In this document: in pieces, positions 1 through 64,000 of the stretch | Layout of the letters: the number at the start of each line of letters is the position of its first letter | Position numbering within the stretch: position 1 is the stretch's first letter | Assembly (NCBI GenBank): GCA_001769655.1 | Contig: MEPC01000024.1 | Span: 389,572-453,571, forward strand | Reading direction: 5' to 3' | Length of the DNA: 64,000 bases | DNA from: Bacteroidetes bacterium RIFCSPLOWO2_12_FULL_37_12 | GTDB lineage: Bacteria > Bacteroidota > Bacteroidia > 2-12-FULL-37-12 | Made by a program: the position numbers and the translations under genes | Notes under the pieces: generated by a model | Databases searched by the model: none | Seen by the model: only the letters and a program-made list of their open reading frames with translations | Told to the model about the DNA's origin: nothing

Positions 1-313
1 ATACCTCGGTGGAACGAAGGTTTCCATCACCTGCCTGATCTGTGGTTACCAACAGACCAGCCCCACCGCTTATCATTGGAACAAATTGGTCATAAGATAC
101 GGCATAGCTTTCAAACGTACCTGTGATAGCAGGCCATTGATTCCTATAATTCATAATTATTCTCGGACCTCCCGTTACTCCTGTTCCCGCCAGAGCAGGA
201 TTAAGGTATAAGGGTGCGGCATAAAACTGAGAATACTGGGGATCTTGCCCAAAAAGTGGTTTTTGAAAAACCAGTAAAAGAAAAATTACAATGGAGAGTA
301 GAGGTTTTTTCAT
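1..313 (-). CDS. PorP/SprF family type IX secretion membrane protein (partial, N-terminal part)
   Basis: This minus-strand gene starts at the ATG at 313-311 and runs off the left edge of the window; 104 residues are visible. It opens with a signal peptide (MKKPLLSIVIFLLLVFQ... ending near LFGQ). Then comes the family hallmark DPQYSQFYAAPLYLNPALAG, followed by a segment with NYRNQWPAI and FESYAVSYDQ. That opening is characteristic of the PorP/SprF outer-membrane proteins of the T9SS, which are predicted beta-barrels partnering type B cargo or the PorK/N ring. It is divergent from porU, with about 160 bp between the starts. Orthology to PorP itself rather than a SprF paralogue cannot be decided from the fragment. 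Confidence 0.85.
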   Translation of the reverse strand, partial: MKKPLLSIVIFLLLVFQKPLFGQDPQYSQFYAAPLYLNPALAGTGVTGGPRIIMNYRNQWPAITGTFESYAVSYDQFVPMISGGAGLLVTTDQAGDGNLRSTEV

Positions 314-345
314 GTTGGTTGGGTTTAGTTGATTATAATTAAAAA

Positions 346-374
346 TTACTAATGACTAATAACTAATGACTAAC
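346..374. repeat. Heptanucleotide tandem repeat (TRACTAA)
   Basis: Four imperfect period-7 units (TTACTAA, TGACTAA, TAACTAA, TGACTAA) lie in the divergent gap between the PorP/SprF gene and porU. Confidence 0.7.
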
Positions 375-428
375 ATATAGCAACAAATTTTTCAATTATC
401 CGATTAAACGGAATCCTTCCAAATACGC

Positions 429-436
429 TATATTTG
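429..436 (+). promoter_or_regulatory. Promoter -7 element of porU
   Basis: TATATTTG matches the Bacteroidota -7 consensus TAnnTTTG, 38 bp before the porU ATG. No convincing TTG -33 element is seen upstream. Confidence 0.5.
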
Positions 437-473
437 TACACAAAAGTAGGAATAAATAATTGAATATGCAAAC

Positions 474-3400
474 ATGGGCAAAAAAATAATAAAAATTTCA
501 TCCCGTTTCTTGTTTTTTACCATTTTTTCAGGGGTAGCGCTTTTTGCCTTAGGACAGGATCACAAGACAATAAAAATCACGCTATCCTGGGAAAAACCTC
601 ATATTTCTGTCCGTTCAGACGGGGCACAGAGAACATGGCTGTATTTTAAAAACGCCTTTCCGTCAGAGGAATTTACTACCCTTCCTATGTATGGAACTTC
701 CTTCTCCGGTAAGGAAATACTTAAGGCGGAACTTTCCGATGAAACCTATCAGGATTTTCCCGAACAAGACCTTATTCCTGCTGACTTTCAATACACTAAA
801 CCCGAAATTAAAATAGTAAATGGGAAGGCATCAAGAAAAACAATCAGCGGGGTATCTTTTATTCCTATTATAAGACAAAGTGGAGACAGCCGTGCAGTAC
901 GACTTGTTTCCTTTACCTTGACCATTTATTTTACAGAAGACAGAACCCGGAAAACGATGGTAAAGTCCTATAAAGACCATTCGGAATTTGCCTCAGGGAA
1001 ATGGTATAAACTGGGAACTTTATCCAGTGGGATGTACAAAGTTACTTTTAATGACTTAGTGAACCTGGGGGTTGATGTTACATCCACTCCTTCTTCCCGT
1101 TACAAGATTTTTGGAATAAATGGTGGGATGCTACCTCAGGAAAACAGCGCTTTCCGCTACGATGATATTTTTGAATGTGCCATTTCTGTAAAAGATGGTG
1201 GAAATGATAAAGTTGAACCGGGAGAATATCTTTTGTTTTATGCAGATGCCCCTTTTTCATACATTCCGGATTTTTCAAAAAAAATATTCACTCTCCAACC
1301 CAATACCTATTCCGACAGTTTGTTTTATTTTTTAACTCCCGATGGGGGAAAAGGAAAACGAATATCTCCCACCCTTTTGACTAACGATCAACCCACCAGA
1401 GTATTCAATAAATTCAATGCGGTTCTTTCCAGAAATGATGATAAATACAATCTGATTAAATCGGGAAGGGATTGGTTCGGAGAAAATTTCGATTTTGTGA
1501 CCGAACGAAGCTATGCCTTTGACCTGAAAGGAATTTCAGCAGGGCAAACCTGTAAAGTGACCGGCAGAGTCATTGGACGTTCTGATATGCAAAGTAATTT
1601 TGAAATGCAGTTAAACGGCGCTCCGTTAGGTCTGCTTCCGTGTAATGCCGTTAAATTGAACGATTACGATGGAACGTATGCTACCTCCGCACTGAATACA
1701 TTTTCTTTCAATTCTTCCAACCTCTCCTCAACGCTTGCGACCATTACGTTCCGGTACGACAAACCACTTTCTACTTCAAACGGCTGGGTGGATTATACCG
1801 TAATCAATTACATAAGAAATCTTCAACTAAATACTCCACAGATGGAATTTGCAACTCTCGACAATATCGGAAAGGATTCGGTATCTGAATATAATTTGAG
1901 TGGAATGAACGAAAGAACAACGGTATGGGATGTAACAAATGTCATGGAGCCAACCTCTGTAACTATTCCTTTATCAGACGGAAAAGGTATGTTCCGAATA
2001 AAAACAGATACGCTGCGAAAATTTGTTGCTTTTGACCCTCAGCAATTATCTTCTCCAATCCTGCTTGGTAACGTACCCAATCAGGACTTGCATGGATTGG
2101 AGCCACCGGATTTATTAATCATTGCGCCTGCTGAGTTTATCCAAAAAGATAATCCGGAGAGCCCTGCTGTAAAGTTTGCAACCTATAAGCGTAATAAAGA
2201 TGGATTCACGGTAGAAACAATTACTCCCAGAATTATCTATAATGAGTTTTCTTCAGGGCGCGTTGACATTTCAGCCATTCGTGATTTTATTAAAATGTTG
2301 TATGACAAATCCGATCCTTCTGCAGAGCATCATTTGCAATTTGTTCTGCTGATGGGAGATGCTTCTTATGATTACAAAAATAAAATTTCCGGAAACATTA
2401 ACTTTATTCCTACCTACGAAGCATATAATTCATTGGATCACATTGGCTCATTCGCTTCGGATGACTTTTACGGATTTCTGGATGTGAATGAAGGAAGGTG
2501 GAAAGAAGGGGGCTCAGGCGCCGATGTACATTTTCTTGATGTTGCCATCGGACGTTTTCCTGTCCGCAATTATTCGGAAGCACAAGGCGCTATAACTAAA
2601 GTTATTCGTTATACTTCAGACCCATTGTCCAAAGGATCCTGGAGAAAAAAAATGATGTTTATTGCCGATGATGATGATAGTGGTATTCATCAGGATCAAG
2701 CCGATAAGCTTGCCGAAAAAATAGTTTGGGAAGACCCTGAGTTTGAAGCCATCAAGTTATATTTAGCGGCGTATCCACAGACAGCGGCAGGAGGAAAAAC
2801 CGGCAGAGCACCGCTGATGAACGAAGACATTCTGAAAAATTTAATTCAGGGTGTTTTAGTATTTAATTACACGGGGCATGGGGGAGAAACCGGATTTGCC
2901 CATGAGCGTATTTTAGAAACCACCGATGTGCTGGCGTTAAAAAATAAATACAAATTGCCATTTTTTATTACGGCATCCTGTGAACTCAGCCGTTTTGATG
3001 ACCCCGACAGGGTTTCCGTAGGTGAATGGATTTTCCTGAATAAGGATGGAGGAGGTATCGGGTTAGCTTCTACTACACGGGTTGTTTTCAGCGGTGAAAA
3101 TTCTACGTTAAATATTATGCTTATTGATTCACTTATGTACAATGAAAAGGGTGTATATAATAAGATAGGAAATATTTTTAAAGCCACAAAAAATGAGTTA
3201 TGGTCGAATAATAGTGGCATCATGAATAACCGGAATTTTACGCTTTTAGGCGACCCATCCATGAGTTTGAATTATCCGGATGGTAAAGTCAGAATAAACA
3301 GAATTTACAGAAACGGTGACACCGCCAAAACGAGTGACACGCTAAAAGCATTGTGTCTTATTACCATGGAAGGAGAAGTTCTTACCAAAGAAGACAATCC

Positions 3401-4358
3401 CTTGCTTAACTTTTCCGGAATTTTATCAGCAGAAATTTTCGAAAAAAGAACTGTAATACCCATGCAACCGGACCAGGGTGTCAAATCAATTGACTCTGCG
3501 CAATCCAATGTAATTTACAGAGGCATAAATACCGTGACCAAGGGCAAATTTCAATTTAGTTTTATGGTTCCAAAAGATATTTCCTACAAAATCGGACGAG
3601 GTAAAGTAAGCATGTACGCCTCTAACGATACCTTCGATGCAAGCGGATACCGGTACGTGCAGATTGGAGGCTCCTGCTCTGAAATTGAAGAAGACGGAGA
3701 AGGTCCGATCATTAAATTATTCATGAATGATGAGACATTTATAAAGGGAGGAATTACAGGTTGTACTCCGGATGTGTTAGCCATTTTATACGATAAAAGC
3801 GGAGTGAACAGAGTCGGACTGGGCATAGGACATGAGATTGCTTTGTTTATTGACGGCGATATTAATCATCCAAAGATTCTCAATGATTATTATGTGAGTA
3901 AACAAGACGACTATCAAAACGGCGAAGTACGTTACAAAATACAAAATTTATCACCGGGTCCTCATAAAATTAAAATCAGAGTTTGGGATGTTCATAATAA
4001 TCCTGCAGAAGCAGAAACGGAGTTTATCGTCTCCTGCTCAGGAGAAATCCAATTGCAACATGTTTACAATTATCCGAACCCGTTTTCTTCGCTCACGCAA
4101 TTTATGTTTGAACATAATCATTACGGAGATGATATTGAAGTTCAGATTGACATTTTTACTGTATCAGGAATAAGAGTCCAAACCATAACACGCACTATTT
4201 TCCAAAGTCCTTCTCATGTAAAAGATATTTATTGGAACGGAACCGATGAAGTAGGAGACAAGCTCGCCAGGGGATTATATTTTTACAGATTAAGGGTAAA
4301 ATTGCTTTTTGATGGGTCTGAAGAGAGTAGGTTTCAGAAATTGGTAATATTACGATAG
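474..4358 (+). CDS. porU: Type IX secretion system sortase PorU (gingipain-like C25 peptidase)
   Basis: PorU is the cell-surface sortase of the T9SS: it removes the C-terminal domain (CTD) of cargo and attaches the protein to anionic LPS. The 1294-residue product has a signal peptide (first ~28 residues, ending ALGQ) and a beta-rich N-terminal half. The C25 peptidase core follows, with a catalytic His at about residue 802 (NYTGHGGE) and a Cys at about 836 (ITASCELSRF). The protein ends in a CTD-like Ig fold (VYNYPNPFSSLTQF...GLYFYRLRV), as known for PorU. It is somewhat longer than Porphyromonas PorU (about 1158 aa). porV follows directly, the usual pairing, and PorV carries cargo to PorU. 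The ATG at 474 fits the signal peptide. Confidence 0.95.
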   Translation: MGKKIIKISSRFLFFTIFSGVALFALGQDHKTIKITLSWEKPHISVRSDGAQRTWLYFKNAFPSEEFTTLPMYGTSFSGKEILKAELSDETYQDFPEQDLIPADFQYTKPEIKIVNGKASRKTISGVSFIPIIRQSGDSRAVRLVSFTLTIYFTEDRTRKTMVKSYKDHSEFASGKWYKLGTLSSGMYKVTFNDLVNLGVDVTSTPSSRYKIFGINGGMLPQENSAFRYDDIFECAISVKDGGNDKVEPGEYLLFYADAPFSYIPDFSKKIFTLQPNTYSDSLFYFLTPDGGKGKRISPTLLTNDQPTRVFNKFNAVLSRNDDKYNLIKSGRDWFGENFDFVTERSYAFDLKGISAGQTCKVTGRVIGRSDMQSNFEMQLNGAPLGLLPCNAVKLNDYDGTYATSALNTFSFNSSNLSSTLATITFRYDKPLSTSNGWVDYTVINYIRNLQLNTPQMEFATLDNIGKDSVSEYNLSGMNERTTVWDVTNVMEPTSVTIPLSDGKGMFRIKTDTLRKFVAFDPQQLSSPILLGNVPNQDLHGLEPPDLLIIAPAEFIQKDNPESPAVKFATYKRNKDGFTVETITPRIIYNEFSSGRVDISAIRDFIKMLYDKSDPSAEHHLQFVLLMGDASYDYKNKISGNINFIPTYEAYNSLDHIGSFASDDFYGFLDVNEGRWKEGGSGADVHFLDVAIGRFPVRNYSEAQGAITKVIRYTSDPLSKGSWRKKMMFIADDDDSGIHQDQADKLAEKIVWEDPEFEAIKLYLAAYPQTAAGGKTGRAPLMNEDILKNLIQGVLVFNYTGHGGETGFAHERILETTDVLALKNKYKLPFFITASCELSRFDDPDRVSVGEWIFLNKDGGGIGLASTTRVVFSGENSTLNIMLIDSLMYNEKGVYNKIGNIFKATKNELWSNNSGIMNNRNFTLLGDPSMSLNYPDGKVRINRIYRNGDTAKTSDTLKALCLITMEGEVLTKEDNPLLNFSGILSAEIFEKRTVIPMQPDQGVKSIDSAQSNVIYRGINTVTKGKFQFSFMVPKDISYKIGRGKVSMYASNDTFDASGYRYVQIGGSCSEIEEDGEGPIIKLFMNDETFIKGGITGCTPDVLAILYDKSGVNRVGLGIGHEIALFIDGDINHPKILNDYYVSKQDDYQNGEVRYKIQNLSPGPHKIKIRVWDVHNNPAEAETEFIVSCSGEIQLQHVYNYPNPFSSLTQFMFEHNHYGDDIEVQIDIFTVSGIRVQTITRTIFQSPSHVKDIYWNGTDEVGDKLARGLYFYRLRVKLLFDGSEESRFQKLVILR

Positions 4359-4381
4359 AAACACGGTGCATTGTGTTTCTA
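4356..4381. repeat. Palindrome that supplies the porU stop codon
   Basis: A perfect 9-bp inverted repeat (TAGAAACAC / GTGTTTCTA, 8-bp loop) begins with the TAG stop of porU. The sequence resembles palindromes at 32456-32479 (AGAGATACGGTGC...) and, as a remnant, near 45733-45750. It is therefore probably a dispersed palindromic repeat; it could also act as a weak terminator between porU and porV. Confidence 0.6.
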
Positions 4382-4423
4382 CTAAGGGGTGAAAAATTTA
4401 TAGAATTTTTAATACTGTTTATG

Positions 4424-4451
4424 TTGAAATCAAAATTTTCATGTAAGTTTG
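4424..4451 (+). promoter_or_regulatory. Promoter of porV
   Basis: TTG (4424-4426), a 17-bp spacer and TAAGTTTG (4444-4451) fit the Bacteroidota promoter pattern and lie 13 bp before the porV ATG, leaving a very short leader. porV may thus be expressed separately from porU. Confidence 0.6.
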
Positions 4452-4464
4452 TCAAAAATAAACT

Positions 4465-5691
4465 ATGATACCATACCTGAATTACAAACTGAATCTTAAG
4501 AAAATAACGCCTGTTATTTTTTTTGCACAGATGTTCACGATTTTTTTTGTTTCAGCACAACAAAAAAAATTAAGCATCAACAATCTGCAACTAAACACCA
4601 TCACCACTGCCGTTCCTTTTCTGATGATAGCTCCCGATGCACGTTCAGGTTCGCTGGGGGATGCCGGTGCCGCTACTTCTCCTGATGCGAATGCCATACA
4701 CTGGAATCCTGCAAAACTTGCTTTCATTGAGAAAACATCCGGTGTATCGCTTACCTATACACCCTGGCTTCGCAAACTTGTACCTGACATCAGCTTGTCC
4801 TACTTAACCGGCTATTACCGTTATGGAAAATTACAAACTTTTGGTTTGTCATTGCTGTATTTTTCATTGGGAGATATACAATTTACAGGAGAAAATGGGG
4901 AAGACAGAGGCAAGGGTCGTCCGAAAGAATATGCATTCACAGGAGTTTATTCGCGGAAGTTGTCGGAGGCGTTCAGTATCGGGTTGGATTTTAAATTCGT
5001 GCTTTCAGATTTAGCTACGGGGCAGATGGTTGGTAACAAGGAAGTATTTTCAGGAAAAACTCTGGCAGGTGGCTTTTCAATGTTTTATAACAAAGAATTG
5101 ACCATTGGAGAAACAAAAAATACCATTTCTTCCGGTTTAGTCATTTCAAATATTGGGAATAAGATAACTTACACCAACAGCGATGACAGGGATTTCATTC
5201 CAGGCAATATCCGGTTTGGTCTTGCCTATAAATATCATATTGACGAATACAACGCATTCTGCCTAACTGCCGACTTGAATAAGTTATTAGTGCCAACTCC
5301 ACCTATTCGCGACGCAAATGACAGCATTATCGCCGGAGAGGATGATAAAAAAGAACTCCTCGATGGAATTTTTGGTTCATTTAACGATGCACCTGCGGGT
5401 AACGAGGAAGAGTTAAAAGAAATTAATTATGCCACCGGAGTGGAATATTGGTATGAACAACTGTTTGCTGTCAGAGCCGGGTATTTTCATGAAGATGTTC
5501 TGAAAGGAGCACGTCAGTATTATACCATGGGACTTGGTTTACGCTATAATGTTTTTGGATTAGATTTTTCCTATCTGGTTCCTGCATCGGACCAGCAAAC
5601 GAGCAACCCACTTGCCGAAACATTGCGATTCACGCTTTCTTTTGATTTTGAAGCGCTGGACGATGGCTTAGTTAAGCCGGGAGAAGAGTAG
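4465..5691 (+). CDS. porV: Type IX secretion outer-membrane shuttle protein PorV (LptO)
   Basis: PorV is a FadL-like outer-membrane beta-barrel that takes type A T9SS cargo from the SprA translocon to the PorU sortase. The 408-residue protein has a signal peptide (ending FFVSAQ), then the conserved N-terminal block MIAPDARSGSLGDAGAAT, SPDANAIHWNPAKLAF and later TYTPWLRKLVPDISLSYL, typical of PorV. Length is normal (about 380-410 aa). It sits 106 bp after porU, separated by a palindrome, and appears to have its own promoter. The ATG at 4465 begins a plausible leader. Confidence 0.95.
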   Translation: MIPYLNYKLNLKKITPVIFFAQMFTIFFVSAQQKKLSINNLQLNTITTAVPFLMIAPDARSGSLGDAGAATSPDANAIHWNPAKLAFIEKTSGVSLTYTPWLRKLVPDISLSYLTGYYRYGKLQTFGLSLLYFSLGDIQFTGENGEDRGKGRPKEYAFTGVYSRKLSEAFSIGLDFKFVLSDLATGQMVGNKEVFSGKTLAGGFSMFYNKELTIGETKNTISSGLVISNIGNKITYTNSDDRDFIPGNIRFGLAYKYHIDEYNAFCLTADLNKLLVPTPPIRDANDSIIAGEDDKKELLDGIFGSFNDAPAGNEEELKEINYATGVEYWYEQLFAVRAGYFHEDVLKGARQYYTMGLGLRYNVFGLDFSYLVPASDQQTSNPLAETLRFTLSFDFEALDDGLVKPGEE

Positions 5692-5715
5692 TTTTTGCCT
5701 TATAAAAACCCTTAA

Positions 5716-6216
5716 ATGAATTACAGAATAGGTATTGGCTATGATGTTCATAAATTAAAAAAAGGCAACCTGCTTTGGTTGGGTGGCATTTTAATAAAAC
5801 ATCCTTATGGAGTCGAGGGTCATTCTGATGCCGACGTTATTTTACATTCAATTTGTGATGCCCTGCTGGGAGCGGCCGGCTTAGGAGATATTGGAAAACA
5901 TTTTCCGGATACAGACATGGCATTTAAAGGAATTGACAGCAAGATTCTTCTGAAAGAAACTTACCGGATGGTACTGAAAAAAAAATTTAAGGTAATTAAT
6001 ACCGACACTACGTTAAGTTTACAGGAACCAAAAATTGCAACCTATATTTTGGCTATGAGAAATTGTATTGGGAAAATTTTAAAAATATCCCCTTTTCAAA
6101 TTTCCATTAAAGCCACTACAAGCGAAGGAATGGGTTTTATAGGACGGAAAGAAGGAGTGGCGGCACATTCGGTTTGTCTATTGAGGAGCTTTTATACTAA
6201 AAGAAAATGGGTATAA
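5716..6216 (+). CDS. ispF: 2-C-methyl-D-erythritol 2,4-cyclodiphosphate synthase
   Basis: IspF cyclises 4-diphosphocytidyl-methylerythritol 2-phosphate to the 2,4-cyclodiphosphate in the MEP pathway of isoprenoid synthesis. The 166-residue protein has the family opening RIGIGYDVHKL with metal ligands D10 and H12, then GVEGHSDADVILHSICDALL with ligand H44, and GLGDIGKHFPDTD. The C-terminal half keeps TTSEGMGFIGRKEG, the family's cytidine-diphosphate pocket motif. Length is usual. It starts 25 bp after porV on the same strand and is probably cotranscribed. The last codons (W V stop) overlap the start of an inverted GTATAAG repeat. Confidence 0.97.
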   Translation: MNYRIGIGYDVHKLKKGNLLWLGGILIKHPYGVEGHSDADVILHSICDALLGAAGLGDIGKHFPDTDMAFKGIDSKILLKETYRMVLKKKFKVINTDTTLSLQEPKIATYILAMRNCIGKILKISPFQISIKATTSEGMGFIGRKEGVAAHSVCLLRSFYTKRKWV

Positions 6217-6296
6217 GGTATAAGGGTATGGGGTATAAGGGCGTAATTAATGTATTTTCCCTATACCATTATACCTTTATACCCCTATACCATTTT
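6204..6296. repeat. Imperfect inverted GTATAAG-type repeat after ispF
   Basis: Two roughly 38-bp arms, 6204-6241 (GTATAAG/GGTATGG units) and 6259-6296 (the complementary CTATACC/TTATACC units), form an imperfect hairpin in the ispF-6345 gap. The left arm itself is a 7-8 bp tandem array. It could terminate ispF transcription. Confidence 0.6.
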
Positions 6297-6344
6297 TAAT
6301 AGTTTCCGCAAACTCATTCTGCATGAGTATAAATTCTTACCAAA

Positions 6345-7451
6345 ATGCGTACTAAGGCATTTCTTATCCTTTTCTTTTTCCCGGAGTTTTTTTTATCCTT
6401 GAACAGCTACGCCACGGTTTATAAAGTAACTGTTTGGCTGAATGCTTTCGACCAGAATGAAAAAACCGGATACAATTTTGTGACCGAATTTGCAGGACTC
6501 GTTTACAGTGAACTTACGAAAGGTCATCTGATTTTATGGGATACTTATAAGAGGGAAAACAGGTTGGATGCGGCGGCGGTCTCCTCTCTTGAAAAATCTT
6601 CCGGTGTTTCTTTTCTTCACATACAAAACCTGTACATATACGAGTATTGGAATGTAAAGCGTTCCAAAACAAAAATTCAGCCCTACGGTTTTGTTTTTAC
6701 CACGCGTGGAAAAGGGGACAAAGAAGTTTCTTTTGGTTTTCTCGAATACAAGGATATAAAAAAATATCTGAACTCATATATGCAAACCAATGCCAATGGT
6801 CCCATGTCAATCAGTTTTTTACAGGCATTGAATGTAAAAGAATATACATTCAATCTTATTCAGGTTAACAACGAAAAAATTACTGACAAGAGCCGCTCAG
6901 ATTTTATATTACAAAGTGCATTTGCCGGAAAATATAAACCTAAGGTGGAAATAGATGCACGTAAACTGATTTTGTATAAAATTGTGGATGACTATCAACC
7001 CGGTCAGAAACAATCCACGAAAACATTGTTATTATCACAAATCTCGCGCTACTTTAAAGAAGACCCTAACCTGATTTTTTCTTATGCCGACACGTTCCGG
7101 CTTAATCAGGTACTTTTAAATAATTTCAAAATCAACGAACTGATTGTCGCAGAAATTCTCGACCATAATCGTCAATATCTCATCAACGAACCGGTAAGTA
7201 TTATTTTTAATTCCGGGGGATATTATTCTTCTCCCATCAGCTTTGAAATCTTTAAAAAATTACCCATTACAGTAAATCTGAGAGATGCCAGTGAAATTTT
7301 AAAGGAAAAAAGTTTTGATTTTACATTGTTCAGAATCAATTCACAGGAAATAAAACCCGAGGAAAGTTCATTTTATATCTCAGCTCTGAAAACATTCCAC
7401 TGGAATGAACTGACCACGTTGGTTTATAAGATGAAAGAGCAAGGGAAGTAA
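6345..7451 (+). CDS. Secreted protein of unknown function (368 aa)
   Basis: I do not recognise this family. The protein starts with an N-terminal signal peptide (hydrophobic residues ~5-22, ending SYA). The rest is soluble, without further membrane segments or cysteines in obvious pairs. Recognisable stretches are TVYKVTVWLNAFDQNEKTGYN, KTKIQPYGFVF and FYISALKTFHW. The middle part (DPNLIFSYADTFRLNQVLLNN, then IVAEILDHN) is vaguely like the GldN/PorN region, which couples gliding and secretion proteins, but the match is too weak to name it. It is flanked by tandem GTATAAG repeats on both sides. Confidence 0.6.
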   Translation: MRTKAFLILFFFPEFFLSLNSYATVYKVTVWLNAFDQNEKTGYNFVTEFAGLVYSELTKGHLILWDTYKRENRLDAAAVSSLEKSSGVSFLHIQNLYIYEYWNVKRSKTKIQPYGFVFTTRGKGDKEVSFGFLEYKDIKKYLNSYMQTNANGPMSISFLQALNVKEYTFNLIQVNNEKITDKSRSDFILQSAFAGKYKPKVEIDARKLILYKIVDDYQPGQKQSTKTLLLSQISRYFKEDPNLIFSYADTFRLNQVLLNNFKINELIVAEILDHNRQYLINEPVSIIFNSGGYYSSPISFEIFKKLPITVNLRDASEILKEKSFDFTLFRINSQEIKPEESSFYISALKTFHWNELTTLVYKMKEQGK

Positions 7452-7452
7452 T

Positions 7453-7499
7453 AGGGGTATAAGGGAATAGGGTATAGAGGTATTAAGGTATTAAGGTAC
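7453..7499. repeat. GGTATAAGG / TATTAAGG tandem repeat
   Basis: Degenerate 7-8 bp units (TATAAGG, GAATAGG, then GGTATTAA twice) lie after the stop of the preceding gene. The sequence resembles the arms of the inverted repeat at 6204-6296. Confidence 0.55.
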
Positions 7500-7549
7500 A
7501 AATTTGTTTTTTTGCTGATTATTGCGTTTCAATATTCTGAAATTTTTAT

Positions 7550-7557
7550 TACCTTTG
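7550..7557 (+). promoter_or_regulatory. Promoter -7 element
   Basis: TACCTTTG fits TAnnTTTG and lies 19 bp before the ATG at 7577. The nearest upstream TTG (7522) is spaced further than usual (25 bp). Confidence 0.45.
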
Positions 7558-7576
7558 GTTGATTTTTTAAACTACT

Positions 7577-7903
7577 ATGTTCTCCAATATTAATCAGCTT
7601 GTAGAAAACCTTATAGGATTTATTTCCACAAAGATAAAATTATGGATTCTCGACGCCGAGGACAAATCATCTGAAATGATTTCCAGAATTTTAAGTTTGT
7701 TGTTTTTGCTTCCGCTATTGGCTTTGGGAACTGTATTTCTAAGTATTACTATTTTTTTTGCTGTGTACAGAATGACCAATGATTACCTGCTGACTTCATT
7801 TATTGTGACACTTGGATATTTTTTATTAGTTGCATATATTTTGATTTTCAAAAAAAGAATTATATCTGGAAAATTTGTTCAAAGATGGCTGTATAGGAAG
7901 TAG
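7577..7903 (+). CDS. Phage-holin-like small membrane protein (DUF1469 type)
   Basis: The protein has 108 residues: an amphipathic N-terminal helix, two long hydrophobic segments (about residues 36-60 and 68-92), and a basic tail (KKRIISGKFVQRWLYRK). This matches the Phage_holin_3_6/DUF1469 layout common in bacterial chromosomes, where it is an inner-membrane protein, often stress-related, and not an actual phage holin. No phage genes are nearby. A second small membrane protein follows at 8041 after a repeat-filled gap, the usual pairing for this family. Exact function is unknown. Confidence 0.7.
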   Translation: MFSNINQLVENLIGFISTKIKLWILDAEDKSSEMISRILSLLFLLPLLALGTVFLSITIFFAVYRMTNDYLLTSFIVTLGYFLLVAYILIFKKRIISGKFVQRWLYRK

Positions 7904-7904
7904 G

Positions 7905-8042
7905 GAATGGGAAATAGAAAATAGAAGATAGATAATAGATAATAGAAAAGAACCTTCAAGGTTTTGTATGGATTTGGAGTGCCAGCTAACCTTGAAGATT
8001 TGGAAATAGAAAATAGAAAATAGAAAATAGAAAATAGAAAAT
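7905..8042. repeat. GAAAATA heptad arrays on both sides of a 53-bp AACCTTCAAGG element
   Basis: 7905-7946 holds about six period-7 units (GAAATAG, GAAAATA, GATAATA types). 7951-8003 is one copy of the 53-bp dispersed element that begins AACCTTCAAGG and ends CTTGAAGATTTGG. 8004-8042 holds five TAGAAAA units that run directly into the ATG at 8041. Other full copies of the element are at 10401-10452, 16718-16770 and 16842-16894, the last two inverted. Confidence 0.8.
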
Positions 8043-8394
8043 GGAAACACGCGAAGACATAGAAAAAAAACACGATCTGTATAAAACCACTCTTTCAAAA
8101 GATTTTGATTTTTTTAAAGGAGAAAGGTCTAAAAAGGTTTCCCGCATACTTCTCATAGCCGGAGGGGTTGTCATAGGTTATTTTTTAATCAAAAAATTTT
8201 TCTTAATAAAGAAAAAAGACAAAAAATCTCCGATGAATCCTGGCATTGCCAAAGAATCTGTTGATGAATCTACTCATTTTAAAGATAGTTTACCCTTTAC
8301 CGATGTGTTAAAAAATGGGGTTGCGGCTATCTTATTAGGAATAGCAAAGCAAAAAATTGATGGGCTATTGGAAAGAAGGGAAAAGCAGGGATAG
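8041..8394 (+). CDS. Small membrane protein of unknown function (117 aa)
   Basis: The charged N-terminal part (ETREDIEKKHDLYKTTLSKDFDFFKGERS) precedes one hydrophobic segment at about residues 37-54, a poly-lysine stretch (KKFFLIKKKDKK) and a weakly hydrophobic C-terminal segment (VLKNGVAAILLGIAKQKI). This looks like the small envelope proteins that accompany DUF1469/YtxH-type genes. The start ATG is formed at the edge of a TAGAAAA heptad array, so upstream spacing could vary with repeat number. Function is unknown. Confidence 0.6.
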   Translation: METREDIEKKHDLYKTTLSKDFDFFKGERSKKVSRILLIAGGVVIGYFLIKKFFLIKKKDKKSPMNPGIAKESVDESTHFKDSLPFTDVLKNGVAAILLGIAKQKIDGLLERREKQG

Positions 8395-8432
8395 TTGGTA
8401 TGATAGAATCTATTTTGAATTAAAATGCTGAG

Positions 8433-8578
8433 TCCCCTATAAAAAATAAAAAAAGAAAATATGCCACCAAAACACAAAAACACTAAATCCCACAATACAT
8501 TGATTATTGAGAAATTGGTTTTTAGTGGGGTTTGGTGTTTTCGTGCTTTGGTGGCTAAAATAGACATATTATAGGGAA
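8433..8578. repeat. Long inverted-repeat element (MITE-like)
   Basis: 10-bp ends (TCCCCTATAA at 8433-8442; TTATAGGGAA at 8569-8578) enclose two 31-bp arms (8463-8493 and 8525-8555, GCCACCAAAACAC... against ...GTGCTTTGGTGGC) with four mismatches, all of which would be G-U pairs in one strand's RNA. It fills the gap between 8394 and 8584. Confidence 0.65.
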
Positions 8579-8583
8579 ATCAA

Positions 8584-9315
8584 ATGCCGATTTTAGATAA
8601 CATACTTTTGAAAAAAGCGCAAGGAAAAAAATCTCTTGCAGTATTGATAGATCCTGACAAACACCAACAGACGGATTTACGATTCATTACTTCCTGCAAT
8701 CAATTAAATATAGATTATTTTTTTATAGGAGGTAGTTTTGTGCATAAGGTGGATTTAGAAAAAACAATCCGTTTTGTAAAACAACATACTGACATTCCAT
8801 TAATTATTTTTCCCGGCGATGCTGACCATATTGATAGTTCAGCAGATGCCTTTTTGTTATTAAGCATGATATCCGGTAGAAATCCTGAATTACTTATTGG
8901 GAAGCATGTGCAAGCCGCTCAGGCATTAAAAGAGAGCCGTCTTGAAGTTATTCCAACAGGATATATGTTGATTGACGGAGGAAAATTAACGAATGTTTCC
9001 TATATCAGCCAAACTACCCCGATACCATCCGGTAATACAGAAATTGCCGTTTCCACTGCCCTTGCGGGTGAAATGCTTGGATTAAAATTAATGTACATGG
9101 ATGCCGGTTCCGGCGCCAATTCTACCGTGCCTCCCATGATGGTTAAACGGGTTTCTTCCGCAATCAAACTACCTCTTATTATTGGGGGAGGAATCCGAAC
9201 ACCGGATTCCATGCAGGAACTTTTCTCGGCGGGCGCTGATATTATTGTAGTTGGCAATGCGCTGGAAGAGAATCCGGAAATGCTGTGGGAAATTGCGATG
9301 GCGAGGGAGATTTAG
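8584..9315 (+). CDS. Geranylgeranylglyceryl/heptaprenylglyceryl phosphate synthase
   Basis: The 243-residue TIM-barrel enzyme joins sn-glycerol-1-phosphate to a polyprenyl diphosphate, giving an ether lipid precursor. Family signatures are LAVLIDPDKH near residue 20 (phosphate and metal binding), FFIGGSFVH, IPLIIFPGD, EVIPTGYMLIDGG, MYMDAGSGA, PLIIGGGIRTPD and GADIIVVGNALEE. The length fits the bacterial/archaeal GGGPS group that occurs in Bacteroidota. Chain length of the prenyl donor cannot be read from sequence by eye. It follows an inverted-repeat element and starts at the ATG at 8584. Confidence 0.9.
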   Translation: MPILDNILLKKAQGKKSLAVLIDPDKHQQTDLRFITSCNQLNIDYFFIGGSFVHKVDLEKTIRFVKQHTDIPLIIFPGDADHIDSSADAFLLLSMISGRNPELLIGKHVQAAQALKESRLEVIPTGYMLIDGGKLTNVSYISQTTPIPSGNTEIAVSTALAGEMLGLKLMYMDAGSGANSTVPPMMVKRVSSAIKLPLIIGGGIRTPDSMQELFSAGADIIVVGNALEENPEMLWEIAMAREI

Positions 9316-9336
9316 TGTATATAAAAAAATTTCCTG

Positions 9337-9344
9337 TAAATTTG
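9337..9344 (+). promoter_or_regulatory. Promoter -7 element of the MsrB-MsrA gene
   Basis: TAAATTTG followed by C matches the Bacteroidota -7 box. It lies 19 bp before the ATG at 9364. Confidence 0.5.
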
Positions 9345-9363
9345 CACCCTATTACGGACAATA

Positions 9364-10386
9364 ATGAAGTTACTTTTCCATTTTCTTCTGTCGGGAATAA
9401 TTCTGCCTTTCACCTCCTGCTCACAGCCGAATACGCAACATAAAACAGATATTTCAAACCCACCATCCATGTCAGAAACCAATTATAATCCACTCACTCC
9501 CGAAGAGGAGCGCGTCATTCTTTACAAAGGAACCGAAAGACCATTTACCGGGAAATTTACCGATAACAAAGAAGAAGGCATGTATATATGCCGGCGTTGC
9601 AATGCACCGCTTTACCGTTCGCATGATAAATTTGATTCCCATTGCGGATGGCCCAGCTTTGATGATGAAATTTCCGGGGCTGTGATCAGAACTCCAGACG
9701 CCGACGGAAGACGCACAGAAATAACCTGCGCAAAATGCGGAGGTCATTTGGGTCATGTATTTGAAGGAGAAAACATGACTTCCAAAAATACCAGACACTG
9801 TGTTAATTCAGTGTCACTACAATTTATACCCGCCGGTAAAAACCTGCCAGGAGCACAAGTCCTGACAGGTTCCCAAAACTCCCCAGAATTAAAAGCAGGT
9901 CCTAATACAGATACCGCCTTTTTTGCTTCCGGATGCTTTTGGGGCACAGAGTATCACTTCAGCAAAGCAAATGGAGTTATCTCAACTGCGGTAGGATTTA
10001 TGGGAGGTAAAACCTCATCTCCGAGTTATAAGGAAGTAAGCAAAGGAAACACGGGCCACGCAGAGACCACAGAAGTAATTTTTAATTCCGACAAAACCGA
10101 TTATGAAACATTGACAAAATTATTTTTTGAAACCCATGATCCCGGTCAAACAAACCGGCAAGGTCCCGATATTGGAACGCAGTACCGTTCTGCCATTTTC
10201 TACCGTAACGAATCGCAAAAAAGAATTGCAGAAAAACTGGTTGACATTTTACTTGAGAAAGGGCACAAAGTGGTTACCGAAGTGACACAAGCCGGACCTT
10301 TCTGGAAAGCGGAGGACTACCATCAGCAGTACTATGAAAAAACGGGTGGAAGTCCATATTGTCATAGGTATGAGAAGAAGTTTTGA
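9364..10386 (+). CDS. msrBA: Bifunctional peptide-methionine sulfoxide reductase, MsrB-MsrA fusion lipoprotein
   Basis: The enzyme reduces both R- and S-methionine sulfoxide in proteins. A lipoprotein signal with cysteine 19 (FTSC) suggests export to the periplasm or outer membrane. The MsrB domain (about 41-156) has zinc pairs C76xxC79 and C122xxC125, the motif HCGWPSF and catalytic C146 in RHCVNSVSL. The MsrA domain (about 184-340) has the catalytic GCFWG (C191), GFMGG, SKGNTGHAE and THDPGQTNRQGPD. The B-then-A order is one of the two fusion orders known. The linker between the domains (about 159-172) is encoded by a 31-bp palindrome. It probably repairs oxidised envelope proteins. Confidence 0.95.
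   Translation: MKLLFHFLLSGIILPFTSCSQPNTQHKTDISNPPSMSETNYNPLTPEEERVILYKGTERPFTGKFTDNKEEGMYICRRCNAPLYRSHDKFDSHCGWPSFDDEISGAVIRTPDADGRRTEITCAKCGGHLGHVFEGENMTSKNTRHCVNSVSLQFIPAGKNLPGAQVLTGSQNSPELKAGPNTDTAFFASGCFWGTEYHFSKANGVISTAVGFMGGKTSSPSYKEVSKGNTGHAETTEVIFNSDKTDYETLTKLFFETHDPGQTNRQGPDIGTQYRSAIFYRNESQKRIAEKLVDILLEKGHKVVTEVTQAGPFWKAEDYHQQYYEKTGGSPYCHRYEKKF
9841..9871. repeat. Palindromic element inside the MsrB-MsrA linker
   Basis: AACCTGCCAGGA (9841-9852) and TCCTGACAGGTT (9860-9871) pair over 12 bp with one mismatch around a 7-bp loop. The element is in frame and encodes linker residues only. Confidence 0.6.
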
Positions 10387-10400
10387 GGGGGAGGGGTAAA

Positions 10401-10452
10401 ATCCTTCAAGGTTTAGTATGGATTTGCGGTGTTAGCTAACTTTGAAGGTCTG
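10401..10452 (+). repeat. 53-bp AACCTTCAAGG element, diverged copy
   Basis: ATCCTTCAAGGTTTAGTATGG at the left and GCTAACTTTGAAGGTCTG at the right match the element at 7951-8003 with a few substitutions. Confidence 0.75.
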
Positions 10453-10465
10453 AATAATAGAAGAA

Positions 10466-10513
10466 GGTATCGGGGTATCGGCGTATCGGGGTATCGGGGT
10501 ATCGGGGTATAAC
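10466..10513. repeat. Octanucleotide tandem repeat GGTATCGG
   Basis: Six consecutive period-8 units (GGTATCGG, one CGTATCGG, the last GGTATAAC) end 2 bp before the stop codon of sdhC. The variation is point-like, so it is a recent expansion. Confidence 0.85.
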
Positions 10514-10515
10514 GG

Positions 10516-11175
10516 TTACTTGAAAAAATAAAAGTAAACCGGGAACACGGCAAAGCCCAACGAAATCAGAATTGAAAATCCTATTCCAACTTTGTTAATC
10601 ACAGGAGAAAGTGTTTTGTGATTAATCCCCAGTGACTGAAAGGCAGATTGAAATCCGTGATTGAGATGAAAGGCAAGAAGATAAAGCGCTACCAGATAAA
10701 GCAGAATATACCATACATTGTGAAAAGCATCAAGGGTTACTGCATACATATCTTTGTTTCCGTTGGCATCTAACCCAATTTCCCCCCAGTGAAATTCATA
10801 CCAGAAATTTTTTAAATGGATAACTAAGAAAATGAAAATTACGGCTCCGGTCAATCCCATGTTCCGTGATGCTGGTGTGCTTTTGCCGGCAGGTTTATTC
10901 AATTCATATCCTATGGGTCTCGCTTTCCGGTTTTCCAGGGTTAACCGGATTCCATCCGCAATATGAATTAAGAATCCTAACAACAAGCCAATTTCCAGAA
11001 AACGAATAAGTCCGTTGGTTGTCATAAATTTGGTGTAAATATTAAACTGAAGTCCGTTATCGGATTTCAGCAGTTGAAAATTACCGGAGAGATGTACGAC
11101 AAGGAATGAGCATAGAAACAAGCCGGTTAATCCCATGAGGATTTTCTTACCGATGGATGATTTTAGGAGTGACAT
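10516..11175 (-). CDS. sdhC: Succinate dehydrogenase cytochrome b558 subunit
   Basis: This is the membrane anchor of succinate dehydrogenase/fumarate reductase (complex II), which binds haem and passes electrons to quinone. The 219-residue protein has about five membrane helices and family features: KILMGLTGLFLCSFLVVHLSGN near the start, a His in HIADGIRL, VIHLKNFWYEF, and LLAFHLNHGFQSAFQSLG. These match the b558 single-subunit anchor of Bacteroidota. Normally sdhC is followed by sdhA and sdhB; here the next gene downstream is the convergent msrBA, so sdhC stands alone. The flavoprotein and iron-sulfur subunits must be elsewhere if they exist. Confidence 0.93.
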   Translation of the reverse strand: MSLLKSSIGKKILMGLTGLFLCSFLVVHLSGNFQLLKSDNGLQFNIYTKFMTTNGLIRFLEIGLLLGFLIHIADGIRLTLENRKARPIGYELNKPAGKSTPASRNMGLTGAVIFIFLVIHLKNFWYEFHWGEIGLDANGNKDMYAVTLDAFHNVWYILLYLVALYLLAFHLNHGFQSAFQSLGINHKTLSPVINKVGIGFSILISLGFAVFPVYFYFFK

Positions 11176-11231
11176 GGTATTTTAGTATTTAATCAGATTC
11201 TGAGACGGACAAATAAATGCTTTGATTCTTG

Positions 11232-11239
11232 CAAAGATA
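11232..11239 (-). promoter_or_regulatory. Promoter -7 element of sdhC
   Basis: Read on the minus strand this is TATCTTTG followed by C, matching TAnnTTTG. It lies 57 bp before the sdhC start. Confidence 0.45.
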
Positions 11240-11297
11240 TTTATTTTTTTTAATTTCGGCGTTGGAGGGGAAATTTTTCGCCTTTACTTAGATTTCC

Positions 11298-12575
11298 ATG
11301 AACAGGCATTTCTTTATTTCTGCATTTTTTTTGGCTTTAATCTTTCTCACAGATACTAAAAGTCAGGAATTAATTAACGCCGTAAGCGCTCGCAACGGGG
11401 GAATCGTTCTAAAAGCGCCTGCTTCAAGGGGGAAATCCTATCCCACTAAAGTTGGCGCCTGGTCACCAGAAGCGTTGGTAGATGGGTTGGAACATATAGG
11501 ATGGTGTAGCAAGCCGAATACTCCCTTTCCGCATATATTTATTTTTGAACTTTCCGAAACCTACCAGATAAACGGATTTCGTTTTAACAACCAGTGTGAG
11601 AAATATGATGGGGATTATACTGCTGAGGTTGCTATTGAATTATCCGACTTAAGCCCTGATTCCGGTTTTTCTTTTGTTTTTACTACAAAGCTGGTTGAAA
11701 ACGCAGGTACTACCTGGCATTTTATTGACGAGAAACCCGCCCGTTGGATTAAACTAATTATAAAATCCAATTATGGTAATCCTGAAATTACAGAACTCAT
11801 GGAATTTTCGGCTTTGGGAATTTATAAAAATCCGGAAGAACCCATTGTAAACATTTCAGGCGTATGGAAAACCACCTGGGGAAATGTGAATGTATGGCAG
11901 ACGGGAACCAGAATTCACGGATGTTATGAATATAATTTCGGTGCCTTTGAAGGAGGCATTGACCGAAGAAATGTCATGTTCCGCTATGAAGAAGATTGGA
12001 AAGAGGATGAAATTCGCGGATGGGGATTAGCAACATTGGTTGTAAATGCCGAAACGAACCGTATGTATGGTATATTTGGATATGAAAACAATCTGAAGGA
12101 GTACGGATTCTGGAATTTTGTGAGGGAAAAACCGGAGCCGGATGCTTGCCCTGGGGTTACTTTCCCGGAGCAGGTAAAATCAGAAATTTTGGGAACCGAT
12201 TATGGCATGCTTGAGGATCAAATGAGAAAATCCGGGAGAATTATTTTGTACGGTATAAATTTTGAAACAGGCAAATCCGAAATAAAGCCCGGTTCAGAAG
12301 ATTTATTTATCAGTATTTCCGCCTTGTTAAAAAACAATCCTGACATGCGTATAAGCATAGAAGGACATACCGATGATACCGGGGAAGAGGAAACGAATCT
12401 GGAACTATCAGAGAAAAGGGCGACAAGTGTTAAGAAAGTTCTTTGTGAAAAATTTGGAATAATTGACGAAAGGATAAGTGTATTGGGAATGGGTGAAAAC
12501 GCACCGGTTGCTGATAATGACACTGAAGGTGGTAGAGCGGCGAACCGGAGGGTGGAGATTGTGGCAAACCGGTAA
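11298..12575 (+). CDS. OmpA-family protein with N-terminal discoidin-like domain
   Basis: The product has 425 residues and a signal peptide ending near TKSQE. Residues ~25-165 resemble a discoidin (F5/8 type C) beta-sandwich: SPEALVDGLEHIGWCS, HIFIFELSETYQINGFRF, ARWIKLIIKSN. A middle beta-rich part (GVWKTTWGNVNVWQTG) has no name I can give. The C-terminal OmpA domain (about 310-425) carries EGHTDDTGEEETNLELSEKRA and GENAPVADNDTEGGRAANRR, the peptidoglycan-binding motif. It therefore probably sits in the periplasm or outer membrane bound to peptidoglycan. The discoidin-OmpA pairing is uncommon. It converges with the next gene, with 2 bp between stops. Confidence 0.8.
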   Translation: MNRHFFISAFFLALIFLTDTKSQELINAVSARNGGIVLKAPASRGKSYPTKVGAWSPEALVDGLEHIGWCSKPNTPFPHIFIFELSETYQINGFRFNNQCEKYDGDYTAEVAIELSDLSPDSGFSFVFTTKLVENAGTTWHFIDEKPARWIKLIIKSNYGNPEITELMEFSALGIYKNPEEPIVNISGVWKTTWGNVNVWQTGTRIHGCYEYNFGAFEGGIDRRNVMFRYEEDWKEDEIRGWGLATLVVNAETNRMYGIFGYENNLKEYGFWNFVREKPEPDACPGVTFPEQVKSEILGTDYGMLEDQMRKSGRIILYGINFETGKSEIKPGSEDLFISISALLKNNPDMRISIEGHTDDTGEEETNLELSEKRATSVKKVLCEKFGIIDERISVLGMGENAPVADNDTEGGRAANRRVEIVANR

Positions 12576-12577
12576 TA

Positions 12578-12979
12578 TTACAACATCTTGAATTCCAATT
12601 CTACTTTTTTCCCATCGTCCGAAAAGTCAAGTTTATCCGAAAGTTGTTGCATCAGGAAAATTCCTCTTCCATTTACTTTTTCAATATTCTCCGGCGAAGT
12701 AGGATCAGGCAATAATTTATAATCAAACCCTATTCCCTCATCTTCGATGGTAAATTTAATTTTGTCTTCAAACACATCCAGGGATAAATTCACGTTTTTA
12801 TTTTTATCGTGTTTGTTTCCATGTTGTATGGCATTGTTCACTGACTCAGTGACAGCTATCATGATGTTTCCATACAGGTCATCGTTGATGTTGAATTTTT
12901 CCTTGGCATTGTCAATAAAACTTTCTACAATGCGGATATTTTCCATCAGGGAAGGGATTTTAATTTGAATTTTTTGCAT
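12578..12979 (-). CDS. Anti-sigma-factor-type ATP-binding protein (HATPase fold, RsbW-like)
   Basis: The 133-residue single-domain GHKL ATPase has the N box (AVTESVNNAIQHGNKHD), the G1 box (IEDEGIGFD) and the G2 box (NGRGIFLMQQLSD). It lacks a dimerisation or phosphorylation domain, so it is the serine-kinase/anti-sigma (RsbW/SpoIIAB) kind rather than a sensor kinase. It lies downstream of the DUF4175-like gene on the same strand, an arrangement I recall as common in Bacteroidota, where ybeY usually follows; here an OmpA gene converges instead. A MITE-like element separates the two genes. Partner factors are not in the window. Confidence 0.85.
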   Translation of the reverse strand: MQKIQIKIPSLMENIRIVESFIDNAKEKFNINDDLYGNIMIAVTESVNNAIQHGNKHDKNKNVNLSLDVFEDKIKFTIEDEGIGFDYKLLPDPTSPENIEKVNGRGIFLMQQLSDKLDFSDDGKKVELEFKML

Positions 12980-13041
12980 TTGAGGGTTTAGGTTAAGAAT
13001 TAAAGTTTAAAGTTTCACCATTTATAATTTGCTATTTTTTT

Positions 13042-13223
13042 GTTACTACTCAGCGTACAGACATTTTTATTTTAAAAAATAACACTAAACATAAAACACT
13101 AAACAAAAAATGTCTAAGTGCTCATATATCATATCATGTTTTTGCTTTTCGTTTGTTATTTAATATTTTTTGTAATATATTATGTGTTATATTTGTAGCT
13201 AAAGACATCTGCTGAGTAGTAAC
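13042..13223 (-). mobile_element. MITE-like element, family 1, copy 1 (182 bp)
   Basis: Perfect 13-bp terminal inverted repeats GTTACTACTCAGC (13042-13054 and complement at 13211-13223) bound a non-coding 182-bp element flanked by 8-bp direct repeats ATTTTTTT (13034-13041 and 13224-13231). A second, diverged copy lies in the opposite orientation at 39539-39715. A 40-bp core (13081-13120 here) matches it with one mismatch. The element has no ORF. Confidence 0.85.
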
Positions 13224-13267
13224 ATTTTTTTCTTTTTTCTTTATCCTTTATTCTTTATCCTTCATTC

Positions 13268-16200
13268 CTAATTTCCCCCGTTAATCTTTTCAAAATATTC
13301 ATTCGTCTGCTCCTTATAATAGGGAGTTAATGCAGGTGGCACTGTTTTCAATAAATCAAGTTGTTTCTTTCTGAGTTGAATATATTTATCGTAAAACGCC
13401 GGTGAATCCCTCAAAATATCTTTTGCGGTTTCTGACTCACGTTTTTCATCGAGGTCTCTTTCTTTAAAAGCATCTTCGGCATCGAGCAATCGGGTAAGGA
13501 TTTCCTGTTGTCTTCTTATCATTTGTTCATTCAGACGTTTATTCACCAAATCGGTTTCGGTGTCTTCCATATTTTTTGCAAGCTCTTTCAATTCATCGTT
13601 ATTTCCGTTTTTACCGTTATTGGCGGGGTCATCCATCTCCCGTAGCGCATTTCTGAGCATTTCCTGCTGGGCGGCTAACCTTGCCAATTGCTCACTCAGC
13701 TCCTTACCTTGTTTTCCGCCTTTTTTCAAATCACTGATTTTTTTGTTAATATCTTTTTGAATGTCACTTAATTTATCACTCTTTCCTCCGGGTTTGTTGC
13801 ATGATTTTTTCCCGCTCTTTTTTTGACAGTTCTGCGTACCCGGTTTGCTTTCTGCGTTATTCTCCTGCATTTGTTTCAGCACTTCATCGAGCAATAATGC
13901 CAGATTGTTAATCGAGGTCATGCTGAATTGTTGTTTGCCCGTTGCCTGATTCAAATCCCTGTCACGCAACAGTTGAATGCTGGCATCCATGTATTCATGT
14001 AATCCGGATAATTCCCGAATGATAAAGGATTGTATCTGAAAGACCCGCTTAGCCAGTGCCACTAAACTGTCTTCTATCATGCTCAAATCATCAATTAATT
14101 TATACTGCTGTTGTGTGTATTCAAGATATTTCGGGTCTGATTGTTTTATGTTTCTGAAATCTTTCATTAATTCCTCCTGGTCAAAAGAGAGTTTCAAAAG
14201 ATTTTCAAGGATGGCACGCAAGTCCTCCATGTTTTCTTCCGCGGCTTCCATTTCATCTTGCTTTTTGGAGGATTCTATTTTTTGAGCCATATCCTTCATA
14301 TCTTCAGCCGCTTTTTTTTGAGAAGGAGTTGCCTTTTTGGGATTCTTGTTACTTAACGATTCTTTGCTATTTTCAAGGTTTTCAGAAATCTTCTGTTCCT
14401 GCTCATTCGTATTCGGAAGTGTGTTGGGTTGCTGAAGTTCTTTATTCAGTGTTTGAAGTTCTTTAATGTCTTTTTTGATTTGTTCAAATTCGTTGTTAAT
14501 TTTATTTTGTTCTTCCGATAGTTCGTTGGATTTTTCAACTAATTCCTCTTTTTTTCCATTCTCAATTTTACTGGCAAGCTCCGATTGCTTTTGACTGAGA
14601 GATTTAAGGTCTTCCATCACTTTTTCGGTCATTTTTTCGGCTTGCAATTGTTTGTAAAGCTCCAGCGCCCGGTCTAATTCTTTTTCGAGTGATTTCTGGT
14701 CTTTTTTAAATTTATCGAGATAATCGTTCACTTTTTCATTATCCTGATTGCCGAGCATTTTCTCCAGTTCTTCCATCATTTTACGGGTTTTTTCGTCTAA
14801 TAATTGGTCCATCAGTTCCTGAAGTTGTGACACTTTTTGCACAACCTGCTCTGAAAGCTGGTCAAAATTAGTTGATTTACGGTTTAGCAACCGGTTTCGT
14901 TCATTGATATTTTCCAATTGTTCGTGAAGATTTTTTTGTTGCTCCAGAATTTTTTCAATCTGCTTTTTATCGCTCCACTCCAATTGTTTTTCGGATTTCA
15001 GCTTTTCCTGAATTTTCTCCATCTCCTTTTTTAGTTGGGTAGCATTTGCCAGGGCTTTCTGCAAATCATTTTTTACCTGGTCTGTCTCGGCTGATGTTTC
15101 CTCCGACAGGGCTCGTTTGTCGGGAAGCCGGAAAGTATATATGGGACTTCTTGTGCTTTTAGGTCCTTGCAGGCGGTCATTGTCCCAAACCTGAAAATAA
15201 TAACTCAGTTCATCGTCGGGTTTTAGATGAAAATAGGATATATCCCATTCATGAAAAAAATTCTGTGTCACCGATTTACCATTTAATTTTATAGGAATGG
15301 TACGAAAAATTCCTGTGTCACTGTTTTCAACATTCGTATGCTTGTAAAAAAGTTTCAACCCGGTAAGACCATAATCATCCGACACCGTGCCGTTGGCTAC
15401 AATCAAGCTATACAAAACGGTGTCACGGATTTGATCTACTCTGATTACAGGCGCTTTATCTTCTATCACTACCAGACGGTAAGCGGCTTTTTCCTTGTTG
15501 GCGGCAAATTTATTGATCAGATTTACGGAATAGGGCTCTGAATCTTTTTGTTGCTTTTTCAGCAGGAAAATCCCCTCTGACACCGGTGTGGCGTAAATTT
15601 TATTACCCGAAAATTCCATTCGAAGAGAATCAGTATGCGCAACATAAAATTTCCAGGTAATCTCCGTACCATAAGGCACTATTAAATCACCGGTGTTTTT
15701 CAACTTGTCCGTGCTTTTATTCAAATAAGATGGATACTCAATAAGCACTTCAAATTGATTTAAAAGCGGACGGTTATGCACATTGAGTGTATATTCGGTA
15801 GAGTAAAATCCTTCTCCTTCAAAGCGGAATGAATTTACCTTTTGCACCGAGTTAAATAAATACCTGAAAACACCATTTTTATCTGAAATGAGTTTCTGTT
15901 TTACTTCATGGGTTACGATATATACATTTTCGGGCATTACTTTTCCCTTGGTAATCATGGAAACTTCAAAGTCCTCATTCCGGAAAGCTGTGAGGTCTTT
16001 GTTAAGCAAAATGAATTGGAAAGGAGCGGGAGGAATAAATTCTTTTTTATAGTGAACAATGCGGGTGGTGCTCTCGGTAATAATTCCGGGAATAGTTATC
16101 AGCAACAAAATGAGAATGATTATAGGAATTAACATATAGGGCGCCGCTTTTTTATTCTTTTTAAGATCCACGGCTTGTGGAAAAGTGATCGTAGCTAATT

Positions 16201-16651
16201 GCGATGTACGTTGTTCAATACTTGCTTTTATCAAAGGATTTTCATCCGGCAATCTCATTAATTGAAGGGTGTTTAGTAATTTATCCTGAACATCCGGGAA
16301 TTTATTTCCAATCATAATGGCGGCTTCTGAGTCAGAAATGGTGTGAATCCATCGAATCATTTTCATAAACGGAAGGATGATCATTTTAATAACGATAAAC
16401 CCTGCGATTGAAAGTGATCCAAAGAATAAAAAAGTTCTGACCCATGAATTAAAACCTATAAAATATTCAATTACATTGAGCAGAATAAAATAGGCGGTTA
16501 AAATTCCAACGCCATAAAGCGAACCCTTGATTAAATGATTTAGATAGTATTTCTTGCGGAATGCCTGAATGTTGGTAAGCAGTATATGGAATTTGGACGG
16601 AATGATTACAAAATGAAATGTAAATATAGTAAAAATTTTAAACTCATCCAA
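13268..16651 (-). CDS. DUF4175-like large membrane protein with long coiled coil
   Basis: The ~1110-1127-residue protein has two hydrophobic segments near the start (about 38-60 and 68-93) and a third near 170-190. A beta-rich periplasmic part follows (to about 510), then a very long charged helical region (KKEMEKIQEKLKSEKQLEWSDKKQIEKILEQQKNLHEQLEN and so on), rich in Gln, Lys and Glu. This fits the DUF4175 family of Bacteroidota, of unknown role. No in-frame ATG precedes the family start (near LTNIQAFRKKYYLNHLIKG); the longest frame begins at a TTG at 16651 inside a repeat. The true start is therefore uncertain and may be non-ATG around residue 25. Confidence 0.75.
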   Translation of the reverse strand: MDEFKIFTIFTFHFVIIPSKFHILLTNIQAFRKKYYLNHLIKGSLYGVGILTAYFILLNVIEYFIGFNSWVRTFLFFGSLSIAGFIVIKMIILPFMKMIRWIHTISDSEAAIMIGNKFPDVQDKLLNTLQLMRLPDENPLIKASIEQRTSQLATITFPQAVDLKKNKKAAPYMLIPIIILILLLITIPGIITESTTRIVHYKKEFIPPAPFQFILLNKDLTAFRNEDFEVSMITKGKVMPENVYIVTHEVKQKLISDKNGVFRYLFNSVQKVNSFRFEGEGFYSTEYTLNVHNRPLLNQFEVLIEYPSYLNKSTDKLKNTGDLIVPYGTEITWKFYVAHTDSLRMEFSGNKIYATPVSEGIFLLKKQQKDSEPYSVNLINKFAANKEKAAYRLVVIEDKAPVIRVDQIRDTVLYSLIVANGTVSDDYGLTGLKLFYKHTNVENSDTGIFRTIPIKLNGKSVTQNFFHEWDISYFHLKPDDELSYYFQVWDNDRLQGPKSTRSPIYTFRLPDKRALSEETSAETDQVKNDLQKALANATQLKKEMEKIQEKLKSEKQLEWSDKKQIEKILEQQKNLHEQLENINERNRLLNRKSTNFDQLSEQVVQKVSQLQELMDQLLDEKTRKMMEELEKMLGNQDNEKVNDYLDKFKKDQKSLEKELDRALELYKQLQAEKMTEKVMEDLKSLSQKQSELASKIENGKKEELVEKSNELSEEQNKINNEFEQIKKDIKELQTLNKELQQPNTLPNTNEQEQKISENLENSKESLSNKNPKKATPSQKKAAEDMKDMAQKIESSKKQDEMEAAEENMEDLRAILENLLKLSFDQEELMKDFRNIKQSDPKYLEYTQQQYKLIDDLSMIEDSLVALAKRVFQIQSFIIRELSGLHEYMDASIQLLRDRDLNQATGKQQFSMTSINNLALLLDEVLKQMQENNAESKPGTQNCQKKSGKKSCNKPGGKSDKLSDIQKDINKKISDLKKGGKQGKELSEQLARLAAQQEMLRNALREMDDPANNGKNGNNDELKELAKNMEDTETDLVNKRLNEQMIRRQQEILTRLLDAEDAFKERDLDEKRESETAKDILRDSPAFYDKYIQLRKKQLDLLKTVPPALTPYYKEQTNEYFEKINGGN

Positions 16652-16950
16652 ACCTTCAAGGTTATTAGCGATTTTCTTTCATCCGAACCTTCAAGGTTAT
16701 TAGCGATTTTCTTTCATCCAAACCTTCAAGGTTAGCCGGTGCCTCAAATCCTTACAAAACCTTGAAGGTTATAAACGATTTTCTATCTTTTCATTTTTCT
16801 ATTTTCTTTCTTCTATCTTCTATTTTCTATCTTAAACTCATCCAAACCTTCAAAGTTAGCCGACGCCTCAAATTCTTACAAAACCTTGAAGGTTATTTAC
16901 GATTTTCTATCTTTTCATTTTTCTATTTTCTATCTTCTATTTTCTATCTT
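16645..16950. repeat. Array of AACCTTCAAGG elements with heptad spacers
   Basis: Two tandem 35-bp units (from 16645 and 16680, each CATCCAAACCTTCAAGGTT...) lead into a duplicated ~124-bp block (16718-16841 and 16842-16950). Each block has a 53-bp element followed by period-7 TTTTCTA/TTCTATC repeats. No gene is seen in this 300-bp stretch. It adjoins the ill-defined start of the DUF4175-like gene. Confidence 0.85.
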
Positions 16951-16955
16951 CTTCC

Positions 16956-17840
16956 CTATCCTTTTTTAAGTACATACACCACGCTCGAACAAAGATTTGT
17001 ATTCGCTACAGCAATCAAATTGGAAATAAGCCCTCTCAACGCACCGGATAGTAACCGGGTTTTTCCATGCTTGTACTTCTCACTCAGCATGGAAACGTAA
17101 AAAGCATCGAACCACAAAGGATGTTTATTGATGATATAAAAATTATGTTTTGCCATAAGTAATCGCATGGCAATAGGATTAAAGTGCCACAAATGTCTGG
17201 GCACATCCCACGCCGCCCAATAGCGTTCATATACTTTTGAGTCCCAAGAAAGGTGATTGGGAACCGCAATAAAAAGCCAACCCCCGGGCTTTAATAAATT
17301 ATGAAACTTCTCAATGGTCTCATGCAGATTAACTACATGTTCAAGTACATGCCATAACGTTATGACCTGAAATTTTTCTTTTTCAAGTGTATCCATTTCA
17401 TCCGGTTTAAAAATAGTTACTCCATTTTTCTCTTTAGCAATAATTCTTGCTTTCTCCTCCGGTTCTATCCCGACGGCTGACCAGTGATTAACCATGGCAT
17501 TTTTTACAAAGAACCCTGTTCCTGCTCCAAAATCAAGGAGTTTCCCTTTTGGCGAGTAACGATTCAATAAACGGATTTTACTTTTAACCGTTATTCTGCG
17601 AACGTATTGATATAATTTTGCTATGATCCCTTTTTCAGTGTCACTGTGTGAGATATACTCCTCAGAATTATAATAGGATCCTAACTTTTCGGGAGGGGGT
17701 TGTGGCTGAGTAAATTTAAAAGTACATTGCCGGCAGGTAAAAATTTCAAATTCTTCACGGGTGATAGAAAAATCACTCGTTTTCAAAAAGGGAGTAATTT
17801 CAGAAGAACTACAGAGCGGGCAAGTGGAGAGGACATTCAT
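16956..17840 (-). CDS. Class I SAM-dependent methyltransferase with N-terminal zinc finger
   Basis: The start at the ATG at 17840-17838 (MNVLSTCPLC) is chosen because it overlaps the stop of the upstream aminotransferase gene as ATGA, pointing to coupled translation; a longer frame would run 13 codons further. Residues ~6-40 carry CPLC and CRQC, a zinc-binding pair. The methyltransferase fold follows with motif I KLLDFGAGTGFFVKN, AVGIEPEEKA and the post-motif ITLWHVLEHVVNLHETI. The family modifies sugars or other small molecules made by neighbouring sugar enzymes. With the DegT aminotransferase it suggests a surface-glycan or nucleotide-sugar pathway; the substrate is unknown. Confidence 0.8.
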   Translation of the reverse strand: MNVLSTCPLCSSSEITPFLKTSDFSITREEFEIFTCRQCTFKFTQPQPPPEKLGSYYNSEEYISHSDTEKGIIAKLYQYVRRITVKSKIRLLNRYSPKGKLLDFGAGTGFFVKNAMVNHWSAVGIEPEEKARIIAKEKNGVTIFKPDEMDTLEKEKFQVITLWHVLEHVVNLHETIEKFHNLLKPGGWLFIAVPNHLSWDSKVYERYWAAWDVPRHLWHFNPIAMRLLMAKHNFYIINKHPLWFDAFYVSMLSEKYKHGKTRLLSGALRGLISNLIAVANTNLCSSVVYVLKKG

Positions 17841-18982
17841 ATTGAACTCGGTAAAAATACAACTCTTTCCCATAACCATTTTGAATTGGATAAGTCACCT
17901 TTTTGTGCCTGCTTATATACGGGCATTTCAGGTAAAATTCTCCAGATTGGGGATACCATTATTTTATGTTGGTGACAGGTTCCGATAAAATTATTTCTCT
18001 CCCTGAGGTTAGTTAACACTACGGCATTTAACCAGTGGTTAGAAACGTTTTCTACCGGAGGAGTTAACATTGCATAACCGGTTCCCTTAAAAAATATATT
18101 ATATTTTTCAAAAAGTTTCTTTTTCCGTTCTATGAGTTGGGGTAAAGCATTTAACTGAGACAAACCCAATGATGCGTTTATACCGGGCATTCGTAGATTG
18201 TATCCTATTTCTTTATACATGGTTCCATATTGGTGCGGAATCCGTGCATTATCAGATAAATGCCGGATTTTCTGCGCCAGTTTTTTATGCTGAGTTAAAA
18301 CAGCGCCGCCACCGCCCGTAGTCACTACCTTATTTCCATTAAAGCTGATGACCGCAAATTCACCCCACGAACCGGCATGTTTAGTGTCACTAAAACTTCC
18401 CAATGATTGAGCGCCGTCCTCAATTAAAATCATTCCATATCTTTTGCAAAGCGTTTGCAATTCATCCATTGCTCCAATAAACCCTAATGAATGTACCGCC
18501 ATAACGGCTTTAAGGGTTCTTCTGCTTTTTTTGTTGATTAATTTTCCATTTTTAACGGTAGAATTTTTTGTTAACCATTCCTTGAGTTTTTCAATATCCA
18601 TTCCGGTTGTTTTTTTATCTACATCCACAAAAACAGGGTGGGCGCCCAGCATGGTGACACTGTTAGCGGCGGCGATAAAACTAATGGCGGGGAGGATAAC
18701 CTCATCTCCTTCGCTTATTCCAATATATTTCATGGTTAAATATAAACTCATAGTAGCATTAACCATGGCAACGGCATAAGGAATACCTGTTAAACTGATT
18801 AGTTTGTTCTCAAACTCCGTTGTGATTTGTGAATAAGTGGAAATCACTCCTGAGTCGAGGCAATGTTTTATTATCTCCAGTTCATTGGGAAGGAAACTTG
18901 CTACATGCAAAGGAATAGTGTCCTTTGACGGATAAATGTTTTTAACAAATTCGACAAAGTTGGAAGTAAATTCAGGAGGCAT
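17837..18982 (-). CDS. DegT/DnrJ/EryC1/StrS-family aminotransferase
   Basis: The 381-residue PLP enzyme probably transfers an amino group to a nucleotide-linked keto-sugar. Landmarks are NATMSLYLTMKYIGISEGDEVI, PAISFIAAANSVTMLGAHPVFVDVD, the PLP-binding EDGAQSLGS near 188-195 and the lysine 218 in SFNGNKVVTTGGGGA that forms the Schiff base. It lies just before a methyltransferase gene with a 4-bp ATGA overlap. A -7 box precedes it at 19026. The sugar product cannot be told from sequence. Confidence 0.88.
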   Translation of the reverse strand: MPPEFTSNFVEFVKNIYPSKDTIPLHVASFLPNELEIIKHCLDSGVISTYSQITTEFENKLISLTGIPYAVAMVNATMSLYLTMKYIGISEGDEVILPAISFIAAANSVTMLGAHPVFVDVDKKTTGMDIEKLKEWLTKNSTVKNGKLINKKSRRTLKAVMAVHSLGFIGAMDELQTLCKRYGMILIEDGAQSLGSFSDTKHAGSWGEFAVISFNGNKVVTTGGGGAVLTQHKKLAQKIRHLSDNARIPHQYGTMYKEIGYNLRMPGINASLGLSQLNALPQLIERKKKLFEKYNIFFKGTGYAMLTPPVENVSNHWLNAVVLTNLRERNNFIGTCHQHKIMVSPIWRILPEMPVYKQAQKGDLSNSKWLWERVVFLPSSI

Positions 18983-19025
18983 TTGGTTGCGTTTTAAAAA
19001 TAATCTTTAAAAGTTAATTTTTTTT

Positions 19026-19033
19026 CAAATATA
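19026..19033 (-). promoter_or_regulatory. Promoter -7 element of the aminotransferase-methyltransferase operon
   Basis: On the minus strand this reads TATATTTG, matching the -7 consensus, 44 bp before the ATG at 18982. No clear TTG is seen at the -33 position. Confidence 0.45.
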
Positions 19034-19065
19034 CCCATTCATTTTTATAACGTGTCAATTACAAA

Positions 19066-19095
19066 TTACGATTTACGATTTATGATTTACGATTG
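19066..19095. repeat. Heptanucleotide repeat TTACGAT
   Basis: Four period-7 units (TTACGAT, TTACGAT, TTATGAT, TTACGAT) lie in the gap between the Mfd gene end and the aminotransferase start. Nearby (about 19138-19160) is the palindromic CCCCGCTGGCAGGGG. Confidence 0.75.
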
Positions 19096-19188
19096 AATGT
19101 TGAAGTTCTTTGTTTTGCCTGACAATGCAGGAACGTCATGTCCCCCGCTGGCAGGGGTAGGGGGTGGAGTTTCATGATTTTCCATTTT

Positions 19189-22100
19189 CTATTTTCCCAT
19201 CACGATCAAATGACTTTCCAATATCTTTTTTTCCAGATTCACCACCCACTCCAGCGCATGCTGAATATGCAATATGGGTGACACTGAAAACACCAACTTC
19301 CCTTTATCCTGTTTCAACCGGATTCCTTTGGGATTATTTTGTATAAAACTGATCACTGCGTCCGGGATTCCTGATTTGTAAAAAGCGTCATTCGGATCAG
19401 AAATAAAATGAGCGTTCAATTCAAAATTTTTTAATTGTATTTTTTCGAAACCCAGCTTTTCTCCTTTCCATCGAATTCGCACAAGATCCAGCAAGTTATT
19501 TATTTCGCCGGGTAAAGGACCAAAACGGTCAATGAGTTCTCCGCAGAATCTCTCTAAAACAATTTCGTCTTTGATTTTCGAAAGCTCTGTATAAAGCGCC
19601 ATTCGCTCTGTTGTATCTGAAACATATTCTGAGGGAATCAGCGCCTCAAAGTCCGACTCCACCGTGCAGTCAACCGAATAAACCGGTTTGTCCGGCGTAG
19701 TGTCACTGAACAATTCTTTAAATTCGTCTTGTTTTAATTCCCGCATGGCTTCGTCAAGAATCTGATGATAAAGGTCAAAACCAATATCCGCAATAAAACC
19801 ACTTTGTTCGGCGCCCAATAAATTTCCAGCGCCGCGTATATCGAGGTCCCGCATGGCAATGTTAAATCCTGCTCCTAAATATGAAAATTCCTCCAATGCG
19901 CTTAACCGTCTTTTCGCTTCGGAAGTCAGCGAAGTTAACGGAGGAGTAAGCATGTAGCAAAATGCTTTTTTGTTGGAACGTCCTACCCTGCCGCGTAATT
20001 GATGAAGCTCTGATAATCCGAAGGATTGCGCACGGTTGATAATGATGGTGTTTGCATTCGGAACATCCAATCCCGACTCTATCAATGTTGTGGCTACCAA
20101 TACATCGTATTCACCGTGATAAAATTTTATCATTACTTTTTCCAATTCATGACTTTCCATTTTTCCATGGGCAATTCCAATTTTTACGTAAGGACACAAA
20201 CGCTGAATCAGTCCCCCCATTTCCTTGATATCATCAATACGGTTATGAACCAAAAAAACCTGCCCGTTGCGTTGAACTTCAAAGTCAACTGCGTGTTTGA
20301 TTAAGTCCTCTTCAAAAAGATGAATTAATGTTTCAATGGGTTGACGGTTTGGAGGAGGCGTAGTGATCAGTGATAAATCCCGGGAACCCATCAGCGAAAA
20401 TTGCAGTGTTCTGGGTATAGGTGTCGCCGTCAGAGTAAGCGTATCGGCGTTCACCCGCATTTGTTTTAACCGCTCTTTGGCAGTGACACCAAATTTTTGT
20501 TCTTCATCAATGACTAATAATCCCAGGTCTTTAAATTTTACATCTTTGCTTAGCAAACGATGTGTGCCAATAATAATATCAATCTTTCCATCGGTTAAGT
20601 CATTCAATGACGTTTTTATCTGAGCGGTGCTTTTGAAACGGTTGATAAATTCAATGTTGCAGGGAAAATCACGGAGACGTTCTTTAAAGGCGCCGTAGTG
20701 CTGGAAAGCAAGAATGGTTGTAGGTACCAGAATGGCTACCTGTTTATTATCGGCAACGGCTTTGAATGATGCCCGGATAGCCACCTCTGTTTTTCCAAAA
20801 CCCACATCTCCGCAAATCAACCTGTCCATAGGATGCTTGCTTTCCATGTCTTTTTTTACATCGGCAGTGACACTAATCTGGTCGGGGGTATCTTCAAACA
20901 TAAACGAGGACTCAAGCTCTTCCTGGAGATAGGTGTCTTTGGAAAAGGAAAATCCGGGAGACGCTTTTCTCCGGGCATATAGAGAAATCAAATCTTTGGC
21001 AATGTCTTTCACTTTTTTCTTTGCCGCCGATTTCTTTTTTTCCCATTCCTGTGTACCGAGTTTGCTGAGTTGTGGCACATGTCCTTCTTTTCCCGAATAG
21101 CGGGAAATTTTATGGAGCGCATATATACTGACAAACAATAAATCGTTGTCTTTATAAACGAGACGGATTACCTCCTGTTTTTTTCCATTCAATTCGGTTT
21201 TTTGCAATCCGGCGAATTTGCCTATGCCATGATCGGAATGGGTAATGAAATCACCGGGTTTAAGTTCTCTCAATTCTTTAAGCGTGATTGCCTTTCCTGA
21301 GGAATAATGTGTGGGATTATTTCCGGAGTAATACCGTTCAAAAATTTCATGGTCGGTATAACAACAGATTTTATTTTTGAGATCTTTAAATCCTTTACTG
21401 AGCGAACAGGTAATCATGTTGAACTCAAGCGATGGATTGATCTCACTGAAAATGTCTTTCAGTCGCTGGCTTTGTTTAGCGGAATCGGAAAAGATAATAT
21501 TCCGGAAACCCTCTTGCTGGTTTTTTTCTAAATGCTGTGCCACTAAATTAAAATCCTTGCGGAAATTGGGTTGTGACACTGTTGAAAAATTATGACTTTG
21601 CTTGTTTAAATCTTTTGTGGCACTCTTAGTAGTTGTGTCATTAGAATAAGAATGGTCAAGTGTATATGGAGTATTTGCGGGACCAAATTCTATCATGCGC
21701 ATTTTTTGCATCTCCTGTAATAATGTAATGTGATTAGCGATATGTATTCCCGGGTTTGATAAATTAAAATATTGCTTAAAAATTTCACCCAGGTGCGCCA
21801 GATCCCTGCACCAGATAAAAAAAGGAGCACTTTGTCCATTATTTCCGGATGGATGAAGAGCGCCGGGGTTATCTGTTAAGAATGAAAAAAATGTTTGCTC
21901 TTCGGGGTTTGATTCCTGTTTATGAATATCCGGAACTATGTGAATGCTTGTAAATTTTTTCAATGAAAGCTGATTGGTGGGATTAAATGAGCGGATGCTT
22001 TGAATCCGGTCTCCAAAAAATTCGATACGGAATGGATATTCGCTGGAAAAAGAATATACGTCAATAATGCCGCCCCGGACGGAAAATTGTCCGGGTTCAA

Positions 22101-22617
22101 ACACAAAATTGGATGGATGAAAGTGATATTCCTGTAAAAATTCCATGAGTGATTTCTGGGTAAGTGATTCGCCTGTCTGAATGAAAAGGTGATGTTTGCG
22201 CAAGGTTTGTCTTAGCAAAACCATTTCCACCACGGCGTCGGCGCTGGTGACAAGCATGTAATTTTCGGGGGGTTCATTGCTCAAACGGCTGAGAATTTCA
22301 GCTCGTAGTAAAATGTTAGTATTATCGGGATTTTTAGTACGGAAGGGCTGTGAGAAGGAAGGTGGAAAGCACAGTACTTCCCCATCAGGAAGGATACTCC
22401 GGAGATCAGATGCAAAATAGTTTGCTGAATCGGGGTCATCTATGATGATCAGATGACGACCTTTTACATCCGAAAAAACAGCACGGGTGAGAATGGCATC
22501 AAAACTTCCGTAAATTCCATCCAGTGACAGGTTGGATCCGGAACTTTTTAGTGAGTCACATACTATTTTGATTTCCGGGTTATTCCTGTAAAGGGTAATG
22601 ACGTCCTCAATTTTCAA
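19189..22617 (-). CDS. mfd: Transcription-repair coupling factor
   Basis: Mfd removes stalled RNA polymerase and recruits UvrA for nucleotide excision repair. The 1142-residue protein has the UvrB-like N-terminal part (DPDSANYFASDL, QPFRTKNPDN, SVRGGIIDVYSF) and the RNAP-interacting domain (LKPGDFITHSDHGIGKFAGLQK). The RecG-type translocase follows, with Walker A CGDVGFGKTEVAIRA, the DEEQ box (IDEEQKFGV), TATPIPRTLQFSL and the TRG motif QLRGRVGRSNKKAFCYML. The C-terminal TRCF domain ends it. Length is normal (about 1100-1150 aa). It is well supplied with the AGTGNCACT palindrome, in several reading frames. Confidence 0.97.
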   Translation of the reverse strand: MKIEDVITLYRNNPEIKIVCDSLKSSGSNLSLDGIYGSFDAILTRAVFSDVKGRHLIIIDDPDSANYFASDLRSILPDGEVLCFPPSFSQPFRTKNPDNTNILLRAEILSRLSNEPPENYMLVTSADAVVEMVLLRQTLRKHHLFIQTGESLTQKSLMEFLQEYHFHPSNFVFEPGQFSVRGGIIDVYSFSSEYPFRIEFFGDRIQSIRSFNPTNQLSLKKFTSIHIVPDIHKQESNPEEQTFFSFLTDNPGALHPSGNNGQSAPFFIWCRDLAHLGEIFKQYFNLSNPGIHIANHITLLQEMQKMRMIEFGPANTPYTLDHSYSNDTTTKSATKDLNKQSHNFSTVSQPNFRKDFNLVAQHLEKNQQEGFRNIIFSDSAKQSQRLKDIFSEINPSLEFNMITCSLSKGFKDLKNKICCYTDHEIFERYYSGNNPTHYSSGKAITLKELRELKPGDFITHSDHGIGKFAGLQKTELNGKKQEVIRLVYKDNDLLFVSIYALHKISRYSGKEGHVPQLSKLGTQEWEKKKSAAKKKVKDIAKDLISLYARRKASPGFSFSKDTYLQEELESSFMFEDTPDQISVTADVKKDMESKHPMDRLICGDVGFGKTEVAIRASFKAVADNKQVAILVPTTILAFQHYGAFKERLRDFPCNIEFINRFKSTAQIKTSLNDLTDGKIDIIIGTHRLLSKDVKFKDLGLLVIDEEQKFGVTAKERLKQMRVNADTLTLTATPIPRTLQFSLMGSRDLSLITTPPPNRQPIETLIHLFEEDLIKHAVDFEVQRNGQVFLVHNRIDDIKEMGGLIQRLCPYVKIGIAHGKMESHELEKVMIKFYHGEYDVLVATTLIESGLDVPNANTIIINRAQSFGLSELHQLRGRVGRSNKKAFCYMLTPPLTSLTSEAKRRLSALEEFSYLGAGFNIAMRDLDIRGAGNLLGAEQSGFIADIGFDLYHQILDEAMRELKQDEFKELFSDTTPDKPVYSVDCTVESDFEALIPSEYVSDTTERMALYTELSKIKDEIVLERFCGELIDRFGPLPGEINNLLDLVRIRWKGEKLGFEKIQLKNFELNAHFISDPNDAFYKSGIPDAVISFIQNNPKGIRLKQDKGKLVFSVSPILHIQHALEWVVNLEKKILESHLIVMGK

Positions 22618-22656
22618 ATTACTTTTTCGCGCGGGGGACGAAGGTAGGGAATATTT

Positions 22657-22690
22657 TTGATTGAACAGAATAAAAATTTTACTATATTTG
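22657..22690 (+). promoter_or_regulatory. Promoter of the alanine-rich secreted protein gene
   Basis: TTG (22661-22663), a 19-bp spacer and TATATTTG (22683-22690) fit the Bacteroidota consensus closely; a second TTG begins at 22657. The leader to the ATG at 22825 would be long, about 130 bp. Confidence 0.7.
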
Positions 22691-22824
22691 CATTTTCAAT
22701 TTTAATCCTGTTTTGAAATTATTCTGTTCTTTTTTGAATTCCAAAATAATTTTCGATTTCATTTTATAAACTCAACTTGTTTTAATATTCCTGCTTTTCT
22801 TTTAATTATTATTCTCCACTCAAC

Positions 22825-23538
22825 ATGAAAAAAGCTCTTGTTTGCCTTTTCATTTTTTGTTTCCCTTGTTTGATTGCTACTGTGTTTTCCCAGAACACCG
22901 GACTCGAAGGCACTGCCCGGTTAATGCAACAGCAGGCGGAACAATCACAACGATTTGCCGATGACATGAAAAACGGCTTGACTAAAAGTCAGGAGTCCGT
23001 TGCCAATGCAGAAAAAGAACTGCAACGGGCATCGCAAAAAGCGGCTGAGGCGGCAAAAACAGCCAAAGCCGCCGCCGACCAGGCGGCAATTTCTCAAGCC
23101 GATGCCGATGTAACCCAAGCCGCCGCTTATGAGGCAAATAAAAAAGTCCATGACTTGTCGCAACAAGCAATGGAAAATGTAAAAATGATTACTGTCCCCC
23201 AGGGTGATACCGAAATTTTTTCAGATGCCACTCATACCAATCATTCCAATTCTCAAAGCAATGCTCATAAGAAACGGCTTGAGGTTTCCAATTCAGCCGC
23301 CGATGCGGCGCAAAAAGCCGAAGCCGCATTCACCGCCGCCGCCACCGCCGCCGCCGCCCATTCTAAAGCCGCACAAGCCCATGCACTCGCCGCTCAATCC
23401 GCCCAGGAAGCATCCAACGCCGCCCTCTCTCTCCAAAGCGCAAAGTCATCCCTTGCCGCCTCTGAAAAAGCCGCACAAGCCGCTCAAGCCGCCGCCGATG
23501 CCATGAGCCAGGCATTAAAAGCCATTCAAGAGAAATAA
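22825..23538 (+). CDS. Secreted alanine-rich coiled-coil protein
   Basis: The 237-residue protein starts with a signal peptide (MKKALVCLFIFCFPCLIATVFSQ). The remainder is almost entirely helix-forming, in Ala/Gln/Lys heptads (AAEAAKTAKAAADQAAISQ, TAAAAAAAHSKAAQAHA), interrupted near 120-145 by a Thr/Ser/His loop. I do not recognise a family; it resembles alanine-rich helical antifreeze or phasin-like low-complexity proteins only in composition. The DNA is GC-rich with runs of GCC, unlike its neighbours. It has one of the best promoters in the window and a long leader. Function is unknown. Confidence 0.65.
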   Translation: MKKALVCLFIFCFPCLIATVFSQNTGLEGTARLMQQQAEQSQRFADDMKNGLTKSQESVANAEKELQRASQKAAEAAKTAKAAADQAAISQADADVTQAAAYEANKKVHDLSQQAMENVKMITVPQGDTEIFSDATHTNHSNSQSNAHKKRLEVSNSAADAAQKAEAAFTAAATAAAAHSKAAQAHALAAQSAQEASNAALSLQSAKSSLAASEKAAQAAQAAADAMSQALKAIQEK

Positions 23539-23549
23539 ATTTCTTTTGC

Positions 23550-24623
23550 TCAGTTTGAATTTCCAATACTCCTGAGATACGATAGATGTGATTTGAATGC
23601 TTTTGGAAAAGTGGGATATTCGGAATACGGTACATTGTATTCCTGGCATACACTGCGAACAATCCTGCTGAGAGCAGGATAATGCACATGGCTTATTTTG
23701 GGAAACAAATGATGTTCTACCTGAAAATTCAATCCTCCGGTCAACCAGGTAATAATTTTACTGGAGTTTGAAAAATTAGCAGTAGTGGCAACCTGATGCA
23801 ACATCCATTCCTGCTCAAGTTTTTGTGAATTTGGTTCGGGAAGTGGAAATGTTGCGCTTTCAACCAAATGAGCAAGCTGGAAAACCACACTTAAAATCCA
23901 ACCGCAAACAGAGGAAGCCACCAGATAACCGATGATAGATTCCCACAATCCAACTTGCAAAATAGGGATGACTAAAAAAATTAAAAAATACCCGCACTTA
24001 CTTCCCCAGAAAATAAAATGTTCTGCGATAGTGATTTTTTTTATTTTAATGTCACCCACTTTACCTGAAAAATAAATTCTGAAATCCTGAAAAAACACCC
24101 ATAACAAGTAGGTGGAAACATACAACAGAAGAGAATATATATGCTGATACTTATGAAACCAGTATTTCCGTTGATTTATATTGGTTCGAATCCATGGGCG
24201 AATGTCTAAGTCATCATCCAAACCTTCCACGTTTGTATAAGTATGGTGATTGTAATTATGTTTCTGTTTCCAGATGAACGAAATGCCACCCATCAGATTG
24301 AGTGAATAAGCCATGATGTTGTTTAACCTATCATTCGTTGAATAACTTCCGTGAGCGGCATCGTGCATGACGTTAAATCCAATAGCCGCCAGGTTAATGC
24401 CAACCAATGCTGAGAGTAAAATACCCATCCAGGGTGACATGGGTATTAAAATCAAAACTAAATAAATAACACTCAGTGTAGAAAACAAAATAGCGGTCTT
24501 TAAATATAAGGAAAAATTACCTTTTTGATTCCGCTGAATGGATTCAAAATAAGCGCTTATATTTTGTTGTAGGGATGTTTTAAATGTGGAATGTGTTTGA
24601 GAAAAAGTTATCTTTTGTGCCAT
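23550..24623 (-). CDS. Fatty acid desaturase (acyl-CoA/lipid desaturase)
   Basis: The 357-residue membrane di-iron desaturase puts a double bond into a fatty acyl chain. All three histidine boxes are seen: HDAAHGSY, HNYNHHTYTN and QVEHHLFP, with hydrophobic helices around them. Such boxes place it in the FADS/linoleoyl-CoA desaturase-like group. Its start overlaps the end of the DEAD-box helicase gene by 16 bp, so the two are probably cotranscribed. It could be part of cold-adapted membrane control, which the RNA helicase partner would fit, but this is inference. Confidence 0.9.
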   Translation of the reverse strand: MAQKITFSQTHSTFKTSLQQNISAYFESIQRNQKGNFSLYLKTAILFSTLSVIYLVLILIPMSPWMGILLSALVGINLAAIGFNVMHDAAHGSYSTNDRLNNIMAYSLNLMGGISFIWKQKHNYNHHTYTNVEGLDDDLDIRPWIRTNINQRKYWFHKYQHIYSLLLYVSTYLLWVFFQDFRIYFSGKVGDIKIKKITIAEHFIFWGSKCGYFLIFLVIPILQVGLWESIIGYLVASSVCGWILSVVFQLAHLVESATFPLPEPNSQKLEQEWMLHQVATTANFSNSSKIITWLTGGLNFQVEHHLFPKISHVHYPALSRIVRSVCQEYNVPYSEYPTFPKAFKSHLSYLRSIGNSN

Positions 24624-25951
24624 GATGATTTTGAATGGAATTTGTTTGTGGAATACGAATGGTGACTTTTGCGATGGATATTTTTATGTCCGCGCGAGAA
24701 CCCATTTTCAGAAATTGGTCCGGTTGAATGGTTATTGTTCGATTGGTTTTCAGTAGGATGATGTCTGGAATTTTGTGTGTGTTCAACCCTGCTTGTTGTC
24801 TCGTGATGATGACCGGATTTTTGAATATTCCGGAATGGGTGTTCTTGGGTTGGTATGGTATTTCCTGTAAATCTCTGTATATCGAATAATAATCTTTTTT
24901 CTTCAGAACTGCATAACGAAATGGCAGTGCCACTTGCGCCTGCCCTTCCGGTTCTGCCTATACGGTGTACATAAGAATCCGCTTGTTCGGGAATGTCGAA
25001 ATTCACTACATGGCTTAATTCTTTGACATCAATGCCACGGGAAGCAACATCGGTAGCCACGAGAAAAGAAAATTTTCTTTCCTTGAAATCGAGCAATGCC
25101 TTTTGACGGCTTGCCTGTGATTTATTACCGTGAATTGCCTGTGCTTTTATCCCCCCGTTGACCATCAATTTCACTAATTTGTCGGCTCCGTGTTTTGTGC
25201 GTGTAAAAACCAATGCATGCCGGATGGATTGTTCCTGGAAAAGGTGTAAAAGCAAGTTATGCTTGAATGGTTTTTCCACAAAATAAACCGACTCATTCAC
25301 ATTAATCTTATTGTGAGGCGCTGGTTTTATTTCAACTGTGGAAGGATTTTTTAACATGGTTGACGCTAATTTTTTAATTTCGGGAGTAAGTGAGACAGAA
25401 AAAAGCATCGTTTGCCGTTTCTGAGGCACTTTTTCAACTATGCGTTTAATGTCATTGATAAAACCCATGTCAAGCATGCGGTCGGCTTCATCAAAAACGA
25501 GAAATTCAACGGAAGAAAGATGGACAATTCCCTGGTTCATCAGGTCAAGTAAGCGTCCCGGTGTAGCCACCAGAATATCCACTCCTCTGCGAATATCATG
25601 AACCTGATTATATTGGGAAACACCACCGTAAATTACTGTACCTCGTAGCCCCGTATGTTTGCCATACTGGTGAAAGCTATCCGCAATCTGTATAGCCAGT
25701 TCCCTGGTGGGAGCCAGCACAAGTGTGCGTACTACCCGGTGAGGCAATTTTTTCTTACCCATTAATTGCAGGATGGGGAGTGCGAAGGCGGCGGTTTTGC
25801 CGGTTCCAGTTTGAGCCGTGCTGAAAATGTCATGTCCGGCAAGAATAAGCGGAATGGATTTCTCTTGTACTTCAGTGGGGTTTGCATACCCCTTGCTCTT
25901 TATCGCGGTCATAATAGAGGGCGATAAACTCAATTCTTCAAATGTATTCAT
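24608..25951 (-). CDS. DEAD-box ATP-dependent RNA helicase
   Basis: The product is about 447 residues from the ATG at 25951 (MNTFEELSLSPSIM, the usual family opening); an upstream in-frame ATG at 25966 is less likely. Motifs seen are the Q-motif region, AQTGTGKT (Walker A), PTRELA, TPGRLLD, DEAD, RGIDV and HRIGRTGR. Motif III, normally SAT, reads SVS (FSVSLTPE), an unusual change. The C-terminal tail is low-complexity, rich in His, Ser, Arg and Lys, typical of an RNA-binding tail. A good promoter lies about 120 bp upstream. The family acts in ribosome assembly, RNA decay and cold adaptation. Confidence 0.93.
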   Translation of the reverse strand: MNTFEELSLSPSIMTAIKSKGYANPTEVQEKSIPLILAGHDIFSTAQTGTGKTAAFALPILQLMGKKKLPHRVVRTLVLAPTRELAIQIADSFHQYGKHTGLRGTVIYGGVSQYNQVHDIRRGVDILVATPGRLLDLMNQGIVHLSSVEFLVFDEADRMLDMGFINDIKRIVEKVPQKRQTMLFSVSLTPEIKKLASTMLKNPSTVEIKPAPHNKINVNESVYFVEKPFKHNLLLHLFQEQSIRHALVFTRTKHGADKLVKLMVNGGIKAQAIHGNKSQASRQKALLDFKERKFSFLVATDVASRGIDVKELSHVVNFDIPEQADSYVHRIGRTGRAGASGTAISLCSSEEKRLLFDIQRFTGNTIPTQEHPFRNIQKSGHHHETTSRVEHTQNSRHHPTENQSNNNHSTGPISENGFSRGHKNIHRKSHHSYSTNKFHSKSSWHKR

Positions 25952-26067
25952 GGAATTATATAACACTGCCTGTGTTGGTTAAAATTATAGTATAAAACGG
26001 GGTGGAGAAACATTGCCGCGACAGGCAGGATAATTCGGCAGGATAGCTCAACTACGTAAGTTTTTGA

Positions 26068-26098
26068 CAAAGGTACATAAAAATTTTGATACCCACAA
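26068..26098 (-). promoter_or_regulatory. Promoter of the DEAD-box helicase-desaturase operon
   Basis: On the minus strand, TTG (complement of 26096-26098), a 20-bp spacer and TACCTTTG (complement of 26068-26075) fit the Bacteroidota promoter. The untranslated leader would be about 110 bp, as often found for RNA-chaperone genes. Confidence 0.7.
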
Positions 26099-26185
26099 GT
26101 TTTTATCAAACATGGTAATTTTGACTAATTCATTACAGTTCAGTCCAAAATGAAAAAATACAATTTTGTCACAGATTCCTCTCAG

Positions 26186-29100
26186 CTATTTCTGAATCAC
26201 CACCAACTTGTGAATAATCTTTCCTCTTACCTCAAGTTCCAAATCATAAACACCTGTTGGAATGTTTAGAAGAGATATAAAAATAGTATTGGATTTTATT
26301 TCCTCATCTTTCAGCATTACCTGCCCCGTCACATTCCGTATCGTCAGTTTCTCAGGTATGTTTTCATTCCCATAGAAATGAAAATAAAGGAACCCGGATG
26401 CTGGATTGGGATAGACGGAAAAACCGGAACCATTCTCCGGTTGTTTACCTAAACTGGTATAGATGATAACCGTAGTGTCACTCAAAGAATCAGTGCCACA
26501 ATTATTTGAAACATATTGCCAGAGAGTGTATTTTCCGTCATTGAGATAATCATGCACAGGAGAAAACTCTGTGGAAGTGGCACTGTCACCAAAATTCCAT
26601 AACCAACCGGTGCCATTTTCAGAGAAATTAACTAAGGATATCGTCCTGCCCTGAATAGTATATGAAAATCCGGTTTTGGGCATCAGAGAGATAGATACCA
26701 ATACAGAGTCAATCCTGAAACATCCGGTTTTTGTTCCTTTTACATAATACATGGTTTGCGAAACCGGAGATACCGTCGTAGTGGAGCAAGAACTGCAACT
26801 CAATGTATTATCCCCCCACCAGCTATAGGAGCTTGCACTCCCTGTGGCAAGAAGTGAGAGCGGCTTTCCTTCACATGCAGTAGTATCCTCCCCTGCATTT
26901 ACCGTGGGCTTATTGATAATATTTACCTGCCGTGCCTTTTGACTTCCGCATCCGCCGGGAACTGTGACAGTAAGCGAGGCGTTATATAGCTTCGAACTTC
27001 CGTAAAAATGGGAAAGAGATACAGAATTATCTGTGATCACTGTACCATCTCCAAAATCCCATCGTACATCCTCCGGTTGGTTTCCGCAATAAATGGTATG
27101 AAAACCAAGGGTTGTGAAATCATCCATCGGGCTTGCAACCCATTCGAGAGATATATCAAACACATCGGGATTATTCAACACACCGTGTATTATTTCAGCT
27201 TTTCTCGTTAGTGTTTTATCTTTCGAAGTGACATTGCCGGAAATCCATTCCGTTCCGGGATCCTGACCAATTTTTCCAAAAATATCAAGGGTGTAGCCAG
27301 CCGGGGATACTAAAGCCAATGCATCATTGCCGGTAAAAATTAATTGCGTAGTGGTTAGCTGTGCAAGCGTTTTCAAAAGAGAATCCGCCAACGGATGGCA
27401 AATAGTGTAAGTTCCATTATCCGGTAGAAGATAATCCGGAATAGAAATCTGAGAAGAGGGAGTCGCGTTTCCGTTGTTATAAATTAGTATTTTATATCCT
27501 GAAAGATTAACAGTGGCGCCTGTGTTATTGTAGATTTCAATCGCCTTATTGTTGGAAGTACCTTCAATATATTCTGAAAAGAATAAATCGGGAGAGCAGG
27601 AAACCGCGTCAGTTACCGTGAGATTACTAAAATGAGTAGTGTCACCAACACAAGCGGAAGTAAAACTAAAATCTGCCTTTGATTTCGGATAAACATAAAC
27701 CAGTATGCGTGCTGAATCCTTTTTCATATTCATGGAATCGGTTATAACCACTGAATAAATGGTTGTTCTAACCGGAGCAACCGGAAGAATTCCCGCAGCA
27801 TAAATTCCGCCGGGATTCCAACTAAATGAGAAAGGACCGCCACCGGTGACACTAACCCTGAGTGTGTCTTTGCCCCCCAGACAAAGTGTTTTATTGGAAT
27901 CGGTAGTTATATAGAAAGTATCTTTAATAAATTCAACCGAATAATCTTCCGTTTCCCCGTAGCCGTATCCTGTTCCGGCGGCAGTAAGATTGGTCTGCTG
28001 GTAAACTTCCATCACCCGAAGGCGTGTCTTTCCTAATTTAACAGAAGGTGGAACCGAAAGCATTATGCTATCCGTTTGACCGGCAACCACGGTCTTTTCA
28101 AAAATCTTTTCCGTCGAATCGTTAAACACAATATCCTGGTCGTAATCAATCCATCCGGCGATGGTACCTTCATAGTTAATTCCGTTTTTAAAACTAAGTG
28201 CGTACACATTGCCGGAAAAAAGCCGTGCAGTCAGGAAGGTATTATTTGTATAGGAGGAATCTGTGGTAAATCCATTGCCAAGTGTATTGATAGAACCTAA
28301 TTTTATTCCATCCAAGTAATCCCCATCTCCGGTACCTGTAGTATATACGGGTACGGGGTATGCCGGCGGCAGTTTGATGGTATAGAAAGCTGACCATCCG
28401 GAAGAAACTATGGAGTCATCTGTGATAAATTCTACAAACAGTTTGCCCGCAGAAGACGTTACCGAATCAGGCAAGGCGGCACCACTGTATTCCGCAAGCA
28501 GAGGAGAAGTGTTGGAATCCCCGTCATAGATTTTTACAAAATCCTTGTCCTGCTGGGTGTTAAATGAAATAAATTTCAGTGTCACTTTGAATGCATTGTC
28601 GGGGACAATAAGCCAGGAGCAATTGGATTTATTTTTATAATTGTTATTCCCGCTCTGGTCATCTAACGAATCGGAAACTGCCGTCAGAATGGTAGTGGCT
28701 GTGCAAAAGGGAATGGTAGTGTCATTGCTTGAATACAGATCTGATTCCCAAACGCCCCTTCCGTAGGTTGCCGCCCGTATTTTCTGAGTGGCACTGTGAA
28801 TTTCCATTTCATTGACAACCACATTCGGAAGCCCGTCATTGAAAGCAATCCAGTCGGTGAGATTATTATTACGGTAAAAAACCCCTAAATCGGTTCCAAC
28901 AAACAATCCTTCTGTCAATGTATTTTCGTAGGTGACACAATTGGCAGGAACATTCGGTAGCGTTCCTGAAATATTTGTCCAGGTACTGCCTCCATTGATT
29001 GATTTGTAAACCTTCTGGCCATTAGAATAGCCGGAGGAGGTAATAACGATGGTATTAGAATTAGTAGGATGAACGGCTATATAAGTGAGTGCGCCTGCTC

Positions 29101-31039
29101 CGGATGGAATACTGCCACTTAGATCTGACCAGGTGGTACCGCCATCGGTTGTCCGATTAAGTTCATAAGTTGAAATTGTGTAAATAGTGTTGGGATTGGA
29201 TTGGCTAATAGCCATTGTCTTTTGTGTACTGCCACCCGAAAAACTTGAAATCTTTGTCCATGATTCACCGCGGTCAGTACTTTTCCAGATGTTTTCGTAA
29301 CCGGCATAAAGAATCTGCGGATTGGTAGGATGAATAATAAAAGGAGTTACCCAGCCACCGTATTCAGTTATATCCCCATTAATATTATAAAACGAATTTC
29401 CCCCATCGGTTGATTTACTCAAATCACCGTTATAGATTGTTGCATACATGATATCCGGGTCTGAATAATCTATAAGACATTCCATTCCATCGGCACCCAT
29501 CACGTTCTCCCATACACCTGCGTTCAACCGGCTGGAACCATTATCCTGCGCACCAACTATTAACAGAGAGGAATTGGTAACAGAAGTACCAAAACGGTAA
29601 ATCTGGTGAATCTGCAACCCTTCACTTTTATCTGTCCAGGTTGTTCCGTTATCTGTGGTCTTAAAAACACCTCCATCACATCCTGCATACAACGTATTGC
29701 CGATAAAATCAAGTGCATGGATATCGGCATGCACATAAGGATAAGTAAAACTATAGTTCCAATAGGCAGAAATATTAAACGTTGTGCAACCGTCTGTGGA
29801 TTTCCAGATATTAACACCTCCGGTAAAAACTATATCTTTATTCGTGGGAGAAACGGCAATAGACAAATCGTACCAGCCCTGTCCACCGGTATCACTGCCA
29901 TCGGTTTCCCAACCCAGAATGTTTGGCGACAGCGCCTGTTGAGTAAAAGTGGCGCCTGCATCTGTTGATTTATAGGTTCCCTGAAATCCATTGCTTGCAT
30001 CCGAAACAAGCAGGTAAACGTAACTTGCATCAGCCGGTGTCACTCCTATGGCTATTCTGCTTACCAAGGAGGAAGAAGGTAATCCGGAAGTAATTTTTGT
30101 AAAACTTGTTCCCGTATTGTTTGATTTATAAAATTCATCGCCGCCAGCGTAAACAATGGAGGGTTGCCCTGGTTGAAATTCAATATCTTTAAAATTACCC
30201 GAGGTACTTAATGTCCATGTATTTCCGGAATTGGAGGTCTTATAAATTCCGGTGGAAGTTGCCGCTACGAGAATAGCCGGGTTGGTTGGATGAATCAGTA
30301 TTTTGCTGATATTTTTTGTTTGTGTCACATTCCAGTTTAATCCTGTTGTATTCCAGGTAAGACCCCCGTTAGTTGATTTGAGCACTCCAATGCTGTACGT
30401 ATCATTTCCATCACCGTCACCTGTTGCAATGTAAATGATATCTGAATTGGTAGGATCAATGGCAATACTGCTCACTCCGAGAACGACTTGCTTGTCGGTA
30501 TTTGTGCTCCAGGTGCCACCGCCATCCGTTGATTTCCATAATCCACCGGCGGGAGTGCCTGCAAATAATACAGATGAATTTGCGGGGTCGGCGACAACGC
30601 AATTTACTCTTCCGTATCCATATTTTCTTCCATTAGCAGTAAACTGACTGGGACCTAAAGACGTCCAATTGCCATTTGTACTTCTGCTTGTATTGGGATG
30701 AATACGCTCCCAGTTTACTTTTTCTTTCCATTGTTGTCCGGGGTCTGGAAAATTTCCGGAAGGATATACTCTTGGTTCCCAGAAATCCATCCATCGTAGA
30801 AATTGTTTATATCCTTTTCCTTTTTCGGGAGTTTTGCCCTTCCAATATCTTTGAAAGGCATCTTTCATTTCATAAAAACCCGGTTCTGATGAGCGGCTTG
30901 TGTTTCTTAACCAGGGTTCCTGCAACCAGGGCTGACTGTAAAGTTTCAGCGTGAATGTAATTAAAAAGAGCAGGCAACTAATTTTTAAGGGATGGATGGA
31001 AATTTTGTTATTGGTCATTGGTTGTTTGTTATTTGACAT
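26186..31039 (-). CDS. Large secreted T9SS cargo with BNR, CUB, GEVED and lamin-tail domains
   Basis: The 1617-residue surface protein has a signal peptide (ending KLYSQ). The N-terminal 780 residues are BNR/Asp-box repeats (many SxDGGxTW and TSNSGNTW motifs), a beta-propeller of the sialidase/VPS10 type. A CUB domain follows (about 795-910, NCSWLIVPDNAFKVTLKF), a GEVED domain (YGYGETEDYSVEF), a lamin-tail domain (SEYIEGTSNNKAIEIYN), PKD domains and a type A T9SS C-terminal sorting domain (YPNPASGFLYFHFYG...GVYDLELEV). It is probably exported through the T9SS with PorV/PorU and anchored. Whether it is an enzyme or adhesin is unknown; no catalytic residues are evident. Confidence 0.85.
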   Translation of the reverse strand: MSNNKQPMTNNKISIHPLKISCLLFLITFTLKLYSQPWLQEPWLRNTSRSSEPGFYEMKDAFQRYWKGKTPEKGKGYKQFLRWMDFWEPRVYPSGNFPDPGQQWKEKVNWERIHPNTSRSTNGNWTSLGPSQFTANGRKYGYGRVNCVVADPANSSVLFAGTPAGGLWKSTDGGGTWSTNTDKQVVLGVSSIAIDPTNSDIIYIATGDGDGNDTYSIGVLKSTNGGLTWNTTGLNWNVTQTKNISKILIHPTNPAILVAATSTGIYKTSNSGNTWTLSTSGNFKDIEFQPGQPSIVYAGGDEFYKSNNTGTSFTKITSGLPSSSLVSRIAIGVTPADASYVYLLVSDASNGFQGTYKSTDAGATFTQQALSPNILGWETDGSDTGGQGWYDLSIAVSPTNKDIVFTGGVNIWKSTDGCTTFNISAYWNYSFTYPYVHADIHALDFIGNTLYAGCDGGVFKTTDNGTTWTDKSEGLQIHQIYRFGTSVTNSSLLIVGAQDNGSSRLNAGVWENVMGADGMECLIDYSDPDIMYATIYNGDLSKSTDGGNSFYNINGDITEYGGWVTPFIIHPTNPQILYAGYENIWKSTDRGESWTKISSFSGGSTQKTMAISQSNPNTIYTISTYELNRTTDGGTTWSDLSGSIPSGAGALTYIAVHPTNSNTIVITSSGYSNGQKVYKSINGGSTWTNISGTLPNVPANCVTYENTLTEGLFVGTDLGVFYRNNNLTDWIAFNDGLPNVVVNEMEIHSATQKIRAATYGRGVWESDLYSSNDTTIPFCTATTILTAVSDSLDDQSGNNNYKNKSNCSWLIVPDNAFKVTLKFISFNTQQDKDFVKIYDGDSNTSPLLAEYSGAALPDSVTSSAGKLFVEFITDDSIVSSGWSAFYTIKLPPAYPVPVYTTGTGDGDYLDGIKLGSINTLGNGFTTDSSYTNNTFLTARLFSGNVYALSFKNGINYEGTIAGWIDYDQDIVFNDSTEKIFEKTVVAGQTDSIMLSVPPSVKLGKTRLRVMEVYQQTNLTAAGTGYGYGETEDYSVEFIKDTFYITTDSNKTLCLGGKDTLRVSVTGGGPFSFSWNPGGIYAAGILPVAPVRTTIYSVVITDSMNMKKDSARILVYVYPKSKADFSFTSACVGDTTHFSNLTVTDAVSCSPDLFFSEYIEGTSNNKAIEIYNNTGATVNLSGYKILIYNNGNATPSSQISIPDYLLPDNGTYTICHPLADSLLKTLAQLTTTQLIFTGNDALALVSPAGYTLDIFGKIGQDPGTEWISGNVTSKDKTLTRKAEIIHGVLNNPDVFDISLEWVASPMDDFTTLGFHTIYCGNQPEDVRWDFGDGTVITDNSVSLSHFYGSSKLYNASLTVTVPGGCGSQKARQVNIINKPTVNAGEDTTACEGKPLSLLATGSASSYSWWGDNTLSCSSCSTTTVSPVSQTMYYVKGTKTGCFRIDSVLVSISLMPKTGFSYTIQGRTISLVNFSENGTGWLWNFGDSATSTEFSPVHDYLNDGKYTLWQYVSNNCGTDSLSDTTVIIYTSLGKQPENGSGFSVYPNPASGFLYFHFYGNENIPEKLTIRNVTGQVMLKDEEIKSNTIFISLLNIPTGVYDLELEVRGKIIHKLVVIQK

Positions 31040-31061
31040 TGATTATTCGTATTAATAGACC

Positions 31062-31183
31062 TCTTGCATAATCCAAAAAAAAAATAAAATTTCAACACGA
31101 AGACACAAAGAAGCACTAAGTAAATTCTTTGTGTAACTTTGTTTCTTTGTGTCTTCGTGTTAAAAAAACTGCAATATGCAAGA
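31062..31183. repeat. Inverted-repeat element with AACACGAAGACAC arms (MITE-like)
   Basis: Ends TCTTGCATA (31062-31070) and its complement (31175-31183) bound 19-bp perfect inner arms (31094-31112 and 31143-31161; AACACGAAGACACAAAGAA). It lies between two minus-strand genes and would act as a strong hairpin in either direction. Confidence 0.65.
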
Positions 31184-31186
31184 TTT

Positions 31187-32383
31187 CTAATATAAAAAAC
31201 CCATCAGCCACAAAGGTATTCTATTTTTATATCCATATTCTATTTCATCGCTTGCAATATAGGAATTAGGAATTCGTCTGATTTGTTGGGTGGTCTTATT
31301 CTTACCACCTACTTCAAATGTATATTTTTTATCTACTAAAAAATCTCCGGTTTCCGTATAATTAACTTTATGTTTCACTGAAAGTTGATTCATGAAAAAT
31401 GTTTCCCTAACATTTCCAAGATCCTTCAATTCCTGAGAAAGTACATGATTCAGATTTGAATTATTCAAATAAATTTTATCTGGTTTGGTTAGAAATCCCA
31501 GAGAAGTAACTGGAGGATAGAGCAGGTGTATGATTTCTGCTTTTTCTAAAAAATCCAAATACATAAGAACGGTATTCCTGCTGATTTCCAATTTCTCACT
31601 TAATTTAACTATATTCGGTTTAAAAGGAACGGAATTAGCAATCACATAAAGTAGTTTTTTTATTTTAACAATATGTTGTGTTTTTAATTCATTTGAAATC
31701 GGAATGTCACTTTCTAAAACAAGGTTTACTATATTGTTAAGTTTTTGGTTGTAACTCCTGATATTCTCCATAAAAAAAGGATAGTACCCGTATTTACAAT
31801 ATTTTTTAAATTCAACCAAAGGTTTTATTTTTTTATTGACGGTGCTGGAAATTTCTATATGATTGGTTAATAATTCATAAAGTGTAATTGGATTTAAAAA
31901 AAAGGTATGTGTGTAATTAAGGAACTCACGAAAAGATAAACCCGGCATTTTGTATTCTACCACCCTGCGGCTTAAATCCACTTGACCCTGATGAATTTTT
32001 AAAGAAGAGGAACCTGTGAAAACTATTTTTAAAGACGGATAGCTATCATAAATATTTTTCAACTCCTGTGCCCAGTTTGGGTATTTATGTATTTCATCTA
32101 CAAATAAATACTTACCATTATTTTTGCAAAATTTATCTGCAAGTTCAAGCAAACTTATTTCAGAAAATACTATATCATCCAAACTGATATACAGAACTTC
32201 CTCATTGAGAGAAAAATTGTTTTTTATATATTGAAGTAAAAGGGTTGTTTTGCCTACCCCTCTGGCACCCCGGATATAGAGAATACGGTTACTCCAATCT
32301 ATATCTTTAGCGATACTCCTCATGGTTGAATCCTGAAGAATATCTAATCGCCTCAGAAAGGACTCATATAGTTTATCCAACAT
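31187..32383 (-). CDS. AAA-family ATPase with DUF4143-type C-terminal domain
   Basis: The start at the ATG at 32383 (MLDKLYESFLRRLD) is chosen; the longer frame starts with a TTG. The N-terminal ATPase (AAA_14) has Walker A GARGVGKTTLLL, Walker B KYLFVDEIH and an ITGSSSLKIHQGQVD sensor-like loop. The C-terminal half (LVEFKKYCKYGYYPFF, then KPNIVKLSEKLEISRNTVLMYLDFLEKAEIIHLLYP) is a winged-helix plus nuclease-like DUF4143 domain. This family is widespread and often horizontally acquired; its function is unproved. The region has low GC and stands alone. Confidence 0.85.
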   Translation of the reverse strand: MLDKLYESFLRRLDILQDSTMRSIAKDIDWSNRILYIRGARGVGKTTLLLQYIKNNFSLNEEVLYISLDDIVFSEISLLELADKFCKNNGKYLFVDEIHKYPNWAQELKNIYDSYPSLKIVFTGSSSLKIHQGQVDLSRRVVEYKMPGLSFREFLNYTHTFFLNPITLYELLTNHIEISSTVNKKIKPLVEFKKYCKYGYYPFFMENIRSYNQKLNNIVNLVLESDIPISNELKTQHIVKIKKLLYVIANSVPFKPNIVKLSEKLEISRNTVLMYLDFLEKAEIIHLLYPPVTSLGFLTKPDKIYLNNSNLNHVLSQELKDLGNVRETFFMNQLSVKHKVNYTETGDFLVDKKYTFEVGGKNKTTQQIRRIPNSYIASDEIEYGYKNRIPLWLMGFLY

Positions 32384-32455
32384 AATAATGCTCTGATTTA
32401 AGAACAAAAGTAGTAAAAAATGTTGTCATTCCAAAACAATATGATTTTTTTTTTT

Positions 32456-32479
32456 AGAGATACGGTGCACCGTGTCTCT
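32456..32479. repeat. Palindrome AGAGATACGGTGC
   Basis: A 24-bp palindrome with one mismatched pair (AGAGATACGGTGC / GCACCGTGTCTCT); related to the porU stop palindrome at 4356-4381. Confidence 0.65.
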
Positions 32480-32542
32480 ACAGTAATCAACGTATTCCGT
32501 TCATGTTTCTGCTAACACATCCGCATCGGCTAAATCATTATC

Positions 32543-33403
32543 CTACTCAAAATTAATAAAATCTTCCGGATTAATAGCATTCCCGTCTTTCCACAGCTCA
32601 AAATGAAGATGAGGACCCGTAGTCAATTCCCCTGTGTTTCCCACAATGGAAATAACTTCTCCAGTTGTGACAAAACTACCAACGGGCTTTAATACGGATG
32701 CATTATGCTTGTAGAAAGATACCATATTGTTTTTATGTTGCAACGCAATAATATTTCCCGAATCTTCCGTCCAGGACGATAGAATAACAATTCCATCCAG
32801 AACTGCCTTTACCGGCTCGTTCATTTTAGTGACCACATCGGTTCCAAAATGTTTTAATTTGGTAGAAAATTTTTCGGTAACGATTCCTTTTACAGGTGGA
32901 AAAAAATTTACACCTGAAAAATCACTTCCCGAGTTTATACCAAATAAAGGTACTGCATTTTCTGATTCAAATTGTTTTCTAACTATTGAATCGGTAGCAG
33001 AAATGCTGTCTAAATTCCGGGGAGTAGCCGGTTTATCATTGGTTTCGTTAGGATTTGTTCTTACAGACACATCTTTTCCGGCAATCACTTTTTTTAAACT
33101 TTTATAATAATTTTCCATTAATTCGCTTTCTAATGTTAACGAATCCACTCTTTCCGAAATATCGAGTAATTGTTTGTGGGTTTGAAATTCCGCATATCTG
33201 GGATTAATCCATGCCTTGCGGACTTTATAGGTAAGAAACAGGGAAAGGGATTGAAGTATTAGAAAAATCAGCAAACCAATAACAATCAAATCGCTTTTAC
33301 GGAATCGCAGGGTTGTTTTTACCTCCAGGTTGTCCTCACTGCGAATGATGATGAGATAAGGGGTTTTAAGCCAATGAAGGAATTTGTTTTTGTTGGAGTT
33401 CAT
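32543..33403 (-). CDS. M23-family metallopeptidase (peptidoglycan endopeptidase-like)
   Basis: The 286-residue protein is anchored in the inner membrane by one helix (about 33-55). A short coiled coil follows (ERVDSLTLESELMENYYKSLKK), then a C-terminal LytM/M23 domain (about 170-286). The zinc site is complete: HFGTDVV (H and D) and GPHLHFELW. This is the layout of murein hydrolase-type cell wall enzymes and their activators. It could cut peptidoglycan cross-links during growth or division. It is divergent from the SprB-like gene. Confidence 0.88.
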   Translation of the reverse strand: MNSNKNKFLHWLKTPYLIIIRSEDNLEVKTTLRFRKSDLIVIGLLIFLILQSLSLFLTYKVRKAWINPRYAEFQTHKQLLDISERVDSLTLESELMENYYKSLKKVIAGKDVSVRTNPNETNDKPATPRNLDSISATDSIVRKQFESENAVPLFGINSGSDFSGVNFFPPVKGIVTEKFSTKLKHFGTDVVTKMNEPVKAVLDGIVILSSWTEDSGNIIALQHKNNMVSFYKHNASVLKPVGSFVTTGEVISIVGNTGELTTGPHLHFELWKDGNAINPEDFINFE

Positions 33404-33494
33404 TAGTATTTATACGGAACGCCACATGAAGAATCAAGTTGTTTTACAAAGGTCATGAATTATCTCCAATTTCTCTATATTTACAAACTTCAAA

Positions 33495-36400
33495 ATGACA
33501 AAAGTCAGTTTTTTTGTTTTTTGCATTATTCTTTCGTTAATTCAAAAATCTTTTGCTCAGGGAAACAATCCTTGCACCGCAGTGGAATTAACTGTGAATA
33601 CTAGTTGTGTGTTGGTGGATGGAACAACCGTTGGCGCTTCCTATCAGTTTGATGCGGCAAACGGCGGAATCCCGAGTTGTGGAAATGTTGATGGTAAGCC
33701 CCCTGATGTATGGTATTTTTTTGTAGCCCCCGCAACGGGAAATGTAATCATACAAACTCAAAAAGGTTCGTTTACTTCAGGTGAAATGAGTTTGTATAGT
33801 GCCACAGATTGCAGTACCGGATTGGTTGAAATTCAATGCGCTGAAACAGTAAGCAATGTTTATCCAACCATTACCCGATCCGGTCTGACACCAGGAGTCA
33901 CGTACTACATCAGGTTCTGGAGAAATCTCGGTAGCACCGGTACGTTTAAAATTTGCGTGAAAGATAATCCACCGCCCGATAATCCCTGCGATGCAAAAAC
34001 AATTACGGTAAATACTTCCTGCGTATCAAGCAATGAAACTACGGTAGGATTAACTTATCAGAATAATTCCGCCAATGGAGGTACACCGAACTGCGCCGCT
34101 CCGGGCGCTCCGGATGTCTGGTTCAACTTTATTGCCCCATCCAATGGCTCAGTTATTATTGAAACTGCCGAAGGAACGATCACCGATGGTGGGATGAGTT
34201 TATACAGTGCTGTTTCCTGTTCCGGTCCTTTCACACAGATAGAATGTGATGATAACGACGGAAGTGATTTTATGCCTTACATCAAAAAATCCGGTCTGGC
34301 GCCAGGTGGAAATTATTATTTGCGTTTCTGGAAAAAAAGTTCCGGCTCAGGCACTTTTTCTGTTTGCGTCTATGAATCCCCCGCTCCCGTTGCTGATTTC
34401 ACTGCCGGCAGTTACTCTTTTTGTCTGGGGGTACCGGTAAAATTTACAGACCTCTCCGTAAATGATCCAACCTCATGGCAATGGTCGTTTCCCGGAGCCA
34501 CTCCTTCTACTTCCACGTTAAAAAATCCTACCGTCATTTATTCCACAGCCGGAACTTTTCCGGTGACACTTACTGTCACCAATGCCAGTGGCACAAATTC
34601 TAAAACAAGGAATGGTTATATTACCGCATACATGTGTCCACCTTCTCCTCAGGATTGTATCAATGCCATTCCCATCTGCAATTTTTCCTATTTCGAAGAA
34701 AACCGTTATGAAGGAACCGGAAACATTCCGGAAGAAATTGACTCAAACTATTCTTGCCTAAATAGCGGAGAAAAATATGATGTATGGTATATTTTTACCG
34801 TGGTTCAACCAGGACTGCTGAGTTTTGTAATCACTCCGGTAAACAATCCGGATGATTATGATTGGGCGGTTTACAACCTTACCAATGATCCTTGCACAAA
34901 ATTATTGTCAAAACCACAATTGGAATTGAGTTGTAATTATTCAGGTACTGGCGGTACCACGGGTCCTAATGGTTTATCTAATTTAAATTCTCAGGATGCA
35001 GGCGGCACGCCCTATAATGCAAAAATTTCTGTAAAAAAAGGAGAAACCTATTTGATTAACCTCAGTCAATATACCGATGCATCCTATAAAGGATTCACGA
35101 TAGATTTTTCAACATCCACTGCTGTTATATTTGATAATGCGCCTCCCCAGATTGATTCTGTATCTACCGATATTGAATGTGGTGACACTTCCATCACCCT
35201 AGTTTTTTCTGAGAAAGTTCTGTGCAATACCGTTCAGCCCGCTGATTTCACACTGTTTGGTCCTGACGGAGTTCATTCTCTAACTGATATCACAGGGCTT
35301 TCATGCCAGATCGGCGGTGCCTTTGAAGATGTTTTTACTGCAACGGTCAGTCCTGCTTTTTCAACACCGGGTACTTATTCCATAGCGGTGAGCGGATCCA
35401 TATCTGATAATTGCGGAAATGAAGCAATACACGATACACTTGATTTCGACTTATTATTTCAGTTGCCTGTGATAAATAAAACGGCAACGGGTACTTGTAA
35501 TGGCGGACCCTTCGGTATGTTACAATTAATGGGAACCAATGGGGTGGCGGGGTTTGATTATTCAATAACAAATGGCATTACTTTTCCTGTCACTGATTTA
35601 CCGCAGGATTCTTCCGCGGTTTTTTCTAATCTTAATGCAGGTACCTATTATCTGGCTATGAATGACGCAAGAAATTGCCTCGTAAAAGACAGCGTAGTGG
35701 TTGAAAATATTACTTCTACACTTTCTGCGCTGAATGACACGGTTACAGTATGTCCCGCGTTAACAGCAGTTGGTTCGATCATCATTAATGGAGGAATTTC
35801 TCCCTTAACATACAGTTGGGAATCGGGTGAACTAACGCTCAGCGTTACTAAAGCAAAAGGGGAATATTTACTCGAAGTGACCGACTCAGCAGGTTGCAAA
35901 GCATCCGCAAAACTGATTGTGAATGAATTTCCGGCGTTGGTTTTAAATGCGGGTGATAACGATACGGTAAATTGTGGAGGTGTCACTGCATTGTCAGCAG
36001 TGGTAATCAGCGGTTTTCCAGCTTATACATATCAGTGGTTCAGAAATGGAATGGATATGGGTATTAATGCCGATAACGTTCCCGTAGCAACTACCGGAAT
36101 CTATGTCTGGAAAGTTACCGATGGAAATTCCTGCATGAATTCAGACACCTTATTAGTTACCACTTCTCCATCTGATGTGAGAGTTTTTGCCGGAAACGAT
36201 ACCCTTCTGTGTTTTGGTGACACTATTACGTTAACGGCTGAAGGCAGTAGTGGCACTCCTCCTTATTCTTATGAATGGTTAGATGGGATTTCAGGCGGTA
36301 CAAGACCTGCCGTACCCGGAACTTATTATGTAGAAGTTAAAGATGCTGATCTTTGCACCTATACCGATACGGTAATTATTTCAGGCAATCCTGAAATAAA

Positions 36401-39400
36401 AGTTGATTTTACCGTAAGAGATATTGATTGTTTTGACAGCCAGAACGGAGAAATCATCTCGCAGGCTAGCGGTGGAAAACCCCCTTTTATTTATTTGTGG
36501 AATACCGGTGTTGACAATGACACACTTTTTTCACTTTCACCCGGCTGTTATACAGTAACAGTAACCGATAACTCTCAATGTAAAATTACACCCACATGTC
36601 AAACCATCCTTCAACCCTCTACTGCGTTATCCGTTGATTTTAATGCGTTAAAAAATATTTCCTGCCGAAATGGCGATGACGGAGCCATTGATTTGAATGT
36701 GACCGGAGGAACACTTCCCTATAGTTTTTCATGGTCTAACGGGACAACTACTGAAGATATATCAAACTGTATAGAGGGTTTGTATTCAATCGTAGTAAAG
36801 GACTCAAACGGTTGCCAATCTACAGGCACTTACCTGCTTGAAACATTATCTCAATTAGATGTGTCACTCGGTAGTGACACTTCCCTGTGTCCCGACGAGA
36901 CCTTGAATAGTAATCCGATAGTTGCCGGAGCAATCGGTCTGGTATCTTATAGTTGGAATGATGGAAATACCTCCCAGACACGTTCTCTCACATCGGGAAA
37001 TTATTTTCTTACCGTAACCGACGGAAATAATTGCACTGACATTGACACCTTGCTCATTTCAGAAAAATCTGACTTGAGAATTTACTTTCTACCGTCACAT
37101 ATAAATTGTAAAAGTGACAGTACCGGAAGTATTCAACTGAATTTTACAGGGCAGGTAGCGCCTGTGACATTTAACTGGTCAAATTTATCATCACAACAAA
37201 ACCAGACCGGATTAACCGCAGGAACTTATTCTGTTACCATCACCGACCAGAAAAATTGTATTTTTACAAAAAGTTTTATTCTCAATGAACCCTTGCTGTC
37301 ATTACAGGTTGATACTACCCATGTTACACATAACAAATGTTTTGGCGATACAACCGGAAGCATTGAATTAACAGTGCAAGGTGGCGCTCTTTCGTACACC
37401 TATACCTGGCAGGATGGTATTTTTACAAAAGACCGGAGCGGACTACCCGCAGGTTCTTTTAGTGTCACTGTTACTGATTCGTTACAATGCGTTAAAACCT
37501 TGCTCATAGATGTTAAACAACCAATTGAACCGGTCATGATAACTCTGGATTCGTTAAGAAATGAAGGGTGTAGTGGCACTGTCTTTGGCGGCATTTATAT
37601 TTCTGCATCGGGAGGAACTCCGGGGTATTCCTATCAATGGTCAAACGGCAAGTCAACAAATGATATTGAAAATCTTTCACAGGGAAAGTATTTTATTACT
37701 GTAACAGATATTCAGAACTGTCAGACAACCGATAGCTTTCAGGTAAAGCTGAGTTCTCCTTTATTGCTCGATACGTTAGTAACGCATGTCAAATGTAAAG
37801 GAGATTCTACCGGTCAAATCATACTGAAAGCGAGTGGCGGTGCTCCTTCTTTTATGTATTCGGTAACCAATGGAATTATGTTTCAATCAGATTCTGTTTT
37901 TAAAAACCTGTCCGCCGGAAATTATGGTGTTATGGTAAAAGACAAGGATAATTGTGTGAGCAATCTTCTTATCGTCTTAAAAGAACCCCTGGAAGAATTA
38001 ACGGTTAAACCCGATACAACATTGTGGGTGACACAAACCTGTCCGGAAAAAAATTCAGGTTTTTTAAAAGTGAATGTACAGGGCGGAACCCTTCCCTATT
38101 CATTTCTGTGGAAAGATTTTTCGCAGAATATCATTGGAACTGCTGATTCAGCAGAAAATTTAGCAAGTGGCACTTATCTTCTGACGGTTACGGATATCAA
38201 CGGATGTGAAGTGGAAAATTTCTTTACGATTGATTTATATCCATCCTTTAATGTAATAATTCTTCCGGATACACCGGTAGTTTGCAATAGAAAGAAAACA
38301 GACCTTGTCGTTCAGATATCCGGATATGGTGTAAATCCATTTTATTATTGGTCAACGGGAGAGCAGACGCAGGTAATTTCAGTATCTCCCGGTGATTTCA
38401 GTGTCACAGTTACCAACGGGTATGGCTGTGTGGATATTGATTCAAACAGGGTACTAGAAAATTCAGACATGAGTATTTCCTTTGTTGGAAACCTTGCTGT
38501 ATGTGATGGTGACACTGCCACACTCACAGCCAATGTCACCGGGGGTTCAGGCAATTTTACTTATCAATGGTATAAAGACGGTGTTTTGCTTAACGGAACA
38601 GTAAATAATTCCATAAAAACTTCTCCCGGAAATGTATTCATAAAAGTGACGGATACCTTAGACGGAAGCAATTTTTGTGTAAAAGATTCTTTCATTCAGG
38701 TTGGGAAATTTCCTCCTATGCTATTGAATTCCAGCATACCTGATACGCTTTGTTATGGGAATAAAGATACCTTATCGGTTTCTGTTTCAGGAGGTGCAGG
38801 CGCGCCTTATTCATTTAAGTGGACAAATCTTAAGGATACGGCAAACAATTTTCCCGCAGTAAGTACGATTCAGGTTAATGCGGGTGATTACAAATTAATT
38901 ATTTTTGATTCAGCCGGTTGTTTTACAACCGATACGTTTCATATAAAACAATTTGATGAATTCAAAACGTTGTTTATTGCCACACCGAATCCAACTACTT
39001 TTCTGGATCCTACTGTGCTTTTCGAAAACATTCATTCCGGTAAAATAATCCGTTGGGTCTGGAAATATGGAGACGGAGCCAGTGACACTTTTACCGTAGA
39101 ATCAACTCCGGTGCACACCTATAAAAAACCAGGTGAGTATAAAGCGTGTTTATTTGTTACAGACCCCTATCAGTGTGAAACAAAAGTTTGCGATTTTGTA
39201 TTGGTGGAGTCCGATCACAGGTTATTTTTGCCGAATGCTTTTACACCGGGGGATGATGATGTAAATTCCATATTTATGGCAAAAGGGGAAGGAATTGACT
39301 TATTTTACATGACTATTTTTAACCGATGGGGTACACCCGTTGCCTATATTAAATCGTTGGAGGCGGGATGGGATGGAAAATTAAGCACGGGAGAGGATGC

Positions 39401-39491
39401 GCCACAAGGGGTGTATGGGTATTTGATTGTTTACAGGGGGATGGGGGAATCGCGAAACTATAAAGCCGGGACAGTGACACTTTTGAGGTAG
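33495..39491 (+). CDS. Giant SprB/PKD-type surface adhesin with type B T9SS C-terminal domain
   Basis: The 1998-residue secreted protein has a signal peptide (ending SFAQ). Two ~130-residue homologous domains follow (NPCTAVELTVNTSC and NPCDAKTITVNTSC, each with GxTYYIRFW). Next come a PKD domain, further CUB-like or PPC-like regions and about ten SprB-like repeats (TCNG..., ITGLSCQ..., CFGDTTGSIELTVQGG...). A PKD domain and the type B sorting domain end it (LFLPNAFTPGDDDVNSIFMAKG...FNRWGTPV...GVYGYLIVY). Such proteins are exported by the T9SS with a PorP/SprF partner. Many GGTGACACT motifs (Gly-Asp-Thr) lie here. A weak -7 box (TATATTTA, 33476-33483) precedes it. It probably serves attachment or gliding. 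Confidence 0.88.
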   Translation: MTKVSFFVFCIILSLIQKSFAQGNNPCTAVELTVNTSCVLVDGTTVGASYQFDAANGGIPSCGNVDGKPPDVWYFFVAPATGNVIIQTQKGSFTSGEMSLYSATDCSTGLVEIQCAETVSNVYPTITRSGLTPGVTYYIRFWRNLGSTGTFKICVKDNPPPDNPCDAKTITVNTSCVSSNETTVGLTYQNNSANGGTPNCAAPGAPDVWFNFIAPSNGSVIIETAEGTITDGGMSLYSAVSCSGPFTQIECDDNDGSDFMPYIKKSGLAPGGNYYLRFWKKSSGSGTFSVCVYESPAPVADFTAGSYSFCLGVPVKFTDLSVNDPTSWQWSFPGATPSTSTLKNPTVIYSTAGTFPVTLTVTNASGTNSKTRNGYITAYMCPPSPQDCINAIPICNFSYFEENRYEGTGNIPEEIDSNYSCLNSGEKYDVWYIFTVVQPGLLSFVITPVNNPDDYDWAVYNLTNDPCTKLLSKPQLELSCNYSGTGGTTGPNGLSNLNSQDAGGTPYNAKISVKKGETYLINLSQYTDASYKGFTIDFSTSTAVIFDNAPPQIDSVSTDIECGDTSITLVFSEKVLCNTVQPADFTLFGPDGVHSLTDITGLSCQIGGAFEDVFTATVSPAFSTPGTYSIAVSGSISDNCGNEAIHDTLDFDLLFQLPVINKTATGTCNGGPFGMLQLMGTNGVAGFDYSITNGITFPVTDLPQDSSAVFSNLNAGTYYLAMNDARNCLVKDSVVVENITSTLSALNDTVTVCPALTAVGSIIINGGISPLTYSWESGELTLSVTKAKGEYLLEVTDSAGCKASAKLIVNEFPALVLNAGDNDTVNCGGVTALSAVVISGFPAYTYQWFRNGMDMGINADNVPVATTGIYVWKVTDGNSCMNSDTLLVTTSPSDVRVFAGNDTLLCFGDTITLTAEGSSGTPPYSYEWLDGISGGTRPAVPGTYYVEVKDADLCTYTDTVIISGNPEIKVDFTVRDIDCFDSQNGEIISQASGGKPPFIYLWNTGVDNDTLFSLSPGCYTVTVTDNSQCKITPTCQTILQPSTALSVDFNALKNISCRNGDDGAIDLNVTGGTLPYSFSWSNGTTTEDISNCIEGLYSIVVKDSNGCQSTGTYLLETLSQLDVSLGSDTSLCPDETLNSNPIVAGAIGLVSYSWNDGNTSQTRSLTSGNYFLTVTDGNNCTDIDTLLISEKSDLRIYFLPSHINCKSDSTGSIQLNFTGQVAPVTFNWSNLSSQQNQTGLTAGTYSVTITDQKNCIFTKSFILNEPLLSLQVDTTHVTHNKCFGDTTGSIELTVQGGALSYTYTWQDGIFTKDRSGLPAGSFSVTVTDSLQCVKTLLIDVKQPIEPVMITLDSLRNEGCSGTVFGGIYISASGGTPGYSYQWSNGKSTNDIENLSQGKYFITVTDIQNCQTTDSFQVKLSSPLLLDTLVTHVKCKGDSTGQIILKASGGAPSFMYSVTNGIMFQSDSVFKNLSAGNYGVMVKDKDNCVSNLLIVLKEPLEELTVKPDTTLWVTQTCPEKNSGFLKVNVQGGTLPYSFLWKDFSQNIIGTADSAENLASGTYLLTVTDINGCEVENFFTIDLYPSFNVIILPDTPVVCNRKKTDLVVQISGYGVNPFYYWSTGEQTQVISVSPGDFSVTVTNGYGCVDIDSNRVLENSDMSISFVGNLAVCDGDTATLTANVTGGSGNFTYQWYKDGVLLNGTVNNSIKTSPGNVFIKVTDTLDGSNFCVKDSFIQVGKFPPMLLNSSIPDTLCYGNKDTLSVSVSGGAGAPYSFKWTNLKDTANNFPAVSTIQVNAGDYKLIIFDSAGCFTTDTFHIKQFDEFKTLFIATPNPTTFLDPTVLFENIHSGKIIRWVWKYGDGASDTFTVESTPVHTYKKPGEYKACLFVTDPYQCETKVCDFVLVESDHRLFLPNAFTPGDDDVNSIFMAKGEGIDLFYMTIFNRWGTPVAYIKSLEAGWDGKLSTGEDAPQGVYGYLIVYRGMGESRNYKAGTVTLLR

Positions 39492-39530
39492 GGCGCGATG
39501 GGGTTTTATGTAGAAACACTCTTAGAAAAA

Positions 39531-39723
39531 CTCTGGTTGTATCTGCTCAGCAGATATCATTAGTCGCAAGAAGAAACAAATAACATATAACAAAAAATAT
39601 TTAATGTTAAAGGAAAAGACCAAATCATCTAAAAACACTTAAACATTTTTTGTTTAGTGTTTTATGTTTAGTGTTGTTCTTTTAGAGGAAAAGTAGCTAT
39701 GTGTTGAGTTGTTACCTCTGGTT
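39531..39723 (+). mobile_element. MITE-like element, family 1, copy 2 (177 bp, with target duplications)
   Basis: 8-bp direct repeats CTCTGGTT (39531-39538 and 39716-39723) flank an element at 39539-39715 with ends GTATCTGCTCAGCAGAT and, inverted, GTAACAACTCAACACAT (12 of 17 match). The 40-bp core at 39636-39675 matches 13081-13120 with one mismatch, in the opposite orientation. It has no ORF. This and remnants fill the gap after the SprB-like gene. Confidence 0.85.
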
Positions 39724-39785
39724 TAAGCTTGTAGCCCAGCCAGTGTGGTTGCGACTTAAACCTTGTAAATCATAATTATAAACAA

Positions 39786-40862
39786 ATGAAATCAAATTTT
39801 ATTTTCATCTTCTTCCTGTTGATCAACATTCATCCTTCTATTTCCCAGACGGAACAATCTTCCGGCTTGGGAAATGCCACTAAACCGTCTGTTTCCGAAA
39901 AATATTTAAAAAACATTCGCCAGCTTACGTTTGGCGGAGAAAACGCAGAAGCATATTTCAGTTTCGACAATCAAAAAATAATATTCCAGAAAACGGATAA
40001 AAAAAACAACCTGCCCTGCGACCAGATTTTTATTTCGGAGATTGAAAATTTTAATTCAAAATTGGTCAGCACCGGAAAAGGAAGAACTACCTGTGCTTAT
40101 TTTATGCCCGGTGACACTGAAATCATATATTCCTCCACCCATCTGAGTGCAGATACCTGTCCATCGGTTCCCGACCGCAAGAAAATTGGAAAATACGTAT
40201 GGCCCGTGTATGCTGAGTATGAAATTTTTATCGGTGATTTAAGCGGGAAAATCAAAAAACAACTGACTCAAAATAATTTTTACGATGCGGAAGCCACCGT
40301 GTCACCCCAAAAAAATAAAATTGTTTTCACCTCAAACCGTAGCGGGGATTTGGAAATTTATACCATGGATCTGGATGGAAAAAATGTAAAACAAATTACG
40401 CATGATCTGGGATATGACGGAGGACCTTTTTTCTCGCCGGATGGAACTAAAATTGTATTTCGTGCATCGCGCCCAAAAACCGAAGATGAAATGAATTCCT
40501 ATAAAGAGTTACTCAGCCGGAATCTGGTGGCACCCACGCAGATGGAGATATACACTTGCAATGCAGATGGCTCAGATTTGAAACAAGTAACAAAGATGGG
40601 AGGAGCAAACTGGGCGCCTTTCTTTCATCCCACCGGAAGAAAAATAATTTTCTCCTCTAACCATGCTTACCCCAGGGGATTTCCATTTAACCTGTTTATG
40701 ATTAATACAGACGGCACAGGGATGGAACAAATTACTTCCGATGAAGAGTTTGATGCATTTCCCATGTTTTCACCGGATGGGAAAAAGTTGATTTTTTCAT
40801 CGAACCGGAATAATGGCGGTAACAGGGAGACGAATTTATTTATTGCGGATTGGGGGGAGTAG
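39786..40862 (+). CDS. PD40/TolB-like beta-propeller protein
   Basis: The 358-residue secreted protein has a signal peptide (ending HPSISQ) and WD40-like PD40 repeats: IRQLTFGGENAEAYFSFD, KIVFTSNRSGDLEIYTMDLDG, GYDGGPFFSPDGTKIVFRASR, APFFHPTGRKIIFSSNHAYP and AFPMFSPDGKKLIFSSNRN. This resembles the TolB C-terminal propeller and dipeptidyl-peptidase-associated propellers, but no peptidase domain follows, and its function is unknown. It sits between a MITE-like element and a convergent enoyl-CoA hydratase gene. Confidence 0.82.
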   Translation: MKSNFIFIFFLLINIHPSISQTEQSSGLGNATKPSVSEKYLKNIRQLTFGGENAEAYFSFDNQKIIFQKTDKKNNLPCDQIFISEIENFNSKLVSTGKGRTTCAYFMPGDTEIIYSSTHLSADTCPSVPDRKKIGKYVWPVYAEYEIFIGDLSGKIKKQLTQNNFYDAEATVSPQKNKIVFTSNRSGDLEIYTMDLDGKNVKQITHDLGYDGGPFFSPDGTKIVFRASRPKTEDEMNSYKELLSRNLVAPTQMEIYTCNADGSDLKQVTKMGGANWAPFFHPTGRKIIFSSNHAYPRGFPFNLFMINTDGTGMEQITSDEEFDAFPMFSPDGKKLIFSSNRNNGGNRETNLFIADWGE

Positions 40863-40889
40863 GCGTTTTGCAACCCATTTACCACTCTT

Positions 40890-41669
40890 TCAAAACCCCC
40901 CAAACGCCGGCTTTCTTTTTTCAATAAACGCTTTCACGCCCTCCTTGTAATCCTGCGAGCGACCGGCAATTTCCTGGTACCATGCTTCCTTCTCAAGCAT
41001 TTCATCTAAGGAAGAATTAAATGATTGATGCAATAATTTTTTTATCATACCGATAGCTTTTGTAGGTGCTTTAGCATATTTGACAGATAGTTCATTCACC
41101 GCTGAATCTAATTCATTTTCCGGAACTATTTTATTTATCATACCTATTTCAAATGCCTCTTTGGCGGAAATTTTTGTAGCGAGTGTGGCATATTCAAATG
41201 CCTTTTTGGTGCCAGCCAATCGAGGGAGAAAAAAAGAAGCGCCGGAATCGAGTACTAATCCAATGTTTATAAATACTTCACAAAGGGATGCGTTTTCAGA
41301 GGCAACAATCAAATCACAGGCAAGGGCAATGGAACATCCCGCTCCTGCGGCGATTCCATTTAACCGGCAGATAACGGGTTTTTCCAAGCCGGTTATTCCT
41401 TTTATAATTGGTATGTATTTTCTTTTTACGGCTTCTCCAAGCGAATAATTTTCGCTCGGTGAAATTTCTTTCAAATCCTGTCCGGAACAGAATGCTTTTC
41501 CTGAACCGGTTATAACAAGCACGCGAATCGTTATATCTTTGGCAACAGTTTTCAAAGCATCCTGAATTTCCAATCCGATTTTTTCATTAATGGCATTGAA
41601 AAATTCCGGGCGGTTCAGGGTTAAGGTGGCTACGCCGCCGGTTGTGGAGAATAAAATGTGTTCGTACAT
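40890..41669 (-). CDS. Enoyl-CoA hydratase/isomerase family protein (PaaG-like)
   Basis: The 259-residue crotonase-fold protein acts on acyl-CoA substrates (hydration or isomerisation). Motifs are GSGKAFCSGQDLKEI (oxyanion hole), CRLNGIAAGAGCSIALACDLIVASENA and FINIGLVLDSGASFFLPRLAG. The second motif keeps the AAGAG CoA-binding pattern, and FINIGLVLDSGASFFLPRLAG is close to the PaaG/phenylacetate branch. No other phenylacetate genes are present, so beta-oxidation isomerase is equally possible. Confidence 0.9.
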   Translation of the reverse strand: MYEHILFSTTGGVATLTLNRPEFFNAINEKIGLEIQDALKTVAKDITIRVLVITGSGKAFCSGQDLKEISPSENYSLGEAVKRKYIPIIKGITGLEKPVICRLNGIAAGAGCSIALACDLIVASENASLCEVFINIGLVLDSGASFFLPRLAGTKKAFEYATLATKISAKEAFEIGMINKIVPENELDSAVNELSVKYAKAPTKAIGMIKKLLHQSFNSSLDEMLEKEAWYQEIAGRSQDYKEGVKAFIEKRKPAFGGF

Positions 41670-41834
41670 GGTTTGTTGAGTGATTTTTTTTATCGCATAG
41701 GATGAATAACTGCGATTTGATAATTATACTGAAATCATGAATACCAGAGCAGATTATTATTATATCTTTGGGTAGTAGGCAAAAATAAATTTAACCGCAA
41801 CTGACTTCAACCGCCGGATAAACTCTTGGAATTA

Positions 41835-42110
41835 TCAATATACTTCATCATGTTTGCCTATATCTATAAAAACTGCTTTTTTGGGGTTATCTTTTGTAAA
41901 GAAAAATACAATTCTAATATCATATCCTGATCTAAAACTCCATTTACCTTCCAAATTTCCTGATAATTTATGAGTTTTTAATCTTGAATCAAAAGGGTCA
42001 TTTATAAAAATTTCTAATCTTGTCCAAAATTCTGCCTCAATGTTAACTATACCTTTTATTCTTTTTTTAAAAATCTTTTTAAATGGTTTACTAAAAGATA
42101 CTTCCATCAA
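41835..42110 (-). CDS. Type II toxin, RelE/YafQ family
   Basis: The 91-residue ribosome-dependent mRNA interferase-like protein begins MMEVSFSKPFKKIFKKRIKG and ends in the family motif KAVFIDIGKHDEVY. The basic patches and the TKHKLSGNLEGKWSFRSGYDIRIVFFF-like middle match RelE/YafQ toxins. It overlaps the upstream antitoxin gene by 4 bp (ATGA). In such systems the antitoxin is made first and blocks the toxin and the promoter. Confidence 0.88.
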   Translation of the reverse strand: MMEVSFSKPFKKIFKKRIKGIVNIEAEFWTRLEIFINDPFDSRLKTHKLSGNLEGKWSFRSGYDIRIVFFFTKDNPKKAVFIDIGKHDEVY

Positions 42111-42322
42111 AGCATTTTTTTAAGTTCACTAATTTTACTTGAAAATTTTAATTTTCCAGATTCATATTCTTCCTGTGCCATTTTATAGTTTGAAAGTATT
42201 TCACGACGACGGGTTTCGGCTATATTATGTTCTAACAAGTTTTTGAGTTCAAGCCTGTCGTCAAGAGGTAAACTATAAATTACCTCTACTATATTATTAA
42301 ATGTGCTATTACTTACTATCAT
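42107..42322 (-). CDS. Type II antitoxin partner of the RelE-family toxin
   Basis: The 71-residue acidic-to-neutral protein (MIVSNSTFNNIVEVIYSLPLDDRLELKNLLEHNIAETRRREILSN...) is of the kind that precedes RelE-type toxins. It is encoded directly upstream and overlaps the toxin start. The segment SLPLDDRLELKNLL resembles the short helical antitoxins without an obvious HTH. A promoter -7 box (42335-42342) lies just upstream. Its identity rests mainly on its position. Confidence 0.75.
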   Translation of the reverse strand: MIVSNSTFNNIVEVIYSLPLDDRLELKNLLEHNIAETRRREILSNYKMAQEEYESGKLKFSSKISELKKML

Positions 42323-42334
42323 GATTTTTTTTTA

Positions 42335-42342
42335 CAAATATA
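42335..42342 (-). promoter_or_regulatory. Promoter -7 element of the toxin-antitoxin operon
   Basis: On the minus strand this reads TATATTTG; the start codon is 13 bp on, giving an almost leaderless message. Confidence 0.45.
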
Positions 42343-42400
42343 ACAAATATTTTAATATTACTGTTGTACGATTGTCGAGCAGTAATACAAAAATATTATC

Positions 42401-42549
42401 ACTGTTGTCCGACTAAAATAAGTGATAACTTCAAATAGCCCTGAAAGGGCTAATCGAAAGTCATATATAATCGGGGGGGGTACATTTGTAAAATCACTAT
42501 TTATTAGAAAAAGAATAGTGGTTTTTATATGTTTAGTCGGGCAACAATG
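42401..42549. repeat. Inverted-repeat element with CACTGTTGTCCGACTAAA ends
   Basis: The left end (42400-42418, CACTGTTGTCCGACTAAAA) matches the complement of the right end (42531-42549, CATTGTTGCCCGACTAAAC) at most of 19 positions. Inside are the perfect hairpin AGCCCTGAAAGGGCT (about 42437-42451), a run of eight G (42473-42480) and the terminator-like hairpin at 42495-42520. A third partial end is at about 42361-42380. This is the main content of the 310-bp gap between the toxin-antitoxin and restriction-modification units. Confidence 0.6.
42487..42525 (-). terminator. Probable terminator of the restriction-modification operon
   Basis: A perfect 7-bp stem (CACTATT 42495-42501 / AATAGTG 42514-42520) with flanking A/T tracts lies about 110 bp after the stop of the methyltransferase gene. 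Confidence 0.45.
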
Positions 42550-42631
42550 AAAAATTATATACTAATCAGTTGGGTTAATTTATTATTTGCATTTTAAATA
42601 CTAAAATTAATTTTTTTTCAACTCCCATTAG

Positions 42632-43465
42632 TTAAACGTTAAACAAATACGTTGTCTGCGAAACCGGCGTGCCGTTTTGTTGTTGAAAATATTTTAGTTT
42701 GTGTTCGTGTTTGATTTTTCCGTTATTCTCCAAACGGTCTAAAATCATTTGGTAATAGTCAGCGTGTAACTCACAACTGATAAAGTTACGTTTTAAATTT
42801 TTGCATAAAACCAATTCGCTACCGCTACCGCCAAATAAAATAAAAACATCGTCGTTTTCTTGTGTGCAAGATTTGATAAGCATTTCAACTAATGGTAATG
42901 GAATTTGGCAAGAATGAAATGTTTTGTCTTTACTTACATTTTTTACAAGGTCGTAGTAAAACCAACTATAAGGCATACGACCTAAATGACCGTAAGCAAT
43001 TCGTTCCCGTATTCTTTTGTCTGTTGGATTTTGATAAGGCACTGCCACATTGTCTTTATAGAAATTATTGTCTTTGCTTTTGGTTGCGTGCAAAATTGAA
43101 CGATGTGCTGTTGTAAATCGTCTTGGGCTGTGTCCAACATTGGTATTATAAATCCAAACATAGTCCTGAACATCAAAAGCATTATCGTCTAAATATTTTA
43201 CTCTCAAATGAGCATTTTGCTTTGGGTAGTTCATCATAAATAAACTACCTGTTGGTTTTAAAACCCTCATACTTTCTTTGGTCAATTCAATATACCAATC
43301 AATATAATCTTTCCATTTAGTTGTGTAGTTTTTCCCGGCGTAATTGATACCTACATTGTAATCAGGGTCGCCGTAAACCATATCCAATGAATTGTCTGGA
43401 AGTCGTTTTAAAACTTTCATCACATCTTCGTCGAACACTCTGTTTCTAAATTCTTTTGCTTTCAT
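42632..43465 (-). CDS. DNA methyltransferase (beta-class N6-adenine/N4-cytosine type)
   Basis: The 277-residue protein has motif IV first (MVYGDPDYNVGINYAGKN, D33-Y36) and motif I near the C-terminus (FILFGGSGSELVL, 211-216), preceded by a motif X-like FHSCQIPLPLVEMLI. That order defines the beta class. Motif IV reads DPDY rather than the usual DPPY. The start overlaps the upstream restriction gene as ATGA. It modifies the host target so that the partner nuclease does not cut it. The recognition sequence cannot be inferred. Confidence 0.88.
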   Translation of the reverse strand: MKAKEFRNRVFDEDVMKVLKRLPDNSLDMVYGDPDYNVGINYAGKNYTTKWKDYIDWYIELTKESMRVLKPTGSLFMMNYPKQNAHLRVKYLDDNAFDVQDYVWIYNTNVGHSPRRFTTAHRSILHATKSKDNNFYKDNVAVPYQNPTDKRIRERIAYGHLGRMPYSWFYYDLVKNVSKDKTFHSCQIPLPLVEMLIKSCTQENDDVFILFGGSGSELVLCKNLKRNFISCELHADYYQMILDRLENNGKIKHEHKLKYFQQQNGTPVSQTTYLFNV

Positions 43466-44292
43466 TGTGCGTTCTGATTTATTAAATTATATGCGGATGA
43501 TTTTATAAACTTGATAGTTGTTATATCAAGCGGATTTTCAAAAGTATAAGCCCAAAGTTTAATTGTATCGTATGTTTTTGATTTTTCACGAACTACATAA
43601 ACACAAAATATTTCTTTGATCTTACCCTGTAATTCAACTGTCTTGTTTGCATTGTAATAGTATAAAAAAGGATGGTAAAGTTGTATCGTATTAAAGGATA
43701 TAGGTTTTCCATTCTTTCCTTCAAAAATCCCTATTATTCCTTGAAATTCAATTGTCAAATCAATCTCTATCTGTACTTTATTACAAGTTATTTTTTCATT
43801 ACCAAAGTTATATTCCAGGGATGATTTAGTACGATGAGGAAAATATGTTTTAGGGCGTTTTGTAATATCAATATCGTCAAATTCGGTATCTTGTCCAAAC
43901 AAAAAATGGTGTAAAATTCTTTGGTTATTAGCAACAGACAGCATATTGCTTTCACTGGTATTATACTGGTTTAATATACTCTTTTTATATTTCCATTCTA
44001 TTTCTTTTTCTATGGGTTCGAATTGATGATAAACTTTTTTAATTCCCTTAACAAATTGATGAAACCCTTTTCCCAAATGAATAACAGCAAAATCTTCATT
44101 TAATAATGTTTGAGATAATAGCTTTTGATTATCAAACTTGGTAGCGGTAAATGGATTCCCAAAGCCACATTTTACTGAAACCTCTTTAACCGTTTTATTA
44201 TGAAAAATAAAATTATTTTTGTTCTTGCAAATACTTAATAATTTGTCAATTACTTGATGCTGCTTGCTTTTTTTTGATTGTTTCTTTTCCAT
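43462..44292 (-). CDS. Probable type II restriction endonuclease of the PD-(D/E)XK fold
   Basis: I do not recognise the family by name, but the 276-residue protein sits directly before the methyltransferase with a 4-bp overlap and carries a nuclease-like core. Residues 174-193 read QIEIDLTIEFQGIIGIFEGKN: D178, then E191 and K193 twelve residues on, a D-x12-ExK pattern of PD-(D/E)XK nucleases. The N-terminal part is rich in Lys and shows VKCGFGNPFTATKFDNQKL. The identification as the restriction partner is an inference from position plus these residues. Confidence 0.75.
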   Translation of the reverse strand: MEKKQSKKSKQHQVIDKLLSICKNKNNFIFHNKTVKEVSVKCGFGNPFTATKFDNQKLLSQTLLNEDFAVIHLGKGFHQFVKGIKKVYHQFEPIEKEIEWKYKKSILNQYNTSESNMLSVANNQRILHHFLFGQDTEFDDIDITKRPKTYFPHRTKSSLEYNFGNEKITCNKVQIEIDLTIEFQGIIGIFEGKNGKPISFNTIQLYHPFLYYYNANKTVELQGKIKEIFCVYVVREKSKTYDTIKLWAYTFENPLDITTIKFIKSSAYNLINQNAQ

Positions 44293-44310
44293 TGTATTTA
44301 TTTATGTAGT

Positions 44311-44472
44311 TCAAAAATCTTTAAAAATGTTTTTCAAATCTTCAAAAGAATATCTTTCGATAATTTTTCTTTTTAGGAATATTAATAGTTCAATGCCATC
44401 CCAATCCCATTCATCAAATGGCTCCGTGGTAAAGTGTAAAAATCTTGTAATTAAATCAAGTTGCTTTTGCAT
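44311..44472 (-). CDS. Small protein of unknown function in the restriction-modification operon (53 aa)
   Basis: The frame starts at the ATG at 44472-44470, which overlaps the stop of the small gene before it by one base (TAATG), and ends at 44311. The product (MQKQLDLITRFLHFTTEPFD..., then EWDWDGIELLIFLKRKIIERYSFEDLK) is acidic-aromatic with a helical C-terminus. It lies 18 bp before the restriction gene. The tight packing suggests a real operon member, perhaps a regulator or a helper, but it is too short to classify. Confidence 0.55.
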   Translation of the reverse strand: MQKQLDLITRFLHFTTEPFDEWDWDGIELLIFLKRKIIERYSFEDLKNIFKDF

Positions 44473-44597
44473 TATCTATTTATAGTTAAATTACCTTCGG
44501 GTTTAATGCTTTCCTGCTCTCCGTTTTTAGAAATGTATTTAACCAAATCCTCCAATGCTGAAATTGTTCTAATTTTTTTTATATTATATTTTTTCAT
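44472..44597 (-). CDS. Small protein of unknown function, first gene of the restriction-modification operon (41 aa)
   Basis: The ATG at 44597 begins MKKYNIKKIRTISALEDLVK and continues YISKNGEQESIKPEGNLTINR; the stop overlaps the next start (TAATG). No signal peptide or HTH is seen. It is basic, and the arrangement (two overlapping tiny genes before R and M) is reminiscent of small control genes in restriction operons, but it has no C-protein motif. It is bounded upstream by the tandem repeat at 44641. Confidence 0.5.
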   Translation of the reverse strand: MKKYNIKKIRTISALEDLVKYISKNGEQESIKPEGNLTINR

Positions 44598-44640
44598 TTT
44601 ATTTATTTCATTTGAATTTTCACCGTTTGTAAAATTTCTT

Positions 44641-44760
44641 TTCTACCGATATTCCGTCCCTAACGGGACTTGGATTTAATGCGATTTCCATTCTACCGAT
44701 ATTCCGTCCCTAACGGGACTTGGATTTGATGCGATTTCCATTCTACCGATATTCCGTCCC
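44641..44760. repeat. 50-bp tandem repeat with a GTCCCTAACGGGAC hairpin
   Basis: Two full units and a partial third (starting 44641, 44691 and 44741) read TTCTACCGATATTCCGTCCC, then TAACGGGACTTGGATT and TGATGCGATTTCC; one base differs between units. Each full unit holds the palindrome GTCCC-TAAC-GGGAC. The spacing is uniform and the whole unit repeats, so this is not a CRISPR array. It borders the restriction island. Confidence 0.85.
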
Positions 44761-44764
44761 AAAT

Positions 44765-44806
44765 TAAACAATGTTCAATGTCAAACGAACAACTAACAAT
44801 AAACAA
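44765..44806. repeat. Heptanucleotide repeat (CAATGTT/CAACTAA type)
   Basis: Six degenerate period-7 units (CAATGTT, CAATGTC, AAACGAA, CAACTAA, CAATAAA, CAAGTAA) lie between the tandem repeat and lptB. Confidence 0.7.
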
Positions 44807-44815
44807 GTAATCCCT

Positions 44816-45544
44816 TCACCTCGGTCTCAACTCAAAATTTTTCCCCAGATAAACCCTTCTTACCATTTCATCGCCGGCTAAAAATGCTGCCGTTCCGAAT
44901 TTTAATATTTTTCCTTCGTAAAGCAAATACGCACGGTCGGTAATGGATAATGTCTCATGCACATTATGGTCGGTAATAAGAATTCCTATGTTTTTTTTCC
45001 GCAGACGTATTATCAGTTCCTGAATTTCTTCAACGGCTATGGGGTCCACTCCCGCAAAGGGTTCATCCAACAAAATAAATTTCGGATCCGAGGCAAGAGA
45101 ACGGGCAATTTCTGTTCTTCTGCGTTCACCGCCTGAAAGTACAATACCTAAATTTTTCCTTACCAGATGTAATGTAAATTCTGTAAGCAGTTCTTCGAGC
45201 CGTTCTTTGCGTTTCTTTTTGTCGGGCTGTACCATTTCCAGCACCGCCATAATATTATCTTCTACACTTAAATGCCGGAAAACCGATGCCTCCTGCGGCA
45301 GATAGCCAACCCCTCTACGGGCTCGTTTGTACATGGGCTTGCTCGTGATTTCTTCATTCTCCAGAAAAATTTTTCCTTCATCGGGCGCAATCAGCCCAAC
45401 TATCATGTAAAAAGTAGTGGTTTTGCCGGCTCCGTTAGGACCCAATAATCCCACAATTTCTCCTTGGCTTACGTCAATCGAAACATCGTTGACTACCGGC
45501 CGGGATTTATAGATTTTGATGAGGTTTTCTGCGCGGAGATTCAT
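44816..45544 (-). CDS. lptB: LPS export ABC transporter ATP-binding protein
   Basis: The 242-residue ABC ATPase drives LptBFG, which pulls LPS from the inner membrane to the Lpt bridge. Seen are Walker [10 protein letters not shown] (about 35-43), the signature [16 protein letters not shown], Walker [13 protein letters not shown] and the H-loop DHNV. The tail [16 protein letters not shown] is typical of LptB. The Lpt membrane partners are elsewhere. T9SS cargo are attached to LPS in related bacteria, so the gene supports the secretion role of the region. A family 2 MITE lies directly upstream of the start. Confidence 0.92.
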
Positions 45545-45551
45545 TTATGTT

Positions 45552-45720
45552 TTATACTGTTAACGTAACAAATTTCATCAAATGTCTATATTGACATATT
45601 GTTCTATTGTTTCATTGTTTCATTGTTAATTGACCCCATGATTTCAGCACAACAATGAAACAATGTAGCAATGGAACAAAGAACAGAGTTAAACGAAAAT
45701 TTATACCGATTGCAGTATAA
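45552..45720 (+). mobile_element. MITE-like element, family 2, copy A (169 bp)
   Basis: Terminal inverted repeats TTATACTG... at the left and, inverted, TTATACTGCAATCGG at the right. The interior is rich in ATTGTTTCATTG-type palindromic sequence. A copy in the opposite orientation lies at 62561-62713. It contains no ORF and sits between recJ and lptB, directly upstream of lptB. Confidence 0.85.
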
Positions 45721-45756
45721 CTGATATATTGACACAGAGCACCGTGTCTTACATTT

Positions 45757-47457
45757 CTACATTGTATAATTTACATCCTTCACGTTCAACTGCACCGTCC
45801 TCCTTCCGTTCCATTCATTCTCTTCCACACAATAACAGGCATTAAACGGTATTCCGCGTGAAATATACGGATAATGCTCTGCCATGCCAAAAGCAATACC
45901 ATCAAAAGAGATTGAGTTTTCCTGACGCAAAACCATTTTAAGATGGTTGGAACCCACTTTTCTTGCAAATCCTGAGTCATAGACGGTTTCGCTCATAAAA
46001 ACCGGCGCCATGTTTCCGGGTCCGTAGGGCTCAAAGTCACTCAGCTTTCTGACAAAGTCAGGAAGAATCTGGCTCAGATTAATTTTCAAGTCAATCTCTA
46101 TGGATGACACCAATTGTTCTTTCGTAATCTTTTTAGTAACCTCCTCATCAAACTTTTGAATGAATTCAGGAATTTTCTCTGTAGAAATGGTTAATCCGGC
46201 GGCATACTTATGTCCTCCGTATTGAATCAACAGATCTTTACAGGAACTGAGTGCTTGGTAAATATCAAAACCAGCCACCGAGCGGGCTGAACCAACCGCC
46301 ACTCCGTTAGATTTAGTTAAAACAATGGTAGGACGGTAATGATGTTCAATCAGTCGTGAGGCAACAATGCCAATCACACCTTTCTGCCACTCAGGATGAT
46401 AAATTACCGTTGTGCACATTTCGTTGTAACCTTCAGTTTGTTTTAATAATTCAAGTGCTTCGAAGGTTGTATCAGCATCAAATTCCTTGCGTGTATCGTT
46501 GTGTGTATTAATATCTATAGCCAGTTTGCGGGCTGTTTCCATTTCATCTGCCATCAGTAAATCTACCGCAAGCCGCGCAGAACTGATTCTGCCAGCCGCA
46601 TTTATTTTAGGTCCTACTCCAAAAACAAGGTCGCTGATTGAAAACGCTGATTTTTTTCCTAACATATCGAGCAATGCTCTAATTCCGGGACGAGGTGTGG
46701 AATTAATAATTTTTAAACCATGAGCTGAAAGTATCCGGTTTTCGCCTGTCACCGGTACAATATCCGATGCTATGCTTAGTGTCACTAAATCGAGCCAGGG
46801 TTTTATAGTTTGAATGTCAAATCCTTTTGAAATAGCCAATGCCTGAATTAATTTAAAACCTATCCCACAACCTGAAAGCTCTTTAAAAGGATAATGACAC
46901 TCAGGTTGTTTTGGGTCCAGAATGGCTAATGCCGGGGGAAGAATATTATCAGGAAGATGATGATCGCAAACAATAAAATCAATGTTGGCATCACAAGCAG
47001 ATTGAATGGCTGAGTGTGCATTGATACCGCAATCCAACGAAATTATAAGTGTCACTCCCTTTTCTTTGGCATATACAATCCCAGGCAAAGAAACTCCATA
47101 GCCCTCTTTGTAGCGGTCGGGAGTATAAAATTCAACTGTTGCCTGTTGACTTTTAAGATAGGAAACCATCAAAGCAATGGAAGTTGTGCCATCTACATCA
47201 TAATCGCCATACACAAGTATTTTTTCCTTTTTATTTAATGCAGTTGAAATTCTGGCTACTGCTTTATCCATGCCTTTCATCAGGAATGGGTCGTGAAGAT
47301 GCGAGAGGTCCGGATGAAAAAACAATTGGGCTTCTTCGGGGGTATTTATGCCTCTTTGAATCAACAGTTTTGTCAGATAGACATTCAGCTTTAGCTGCTG
47401 AGCCAGATTCTGAACAAGTTCAGGATTTGGCAATGGTTTAATTTTCCACGTTTTCAT
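45757..47457 (-). CDS. recJ: Single-stranded-DNA-specific exonuclease RecJ
   Basis: RecJ degrades single-stranded DNA 5'->3' in recombination and repair. The 566-residue protein has the DHH domain: VYGDYDVDGTTSIALMV, ISLDCGINAHSA, CDHHLPD, ILDPKQPECHYPFKELSGCGIGFKL. The DHHA1 domain follows (GVIGIVASRLIEHHYRPTIVLT, VAGFDIYQALSSCKDLLIQYGGHKYAAGLTI), and an OB-like C-terminal region ends it. Length is usual. A -7 box lies upstream on the minus strand. Confidence 0.95.
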   Translation of the reverse strand: MKTWKIKPLPNPELVQNLAQQLKLNVYLTKLLIQRGINTPEEAQLFFHPDLSHLHDPFLMKGMDKAVARISTALNKKEKILVYGDYDVDGTTSIALMVSYLKSQQATVEFYTPDRYKEGYGVSLPGIVYAKEKGVTLIISLDCGINAHSAIQSACDANIDFIVCDHHLPDNILPPALAILDPKQPECHYPFKELSGCGIGFKLIQALAISKGFDIQTIKPWLDLVTLSIASDIVPVTGENRILSAHGLKIINSTPRPGIRALLDMLGKKSAFSISDLVFGVGPKINAAGRISSARLAVDLLMADEMETARKLAIDINTHNDTRKEFDADTTFEALELLKQTEGYNEMCTTVIYHPEWQKGVIGIVASRLIEHHYRPTIVLTKSNGVAVGSARSVAGFDIYQALSSCKDLLIQYGGHKYAAGLTISTEKIPEFIQKFDEEVTKKITKEQLVSSIEIDLKINLSQILPDFVRKLSDFEPYGPGNMAPVFMSETVYDSGFARKVGSNHLKMVLRQENSISFDGIAFGMAEHYPYISRGIPFNACYCVEENEWNGRRTVQLNVKDVNYTM

Positions 47458-47527
47458 AGTTTAAGGATGTTTGGGTTTAAGAAAAATGACTAAATTGAAG
47501 GTAAGGATGTATTTATTTATTGGATTG

Positions 47528-47535
47528 CAAATGTA
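47528..47535 (-). promoter_or_regulatory. Promoter -7 element of recJ
   Basis: On the minus strand this reads TACATTTG and C, matching the -7 consensus about 70 bp before the recJ start. The rest of the 330-bp gap up to 47788 holds no gene that I can support, only AT-rich sequence. Confidence 0.45.
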
Positions 47536-47787
47536 ATAGTTTCTTTTCAAATAAAAAATTTCACACCTCACTCCCCCTTTAATACCAAAATGAACCAGTT
47601 CTATCCCAAAATGAGAAAAAAAACATTTATAATACCATATTAACAATTTATTATTAAATAGTTGAAATAGTAAAACCCGTCTGTAGCTATCTGTAAGGCA
47701 CTTTTTTATATAAAAGTGAGTTGCTCGCTTTACCAAATTAAGTTTTGGCATAGGTTTTGGGAATATAGTACCCCTTGCATTTATAAA

Positions 47788-48510
47788 ATGAGAGCCAAAG
47801 AAAACATAAGACCTTTTATTTTGAAAGTAATCAATGGTTTATTATTTCTATTACTATGTACTATATTTTATATAATGCCAACCGCCGGGAATTCAACAAA
47901 CAGGTTCGGTGGAATATCGGTATGCATGCGCTCTGACTTTATGGATAATGAATCGCCGGCTTGTGTCAGGTTTTTTAAATCGGATAATGACTTACAGCAA
48001 ACATTACTGATGTTTGGCGCTTCCACTTCTAAAGAAGGGGATAGTTTCTTGTATTGGGTAATGCACCCTGAAAAAGAAAACTTTTCGTTTGAAATTCAAC
48101 GGTTGAATGGTGAAAAGTGGGAGTTTATTGCCGGCACCTCCAGCAACGAAAATACAATCAAACCTACCTATTATGACATCCCTGTCAGCCATACCGTAGG
48201 AAGAAATTTTTATCGTTTAAAACAAATTGACTCTAAAGGGAGGTATAGTTTTTCGGAGGCATTTGAGGTAGATTGGACAGGAGAACGTGTTAATATTTCC
48301 AACCATCCTTTTTTTGAAGACCCACAAAATACAATTCTTGTAGTGATAAATGATACGGAGGGAAACACCCTGGCATTTAAGACACAAATAAAATACGAAA
48401 ATGGAAATCTCTACGCACTCAGCAAGCCCTATAGAGCACAAAACGGCGAATATAAAATAATCGGTTCATCTACTAATATTTTTGACGGCTCTACCTTGGT
48501 GTTGAGGTGA
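47788..48510 (+). CDS. Secreted protein of unknown function with a fibronectin-like segment
   Basis: The start at the ATG at 47788 (MRAKENIRPFILKVINGLL) is chosen because a signal-peptide-like hydrophobic run follows directly; the frame can be extended upstream to 47716. The 240-residue protein has the passage FSFEIQRLNGEKWEFIAGTSS...NFYRLKQIDSKGRYSFSEAF, which resembles the beta-sandwich that often precedes T9SS sorting domains. The C-terminus (NIFDGSTLVLR) is short and lacks the usual type A motif. It is probably a secreted or lipid-anchored surface protein. Confidence 0.65.
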   Translation: MRAKENIRPFILKVINGLLFLLLCTIFYIMPTAGNSTNRFGGISVCMRSDFMDNESPACVRFFKSDNDLQQTLLMFGASTSKEGDSFLYWVMHPEKENFSFEIQRLNGEKWEFIAGTSSNENTIKPTYYDIPVSHTVGRNFYRLKQIDSKGRYSFSEAFEVDWTGERVNISNHPFFEDPQNTILVVINDTEGNTLAFKTQIKYENGNLYALSKPYRAQNGEYKIIGSSTNIFDGSTLVLR

Positions 48511-48529
48511 CGGGCTTTTCTTACCTTTG
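48502..48529 (+). promoter_or_regulatory. Promoter of the glcD-like gene
   Basis: TTG (48502-48504), a 17-bp spacer and TACCTTTG (48522-48529) fit the consensus. Transcription would begin near 48534, downstream of the frame's upstream ATG at 48507, so it indicates a later start codon. Confidence 0.6.
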
Positions 48530-48551
48530 CAGAAAAAACCAAGTCACCACT

Positions 48552-49949
48552 TTGAATTTCAATAAAATCACTTCCGAGACGATCTCGCTCCTTGAAAACT
48601 TGGTAGGAAAAAATTTTGTTCACTACGACGAAGAAAACTTACATCATTATTCACATGATGAAACTGAGGACTTACAATTCAAACCGGAAGTCGTTGTAAA
48701 ACCAAGAACTTCAGAGGAAATTAGCAATATTTTACAACTATGCAATCAGCATAAAATTCCAGCAACGCCGCGGGGTGCTGGAACAGGATTGAGCGGCGGG
48801 GCTTTGCCGGTTTATGGTGGGATAATCATTTCCACGGAACGTTTTAATTCCATCCTCAACATTGATGAAGAAAACATGCAGGCAACCGTTGAGCCGGGAG
48901 TAATAACTCAGGTTTTTCAGGATGCGGTGAAGGAAAAAGGATTGTTTTACCCTCCTGATCCTGCAAGCAAAGGTTCTTGTTTTCTGGGAGGAAATCTCGC
49001 TGAGTCATCCGGAGGACCAAAGGCAGTAAAATATGGAGTTACCAAAGATTATGTATTGAATGTAGAAGTTGTTTTACCAACCGGCGAAATTATTTGGACC
49101 GGCGCAAATGTGTTAAAAAATGCCACCGGATATAATCTAACCCAACTCATCATTGGCAGTGAAGGAACGCTGGGTATTATTACAAAAATAGTTTTCCGAC
49201 TTATCCCCTACCCCGACAAGGACTTAGTCATGCTTGTGCCATTCAAATCACCGGAAAACGCCTGTAAAGCAGTTGCGGCAATTTTCAGAACAGGAGTGCT
49301 TCCTTCGGGATTGGAATTTATGGAACGGGATGCCATAACCTGGGCAATCAATCATTTGAAATTAACAATGAAAATAGAAGATGACATTCAGGCGCACCTA
49401 TTAATAGAAGTTGACGGAAATGATTTGGATTCACTTTATAAGGACTGCGAAAAAATTGCAGGTGTGTTGGAAAAATTTGAAGCCGGTGACATTCAATTGG
49501 CGGATACTTCTGCACAAAAAGCGGAGTTATGGCGGTTAAGAAGAAATGTGGCGGAATCGGTAAAGTCACATTCTGTTTATAAAGAAGAAGACACCGTTGT
49601 TCCCCGCGCCCATCTTCCCGAATTGTTGAAAGGGGTTAAAGAAATCGGAAAGCGCTACAATTTTCAATCGGTTTGCTACGGTCATGCAGGGGATGGTAAT
49701 CTTCATGTCAATATAATTAAAGGAACGATGTCTGACGAGGATTGGAATCTCAAGTTACCGCAGGGAATCAGGGAAATTTTTATACTTTGCGCTAAATTAG
49801 GCGGCACAATTTCCGGTGAACATGGGATAGGATGGGTGCAGAAACCCTATATGGATGTAGTATTTAATCAAACGCAACTTGATTTGATGAGAAAAATAAA
49901 AATTCTTTTTGACCCGAATGGAATTTTGAATCCCGGAAAGATTTTTTGA
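48552..49949 (+). CDS. glcD: FAD-linked oxidase, glycolate oxidase subunit GlcD-like
   Basis: The flavoenzyme oxidises a 2-hydroxy acid (glycolate or D-lactate). The FAD-binding PCMH domain is clear: PRGAGTGLSGGALPVYGG, PGVITQVFQ, YPPDPASKGSCFLGGNLAESSGGP and KYGVTKDYVL. The C-terminal cap includes CYGHAGDGNLHVNII and GTISGEHGIGWVQKPYM. The TTG at 48552 (LNFNKITSET) is chosen as start because the promoter above lies before it; a frame from the ATG at 48507 is 15 codons longer. Partners GlcE/GlcF are absent, so D-lactate dehydrogenase-like function is possible. Confidence 0.9.
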   Translation: MNFNKITSETISLLENLVGKNFVHYDEENLHHYSHDETEDLQFKPEVVVKPRTSEEISNILQLCNQHKIPATPRGAGTGLSGGALPVYGGIIISTERFNSILNIDEENMQATVEPGVITQVFQDAVKEKGLFYPPDPASKGSCFLGGNLAESSGGPKAVKYGVTKDYVLNVEVVLPTGEIIWTGANVLKNATGYNLTQLIIGSEGTLGIITKIVFRLIPYPDKDLVMLVPFKSPENACKAVAAIFRTGVLPSGLEFMERDAITWAINHLKLTMKIEDDIQAHLLIEVDGNDLDSLYKDCEKIAGVLEKFEAGDIQLADTSAQKAELWRLRRNVAESVKSHSVYKEEDTVVPRAHLPELLKGVKEIGKRYNFQSVCYGHAGDGNLHVNIIKGTMSDEDWNLKLPQGIREIFILCAKLGGTISGEHGIGWVQKPYMDVVFNQTQLDLMRKIKILFDPNGILNPGKIF

Positions 49950-50017
49950 TGAAAAACAGGTAATTGTTCAGTCCCCAAATTAATTTAACCACTAATTGAA
50001 CAAGAAAAAAATATTTA

Positions 50018-50085
50018 GCCACTGATTACACGGATTAAAAAAGGTATTAAGATTTTTTGTAACATTAATCCGTGCAATCAGTGGC
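50018..50085. repeat. Long inverted repeat GCCACTGATTACACGGATTAA
   Basis: Two 21-bp arms (50018-50038 and 50065-50085) pair with one mismatch around a 26-bp loop between glcD and the M61 gene. It would be a bidirectional terminator-like hairpin. Confidence 0.7.
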
Positions 50086-50139
50086 AAAAAAATAAACCAC
50101 CTGAATAGTAACCAAATTAGCAATTATTTCAAAGTATTA

Positions 50140-51975
50140 ATGTCTCCAACTAAAACACTGCTTTTCATTATCTTCTTTACACTGTTTTCAAATGTTCATG
50201 CTTATGAAAACAATCAGGGTTATCTTATTCAAATCAATTTGAATGAAGTAACGGATGATAAACTGAGTGTGACACTTTTCCCGCCGCCCATTCTCCAAAA
50301 AACAGCAACCTACATCATGCCTGCCGTTATTCCGGGTTCGTATTCTAAAAAGGACTATGGGAGATTCATTGAAAATTTCCACGCTTTTTCCGCAGGAGGC
50401 AAAGAATTGAAAGTGACACGCAAAGGAATTAATTTTTTTGAAATTGAAAATGCCACTGAATTAAGAAAAATTGAGTATCAAATCAATGACACCTGGGATG
50501 CTCCGAAAGGGGCTGATTATATATTTCAGCCGGGTGGCACTAACTTAGATGCAGGAAGAAATTATGTCATCAATAATTTTGGATTTTTTGGATACATTGA
50601 AGGGTACAGCCGCTCTCCTTACCGGTTAGAAATTAAAAAGCCCGGCTACATGTTTGGAAGCACCGCATTAAATGTAGAAAAACGTGAATCGTTTCTCGAT
50701 ATATTCACTGCCACCGACTACCGGCATTTTGCGGATTGCCCTATCCTATATTGTGCGCCCGACACAGCAGGATTTCAGAACGGTAATACAAAAATTTTTG
50801 TTTCTGTTTATTCTGCATTGGGTACCGTAAATGCCGACTCGCTACTCCCGTTATTTGAGGATATGTGTAATGGTTTGAAAAACTTCTTTGGTACATTACC
50901 GGTTGACCGTTATTCATTTATCTTATTTTTTGCAGATCCCGGTCAAAAAGACATTCAGGGAAACGGCGGATTTGGCGCGCTTGAACATAATTATTGCTCT
51001 TTTTATTTTCTGCCGGAGGTGAAAAATCCTGAATACCTGAAAGAGTTGGTGCAATCAACATCTGTTCATGAATTTTTACATATTATCACACCGTTGAATC
51101 TGCATAGCCACGAAATTGCTGATTTTGATTTTGCCAATCCAAAAATGTCCAAGCATTTGTGGTTATATGAGGGAGTTGTTGAATATTTTTCGGTGCTCAT
51201 TCAGCTTCAGCAGGGGCTGATTTCTTTGCCTGACTTTATAAAAGAATTGCGGGAGAAAATAAACGTGGATGTGCAACACAAACCCATGTCGTTGGTGAAG
51301 ATGAGTAAGAAAGTGCTAAAAAAGAAATTTAACGTCCATTACGACAATATATATTATAAAGGAGCGTTGAATGCATTTTTGATTGATATCCTGTTGAATG
51401 AAACTACCGATGGGAAATTTAAACTCAACGATTTGATTCAGAAATTAACCACCACTTACGGCAGGGATAAACCCTTTTCGGATGATGAATTATTAAATGA
51501 AATTTACAGATTGACTTCCCCTCCGGTTAAAGAATATTTTCAAAATCATGTAGTGGGAAAAAAGCCGCTTCCGCTCCGTGAATATTTTGCTAAAATAGGA
51601 TGGACATTGATTCCTGCCGTTCGGGATACGGTGACAACCTGCGGGATTTTTGATCTTGAATTAGATACTAATTTATATCAATTACGGTTTGTAAATACCG
51701 GCACCAATGTATTTAATATTAAAGAGAATGACATTCTTGTTTCTGTAAACAAATTGACGTTGTCGGAAGATAATATTGATGAAATTGAGCGCTTGCTTTT
51801 TGATCCACAGCCATTCGAAATAATAACCTGTGAAATAATGAGGGACGAAAATTTGATTTCTCTCGTAGGCACCTCGATTGTTAAAATAATAGAAACGAAA
51901 AACATCATCGTAGAAAATCCAAACGCAGATGATAAAGCCATTGCGTTGAGGAAGAATGTACTTGGTATTAGATAA
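50140..51975 (+). CDS. M61-family metallopeptidase (glycyl-aminopeptidase-like) with PDZ domain
   Basis: The 611-residue secreted protein has a signal peptide (ending HAYE). The M61 catalytic domain (about 160-470) has the zinc motif VHEFLHIITP (HExxH at about residues 310-314) and the downstream glutamate in HLWLYEGVVEYFS. A PDZ-like domain (about 500-590: GIFDLELDTNLYQLRF, IKENDILVSVNKLTLS) ends it. M61 peptidases release N-terminal Gly or Ala residues. It precedes an outer-membrane protein gene on the same strand; whether they share a pathway is unknown. Confidence 0.88.
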   Translation: MSPTKTLLFIIFFTLFSNVHAYENNQGYLIQINLNEVTDDKLSVTLFPPPILQKTATYIMPAVIPGSYSKKDYGRFIENFHAFSAGGKELKVTRKGINFFEIENATELRKIEYQINDTWDAPKGADYIFQPGGTNLDAGRNYVINNFGFFGYIEGYSRSPYRLEIKKPGYMFGSTALNVEKRESFLDIFTATDYRHFADCPILYCAPDTAGFQNGNTKIFVSVYSALGTVNADSLLPLFEDMCNGLKNFFGTLPVDRYSFILFFADPGQKDIQGNGGFGALEHNYCSFYFLPEVKNPEYLKELVQSTSVHEFLHIITPLNLHSHEIADFDFANPKMSKHLWLYEGVVEYFSVLIQLQQGLISLPDFIKELREKINVDVQHKPMSLVKMSKKVLKKKFNVHYDNIYYKGALNAFLIDILLNETTDGKFKLNDLIQKLTTTYGRDKPFSDDELLNEIYRLTSPPVKEYFQNHVVGKKPLPLREYFAKIGWTLIPAVRDTVTTCGIFDLELDTNLYQLRFVNTGTNVFNIKENDILVSVNKLTLSEDNIDEIERLLFDPQPFEIITCEIMRDENLISLVGTSIVKIIETKNIIVENPNADDKAIALRKNVLGIR

Positions 51976-51993
51976 ATAAAATAATTCAATAGT

Positions 51994-52779
51994 ATGATAC
52001 CCAAAAAATTTTATAAAGAACTGTCTTTCTTCTTGTTTTTTTTGATTTCAGCCATCACTTGTCATTCTCAAGCCGCTGACACAAATTCACCGGCATCTTC
52101 ACGCTTCAATGCAGGATTGATTACTGCATCGTATTCCTTTGATATACCTTTTTCCGATTTAGCGAAACGTTTTGGATTCAATTCAGAAGTGGGATGTGGG
52201 TTTTATTATAAATTTAAAAATAACTGGATGGCGGGAGTGGAAGGCACTTTTCTTTTCGGCGAAACGGTAAACGAAAGTGGCATACTTGACAGTATCAGCA
52301 CAAACGAAAAATTTATCATAGGCACGGATGGTTATTTTGCAAATATTCAGATGTTTGAGCGGGGGTTTCGTTTACCAATGGTAAGGATTGGAAAAGTATT
52401 CTCCCTTCCCAAAAAATTTCCAAATTCAGGAATATTTATTCTTGGAGGCGCCGGATTCATCCAACATAAAATACAGATTGAGGATGTTTCCAAAACCGCC
52501 GTTCAGCTTTCGGAAGAATACCGCAAAGGGTACGATCGTTTAACGCAGGGACCTATTTTTTCATTTTCAGCCGGCTACCTTTTTCTGGAACCCACTCATT
52601 GGATCAGTTTTTTTTCAGGAATAGAATTAGCCATTGGATTTACACGTTCAGCAAGAGATTTTAACTATGACACAAGGGAAAAAGATACCCGGTTGCGAAA
52701 TGACCTATTGCTGGGTTTTTTCGCCGGCGTTTGTGTGCCTATATATGGGAAAACCGGAGAACAGTATTACTTATATTGA
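51994..52779 (+). CDS. Outer-membrane beta-barrel protein of unknown function
   Basis: The 261-residue protein has a signal peptide ending near CHSQA. Amphipathic beta-strands follow, with features of a small barrel (SEVGCGFYYKFKNNWMAGVEGTFLF, SGIFILGGAGFIQHKI, PIFSFSAGYLFLEPTHWISFFSGIELAIGF). No OmpA-type or TonB motif is seen. It lies 18 bp after the M61 gene and just before waaA, so the three may be one transcription unit. Confidence 0.65.
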   Translation: MIPKKFYKELSFFLFFLISAITCHSQAADTNSPASSRFNAGLITASYSFDIPFSDLAKRFGFNSEVGCGFYYKFKNNWMAGVEGTFLFGETVNESGILDSISTNEKFIIGTDGYFANIQMFERGFRLPMVRIGKVFSLPKKFPNSGIFILGGAGFIQHKIQIEDVSKTAVQLSEEYRKGYDRLTQGPIFSFSAGYLFLEPTHWISFFSGIELAIGFTRSARDFNYDTREKDTRLRNDLLLGFFAGVCVPIYGKTGEQYYLY

Positions 52780-52785
52780 GAGAAA

Positions 52786-52820
52786 ATCGTAAATCATAAA
52801 TCGTAATTCGTAAATCCTGA
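52786..52820. repeat. Heptanucleotide repeat just before waaA
   Basis: Five period-7 units (ATCGTAA, ATCATAA, ATCGTAA, TTCGTAA, ATCCTGA) run into the ATG of waaA at 52821. Confidence 0.75.
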
Positions 52821-54098
52821 ATGTCCCTCATCCTATACAATATCACCCTGTTTCTATACGAGCTTACGCTTTGGTTAGCATCCCCTTGGAATGTTAAGGC
52901 AAAGAAATGGATTTCAGGAAGGAAAAATCTGATTTTCAAAATTGAAAATGATTTTATTGAACATGGTACAAAAAAAAATACAAGAATCTGGGTTCATTGT
53001 GCATCGTTAGGAGAATTTGAACAGGCAAGACCGGTCATCGAATTAATAAAAAAGGATATTCCCACTGCTGAAATAATTCTCACCTTCTATTCCCCTTCCG
53101 GTTTCGAAATAAGAAAAAATTATGCTCTTGCTGAATTTGTTTATTATCTTCCTATTGACACTTCCTATAATGCCGGAAAATTTATTTCCATCCTTAAACC
53201 GGATATTGCCATTTTTGTAAAATATGAATTCTGGTATCACTATTTGAATACTCTCAAAAACAAAAAAATCCATGTATTTTTAATTTCAGCCATTTTTACA
53301 CAGGATCAGATTTTTTTCCGCTGGTATGGAGGGCTATTTAAAAAAATGCTTGAAACATTTACTCATATTTTTGTACAAAATGAATCTTCGTTAAAAATAC
53401 TTACCTCTCATGGTTATACTAATGTAACCGTTTCCGGTGACACCCGTTTTGACCGGGTTCGAATACTGTGCGGAGAAAAATTTCAGGAAGAAGAAAAATT
53501 AAAAAAATTTATTCAGGAAATTCCAGTGCTGGTTGCCGGAAGCATTTGGGAAAACGATTTGCGGGTGATCATCCCCTTGATTCATAAATTTAATCATCCC
53601 CTAAAAATAATCATAGCTCCTCATGAAGTGGATGAAAAAAGCCTAAAGATGTTAGAGGACAGTTTGCAAAAATCAACTATCCGTTACAGTCAATTTACAA
53701 GCAATGAAAATAAAGGGAAGTCCATAGAGAATTCCATATTGATTCTTGATACGATTGGCTTGTTGGGAAAAATATACCGCTTTGCCGCCATTTCATACGT
53801 CGGAGGCGCATTTGGAAAGGGATTACATAATATTCTGGAACCGGCAGCTTATGGCACTCCTGTAATTTTTGGACCCCATTACCAACGATTTCCGGAAGCA
53901 GTTGAAATGATAAACAGAGGAACCGGTTTTTCTGTTGAAAATTCTCAGGAGTTTTCCGATACGTTCGTGAAATTATACAGTGACACAAACTTGCGGGAAA
54001 AAATTTTTACAGAGCAAAAAAAATACATGGAGGAAAATTGCGGAGCGGCGGAAAGCGTGTGGGAGGGAATCAGGAATAAAAAGTTATCCGCTAATTGA
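52821..54098 (+). CDS. waaA: 3-deoxy-D-manno-octulosonic acid (KDO) transferase
   Basis: WaaA (KdtA) adds KDO to lipid A, the first step of the LPS core. The 425-residue GT30 enzyme has an N-terminal membrane-anchor helix, then WVHCASLGEFEQARPVIELI, TFYSPSGFEIRKNY, PIDTSYNAGKFISILKPDIAIFVKYEFW, and the nucleotide-sugar half with GDTRFDRV, HEVDEKSL and VGGAFGKGLHNILEPAAYGTPVIFGP. Length is usual. Its last residues (NKKLSAN) come from a dispersed direct repeat that recurs just downstream. It follows the outer-membrane protein gene with a short heptad repeat between them. Confidence 0.93.
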   Translation: MSLILYNITLFLYELTLWLASPWNVKAKKWISGRKNLIFKIENDFIEHGTKKNTRIWVHCASLGEFEQARPVIELIKKDIPTAEIILTFYSPSGFEIRKNYALAEFVYYLPIDTSYNAGKFISILKPDIAIFVKYEFWYHYLNTLKNKKIHVFLISAIFTQDQIFFRWYGGLFKKMLETFTHIFVQNESSLKILTSHGYTNVTVSGDTRFDRVRILCGEKFQEEEKLKKFIQEIPVLVAGSIWENDLRVIIPLIHKFNHPLKIIIAPHEVDEKSLKMLEDSLQKSTIRYSQFTSNENKGKSIENSILILDTIGLLGKIYRFAAISYVGGAFGKGLHNILEPAAYGTPVIFGPHYQRFPEAVEMINRGTGFSVENSQEFSDTFVKLYSDTNLREKIFTEQKKYMEENCGAAESVWEGIRNKKLSAN

Positions 54099-54260
54099 CG
54101 CTAATGATGCGCTAAATAAGAATAAAAAGTTATCCGCTAATTAACGCTAATTATTACGCGAATATACGCGAACAAAAAAAAATTAATCGATGATTAACGT
54201 TTATTATACGCGAAAATTCGCGGTTATTTTTTTTATTCGCGAAAATTCGCGGTTAATTTT
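54075..54260. repeat. Direct repeats and AT-rich Gly-poor palindromes after waaA
   Basis: The 31-bp unit AATAAAAAGTTATCCGCTAA... occurs at 54075-54105 (inside the waaA 3' end) and 54121-54151. It is followed by ACGCGAATATACGCGAA and twice by CGCGAAAATTCGCGGTTAT (about 54200-54260). No gene is seen in this 190-bp stretch. Confidence 0.7.
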
Positions 54261-54285
54261 TATAAGGTATGTGTTTTTCACCTTT

Positions 54286-55794
54286 CTACCTTCCCATAAA
54301 AATCCACCCGCTTTTTACATCGCCCGAATCAAAATACAGCAGGTAGTAATATACCCCTTCATGTAAACCACTTCCATCCCACACAAATTCTTTTCCGCCG
54401 GGTTCATTATAAACAAGCACTCCCCAGCGATTAAAAATCTGATAACGGATTAACTTGCCTGTACAGGGGGATTCGGCAAATCTTTTCATGTTAAATACAT
54501 CGTTCTTTCCATCTGCATTGGGAGTAAATACATTTATTTCATTATACCGTTCTTTGGTTTTTTCAAAATCAACCATTTTGATTTTAATCAGTAACGTATC
54601 GTAAAGAAGGTCGGGACAACCGGTATTAATGACGATTAATTTTACAGTATAAATACTGTCGCGTATATTATTGCAATTGCATGTAACTGAAAAAGGGGAT
54701 TTAATTATTGCTTTGTCTTTTTTTTCCTGAAAATTAAATCCGGAGGTTGTGTTTAAATTAAATCCAACCCCTTCGGCTGTAAGTGTCAACGTGTCATTTA
54801 TATTCAGAGAATCCCATCCTACCACATTAAACTGTTGTGTTTCATTTAACCCTAACTCCCAAAATTCCTGCTTGGGGTCGGTAGAAATATAGGGAGGATT
54901 TATGGGAGGGCAATCCACCACCCAGAATTGAACTTCACGTCGGTTTACTCCTATAAGTTTTCCGTTTCTGTATTCTTCCATACGTACAGCCAGCACATAA
55001 ATGCCTGTTGAGTCAGGTGTCACTGTTATGTCACCATTAAAACGGTCAATGGTTAAAGGAATGGCACTGCCCATCACATTGCTGAGGTCGTAACCCGCTT
55101 TCCATGCGATGGTTTTATGAGGAGCCGGAGTAGGTTCGGGATAAGCCACCGAAGAATCGGCGGTACCAGATAAAGGAGTGTCTAACAGGAATACCAATGA
55201 ATCACCGTCTGCATCGGTTCCTTTAAAATTATAGAAAAAGGGCACACCGGTGCACATAAAACGCATGGGTTCGTTGGTGAATTTTGGAGTGGAGTTTTTG
55301 AGAGATGGGTCAGGGGTTTCGCAATAAAAAACGATTCCGGTTTCTAAGGGCTTAATGATATTTTTAATATTTTTATTCCGCCAACCGTTTTCCCATACAA
55401 AATAATACCCGTTCGGATTAGGAGGAAGTTTAATTTCCTTACGATAAATTCCTTTTTCAATGCAAACGGTGTCTGTTTCAAAACATCCTTTCGAAAAATA
55501 TACACTGGTTATTACCGGAGTGCTCACTCTTACTAATTCAAATAAATTATTCGTATTTTTTTCAAAAATTCCCACTCTAGCTGTATCAGAAAACCATGGG
55601 TGAGGACCTTCACTGCCAGGAGGGGAGCAATCCCTGTACATGATCAGTTTGATTTCATAAACAAAGAACCCGTTTTCTTCACGCAGGTAATTACATTCAA
55701 AGTCACCGCCTACAATGTGCGTGGCGTATAAGTGCTGGCTCGTCAGTATGAGGTAGAATAGTAAAAGTAAAGAGGTTTTATATGGAAATTTCAA
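54286..55794 (-). CDS. T9SS type B (gliding-motility-type) C-terminal domain protein
   Basis: The product is a ~500-residue surface protein. The start at the TTG at 55794 (LKFPYKTSLLLLFYLILTSQ) is chosen because the promoter -7 box (55825-55832) overlaps the longer frame's ATG at 55827. After the signal peptide come beta domains (HIVGGDFECNYLREENGFFVYEIKL) and a Cys-rich middle. The type B sorting domain ends it (INVFTPNADGKNDVFNMKRFAE...YQIFNRWGVLVYNEPGGKEFVWDG). Such proteins are exported by the T9SS with SprF-like helpers. Confidence 0.82.
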   Translation of the reverse strand: MKFPYKTSLLLLFYLILTSQHLYATHIVGGDFECNYLREENGFFVYEIKLIMYRDCSPPGSEGPHPWFSDTARVGIFEKNTNNLFELVRVSTPVITSVYFSKGCFETDTVCIEKGIYRKEIKLPPNPNGYYFVWENGWRNKNIKNIIKPLETGIVFYCETPDPSLKNSTPKFTNEPMRFMCTGVPFFYNFKGTDADGDSLVFLLDTPLSGTADSSVAYPEPTPAPHKTIAWKAGYDLSNVMGSAIPLTIDRFNGDITVTPDSTGIYVLAVRMEEYRNGKLIGVNRREVQFWVVDCPPINPPYISTDPKQEFWELGLNETQQFNVVGWDSLNINDTLTLTAEGVGFNLNTTSGFNFQEKKDKAIIKSPFSVTCNCNNIRDSIYTVKLIVINTGCPDLLYDTLLIKIKMVDFEKTKERYNEINVFTPNADGKNDVFNMKRFAESPCTGKLIRYQIFNRWGVLVYNEPGGKEFVWDGSGLHEGVYYYLLYFDSGDVKSGWIFMGR

Positions 55795-55824
55795 AATAGT
55801 ATTACAATCGTAATAATTATAACA

Positions 55825-55860
55825 CAAATGTATGAGGTTTTAGTTATTTAAGTAAGTTTG
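55825..55860. promoter_or_regulatory. Overlapping divergent promoters
   Basis: A minus-strand -7 box (TACATTTG, complement of 55825-55832) and a plus-strand -7 box (TAAGTTTG, 55853-55860) lie 20 bp apart. The two promoter regions must overlap, so the divergent genes probably exclude each other's polymerase. Confidence 0.5.
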
Positions 55861-55878
55861 CATATTATTGAACCCATC

Positions 55879-56979
55879 GTGAGTCGTCCTTTCCATATAA
55901 TCGCAACAGTAATTAATGACCTGAACTATGACCAGCGCATGCAACGAATATGTCAATCGCTGGCAAAAGCCGGTTATACTGTCACTTTAATAGGAAGAGA
56001 ACTGAACTCTTCTACATCTCTCAAAGAAAAATCCTATATTCAGAAACGTTTCCGGTGTATATTCAACAAAGGGAAATTTTTTTATCTGGAATACAATATT
56101 CGGCTCTTTTTTTATTTATTGTTTCATCCTTTTGATTTGGTCTGGTCTGTGGATATGGATACTTTATTACCGGGCTTTTGGGTTTCATCCCTGAAAATGA
56201 AATATTGTGTGTATGATGCACATGAATATTTTTCAGAAGTACCGGAATTGGAAGAACTCCCGTTTGAAAAATGGGTATGGAAAAAATTGGAAAATTGGAT
56301 GATTCCTAAATTAGATTATGCCTGCACGGTTTCTGATTCATTGGCGCAGGAATTTTACAAAAAACACAAAAAGAAATTTATTTTATTGCGGAATTTGCCG
56401 ATGGGAATTAGGGAAATTCAAAATTCCGGCAATGAAAAAATCATCCTGTATCAGGGAGCGCTAAACAAGGGGCGGGCGCTATTTGATTTAATTTTAGCAT
56501 TTAAGATAATTCCTGCCAAACTTTTATTAGCAGGTGAAGGGGATATTACTTTAGAATTAAAAGAGTTGGTGAAAACCAATCATCTTGAAAACAAAGTTTC
56601 GTTTACCGGAAGAATGGCGCCAGAAGAACTTTTCAAACTAACGCAAAATGCTTTTCTTGGAATAAACCTGCTTGATGGAAATGGATTAAATAATTATTAT
56701 TCGCTGGCAAACAAATTTTTTGATTATTTGCAGGCGGGGATTCCTTCGTTATGTAACGATTATCCGGAGTATAAGATGATAAATAACGAGTTGGAAGTTT
56801 CTGTTTTGTTAAAAGAAGTGACCCCTGAATCTATCGCTGGTGCCATTAATCAATTACTTATGAATGACACACTTTATTCTCATCTTAAAACAAATTGCAA
56901 TGTGTTAAGAGACAACTATGTTTGGGAAAAGGAAGAGGGGAAGTTGTTGGAGTGGGTTTTTAGGATTAGAAACAGGTAA
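55879..56979 (+). CDS. Glycosyltransferase family 4-type protein
   Basis: The start at the GTG at 55879 (MSRPFHIIATVINDLNYDQRM) is preferred because it follows the -7 box; the frame is open from a TTG at 55858. The GT-B fold is seen from FHIIATVINDLNYDQRMQRICQSL, the DAHEYFSEVPELEELPF segment, IILYQGALNKGRALFDLILA, KLLLAGEGDITLEL, VSFTGRMAPEELF and LANKFFDYLQAGIPSLCNDYPEY, the nucleotide-sugar-binding E. It probably makes surface glycan or LPS sugar. Donor and acceptor are unknown. Confidence 0.87.
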   Translation: MSRPFHIIATVINDLNYDQRMQRICQSLAKAGYTVTLIGRELNSSTSLKEKSYIQKRFRCIFNKGKFFYLEYNIRLFFYLLFHPFDLVWSVDMDTLLPGFWVSSLKMKYCVYDAHEYFSEVPELEELPFEKWVWKKLENWMIPKLDYACTVSDSLAQEFYKKHKKKFILLRNLPMGIREIQNSGNEKIILYQGALNKGRALFDLILAFKIIPAKLLLAGEGDITLELKELVKTNHLENKVSFTGRMAPEELFKLTQNAFLGINLLDGNGLNNYYSLANKFFDYLQAGIPSLCNDYPEYKMINNELEVSVLLKEVTPESIAGAINQLLMNDTLYSHLKTNCNVLRDNYVWEKEEGKLLEWVFRIRNR

Positions 56980-56999
56980 TTGTTCTTGAATTGCAAAAA

Positions 57000-57041
57000 C
57001 CTCACCCCAGCCCCTCTCCAAAAAAATGGAGAGGGGTGAGG
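57000..57041. repeat. CCTCACCCC inverted repeat
   Basis: CCTCACCCCAGCCCCTCTCC (57000-57019) and GGAGAGGGGTGAGG (57028-57041) are complementary apart from a 6-bp insertion (AGCCCC). A related fragment is at about 61018-61050. It separates the glycosyltransferase and TPR genes. Confidence 0.65.
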
Positions 57042-57064
57042 TCATTAAAAACCAAAATTTCCCA

Positions 57065-57072
57065 TAACTTTG
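57065..57072 (+). promoter_or_regulatory. Promoter -7 element at the TPR gene start (leaderless)
   Basis: TAACTTTG and C lie 4 bp before the ATG at 57077. Transcription would start at or near the ATG itself, giving a leaderless message. Confidence 0.45.
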
Positions 57073-57076
57073 CCCT

Positions 57077-60000
57077 ATGAAAAAACCTCTAACTATTTCT
57101 TGTTTTACATTTTATATTTTGCGTTTTACATTCTACATTTTTTGTTTCCTGTTTTGCGTTTTAAATTCTTCCGCGCAACAATCTAAAACTTCCGGCGAGC
57201 ACAACCGCTCCATTGACTCCCTGCTTACCTCACTCAAAGCCGACCGCAATGACACAAATAAAGTAAAACATCTTTATCAATTATGTAGTGAATTTAGACA
57301 AACCGGCAAATATAATGAGGGTTTGAAGTATGGCAATGATGCCCTGGAACTGGCACTACAACTGAAGTTTAAAAAAGGAATGGCTGATGCATACATCTTC
57401 ATCGGCAATATTCACGCGAACAAAGGCGATTATGAGAAAGCATTAGAATTTTATTTGAAGTCATTAAAAATAAAAGAAGAAATTGGGGACAAAAAAGGAA
57501 TGGCCGATTCTTACGGCAACATCGGCACCATTCAATGGAATAAAGGCGACTACGACAAAGCATTGGAATTTTATTTGAAGGCATTAAAAATATTTGAAGA
57601 AATCGGTGATAAAAAGGGAATGGCTGGTTCTTATATTGGTATCGGCAATATTCACCGTAGTAAAGGCGATTATGAGAAAGCCTTGGAATTTTTTTTAAAG
57701 GATATAAAAATAACAGAAGAACTCGGGGACAAAAAAGGAATGGCTGATGTGTACAATAACATCGGCCTTATTCATTATGATAAAGGCGATTATGAGAAAG
57801 CATTGGAATTTTTTTTAAAGGATATAAAAATAACAGAAGAACTCGGGGACAAAAAAGGAATGGCTGGTTCCTACATCAACATCGGCATTATTCACGATAA
57901 TAATGGTGATTATGAGAAAGCGCTGGAATTTTATACGAAATCATTAAAAATAACAGAAGAACTCGGGGACAAAAATGGAATGGCTGATGCGTACAACAAC
58001 ATCGGCAATTTTCACGCGAATAAAGGCGATTATGAGAAAGCATTGGAATTTTATTTGAAATCATTAAAAATAACAGAAGAACTTGGGGACAAAAAAGGAA
58101 TGACTGCCTATTACGGCAACATCGGTCTCTTAAATTCTGACTTGAAAAAATTTTCGGAAGCAAGAATATTTTTGAACAAGGGTTTACAACTCTCCATTGA
58201 AATTGGAACAAAAGATTTTACAAGAAATGCTTATTCGGGTTTATCCCAATTAGACAGCACACTCAGCAACTGGAAAGCCGCTTACCATTACCATCAATTA
58301 TATGCTCTCTACAAAGACAGCTTATTTAACGAAGAAACCACCAAGCAAATCGCCGATATGCAGACAAAATACGAAGCGGATAAAAAAGAAAAAGAGAACA
58401 GCATTTTACGAAAGAACAAGGAAATACGCATTCTACAAGAAAAGCAAAAAGCAGAACAGCAACGGCTCTTACAGGAAAAAATAGAAAGACGGAATCGTTT
58501 GCAATATTCTGCCATCGTTCTTGGGTTGTTTGTATTGTTTCTCGGGATATTTCTATTTGCAAACCGGTTTGGAAAATTCACAGAACACCAGCATTACCGG
58601 AAGTTCATGAAAATCACGGAAGTGTCACTGTTTATTTCGTTCCTGATTTTATTTGAATTTATCACGGTTCTTATAGACCCGTTCATTGAAAAATTTACAG
58701 GGGGAGAACCCATGTTCAAACTTATTCTCAATGCAGTGCTCGCCACCATCATTTTTCCAATTCACCACTACCTTGAAAAGAAACTCTCCGGCACGTTTAT
58801 TCCTGGTGGTGGGCATAAGGGCGGTGTTGGGAAATATCTTGTGGCGTTTATTTTGGTTTGTTTTATAAATTTTCATCCGCCCTTGTTTGTGTCTTCACAA
58901 ACAAGGGTCACACAAACAAACCGGAGTGACACTGCCCGCATAAACACACTCAACGCCCTTGCGGAAAAACTACAATCCACTAACCCTGATACCGCACTTA
59001 TACTATATAACCAGGCATTGGAAATTGCACAAAGTATAGCTACTCCTTCAGTCAGATTAAAAGAAACTGCTAATGCTTACCACAACATTGGCATTATTCA
59101 CCATAACATAGGGGATTATGAAAATGCATTGGAATTTTATTTGAAAGCATTAAAAATCACAGAAGAATTCGGGGTGGAATATCCCGATGATGTCGTGAAT
59201 AAAAAGGGAATGGCTGATTCTTACAACAAAATCGGTGTTGTTCACTTTAATAAAGGTGATTATGACAAAGCATTGGAATTTTATTTGAAATCATTAAAAA
59301 TAAGAGAAGAAATCGGAGACAAAAAGGGAATGGCTTCTTCTTACAACAACATCGGTCTTATTCATGCTGAAAAAGGCGATTATGAGAAAGCATTGGAAAT
59401 TTATTTTAAAGCATTAAAAATCAATGCAGAAATTGGTAATAAAAATTGGCTTGCTAATAATTACAACAACATCGGTCTTATTCATTGGGGAAAAAAAGAT
59501 TATGAAAAAGCATTGGAATTTTACTTGAAGTCGTTATCAATAAAAGAAGAACTCGGAGACAAACACGGTATGGCTAATTCTTACAACAACATCGGCATTA
59601 TTCACAAAAATAAAGCGGAACAACTGAGGAGTCCCGATAGTGCAGTATATCGTGAGCGACTATATGACATAGCATTGAAATATTATCTGAAGGCATTAAA
59701 AATAAGAGAAGAGCTCGGGGACAAAAACGGAATGGCTTCTTCTTACGGCAACATCGGTCTCTTATATAGTAAGGACGCTCAAATTAGGCGTCCCTTCAAA
59801 AAATTTGTGGAGGCAAGAATATATTTGAACAAGTGCTTGCAACTCTCCACAGAAATCGGAACAAAAGAGTGGATAAAAAACGCTTACGGGGGTTTATCCG
59901 AATTAGACAGCTCCCTCGGAAACTGGAAATCCGCATACCAATACCATAAATTGTATTCTGTCTATAATGACAGCATTTTGAACGAAGAAACTACTAAGCA

Positions 60001-60421
60001 AATCGCCGATATGCAGACACGCTACGAAACCGATAAAAAAGAAAAAGAGAATCAATTATTGAGAAAGGAAGAACTATTGATTGAATTGCAAAAAAAACGT
60101 GCCGCCGAAGAAGCAAAAATACAATCGGAGAAAATAAGCAAACGCAACTTGTTACAATATACTTTTATTGCTATTGTGCTTTTCATACTCGGCATGTCGC
60201 TCGGTATTTTCAAACGCTTTAAAGTTCCTGCAAAGGTGATGGAGGTTGCGGTATTTGTGGTATTCATGTTATTCTTTGAATTTACCTTAGTGCTCACCGA
60301 CCCTGTAATTGATTATGTAACGGGCGGCGCTCCGCTGTTGAAACTGATGTTCAACTCGGTCATTGCGGCTGTGTTGTTTTTTCTGCATCGGAAGAGTGAG
60401 AGGTGGGTTTTGAGGGAGTAG
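57077..60421 (+). CDS. TPR-repeat membrane protein: in-frame fusion of two paralogous genes
   Basis: The 1114-residue product is two copies of one protein. Copy 1 has a signal peptide, about eight 40-residue TPR repeats (GDYEKALEFYLKSLKI...), a coiled coil (TKQIADMQTKYEADKKEKENS) and membrane segments (about 475-560). Copy 2 begins with what looks like its own signal peptide at about 586-608 (KYLVAFILVCFINFHPPLFV), then about six TPRs, the same coiled coil and similar membrane helices (about 1025 on). TPR plus coiled coil plus helices is the N-terminal layout of some Bacteroidota sensor kinases, but no kinase domain follows. The TPR DNA units are near-identical (period about 120 bp). The membrane topology of copy 2 is unclear. 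Confidence 0.85.
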   Translation: MKKPLTISCFTFYILRFTFYIFCFLFCVLNSSAQQSKTSGEHNRSIDSLLTSLKADRNDTNKVKHLYQLCSEFRQTGKYNEGLKYGNDALELALQLKFKKGMADAYIFIGNIHANKGDYEKALEFYLKSLKIKEEIGDKKGMADSYGNIGTIQWNKGDYDKALEFYLKALKIFEEIGDKKGMAGSYIGIGNIHRSKGDYEKALEFFLKDIKITEELGDKKGMADVYNNIGLIHYDKGDYEKALEFFLKDIKITEELGDKKGMAGSYINIGIIHDNNGDYEKALEFYTKSLKITEELGDKNGMADAYNNIGNFHANKGDYEKALEFYLKSLKITEELGDKKGMTAYYGNIGLLNSDLKKFSEARIFLNKGLQLSIEIGTKDFTRNAYSGLSQLDSTLSNWKAAYHYHQLYALYKDSLFNEETTKQIADMQTKYEADKKEKENSILRKNKEIRILQEKQKAEQQRLLQEKIERRNRLQYSAIVLGLFVLFLGIFLFANRFGKFTEHQHYRKFMKITEVSLFISFLILFEFITVLIDPFIEKFTGGEPMFKLILNAVLATIIFPIHHYLEKKLSGTFIPGGGHKGGVGKYLVAFILVCFINFHPPLFVSSQTRVTQTNRSDTARINTLNALAEKLQSTNPDTALILYNQALEIAQSIATPSVRLKETANAYHNIGIIHHNIGDYENALEFYLKALKITEEFGVEYPDDVVNKKGMADSYNKIGVVHFNKGDYDKALEFYLKSLKIREEIGDKKGMASSYNNIGLIHAEKGDYEKALEIYFKALKINAEIGNKNWLANNYNNIGLIHWGKKDYEKALEFYLKSLSIKEELGDKHGMANSYNNIGIIHKNKAEQLRSPDSAVYRERLYDIALKYYLKALKIREELGDKNGMASSYGNIGLLYSKDAQIRRPFKKFVEARIYLNKCLQLSTEIGTKEWIKNAYGGLSELDSSLGNWKSAYQYHKLYSVYNDSILNEETTKQIADMQTRYETDKKEKENQLLRKEELLIELQKKRAAEEAKIQSEKISKRNLLQYTFIAIVLFILGMSLGIFKRFKVPAKVMEVAVFVVFMLFFEFTLVLTDPVIDYVTGGAPLLKLMFNSVIAAVLFFLHRKSERWVLRE
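57103..57172 (+). repeat. Heptanucleotide repeat inside the signal-peptide codons
   Basis: Ten period-7 units of TTTTNNN form (TTTTACA, TTTTATA, TTTTGCG, TTTTACA, TTCTACA, TTTTTTG, TTTCCTG, TTTTGCG, TTTTAAA, TTCTTCC) encode FTFYILRFTFYIFCFLFC in the 5' part of the TPR gene. Confidence 0.85.
59773..59793. repeat. Palindrome inside the TPR coding sequence
   Basis: GGACGC-TCAAATTAG-GCGTCC is in frame and encodes the insertion DAQIRRP that the first paralogue lacks. Over 19 bp it matches 60423-60441, just after the stop codon, at 16 positions. Confidence 0.7.
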
Positions 60422-60422
60422 A

Positions 60423-60441
60423 GACGCCCAAATTGGACGTC
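60423..60441. repeat. Palindrome after the TPR gene stop
   Basis: GACGCCCAAATTGGACGTC has one mismatched pair and begins 2 bp after the TAG stop; it is the same family as the in-frame palindrome at 59773-59793. Confidence 0.65.
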
Positions 60442-60463
60442 TGTACTTTGGAAGGGAGGGGAA

Positions 60464-60802
60464 AAATAGAAAATAGAAAATAGAAAATGCGATCCCGTTT
60501 TAACAATTTTACAATCATAAAAAAACCATACCAACTCAGCAAAAAAAAATATGTCACGCAAAGGCGCAAAGCACGCAAAGAAAAAAATCATAAATGATTT
60601 TTTTTCTCTGCGTACTTAATACTTTGCGCACTTTGCGCCTTTGCGTGACATATTTAAAACGAAAACTAGAATATACCTGAGTAAAGCATTATGAAAATGG
60701 AAATTAGAAAATAGTAATGGAAATTAGAAAATGGAAATTGGTGTTGGAAATCGGATATTAGATGTTTGATATTAGATATTAGATATTAGATATTAGATAT
60801 TG
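60464..60802. repeat. TAGAAAA and TATTAGA heptad arrays around a long hairpin
   Basis: TAGAAAA-type units lie at 60464-60489 and 60703-60736, and five TATTAGA units at about 60769-60802. This stretch also holds the inverted repeat of 60547-60655. No gene is seen between 60422 and 61062. Confidence 0.75.
60547..60655. repeat. Perfect 25-bp inverted repeat (GTCACGCAAAGG)
   Basis: The arms 60547-60571 and 60631-60655 (AAATATGTCACGCAAAGG... and complement) match at all 25 positions around a 59-bp loop. Confidence 0.75.
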
Positions 60803-60836
60803 TGAACCAGTAATAACGATATAACAAACTTCAAAC

Positions 60837-60960
60837 AACCTTAGTAACAAAAAACAGGTGGTTCTATTACCAACCTTATTACCTTATGAATAGAGGGAAG
60901 CATACCGGTATAAGGTAATAAGGTTTAATGAAATCTACGAACCATTTTTTTACTAAGGTT
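60837..60960. repeat. 51-bp-arm inverted repeat
   Basis: Arms 60837-60887 (AACCTTAGTAAC...ACCTTAT) and 60910-60960 (complementary, ATAAGGTAATAAGG...ACTAAGGTT) form an imperfect hairpin with the two ends well matched and a 22-bp loop. Confidence 0.65.
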
Positions 60961-61062
60961 TATTGAAATAATAAAGTCTTTCTTGTAATGCAATATTTAC
61001 TCCAACACTCCGATGTCATCCCAGCCCCTCTCCAAAATGAGGGTGAGGTCTTTCAGGAAGTG

Positions 61063-62520
61063 CTAAAATTTCTCCACCACATATTTCCCAGTTAATAAAT
61101 GGACAAGCTTTCCCAGATAAATACCCTGGTTCATTTTAGATAGATGAATATTTATTTCCTCAATAACATTCGGATTTTGATGCTCCAACTTGGTTTCTGA
61201 AATTTTCCTGCCGGTCATATCATATAATTGTAAAACCAGATTGCCATGCACCGGCAAATAAAATCTGACTCGCAACAGGTTCTTATCTGTTTGAAAGATC
61301 CGTAAGAAACTTTTTTCTTCCCTTAGGAATCTCCATTCTTCTTTTTGTGATAACGTGAATAAAGAGTCAAAAACAAAAAGGGTGTTTTGCTGTGATGACA
61401 TTAGAAATTCATCCTCCAGATTAAATCTTACAGCCGCAATATCCATATCTCCATCCTGATCCGCATCAGATACATCCATTGCATTAATGACATTATTTAT
61501 AGGATAGGAAAATGTTGGAACCGAATTTTCTACGACATACTTTATGAAATTTCCATTCTGATTGAGATATAGAATTAATCTTCCGGGGAAAAGTGTACCA
61601 TTAGAACAAAGCAATATATCATCATCTCCGTCCTTATCCACATCCTCAAATATTGCTTTAGAGTCCAACGTACTGTCTATGAAAATGGCTGTGAAATTTC
61701 CATTTCCATCATTGTTAAATACATGCAAACTGGCATCCTGTTCATGAATTCCCGCTGTAAAATCTACATCTCCGTCACGGTCATAATCTGAAGTATCAAT
61801 GTTGGTGAACATGGAATTAATAATATGAAAATTTGAATAGAAAATAAATTTCCCGTTTCCATCATTTTTGTATATTTTTTTTTCATCCACACAGCAACCC
61901 TCCAGGCAGATCAGGTCAAGATCGCCATCTTTGTCAATATCCGCTAATTGAACGGCAGTGCCACCAATAATGTCGTCCTGAAATTCATCCCATTCAAATT
62001 CTAAATTTCCTTTATTATAAAGAATCAAAGATATGTCACTCCCATTCCATCCTGACACAACGAAATCCAGCTGATTATCGCCATTCAGATCCGCACTTGA
62101 AAAATCAAATGCCTGAAATTCATCCAGTAATATTTTTCTGGTAAAAGTCCCATTTTTATTATTTGCATACAGATACGTGTTTCCTGTTAAATTATAGCGA
62201 AGGCGCTAAGTACCCATTACTATTTCAGGAAAGCTATCCTTATTCAGATCAACCCATTTTACAAAATTAATAAGCATTGAATCTGTAGAAAGGACTATTT
62301 TCTGAAAATTCAATCCGCCGGAATTGATGAATAACAATAAAGAGTCAATATTGCCCACCAATAAATCCTTGTCTCCATCGTTATCACTGTCACCCCAGGA
62401 ACAAACCAAGGAAGCGCCTGCGCCAAACATTGGAATTGCTTTGTAAGCAGGAACCCGCTGGCTGAAAGCAGAATAAATTAATTGTCCGATGCAAAAATGA
62501 AATAGTATGAGTTTTTTCAT
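61063..62520 (-). pseudogene. Broken FG-GAP/VCBS repeat T9SS cargo gene (in-frame stop)
   Basis: Two minus-strand frames in the same register (62520-62206 and about 62058-61063) are one gene interrupted by a TAG at 62208-62206. The N-terminal part has a signal peptide (MKKLILFHFCIGQLIYSAFS) and FG-GAP repeats (WGDSDNDGDKDLLVGN). After the stop the frame continues RLRYNLTGNTYLYANNKNGT, then more repeats (DIDKDGDLDLICLEG, DYDRDGDVDFTAG) and a type A T9SS domain (LRVRFYLPVHGNLVLQLYD, then GRKISETKLEH). The stop is part of a 14-bp palindrome (62195-62208), which looks like an insertion. Read-through is possible but unsupported. Confidence 0.82.
62195..62208. repeat. Palindrome carrying the premature stop codon
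   Basis: TAGCG-AAGG-CGCTA is a perfect 5-bp stem; on the minus strand its first codon in frame is TAG. Confidence 0.7.
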
Positions 62521-62560
62521 GATGGTGATTATTTGATGGCACACAAAGTTACATGAAATA

Positions 62561-62713
62561 TTATACTTCAATCGGTATAAATCTTCGTGTAACTCTGTTT
62601 ATTGTTCTATTGCTACATTGTTTCATTGTTGAGCAGAAATCATGGAGATAATTAACAATGAAACAATAGAACAATAAAGACATTTGCTGAAATTTGTTCC
62701 GTTTACAGTATAA
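62561..62713 (-). mobile_element. MITE-like element, family 2, copy B (153 bp)
   Basis: The inverted complement of the element at 45552-45720: ends TTATACTTCAATCGG (left) and, inverted, TTATACTGTAAACGG (right), with the same ATTGTTCTATTGTTTCATTG interior. It lacks one short segment (about 16 bp) that copy A has. It lies in the 360-bp gap before the PadR gene, which holds no other gene. Confidence 0.85.
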
Positions 62714-62846
62714 CTATTCATAAGCTGAACGAGGTTTCATTTCTTTATTAAAGTAAAATAAATTATCAATTTAGCGCACTAAATATCACTTATATATCTG
62801 TATTACAATGATTTACAAAAAAAATAAAAAATATTTCATCAGTATG

Positions 62847-62877
62847 TTGCATTGCAAGATAGTATGCTGTACATTTG
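62847..62877 (+). promoter_or_regulatory. Promoter of the PadR-PspC operon
   Basis: TTG (62847-62849), a 20-bp spacer and TACATTTG (62870-62877) match the Bacteroidota consensus, 51 bp before the PadR start. Confidence 0.65.
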
Positions 62878-62928
62878 TACCATATTTTACAAGGAACATA
62901 TTAATACATATATAATATAGCGAAAACC

Positions 62929-63270
62929 ATGGAAGAATTCAAAATCGAAAACACTCAGATACAAATGAGAAAGGGAATATTAGAATACTGCATCCTGAAT
63001 ATCATTTCGAGAGGAGAAGTATATGCCACCGACATGATGGACGAATTAAAAATCGCAAAATTACTTGTTGTGGAAGGGACGCTATATCCTTTATTATCGC
63101 GTTTGCGAAAAGCCGGATTGCTCGATTATTCATGGAAAGAATCCTTATCGGGACCACCGCGAAAATATTATACATTGACAGAGAACGGAAAAAATACTTT
63201 ATCGGAATTAAATGGAACGTGGAATGAGTTAGTGAATTCCATTTCGATGATTAGAAAATTGGATGCTTAA
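62929..63270 (+). CDS. PadR-family transcriptional regulator
   Basis: The 113-residue winged-helix repressor has the PadR N-terminal domain: MRKGILEYCILNIISRGEVYATDMMDELKIAKLLVVEGTLYPLLSRLRKAGLLDYSW. The motif VEGTLYPLLSRLRKAGLL is the recognition helix and wing region. The C-terminus (LTENGKNTLSELNGTWNELVNSI) is short. PadR genes in Bacteroidota are often followed by a membrane protein with PspC domains, as here, so it probably autoregulates that operon. The inducer is unknown. Confidence 0.93.
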   Translation: MEEFKIENTQIQMRKGILEYCILNIISRGEVYATDMMDELKIAKLLVVEGTLYPLLSRLRKAGLLDYSWKESLSGPPRKYYTLTENGKNTLSELNGTWNELVNSISMIRKLDA

Positions 63271-63295
63271 AATATTTTTTATCAATTTCACCAAA

Positions 63296-63312
63296 CAACC
63301 CCGCAGGGGTTG
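63296..63312. repeat. Hairpin between PadR and PspC genes
   Basis: CAACCCC-GCA-GGGGTTG is a perfect 7-bp stem in the 57-bp gap of the operon. It may modulate the ratio of the two products. Confidence 0.55.
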
Positions 63313-63327
63313 CCAATATGTAAGAAC

Positions 63328-64000
63328 ATGGAAAAAACCACCAGTGTAAACCTCAGCGGGCTTAACTTCCAGATGGAAGAACCCGGTTACAAAAAACTGA
63401 ATGAATATCTTAATTCAGTAAGAAAACAATTTTCCGGTTATGATGACCATGAGGAAATCATTCGGGATATTGAAAATCGCATTGCTGAAATGTTTACTTC
63501 GAAACTTTCCCAAAGTAAGAATGTAATTACCCTGGATGAAGTAGAAGAGGTAATTTCAGTGATGGGAAATCCTTCTGACTTCAGCGCGGGGTCGGAGGAA
63601 ACAAAAAAACCGGAAAGCGAGTCCCAGAAAGATTCAGCCGGGAAATCGCGCAGAATGTACAGAGATGAAGACCAAAAAGTAATTGGTGGCGTTGCGGCTG
63701 GAGTTGCCAATTATTTTGGATTAGATCCCGTTTGGCTCCGGCTTGCCTTTTTCTTTTCCGTTTTTTTTGGTGGCTTCGGCGCTCTCCTATACATAGTGTT
63801 GTGGATCGCCTTGCCAAAACCAAAAACACTTTCAGAACGCTTGGAAATGAAAGGTAATCCGGTAAATTTATCTTCCATTGAAAACGCCCTGAAAAAAAAT
63901 CTTCCGGAGAATAAACCGGGAGAAGAAAATGTTTTTACTAAATTTTTATTATTTCCATTCCGCCTGATTGCTCAATTGCTGGAAGGATTATTGAAAATAG
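63328..64000 (+). CDS. PspC-domain membrane protein (partial, C-terminus missing)
   Basis: The ATG at 63328 begins MEKTTSVNLSGLNFQMEEPG; the gene runs off the right edge after 224 codons. The N-terminal cytosolic helical region (KKLNEYLNSVRKQFSGYDDHEEIIRDIENRIAEMF) precedes the PspC domain: RMYRDEDQKVIGGVAAGVANYFGLDPVWLRLAFFFSVFFGGFGALLYIVLWIALPK. It is coexpressed with the PadR repressor. PspC domains bind or sense membrane stress, and the PadR-PspC pair is common in Bacteroidota. Confidence 0.9.
   Translation, partial: MEKTTSVNLSGLNFQMEEPGYKKLNEYLNSVRKQFSGYDDHEEIIRDIENRIAEMFTSKLSQSKNVITLDEVEEVISVMGNPSDFSAGSEETKKPESESQKDSAGKSRRMYRDEDQKVIGGVAAGVANYFGLDPVWLRLAFFFSVFFGGFGALLYIVLWIALPKPKTLSERLEMKGNPVNLSSIENALKKNLPENKPGEENVFTKFLLFPFRLIAQLLEGLLKI

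Follow-up and report, generated by a model that had tools for sequence, protein, structure and literature searches.

Organization of the locus

Four frames follow one another on the minus strand of the window (the whole 64,000-nucleotide stretch analyzed here), encoding a 41-aa peptide, a 53-aa protein termed p53, a putative endonuclease (R), and a DNA methyltransferase (M) (Table 1). Judged from its sequence, the locus is a type II restriction–modification (R-M) operon that carries p53 as an optional accessory gene. An initial annotation had described the four frames with TAATG and ATGA overlaps, and both are confirmed: the former is shared by the 41-aa frame and the p53 gene, the latter by R and M. 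The p53 gene and R do not overlap and are separated by a gap of 18 nt. The assignment as a type II R-M operon was also right, with a homolog of M adjoining R in all 17 loci that were anchored on relatives of R; R and M are, by this gene neighborhood, a conserved pair. The pair itself is ordinary-looking and a fresh representative of a familiar type II kind. The new part is the accessory p53 family of putative function, which is taken as undescribed because it has no entry in the libraries and was found in none of the papers searched.

Table 1 Features of the window and gene arrangements at other loci that carry p53
Feature	Position	Strand	Description
41-aa frame	44472..44597	-	stop overlaps start of the 53-aa gene (TAATG)
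p53 gene	44311..44472	-	53 aa; acidic accessory protein (p53 family)
R	43462..44292	-	276 aa; DUF6996 winged-helix-like and DUF6997 nuclease-like parts; D178/E191/K193
M	42632..43465	-	277 aa; beta-class DNA methyltransferase; DPDY motif IV
50-bp direct repeats	44634..44783		three copies, third partial; directly upstream of the operon
Short element	42396-42553		close downstream of M; inverted ends of 22 nt (86% complementary); run of C
Toxin–antitoxin-like pair	41835-42322		small gene pair adjoining the R-M operon
L027			p53 upstream of R
L024			p53 between R and M
L021			p53 after M
L031			p53 fused in-frame to R, one continuous 325-codon frame
L073			p53-R-M
L070			270-aa unknown, DPDY methyltransferase of 401 aa, p53
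L071			relative of the L070 270-aa unknown (66% identical), REase_II-like protein (PDLC03534, 7.5e-11), p53
L074			truncated D12 methyltransferase, PLD+DpnI_C protein, p53
L098			DPPY methyltransferase, PDLC03534 REase (1.9e-8), p53, then DUF6997 fragment

The 50-bp repeats carry a GTCCC-TAAC-GGGAC hairpin, and their 24-base core has two exact copies genome-wide, both of which lie within this repeat stretch. The short element downstream of M looks like a MITE-type repeat, since 14 matches to the stretch 42390-42560 are listed within its own genome. In the adjoining gene pair, the putative toxin looks like the YafQ/RelE type (TIGR00053, 1.5e-6) and the putative antitoxin is VapB15-like (1.9e-4), both matches being below cut-off. 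An Rfam scan of 41000-46000 gave nothing at the gathering score.

The methyltransferase and the endonuclease

M matches PF01555 (N6_N4_Mtase) at 6.3e-33 and the PADLOC MTase_II model at 2.5e-116. Residues 32-37 read GDPDYN and residues 211-216 read FGGSGS, which we take to be motif IV and motif I, respectively. As motif IV precedes motif I, M has the beta-class order that the initial annotation had given it. The catalytic and FxGxG columns are invariant in an alignment of 24 M sequences. The spelling DPDY (residues 33-36) in place of DPPY had been read correctly but is no oddity; it is present in 24/24 aligned proteins and is thus a trait of the family, which rules out a damaged motif. A set of M proteins from viral contigs, picked partly by the DPDY peptide, was left out of this count. 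Nothing relevant on DPDY methyltransferases was present in the literature searched.

R is a basic protein (computed pI 9.31) that matches PF22518 (DUF6997, 8.5e-30), PF22515 (DUF6996, 3.1e-8), and a PADLOC type II REase model (5.7e-8). Its earlier description as PD-(D/E)XK-like is borne out by a D...ExK pattern that 21 aligned R proteins share without exception at E191 and K193 and almost without exception at D178 (G in L026). A structure model was built via the fused relative L031, and its R part is mostly good. Residues 60-135 resemble winged helices in this model (best Z 6.8). The best matches of the C-terminal part, at Z 4-6, include nucleases of the cap-snatching and RecB types, listed alongside unrelated proteins, and a Foldseek search gave nothing at E 0.001; a nuclease-type fold of the modeled C-terminal part is suggestive only. 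Only R rows went into the fused model; p53 is poorly modeled there (pLDDT about 54-63), and nothing about contacts between p53 and R can be read from it. Alignments that combined p53 rows with R rows were faulty and were discarded.

A scan with one genome per species yielded 17 relatives of R that are 59-71% identical to it. DUF6997 occurs in 12/395 genomes of the phylum. Among 50,697 phage records, a single one contains a relative of R, that of Thermus phage phiLo (L036), and none was found among plasmid records at the limit used. The phiLo R-M pair (R about 39% and M 61% identical) adjoins a gene whose annotation is type III restriction subunit R, and the R of the pair looks divergent past about residue 212. 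In two other loci, R and M are separated by a gene for 145 aa (L030 4833-5270 and L035 4764-5201) with an EVKND stretch that appears nuclease-like by eye; the L030 copy has no Pfam or PADLOC match.

The p53 family

The p53 family comprises 12 members, namely the protein of the window, four from R-anchored loci, and seven from other genomes. Over all pairs of the 12 members, changes at codon positions 1/2/3 amount to 0.40/0.27/0.55. An AlphaFold2 model from 11 sequences reaches a pLDDT of 91.4 and takes on a fold of one helix, three strands, and a second helix. The 11 of the 12 members for which a pI was computed are all acidic, with values of 4.05-5.25. The size of the family, the predominance of changes at third codon positions, and the confident fold model establish p53 as a conserved, real protein. 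That both small frames are spurious is accordingly a highly improbable reading. A+T-rich DNA often contains short frames, and the G+C content of the 41-aa frame is flat over the codon positions (0.26/0.26/0.24), so that the reading may apply to the 41-aa frame if this is taken as a gene with a function, but for p53 it is refuted by the 12 members, their protein-like pattern of change, and the fold.

No relation of p53 to a described protein emerged from the searches. Pfam and PHROGs gave only scattered single-member matches at E > 0.009, and the p53 of the window has no match in PADLOC and one NCBIfam match at E 0.18. The best sequence-profile match in the PDB has E 0.57. The structure matches are unconvincing as well (Foldseek against the PDB, best E 1.1; VIA-align, best Z 4.0; viral structures, best E 0.27). 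Membership in a known family was dropped as an explanation because the family scans gave no convincing match. No p53 was found on viral contigs or, when the L061 copy was used for the search, in phages or plasmids; the plasmid matches of the window's p53 at E 0.7-0.8 are due to chance, most of them lying within dehydrogenase genes. A description of the family was not found in the literature searched, most subscription papers lying outside the reach of that search. The earlier remark that the small proteins match no known controllers was right.

Genomic context of p53

The p53 of the window matched stretches at 4/17 R-anchored loci, in four different arrangements (L027, L024, L021, and L031, Table 1), of which the fusion in L031 is seen in one metagenome-assembled contig. 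The count of four is a lower bound because some flanks are incomplete (L021 starts at R, and L025 comprises 3.4 kb). The initial annotation had named homologous operons lacking small ORFs as grounds for refuting its reading, and for p53 this is the situation in 13/17 R-anchored loci. It follows that p53 is optional and no core part of the system, and that the R-M pair works without it.

Profile searches recovered p53 in 3/395 genomes of the phylum (four listed, one marginal match dropped), 6/123 genomes of one order, 5/391 genomes of one class (seven listed, two marginal matches dropped), and 2/385 genomes of the window's own class. These sets overlap and together hold eight genomes including that of the window; the marginal matches L063 (G389), L082 (G616), and L083 (G605) were excluded before counting. 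Five of the seven other genomes have a readable p53 neighborhood, whereas p53 lies near a contig end in L072 and L075, which were unreadable. In all five readable loci, p53 adjoins R-M genes, and its partners there belong to three REase families (DUF6997, PDLC03534, and PLD+DpnI_C). On the evidence of these neighborhoods, the p53 family shows a recurrent link to R-M genes of several unrelated kinds, in any gene order.

L070 and L071 represent the same slot in different genomes of one genus. At L071 5870-5990, the apparent last codons of the L070 methyltransferase (L070 6000-6035) are kept just before p53, and the remainder of the L070-type methyltransferase gene is gone.

It is improbable that p53 is a hitch-hiking gene of defense islands with no tie to restriction. 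Its optional nature and the differing R-M content of the slot shared by L070 and L071 would fit such a gene, but the constant proximity to R-M genes in the readable loci and the fusion to and overlap with REase genes argue against it.

The 41-aa frame

No significant match to the 41-aa frame is present at the R-anchored loci. A search of 99 relatives gave a single non-self match, in genome G801 (residues 13-34), with an E value of 0.002 that holds per single genome and corresponds to about 0.2 expected over the 99. G801 also contains p53, located 1.6 kb downstream of the match on the same strand. Residues 16-33 of the frame align with residues 12-29 of the 325-aa DPPY methyltransferase of L098, the p53 locus in G801, with 12/18 residues identical; the alignment score of 69 is reached by 0/3000 shuffles, the largest of which scores 51. 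There is no comparable N-terminal extension before other relatives of the L098 methyltransferase, and the genome of the window contains no close copy of this enzyme (best 32% identity).

As the match is to the N terminus of a methyltransferase that is itself clustered with an REase and p53, the 41-aa frame is probably a stub left from the N-terminal end of a deleted methyltransferase, a reading drawn from one relative and 18 residues. The match could also reflect a shared N-terminal leader. If the frame is a stub, an older R-M unit would have neighbored the present one, and its DPPY methyltransferase body and endonuclease would have been deleted down to the start of p53. Translation of the 41-aa frame may still be coupled to p53 via TAATG; the peptide itself is probably without function. 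The initial annotation had suggested that both small proteins may be regulators or helpers. This suggestion stands in part for p53, whose family recurs beside several R-M kinds, and lacks support for the 41-aa frame, which would have been another small regulator. The locus illustrates that a small ORF ahead of R-M genes is possibly a relic of an earlier R-M unit.

Putative function of p53

Since p53 adjoins R-M genes with three REase families, it is best understood as an R-M accessory that would act at the protein level, and its acidic charge together with its range of partners suggests a general modulator. Modulation of the endonuclease is the most likely role, as far as gene neighborhoods and protein properties can indicate it. 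Rather than being a transcription factor specific to the operon, the p53 protein itself would most likely bind or buffer the endonuclease. As a modulator of assembly or activity, p53 may restrain cleavage until methylation of the DNA is in place; it could also serve as an acidic decoy that delays restriction while a new host becomes methylated. Action on unrelated endonuclease folds would be unusual for one protein, which speaks against a modulator, as do the absence of p53 from 13/17 R-anchored loci and the lack of a fold match in support of any function in the Foldseek, VIA-align, and viral-structure searches. The combined reading of an R-M operon with p53 as a protein-level modulator of the endonuclease and the 41-aa frame as a methyltransferase stub is given a probability of about 0.45. 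It is doubtful whether p53 can further be called the first family of endonuclease modulators that is encoded in type II R-M systems and spans unrelated folds (PD-(D/E)XK and PLD).

Two other roles have to be weighed against a modulator. As a regulator of transcription or translation, p53 would be a functional stand-in for C proteins, which is unlikely. It heads the operon in the window, L027, and L073, and C proteins are sometimes fused to REases according to a 2025 review (PMC12707154), comparable to p53 in L031. However, the p53 model is devoid of a helix-turn-helix (HTH), the protein is acidic and has no family match, and its gene is often the last of the operon (L021, L070, L071, L074, and L098). 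Moreover, none of the other loci compared has the 50-bp repeats that lie ahead of this operon.

Just as unlikely is a positive helper, that is, a small subunit or folding partner that the endonucleases need or profit from. The in-frame fusion in L031 is consistent with such a partner, as are L024 and L074, where the p53 gene overlaps or nearly touches an REase gene. Against it stand the 13/17 close relatives of R that occur without p53, the unrelated folds of the partners, and the L070 locus, where p53 follows a methyltransferase and no REase is recognized.

Comparison with known systems

Adjacent R and M genes, motif IV before motif I, and a nuclease-like R are features that the locus shares with type II R-M systems whose methyltransferase is of the beta class (N6_N4_Mtase). 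The locus differs from these systems in DPDY for DPPY, in the additional p53, and in an R that consists of DUF-family domains. Another tiny gene beside R-M genes is pvuIIW, which encodes the PvuII W peptide of 28 residues with a proposed role in endonuclease assembly. It has no known sequence relation to p53, and nothing relevant on it was found in the literature searched.

A controller gene is expected to encode an HTH protein of about 80 residues and to precede R. The C-protein type II systems (PvuII, BamHI, and Csp231I) resemble the locus in a small gene beside R that is sometimes fused to it (PMC12707154). p53, in contrast, has 53 residues, matches no family, is modeled as H-E-E-E-H without HTH, and is not confined to a position before R. 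Neither the HTH nor the place before R holds across the family, which makes p53 unlike a controller gene; fold and family scans rule out a C protein.

The small phage and plasmid anti-restriction proteins Ocr, ArdA, and Arn are acidic. Comparable to the role proposed for p53, they act on restriction enzymes (PMC12707154), but they come from invaders and target type I systems or McrBC, whereas p53 is located inside type II operons. RpnS is a small, intragenically encoded protein that blocks the PD-(D/E)XK defense nuclease Rpn (PMC10327210). It corresponds to the C-terminal portion of the very nuclease that it blocks, whereas p53 is a separate gene, mostly located elsewhere, with several nuclease partners; the parallel is one of analogy only. 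According to the 2025 review, direct inhibitors had not been found for type II systems that are nucleotide-independent, possibly because recognition is too varied for a general type II inhibitor (PMC12707154).

The sparing of new hosts by type II R-M systems is explained mainly via C proteins, methyltransferases, and RNA. If the proposed role is true, p53 would add a further layer of control at the protein level that is common to unrelated R-M kinds and could account for R-M systems that have no C gene.

Follow-up and report, generated by a model that had tools for sequence, protein, structure and literature searches.

What are the two similar sequences in opposite orientation, here called copies A and B, that lie next to lptB and next to a PadR-like gene, and do they serve these genes? 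The window, a stretch of 64,000 nt, corresponds to positions 389572-453571 of contig 24 (MEPC01000024.1) in a 3.94-Mb assembly of 43 contigs. An earlier note on this DNA had described two inverted copies of a miniature element (MITE), with a possible TA duplication in the manner of the Tc1/mariner/IS630 type, and had suggested that both might carry promoters or hairpins for their neighbours. With a probability of roughly nine in ten, we consider A and B to be non-autonomous MITEs of the IS630 group (Tc1/mariner superfamily), which is the best full explanation of the two copies.

Copies A and B and their family in the host genome

Both copies are present where the earlier note had placed them (45552-45720 and 62561-62713), except that its limits were one base too wide at each end (Table 1). 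They align over their whole length, which the note had described as nearly so (BLAST; 82% identity end to end, E = 2e-43), and the internal difference of ~16 bp corresponds to two 8-bp repeat units, one arm of copy B being shorter than in A by two octamers. The placement of the copies upstream of lptB and of a PadR gene was likewise correct: copy A has recJ and lptB, reading in the same direction, on either side, with the lptB start 8 bp downstream of the element, and copy B is flanked divergently by a minus-strand gene and a plus-strand PadR-like gene. The ends of A and B read TATACTG(T/C)AA(A/T)CGG(A/T)A(C/T)AAAT and are asymmetric, with TATACTGTAAACGGAACAAATTTC on one and TATACTGCAATCGGTATAAATTTT on the other. 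Neither copy contains an annotated gene or a long internal ORF.

Table 1. Positions in the window of copies A and B and of their parts.
Feature	Position	Strand	Basis
Copy A, class 1, 167 bp including both flanking TAs	45553..45719	+	BLAST, end-pattern matches, alignment of 11 copies
Mobile unit of copy A, between recJ and lptB	45555-45717
Left flanking TA of copy A (putative target-site duplicate)	45553..45554	.	sequence; TA duplication in sister copies and relatives
Right flanking TA of copy A (putative target-site duplicate)	45718..45719	.	sequence; TA duplication in sister copies and relatives
Conserved left end of A, TATACTGTTAACGTAACAAATTTCATCAAATGTCT	45553..45587	+	copy alignment and family end pattern
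Hairpin arm 1 of A, (ATTGTTTC)n octamers	45599..45627	+	inverted repeat I1, 29 nt, 90% complementary
Hairpin arm 2 of A, (GAAACAAT)n octamers	45651..45679	-	inverted repeat I1
Conserved right end of A, reverse complement TATACTGCAATCGGTATAAATTTTCGTTTAACTCT	45685..45719	-	end pattern and copy alignment
Copy B, class 1, 151 bp including both flanking TAs	62562..62712	-	sequence, BLAST, end pattern, copy alignment
Mobile unit of copy B	62564-62710

The genome-wide BLASTN search that the note had proposed as a check identified copy A as a multi-locus sequence with 12 near full-length relatives in the host genome. When up to three mismatches were allowed, the host genome gave 51 matches to the end pattern TATACTGYAAWCGGWAYAAAT, as against four for the reversed pattern that served as control. 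Pairing of these ends yielded 21 two-ended copies in the assembly, and some four further copies have lost one end (L010, L016, L029 and L218), for a family total of about 25. Six single weak end matches, mostly inside coding sequence, were not counted (C13:55, C29:9985, C42:169325, C42:195472, C4:44437 and C3:46234). The 21 copies are non-coding, measure 91-167 bp, well within the limit of ~500 bp for a MITE, and have paired ends at many loci, which bears out the terminal inverted repeats described earlier.

In an alignment of 11 copies, some 35 bp at either terminus, beyond the repeats, hardly vary, and the same ends enclose two classes of interior, with arms of (ATTGTTTC)n in class 1, which includes A and B, and of (ATGGTTAT)n in class 2. 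Lengths in class 1 are 167, 159 (158 in one copy) and 151 bp, that is, steps of one octamer; in class 2, apart from two exceptions, they mostly exceed 91 bp by a multiple of 8 or equal it, to within about one base. Several copies also adjoin GTAATACTATAGTATTAC, a perfect palindrome, or one half of this sequence (the right flanks of L048 and of L019/L051, C2:11308 on and C4:13444 on; and near L011), which may belong to another small repeat family.

Related elements in other Bacteroidota and their TA target

The genomes available for comparison are no nearer to the host than the same class. A DNA search with copy A of 149 class-level genomes returned octamer arrays only, whereas the ends, at one mismatch, were present in 8 of 395 class members and matched 14 loci of the GTDB collection, nine of which belong to Bacteroidota (MAGs or genomes). 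The groundwater Bacteroidia MAG G150 has ~40 end matches and the Saprospiraceae MAGs G152 and G154 have ~55-60 each, in every case with 0-1 control matches, and G379 holds at least eight near-identical copies of 153 bp. Paired ends in other genomes span 63-351 bp and enclose unrelated, mostly palindromic interiors, with repeats of, for example, the CACGCAGAG, CAAATTCCAAG, GTTGGTA and CTTCGACAGGCTCAG types. One copy in G150 (C104; L094 1200-1387) has an extra stretch of 30 bp in one end, between GATAAAT and TTCCGC, which is perhaps a nested insertion. End-pattern matches in Clostridia lack a partner end and are apparently chance hits; the plasmid collection, searched with an end sequence, gave no convincing match, and the viral collection gave one lone end match without a good partner end.

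The target of insertion can be read from empty sites. The flanks of the G379 copies, joined with a single TA, were sought in the genus of G379, and for one copy an empty paralogue was found in the same genome together with empty orthologues in four other species of the genus (G404, G413, G099 and G416), all of which read TTTCTCTTAT-TA-ACTC at the junction and contain exactly one TA. For a second G379 copy, the empty paralogue shows a single mismatch over 107 bp, and the sequence that this copy entered is an IS630 transposase pseudogene. Three copies of the host genome itself, two of class 1 (C33:81071 and C42:140160) and one of class 2 (C4:13344), interrupt tandem arrays with periods of 7, 7 and 11, and the phase of the array across the junction is best when exactly two bases, the TA, are kept (19/21, 20/21 and 20/33 matches, whereas other offsets give no more than 13/21 and 17/33). 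Both the G379 relatives and these three copies thus entered otherwise intact sites with duplication of a TA, in the manner of Tc1/mariner/IS630 that had been thought possible; empty sites lacking a TA duplication, the outcome that would have spoken against it, were not what the G379 relatives gave. For A and B themselves, we infer the duplication from these sister copies and relatives.

A 153-bp copy in an IS630 transposase pseudogene is seen at G379:C32:22000-23300 (L181) and G379:C110 (L172). The targets of L002 and L004 in the host genome are short intergenic 7-bp arrays, (TTAGTCA)n and (ATAATTA)n (C33:81000-81300 and C42:140100-140400), and the 5-12 bp of identical flanking sequence at these two loci, which might be taken for a longer target duplication, are accounted for by the arrays.

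These results also bear on whether the resemblance between the copies amounts to nothing but widespread octamer microsatellites, (ATTGTTTC)n, with no element at all. While about seven class-1 octamer arrays do lie outside any element in the host genome, and the class relatives match copy A in the octamer repeats only, the ~35 bp beyond the repeats are conserved, recur with other interiors and are inserted at TA with duplication. The similarity is therefore not confined to ATTGTTTCATTG, and the microsatellite explanation is extremely improbable.

IS630-type transposases next to the same ends

A search with PF13358 found IS630-type genes in G379, G152 and G150 and none in the host genome, G154 or G095, and a translated transposase search had no match in the host assembly (97.9% complete). 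Neither search thus gave an autonomous partner in the same genome, which MITE status does not require. Given that the host assembly has no transposase match, the window copies are probably stranded and immobile in this genome now.

Partners are found elsewhere. The G150 gene (390 aa) encodes an intact IS630 transposase, which scores 187 bits with the NCBIfam model NF033545 (cut-off 100), and is flanked by TATACATCAAACGGGATAAATT and by an end that retains the inner AAACGGGATAAATT while its outer bases are changed. Transposase remnants abut the same family end in G151 (70% identical) and in G095 (72% over 25 residues). G164 contains a 1185-bp IS630-type element of which both ends match the family (TATACATTAAACGG... 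and TATACTGAAAACGG...), and the transposase encoded there shares 68% identity with the G150 enzyme and has four in-frame stops. A fully intact IS was not found, given these stops in G164 and the one altered outer end in G150. At 22/22 positions, one G379 MITE end and the IS630 end of G095 agree; the ends in the host genome agree with the G164 IS ends at ~19/22 positions, so that we leave the particular parent unnamed. Ends shared with elements or remnants of IS630-type DDE transposases in G164, G150, G151 and G095 bear out the assignment to the Tc1/mariner/IS630 type, and the IS630 group of the putative mobilising enzyme is well supported by these comparisons. An IS630-type element in G001:C25 (L232), more distant at 48% identity, has the ends TATACTTCATGGCG, which suggests that TATACT may be general to this IS630 subgroup.

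A different enzyme could in principle recognise the same ends and the same TA target, the IS630 elements being hitch-hikers or cases of convergence. The host genome, G154 and other carriers without an IS630 transposase match would agree with such an arrangement, but multi-copy IS get lost from MAG assemblies, IS630-type genes or remnants abut these ends in four genomes, and TA duplication is the IS630/Tc1 signature; we regard a non-IS630 transposase as very unlikely. Under the preferred reading as IS630-group MITEs, an IS630-type transposase acting in trans would have recognised the asymmetric ends, those of the window copies presumably included, and would have excised or copied the unit, cut-and-paste being the probable mode. 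The unit would then have been placed into a TA, which was thereby duplicated. The inner part would be dispensable for movement and may have turned into an imperfect hairpin built from 8-bp tandem repeats, which are added or lost one at a time. With the transposase gene apparently gone, the window copies would no longer move.

Neighbouring genes, interiors and known systems

Another possibility is that the elements have been retained because they function as terminating or mRNA-processing hairpins or as portable promoters for lptB and PadR, with mobility belonging only to their past. All 21 two-ended copies are intergenic (the neighbouring genes are co-directional at 16, convergent at 3 and divergent at 2), and most lie within tens of bases of both neighbours; copy A ends just before the lptB start, and its predicted hairpin is strong (-49 kcal/mol). 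However, selection against gene disruption also yields an intergenic location, and the hairpin is not followed by a T-run, has no Rfam match and shows compensatory changes at 0 of 48 consensus pairs in 11 copies, a test limited by low divergence, with several pairs broken. The Bacteroidota-type promoter (TTTG/TAnnTTTG) has no match in copy A, and the one match beside copy B, with one mismatch, is in line with the window background of ~1.1 per kb per strand. Retention for such a function thus seems unlikely, and the promoters or hairpins that the earlier note had envisaged for lptB or PadR find no support in the sequence.

The unusual part of the family is the combination of fixed ends with an interior of inverted short tandem repeats that differs between lineages and within one genome. 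Class-1 arrays outside elements fit the capture of such arrays by an element or their release from one, and either direction would be compatible with the sequences. Free-standing (ATTGTTNC)n arrays without element ends lie at C20:80426-80479, C29:5276-5313, C29:14561-14590, C6:50156, C24:97885, C29:14165 and C33:108440, and also occur in some class relatives (G029, G058 and G063). It is conceivable, if rather doubtful, that a phylum-wide IS630-type shell with fixed ends of ~25-35 bp repeatedly takes up the short tandem repeats of its host lineage as an inverted-pair interior and so disperses octamer arrays between genes.

Elements of this kind are known. RUP of Streptococcus pneumoniae is a ~107-bp intergenic, non-autonomous element with a TA target and ends in common with IS630-Spn1, and it inserts into IS genes (PMC2229807). 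The present family is likewise intergenic and non-autonomous, with a TA target, IS630-shared ends and a G379 copy in an IS630 pseudogene; unlike RUP, it has other ends, another host phylum, octamer arms, lineage-specific interiors and a partner IS that is not in the same genome. The Correia elements (NEMIS, CREE) of Neisseria fall into size classes of ~107 and 155 bp, are palindromic and have TA at their termini (PMC2229807). Size classes, palindromic structure and terminal TA are similar here, whereas the end sequence differs and sizes vary with octamer number rather than by one 50-bp segment. BrickBuilt of Porphyromonas gingivalis is also a Bacteroidota MITE with a tandem-repeat interior, a 23-bp minisatellite (PMC4596501), but it has IS5-type ends and no inverted arms, in contrast to the IS630-type ends and the 8-bp units in both arms found here. 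Compared by transposase alone, the closest annotated relatives in the plasmid collection are IS630 elements of the ISAcma14 type from Acaryochloris plasmids (39% identical to the transposase of G150). In a search of the literature outside subscription, we found no paper naming Bacteroidetes, IS630 and such elements together; the kind of element is known, and the family is apparently undescribed.

The analysis provides tested ends, a TA duplication and a partner transposase group for a MITE family in scattered Bacteroidota lineages, and the end pattern could be used to label many unexplained intergenic palindromes in genome annotation. Constant ends with differing hairpin interiors also allow one to ask how one MITE interior gives way to another, and whether the short tandem repeats that are common between genes of Bacteroidota are spread by elements of this kind.

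Elsewhere in the window, an ORF of 1114 aa (57077-60421) contains TPR-like repeats of 40 residues (120 nt) in two sets, one at 57356-58255 and the other at 59059-59767. The segments that follow the repeats are duplicated as well, and the ORF resembles two fused copies of one gene.
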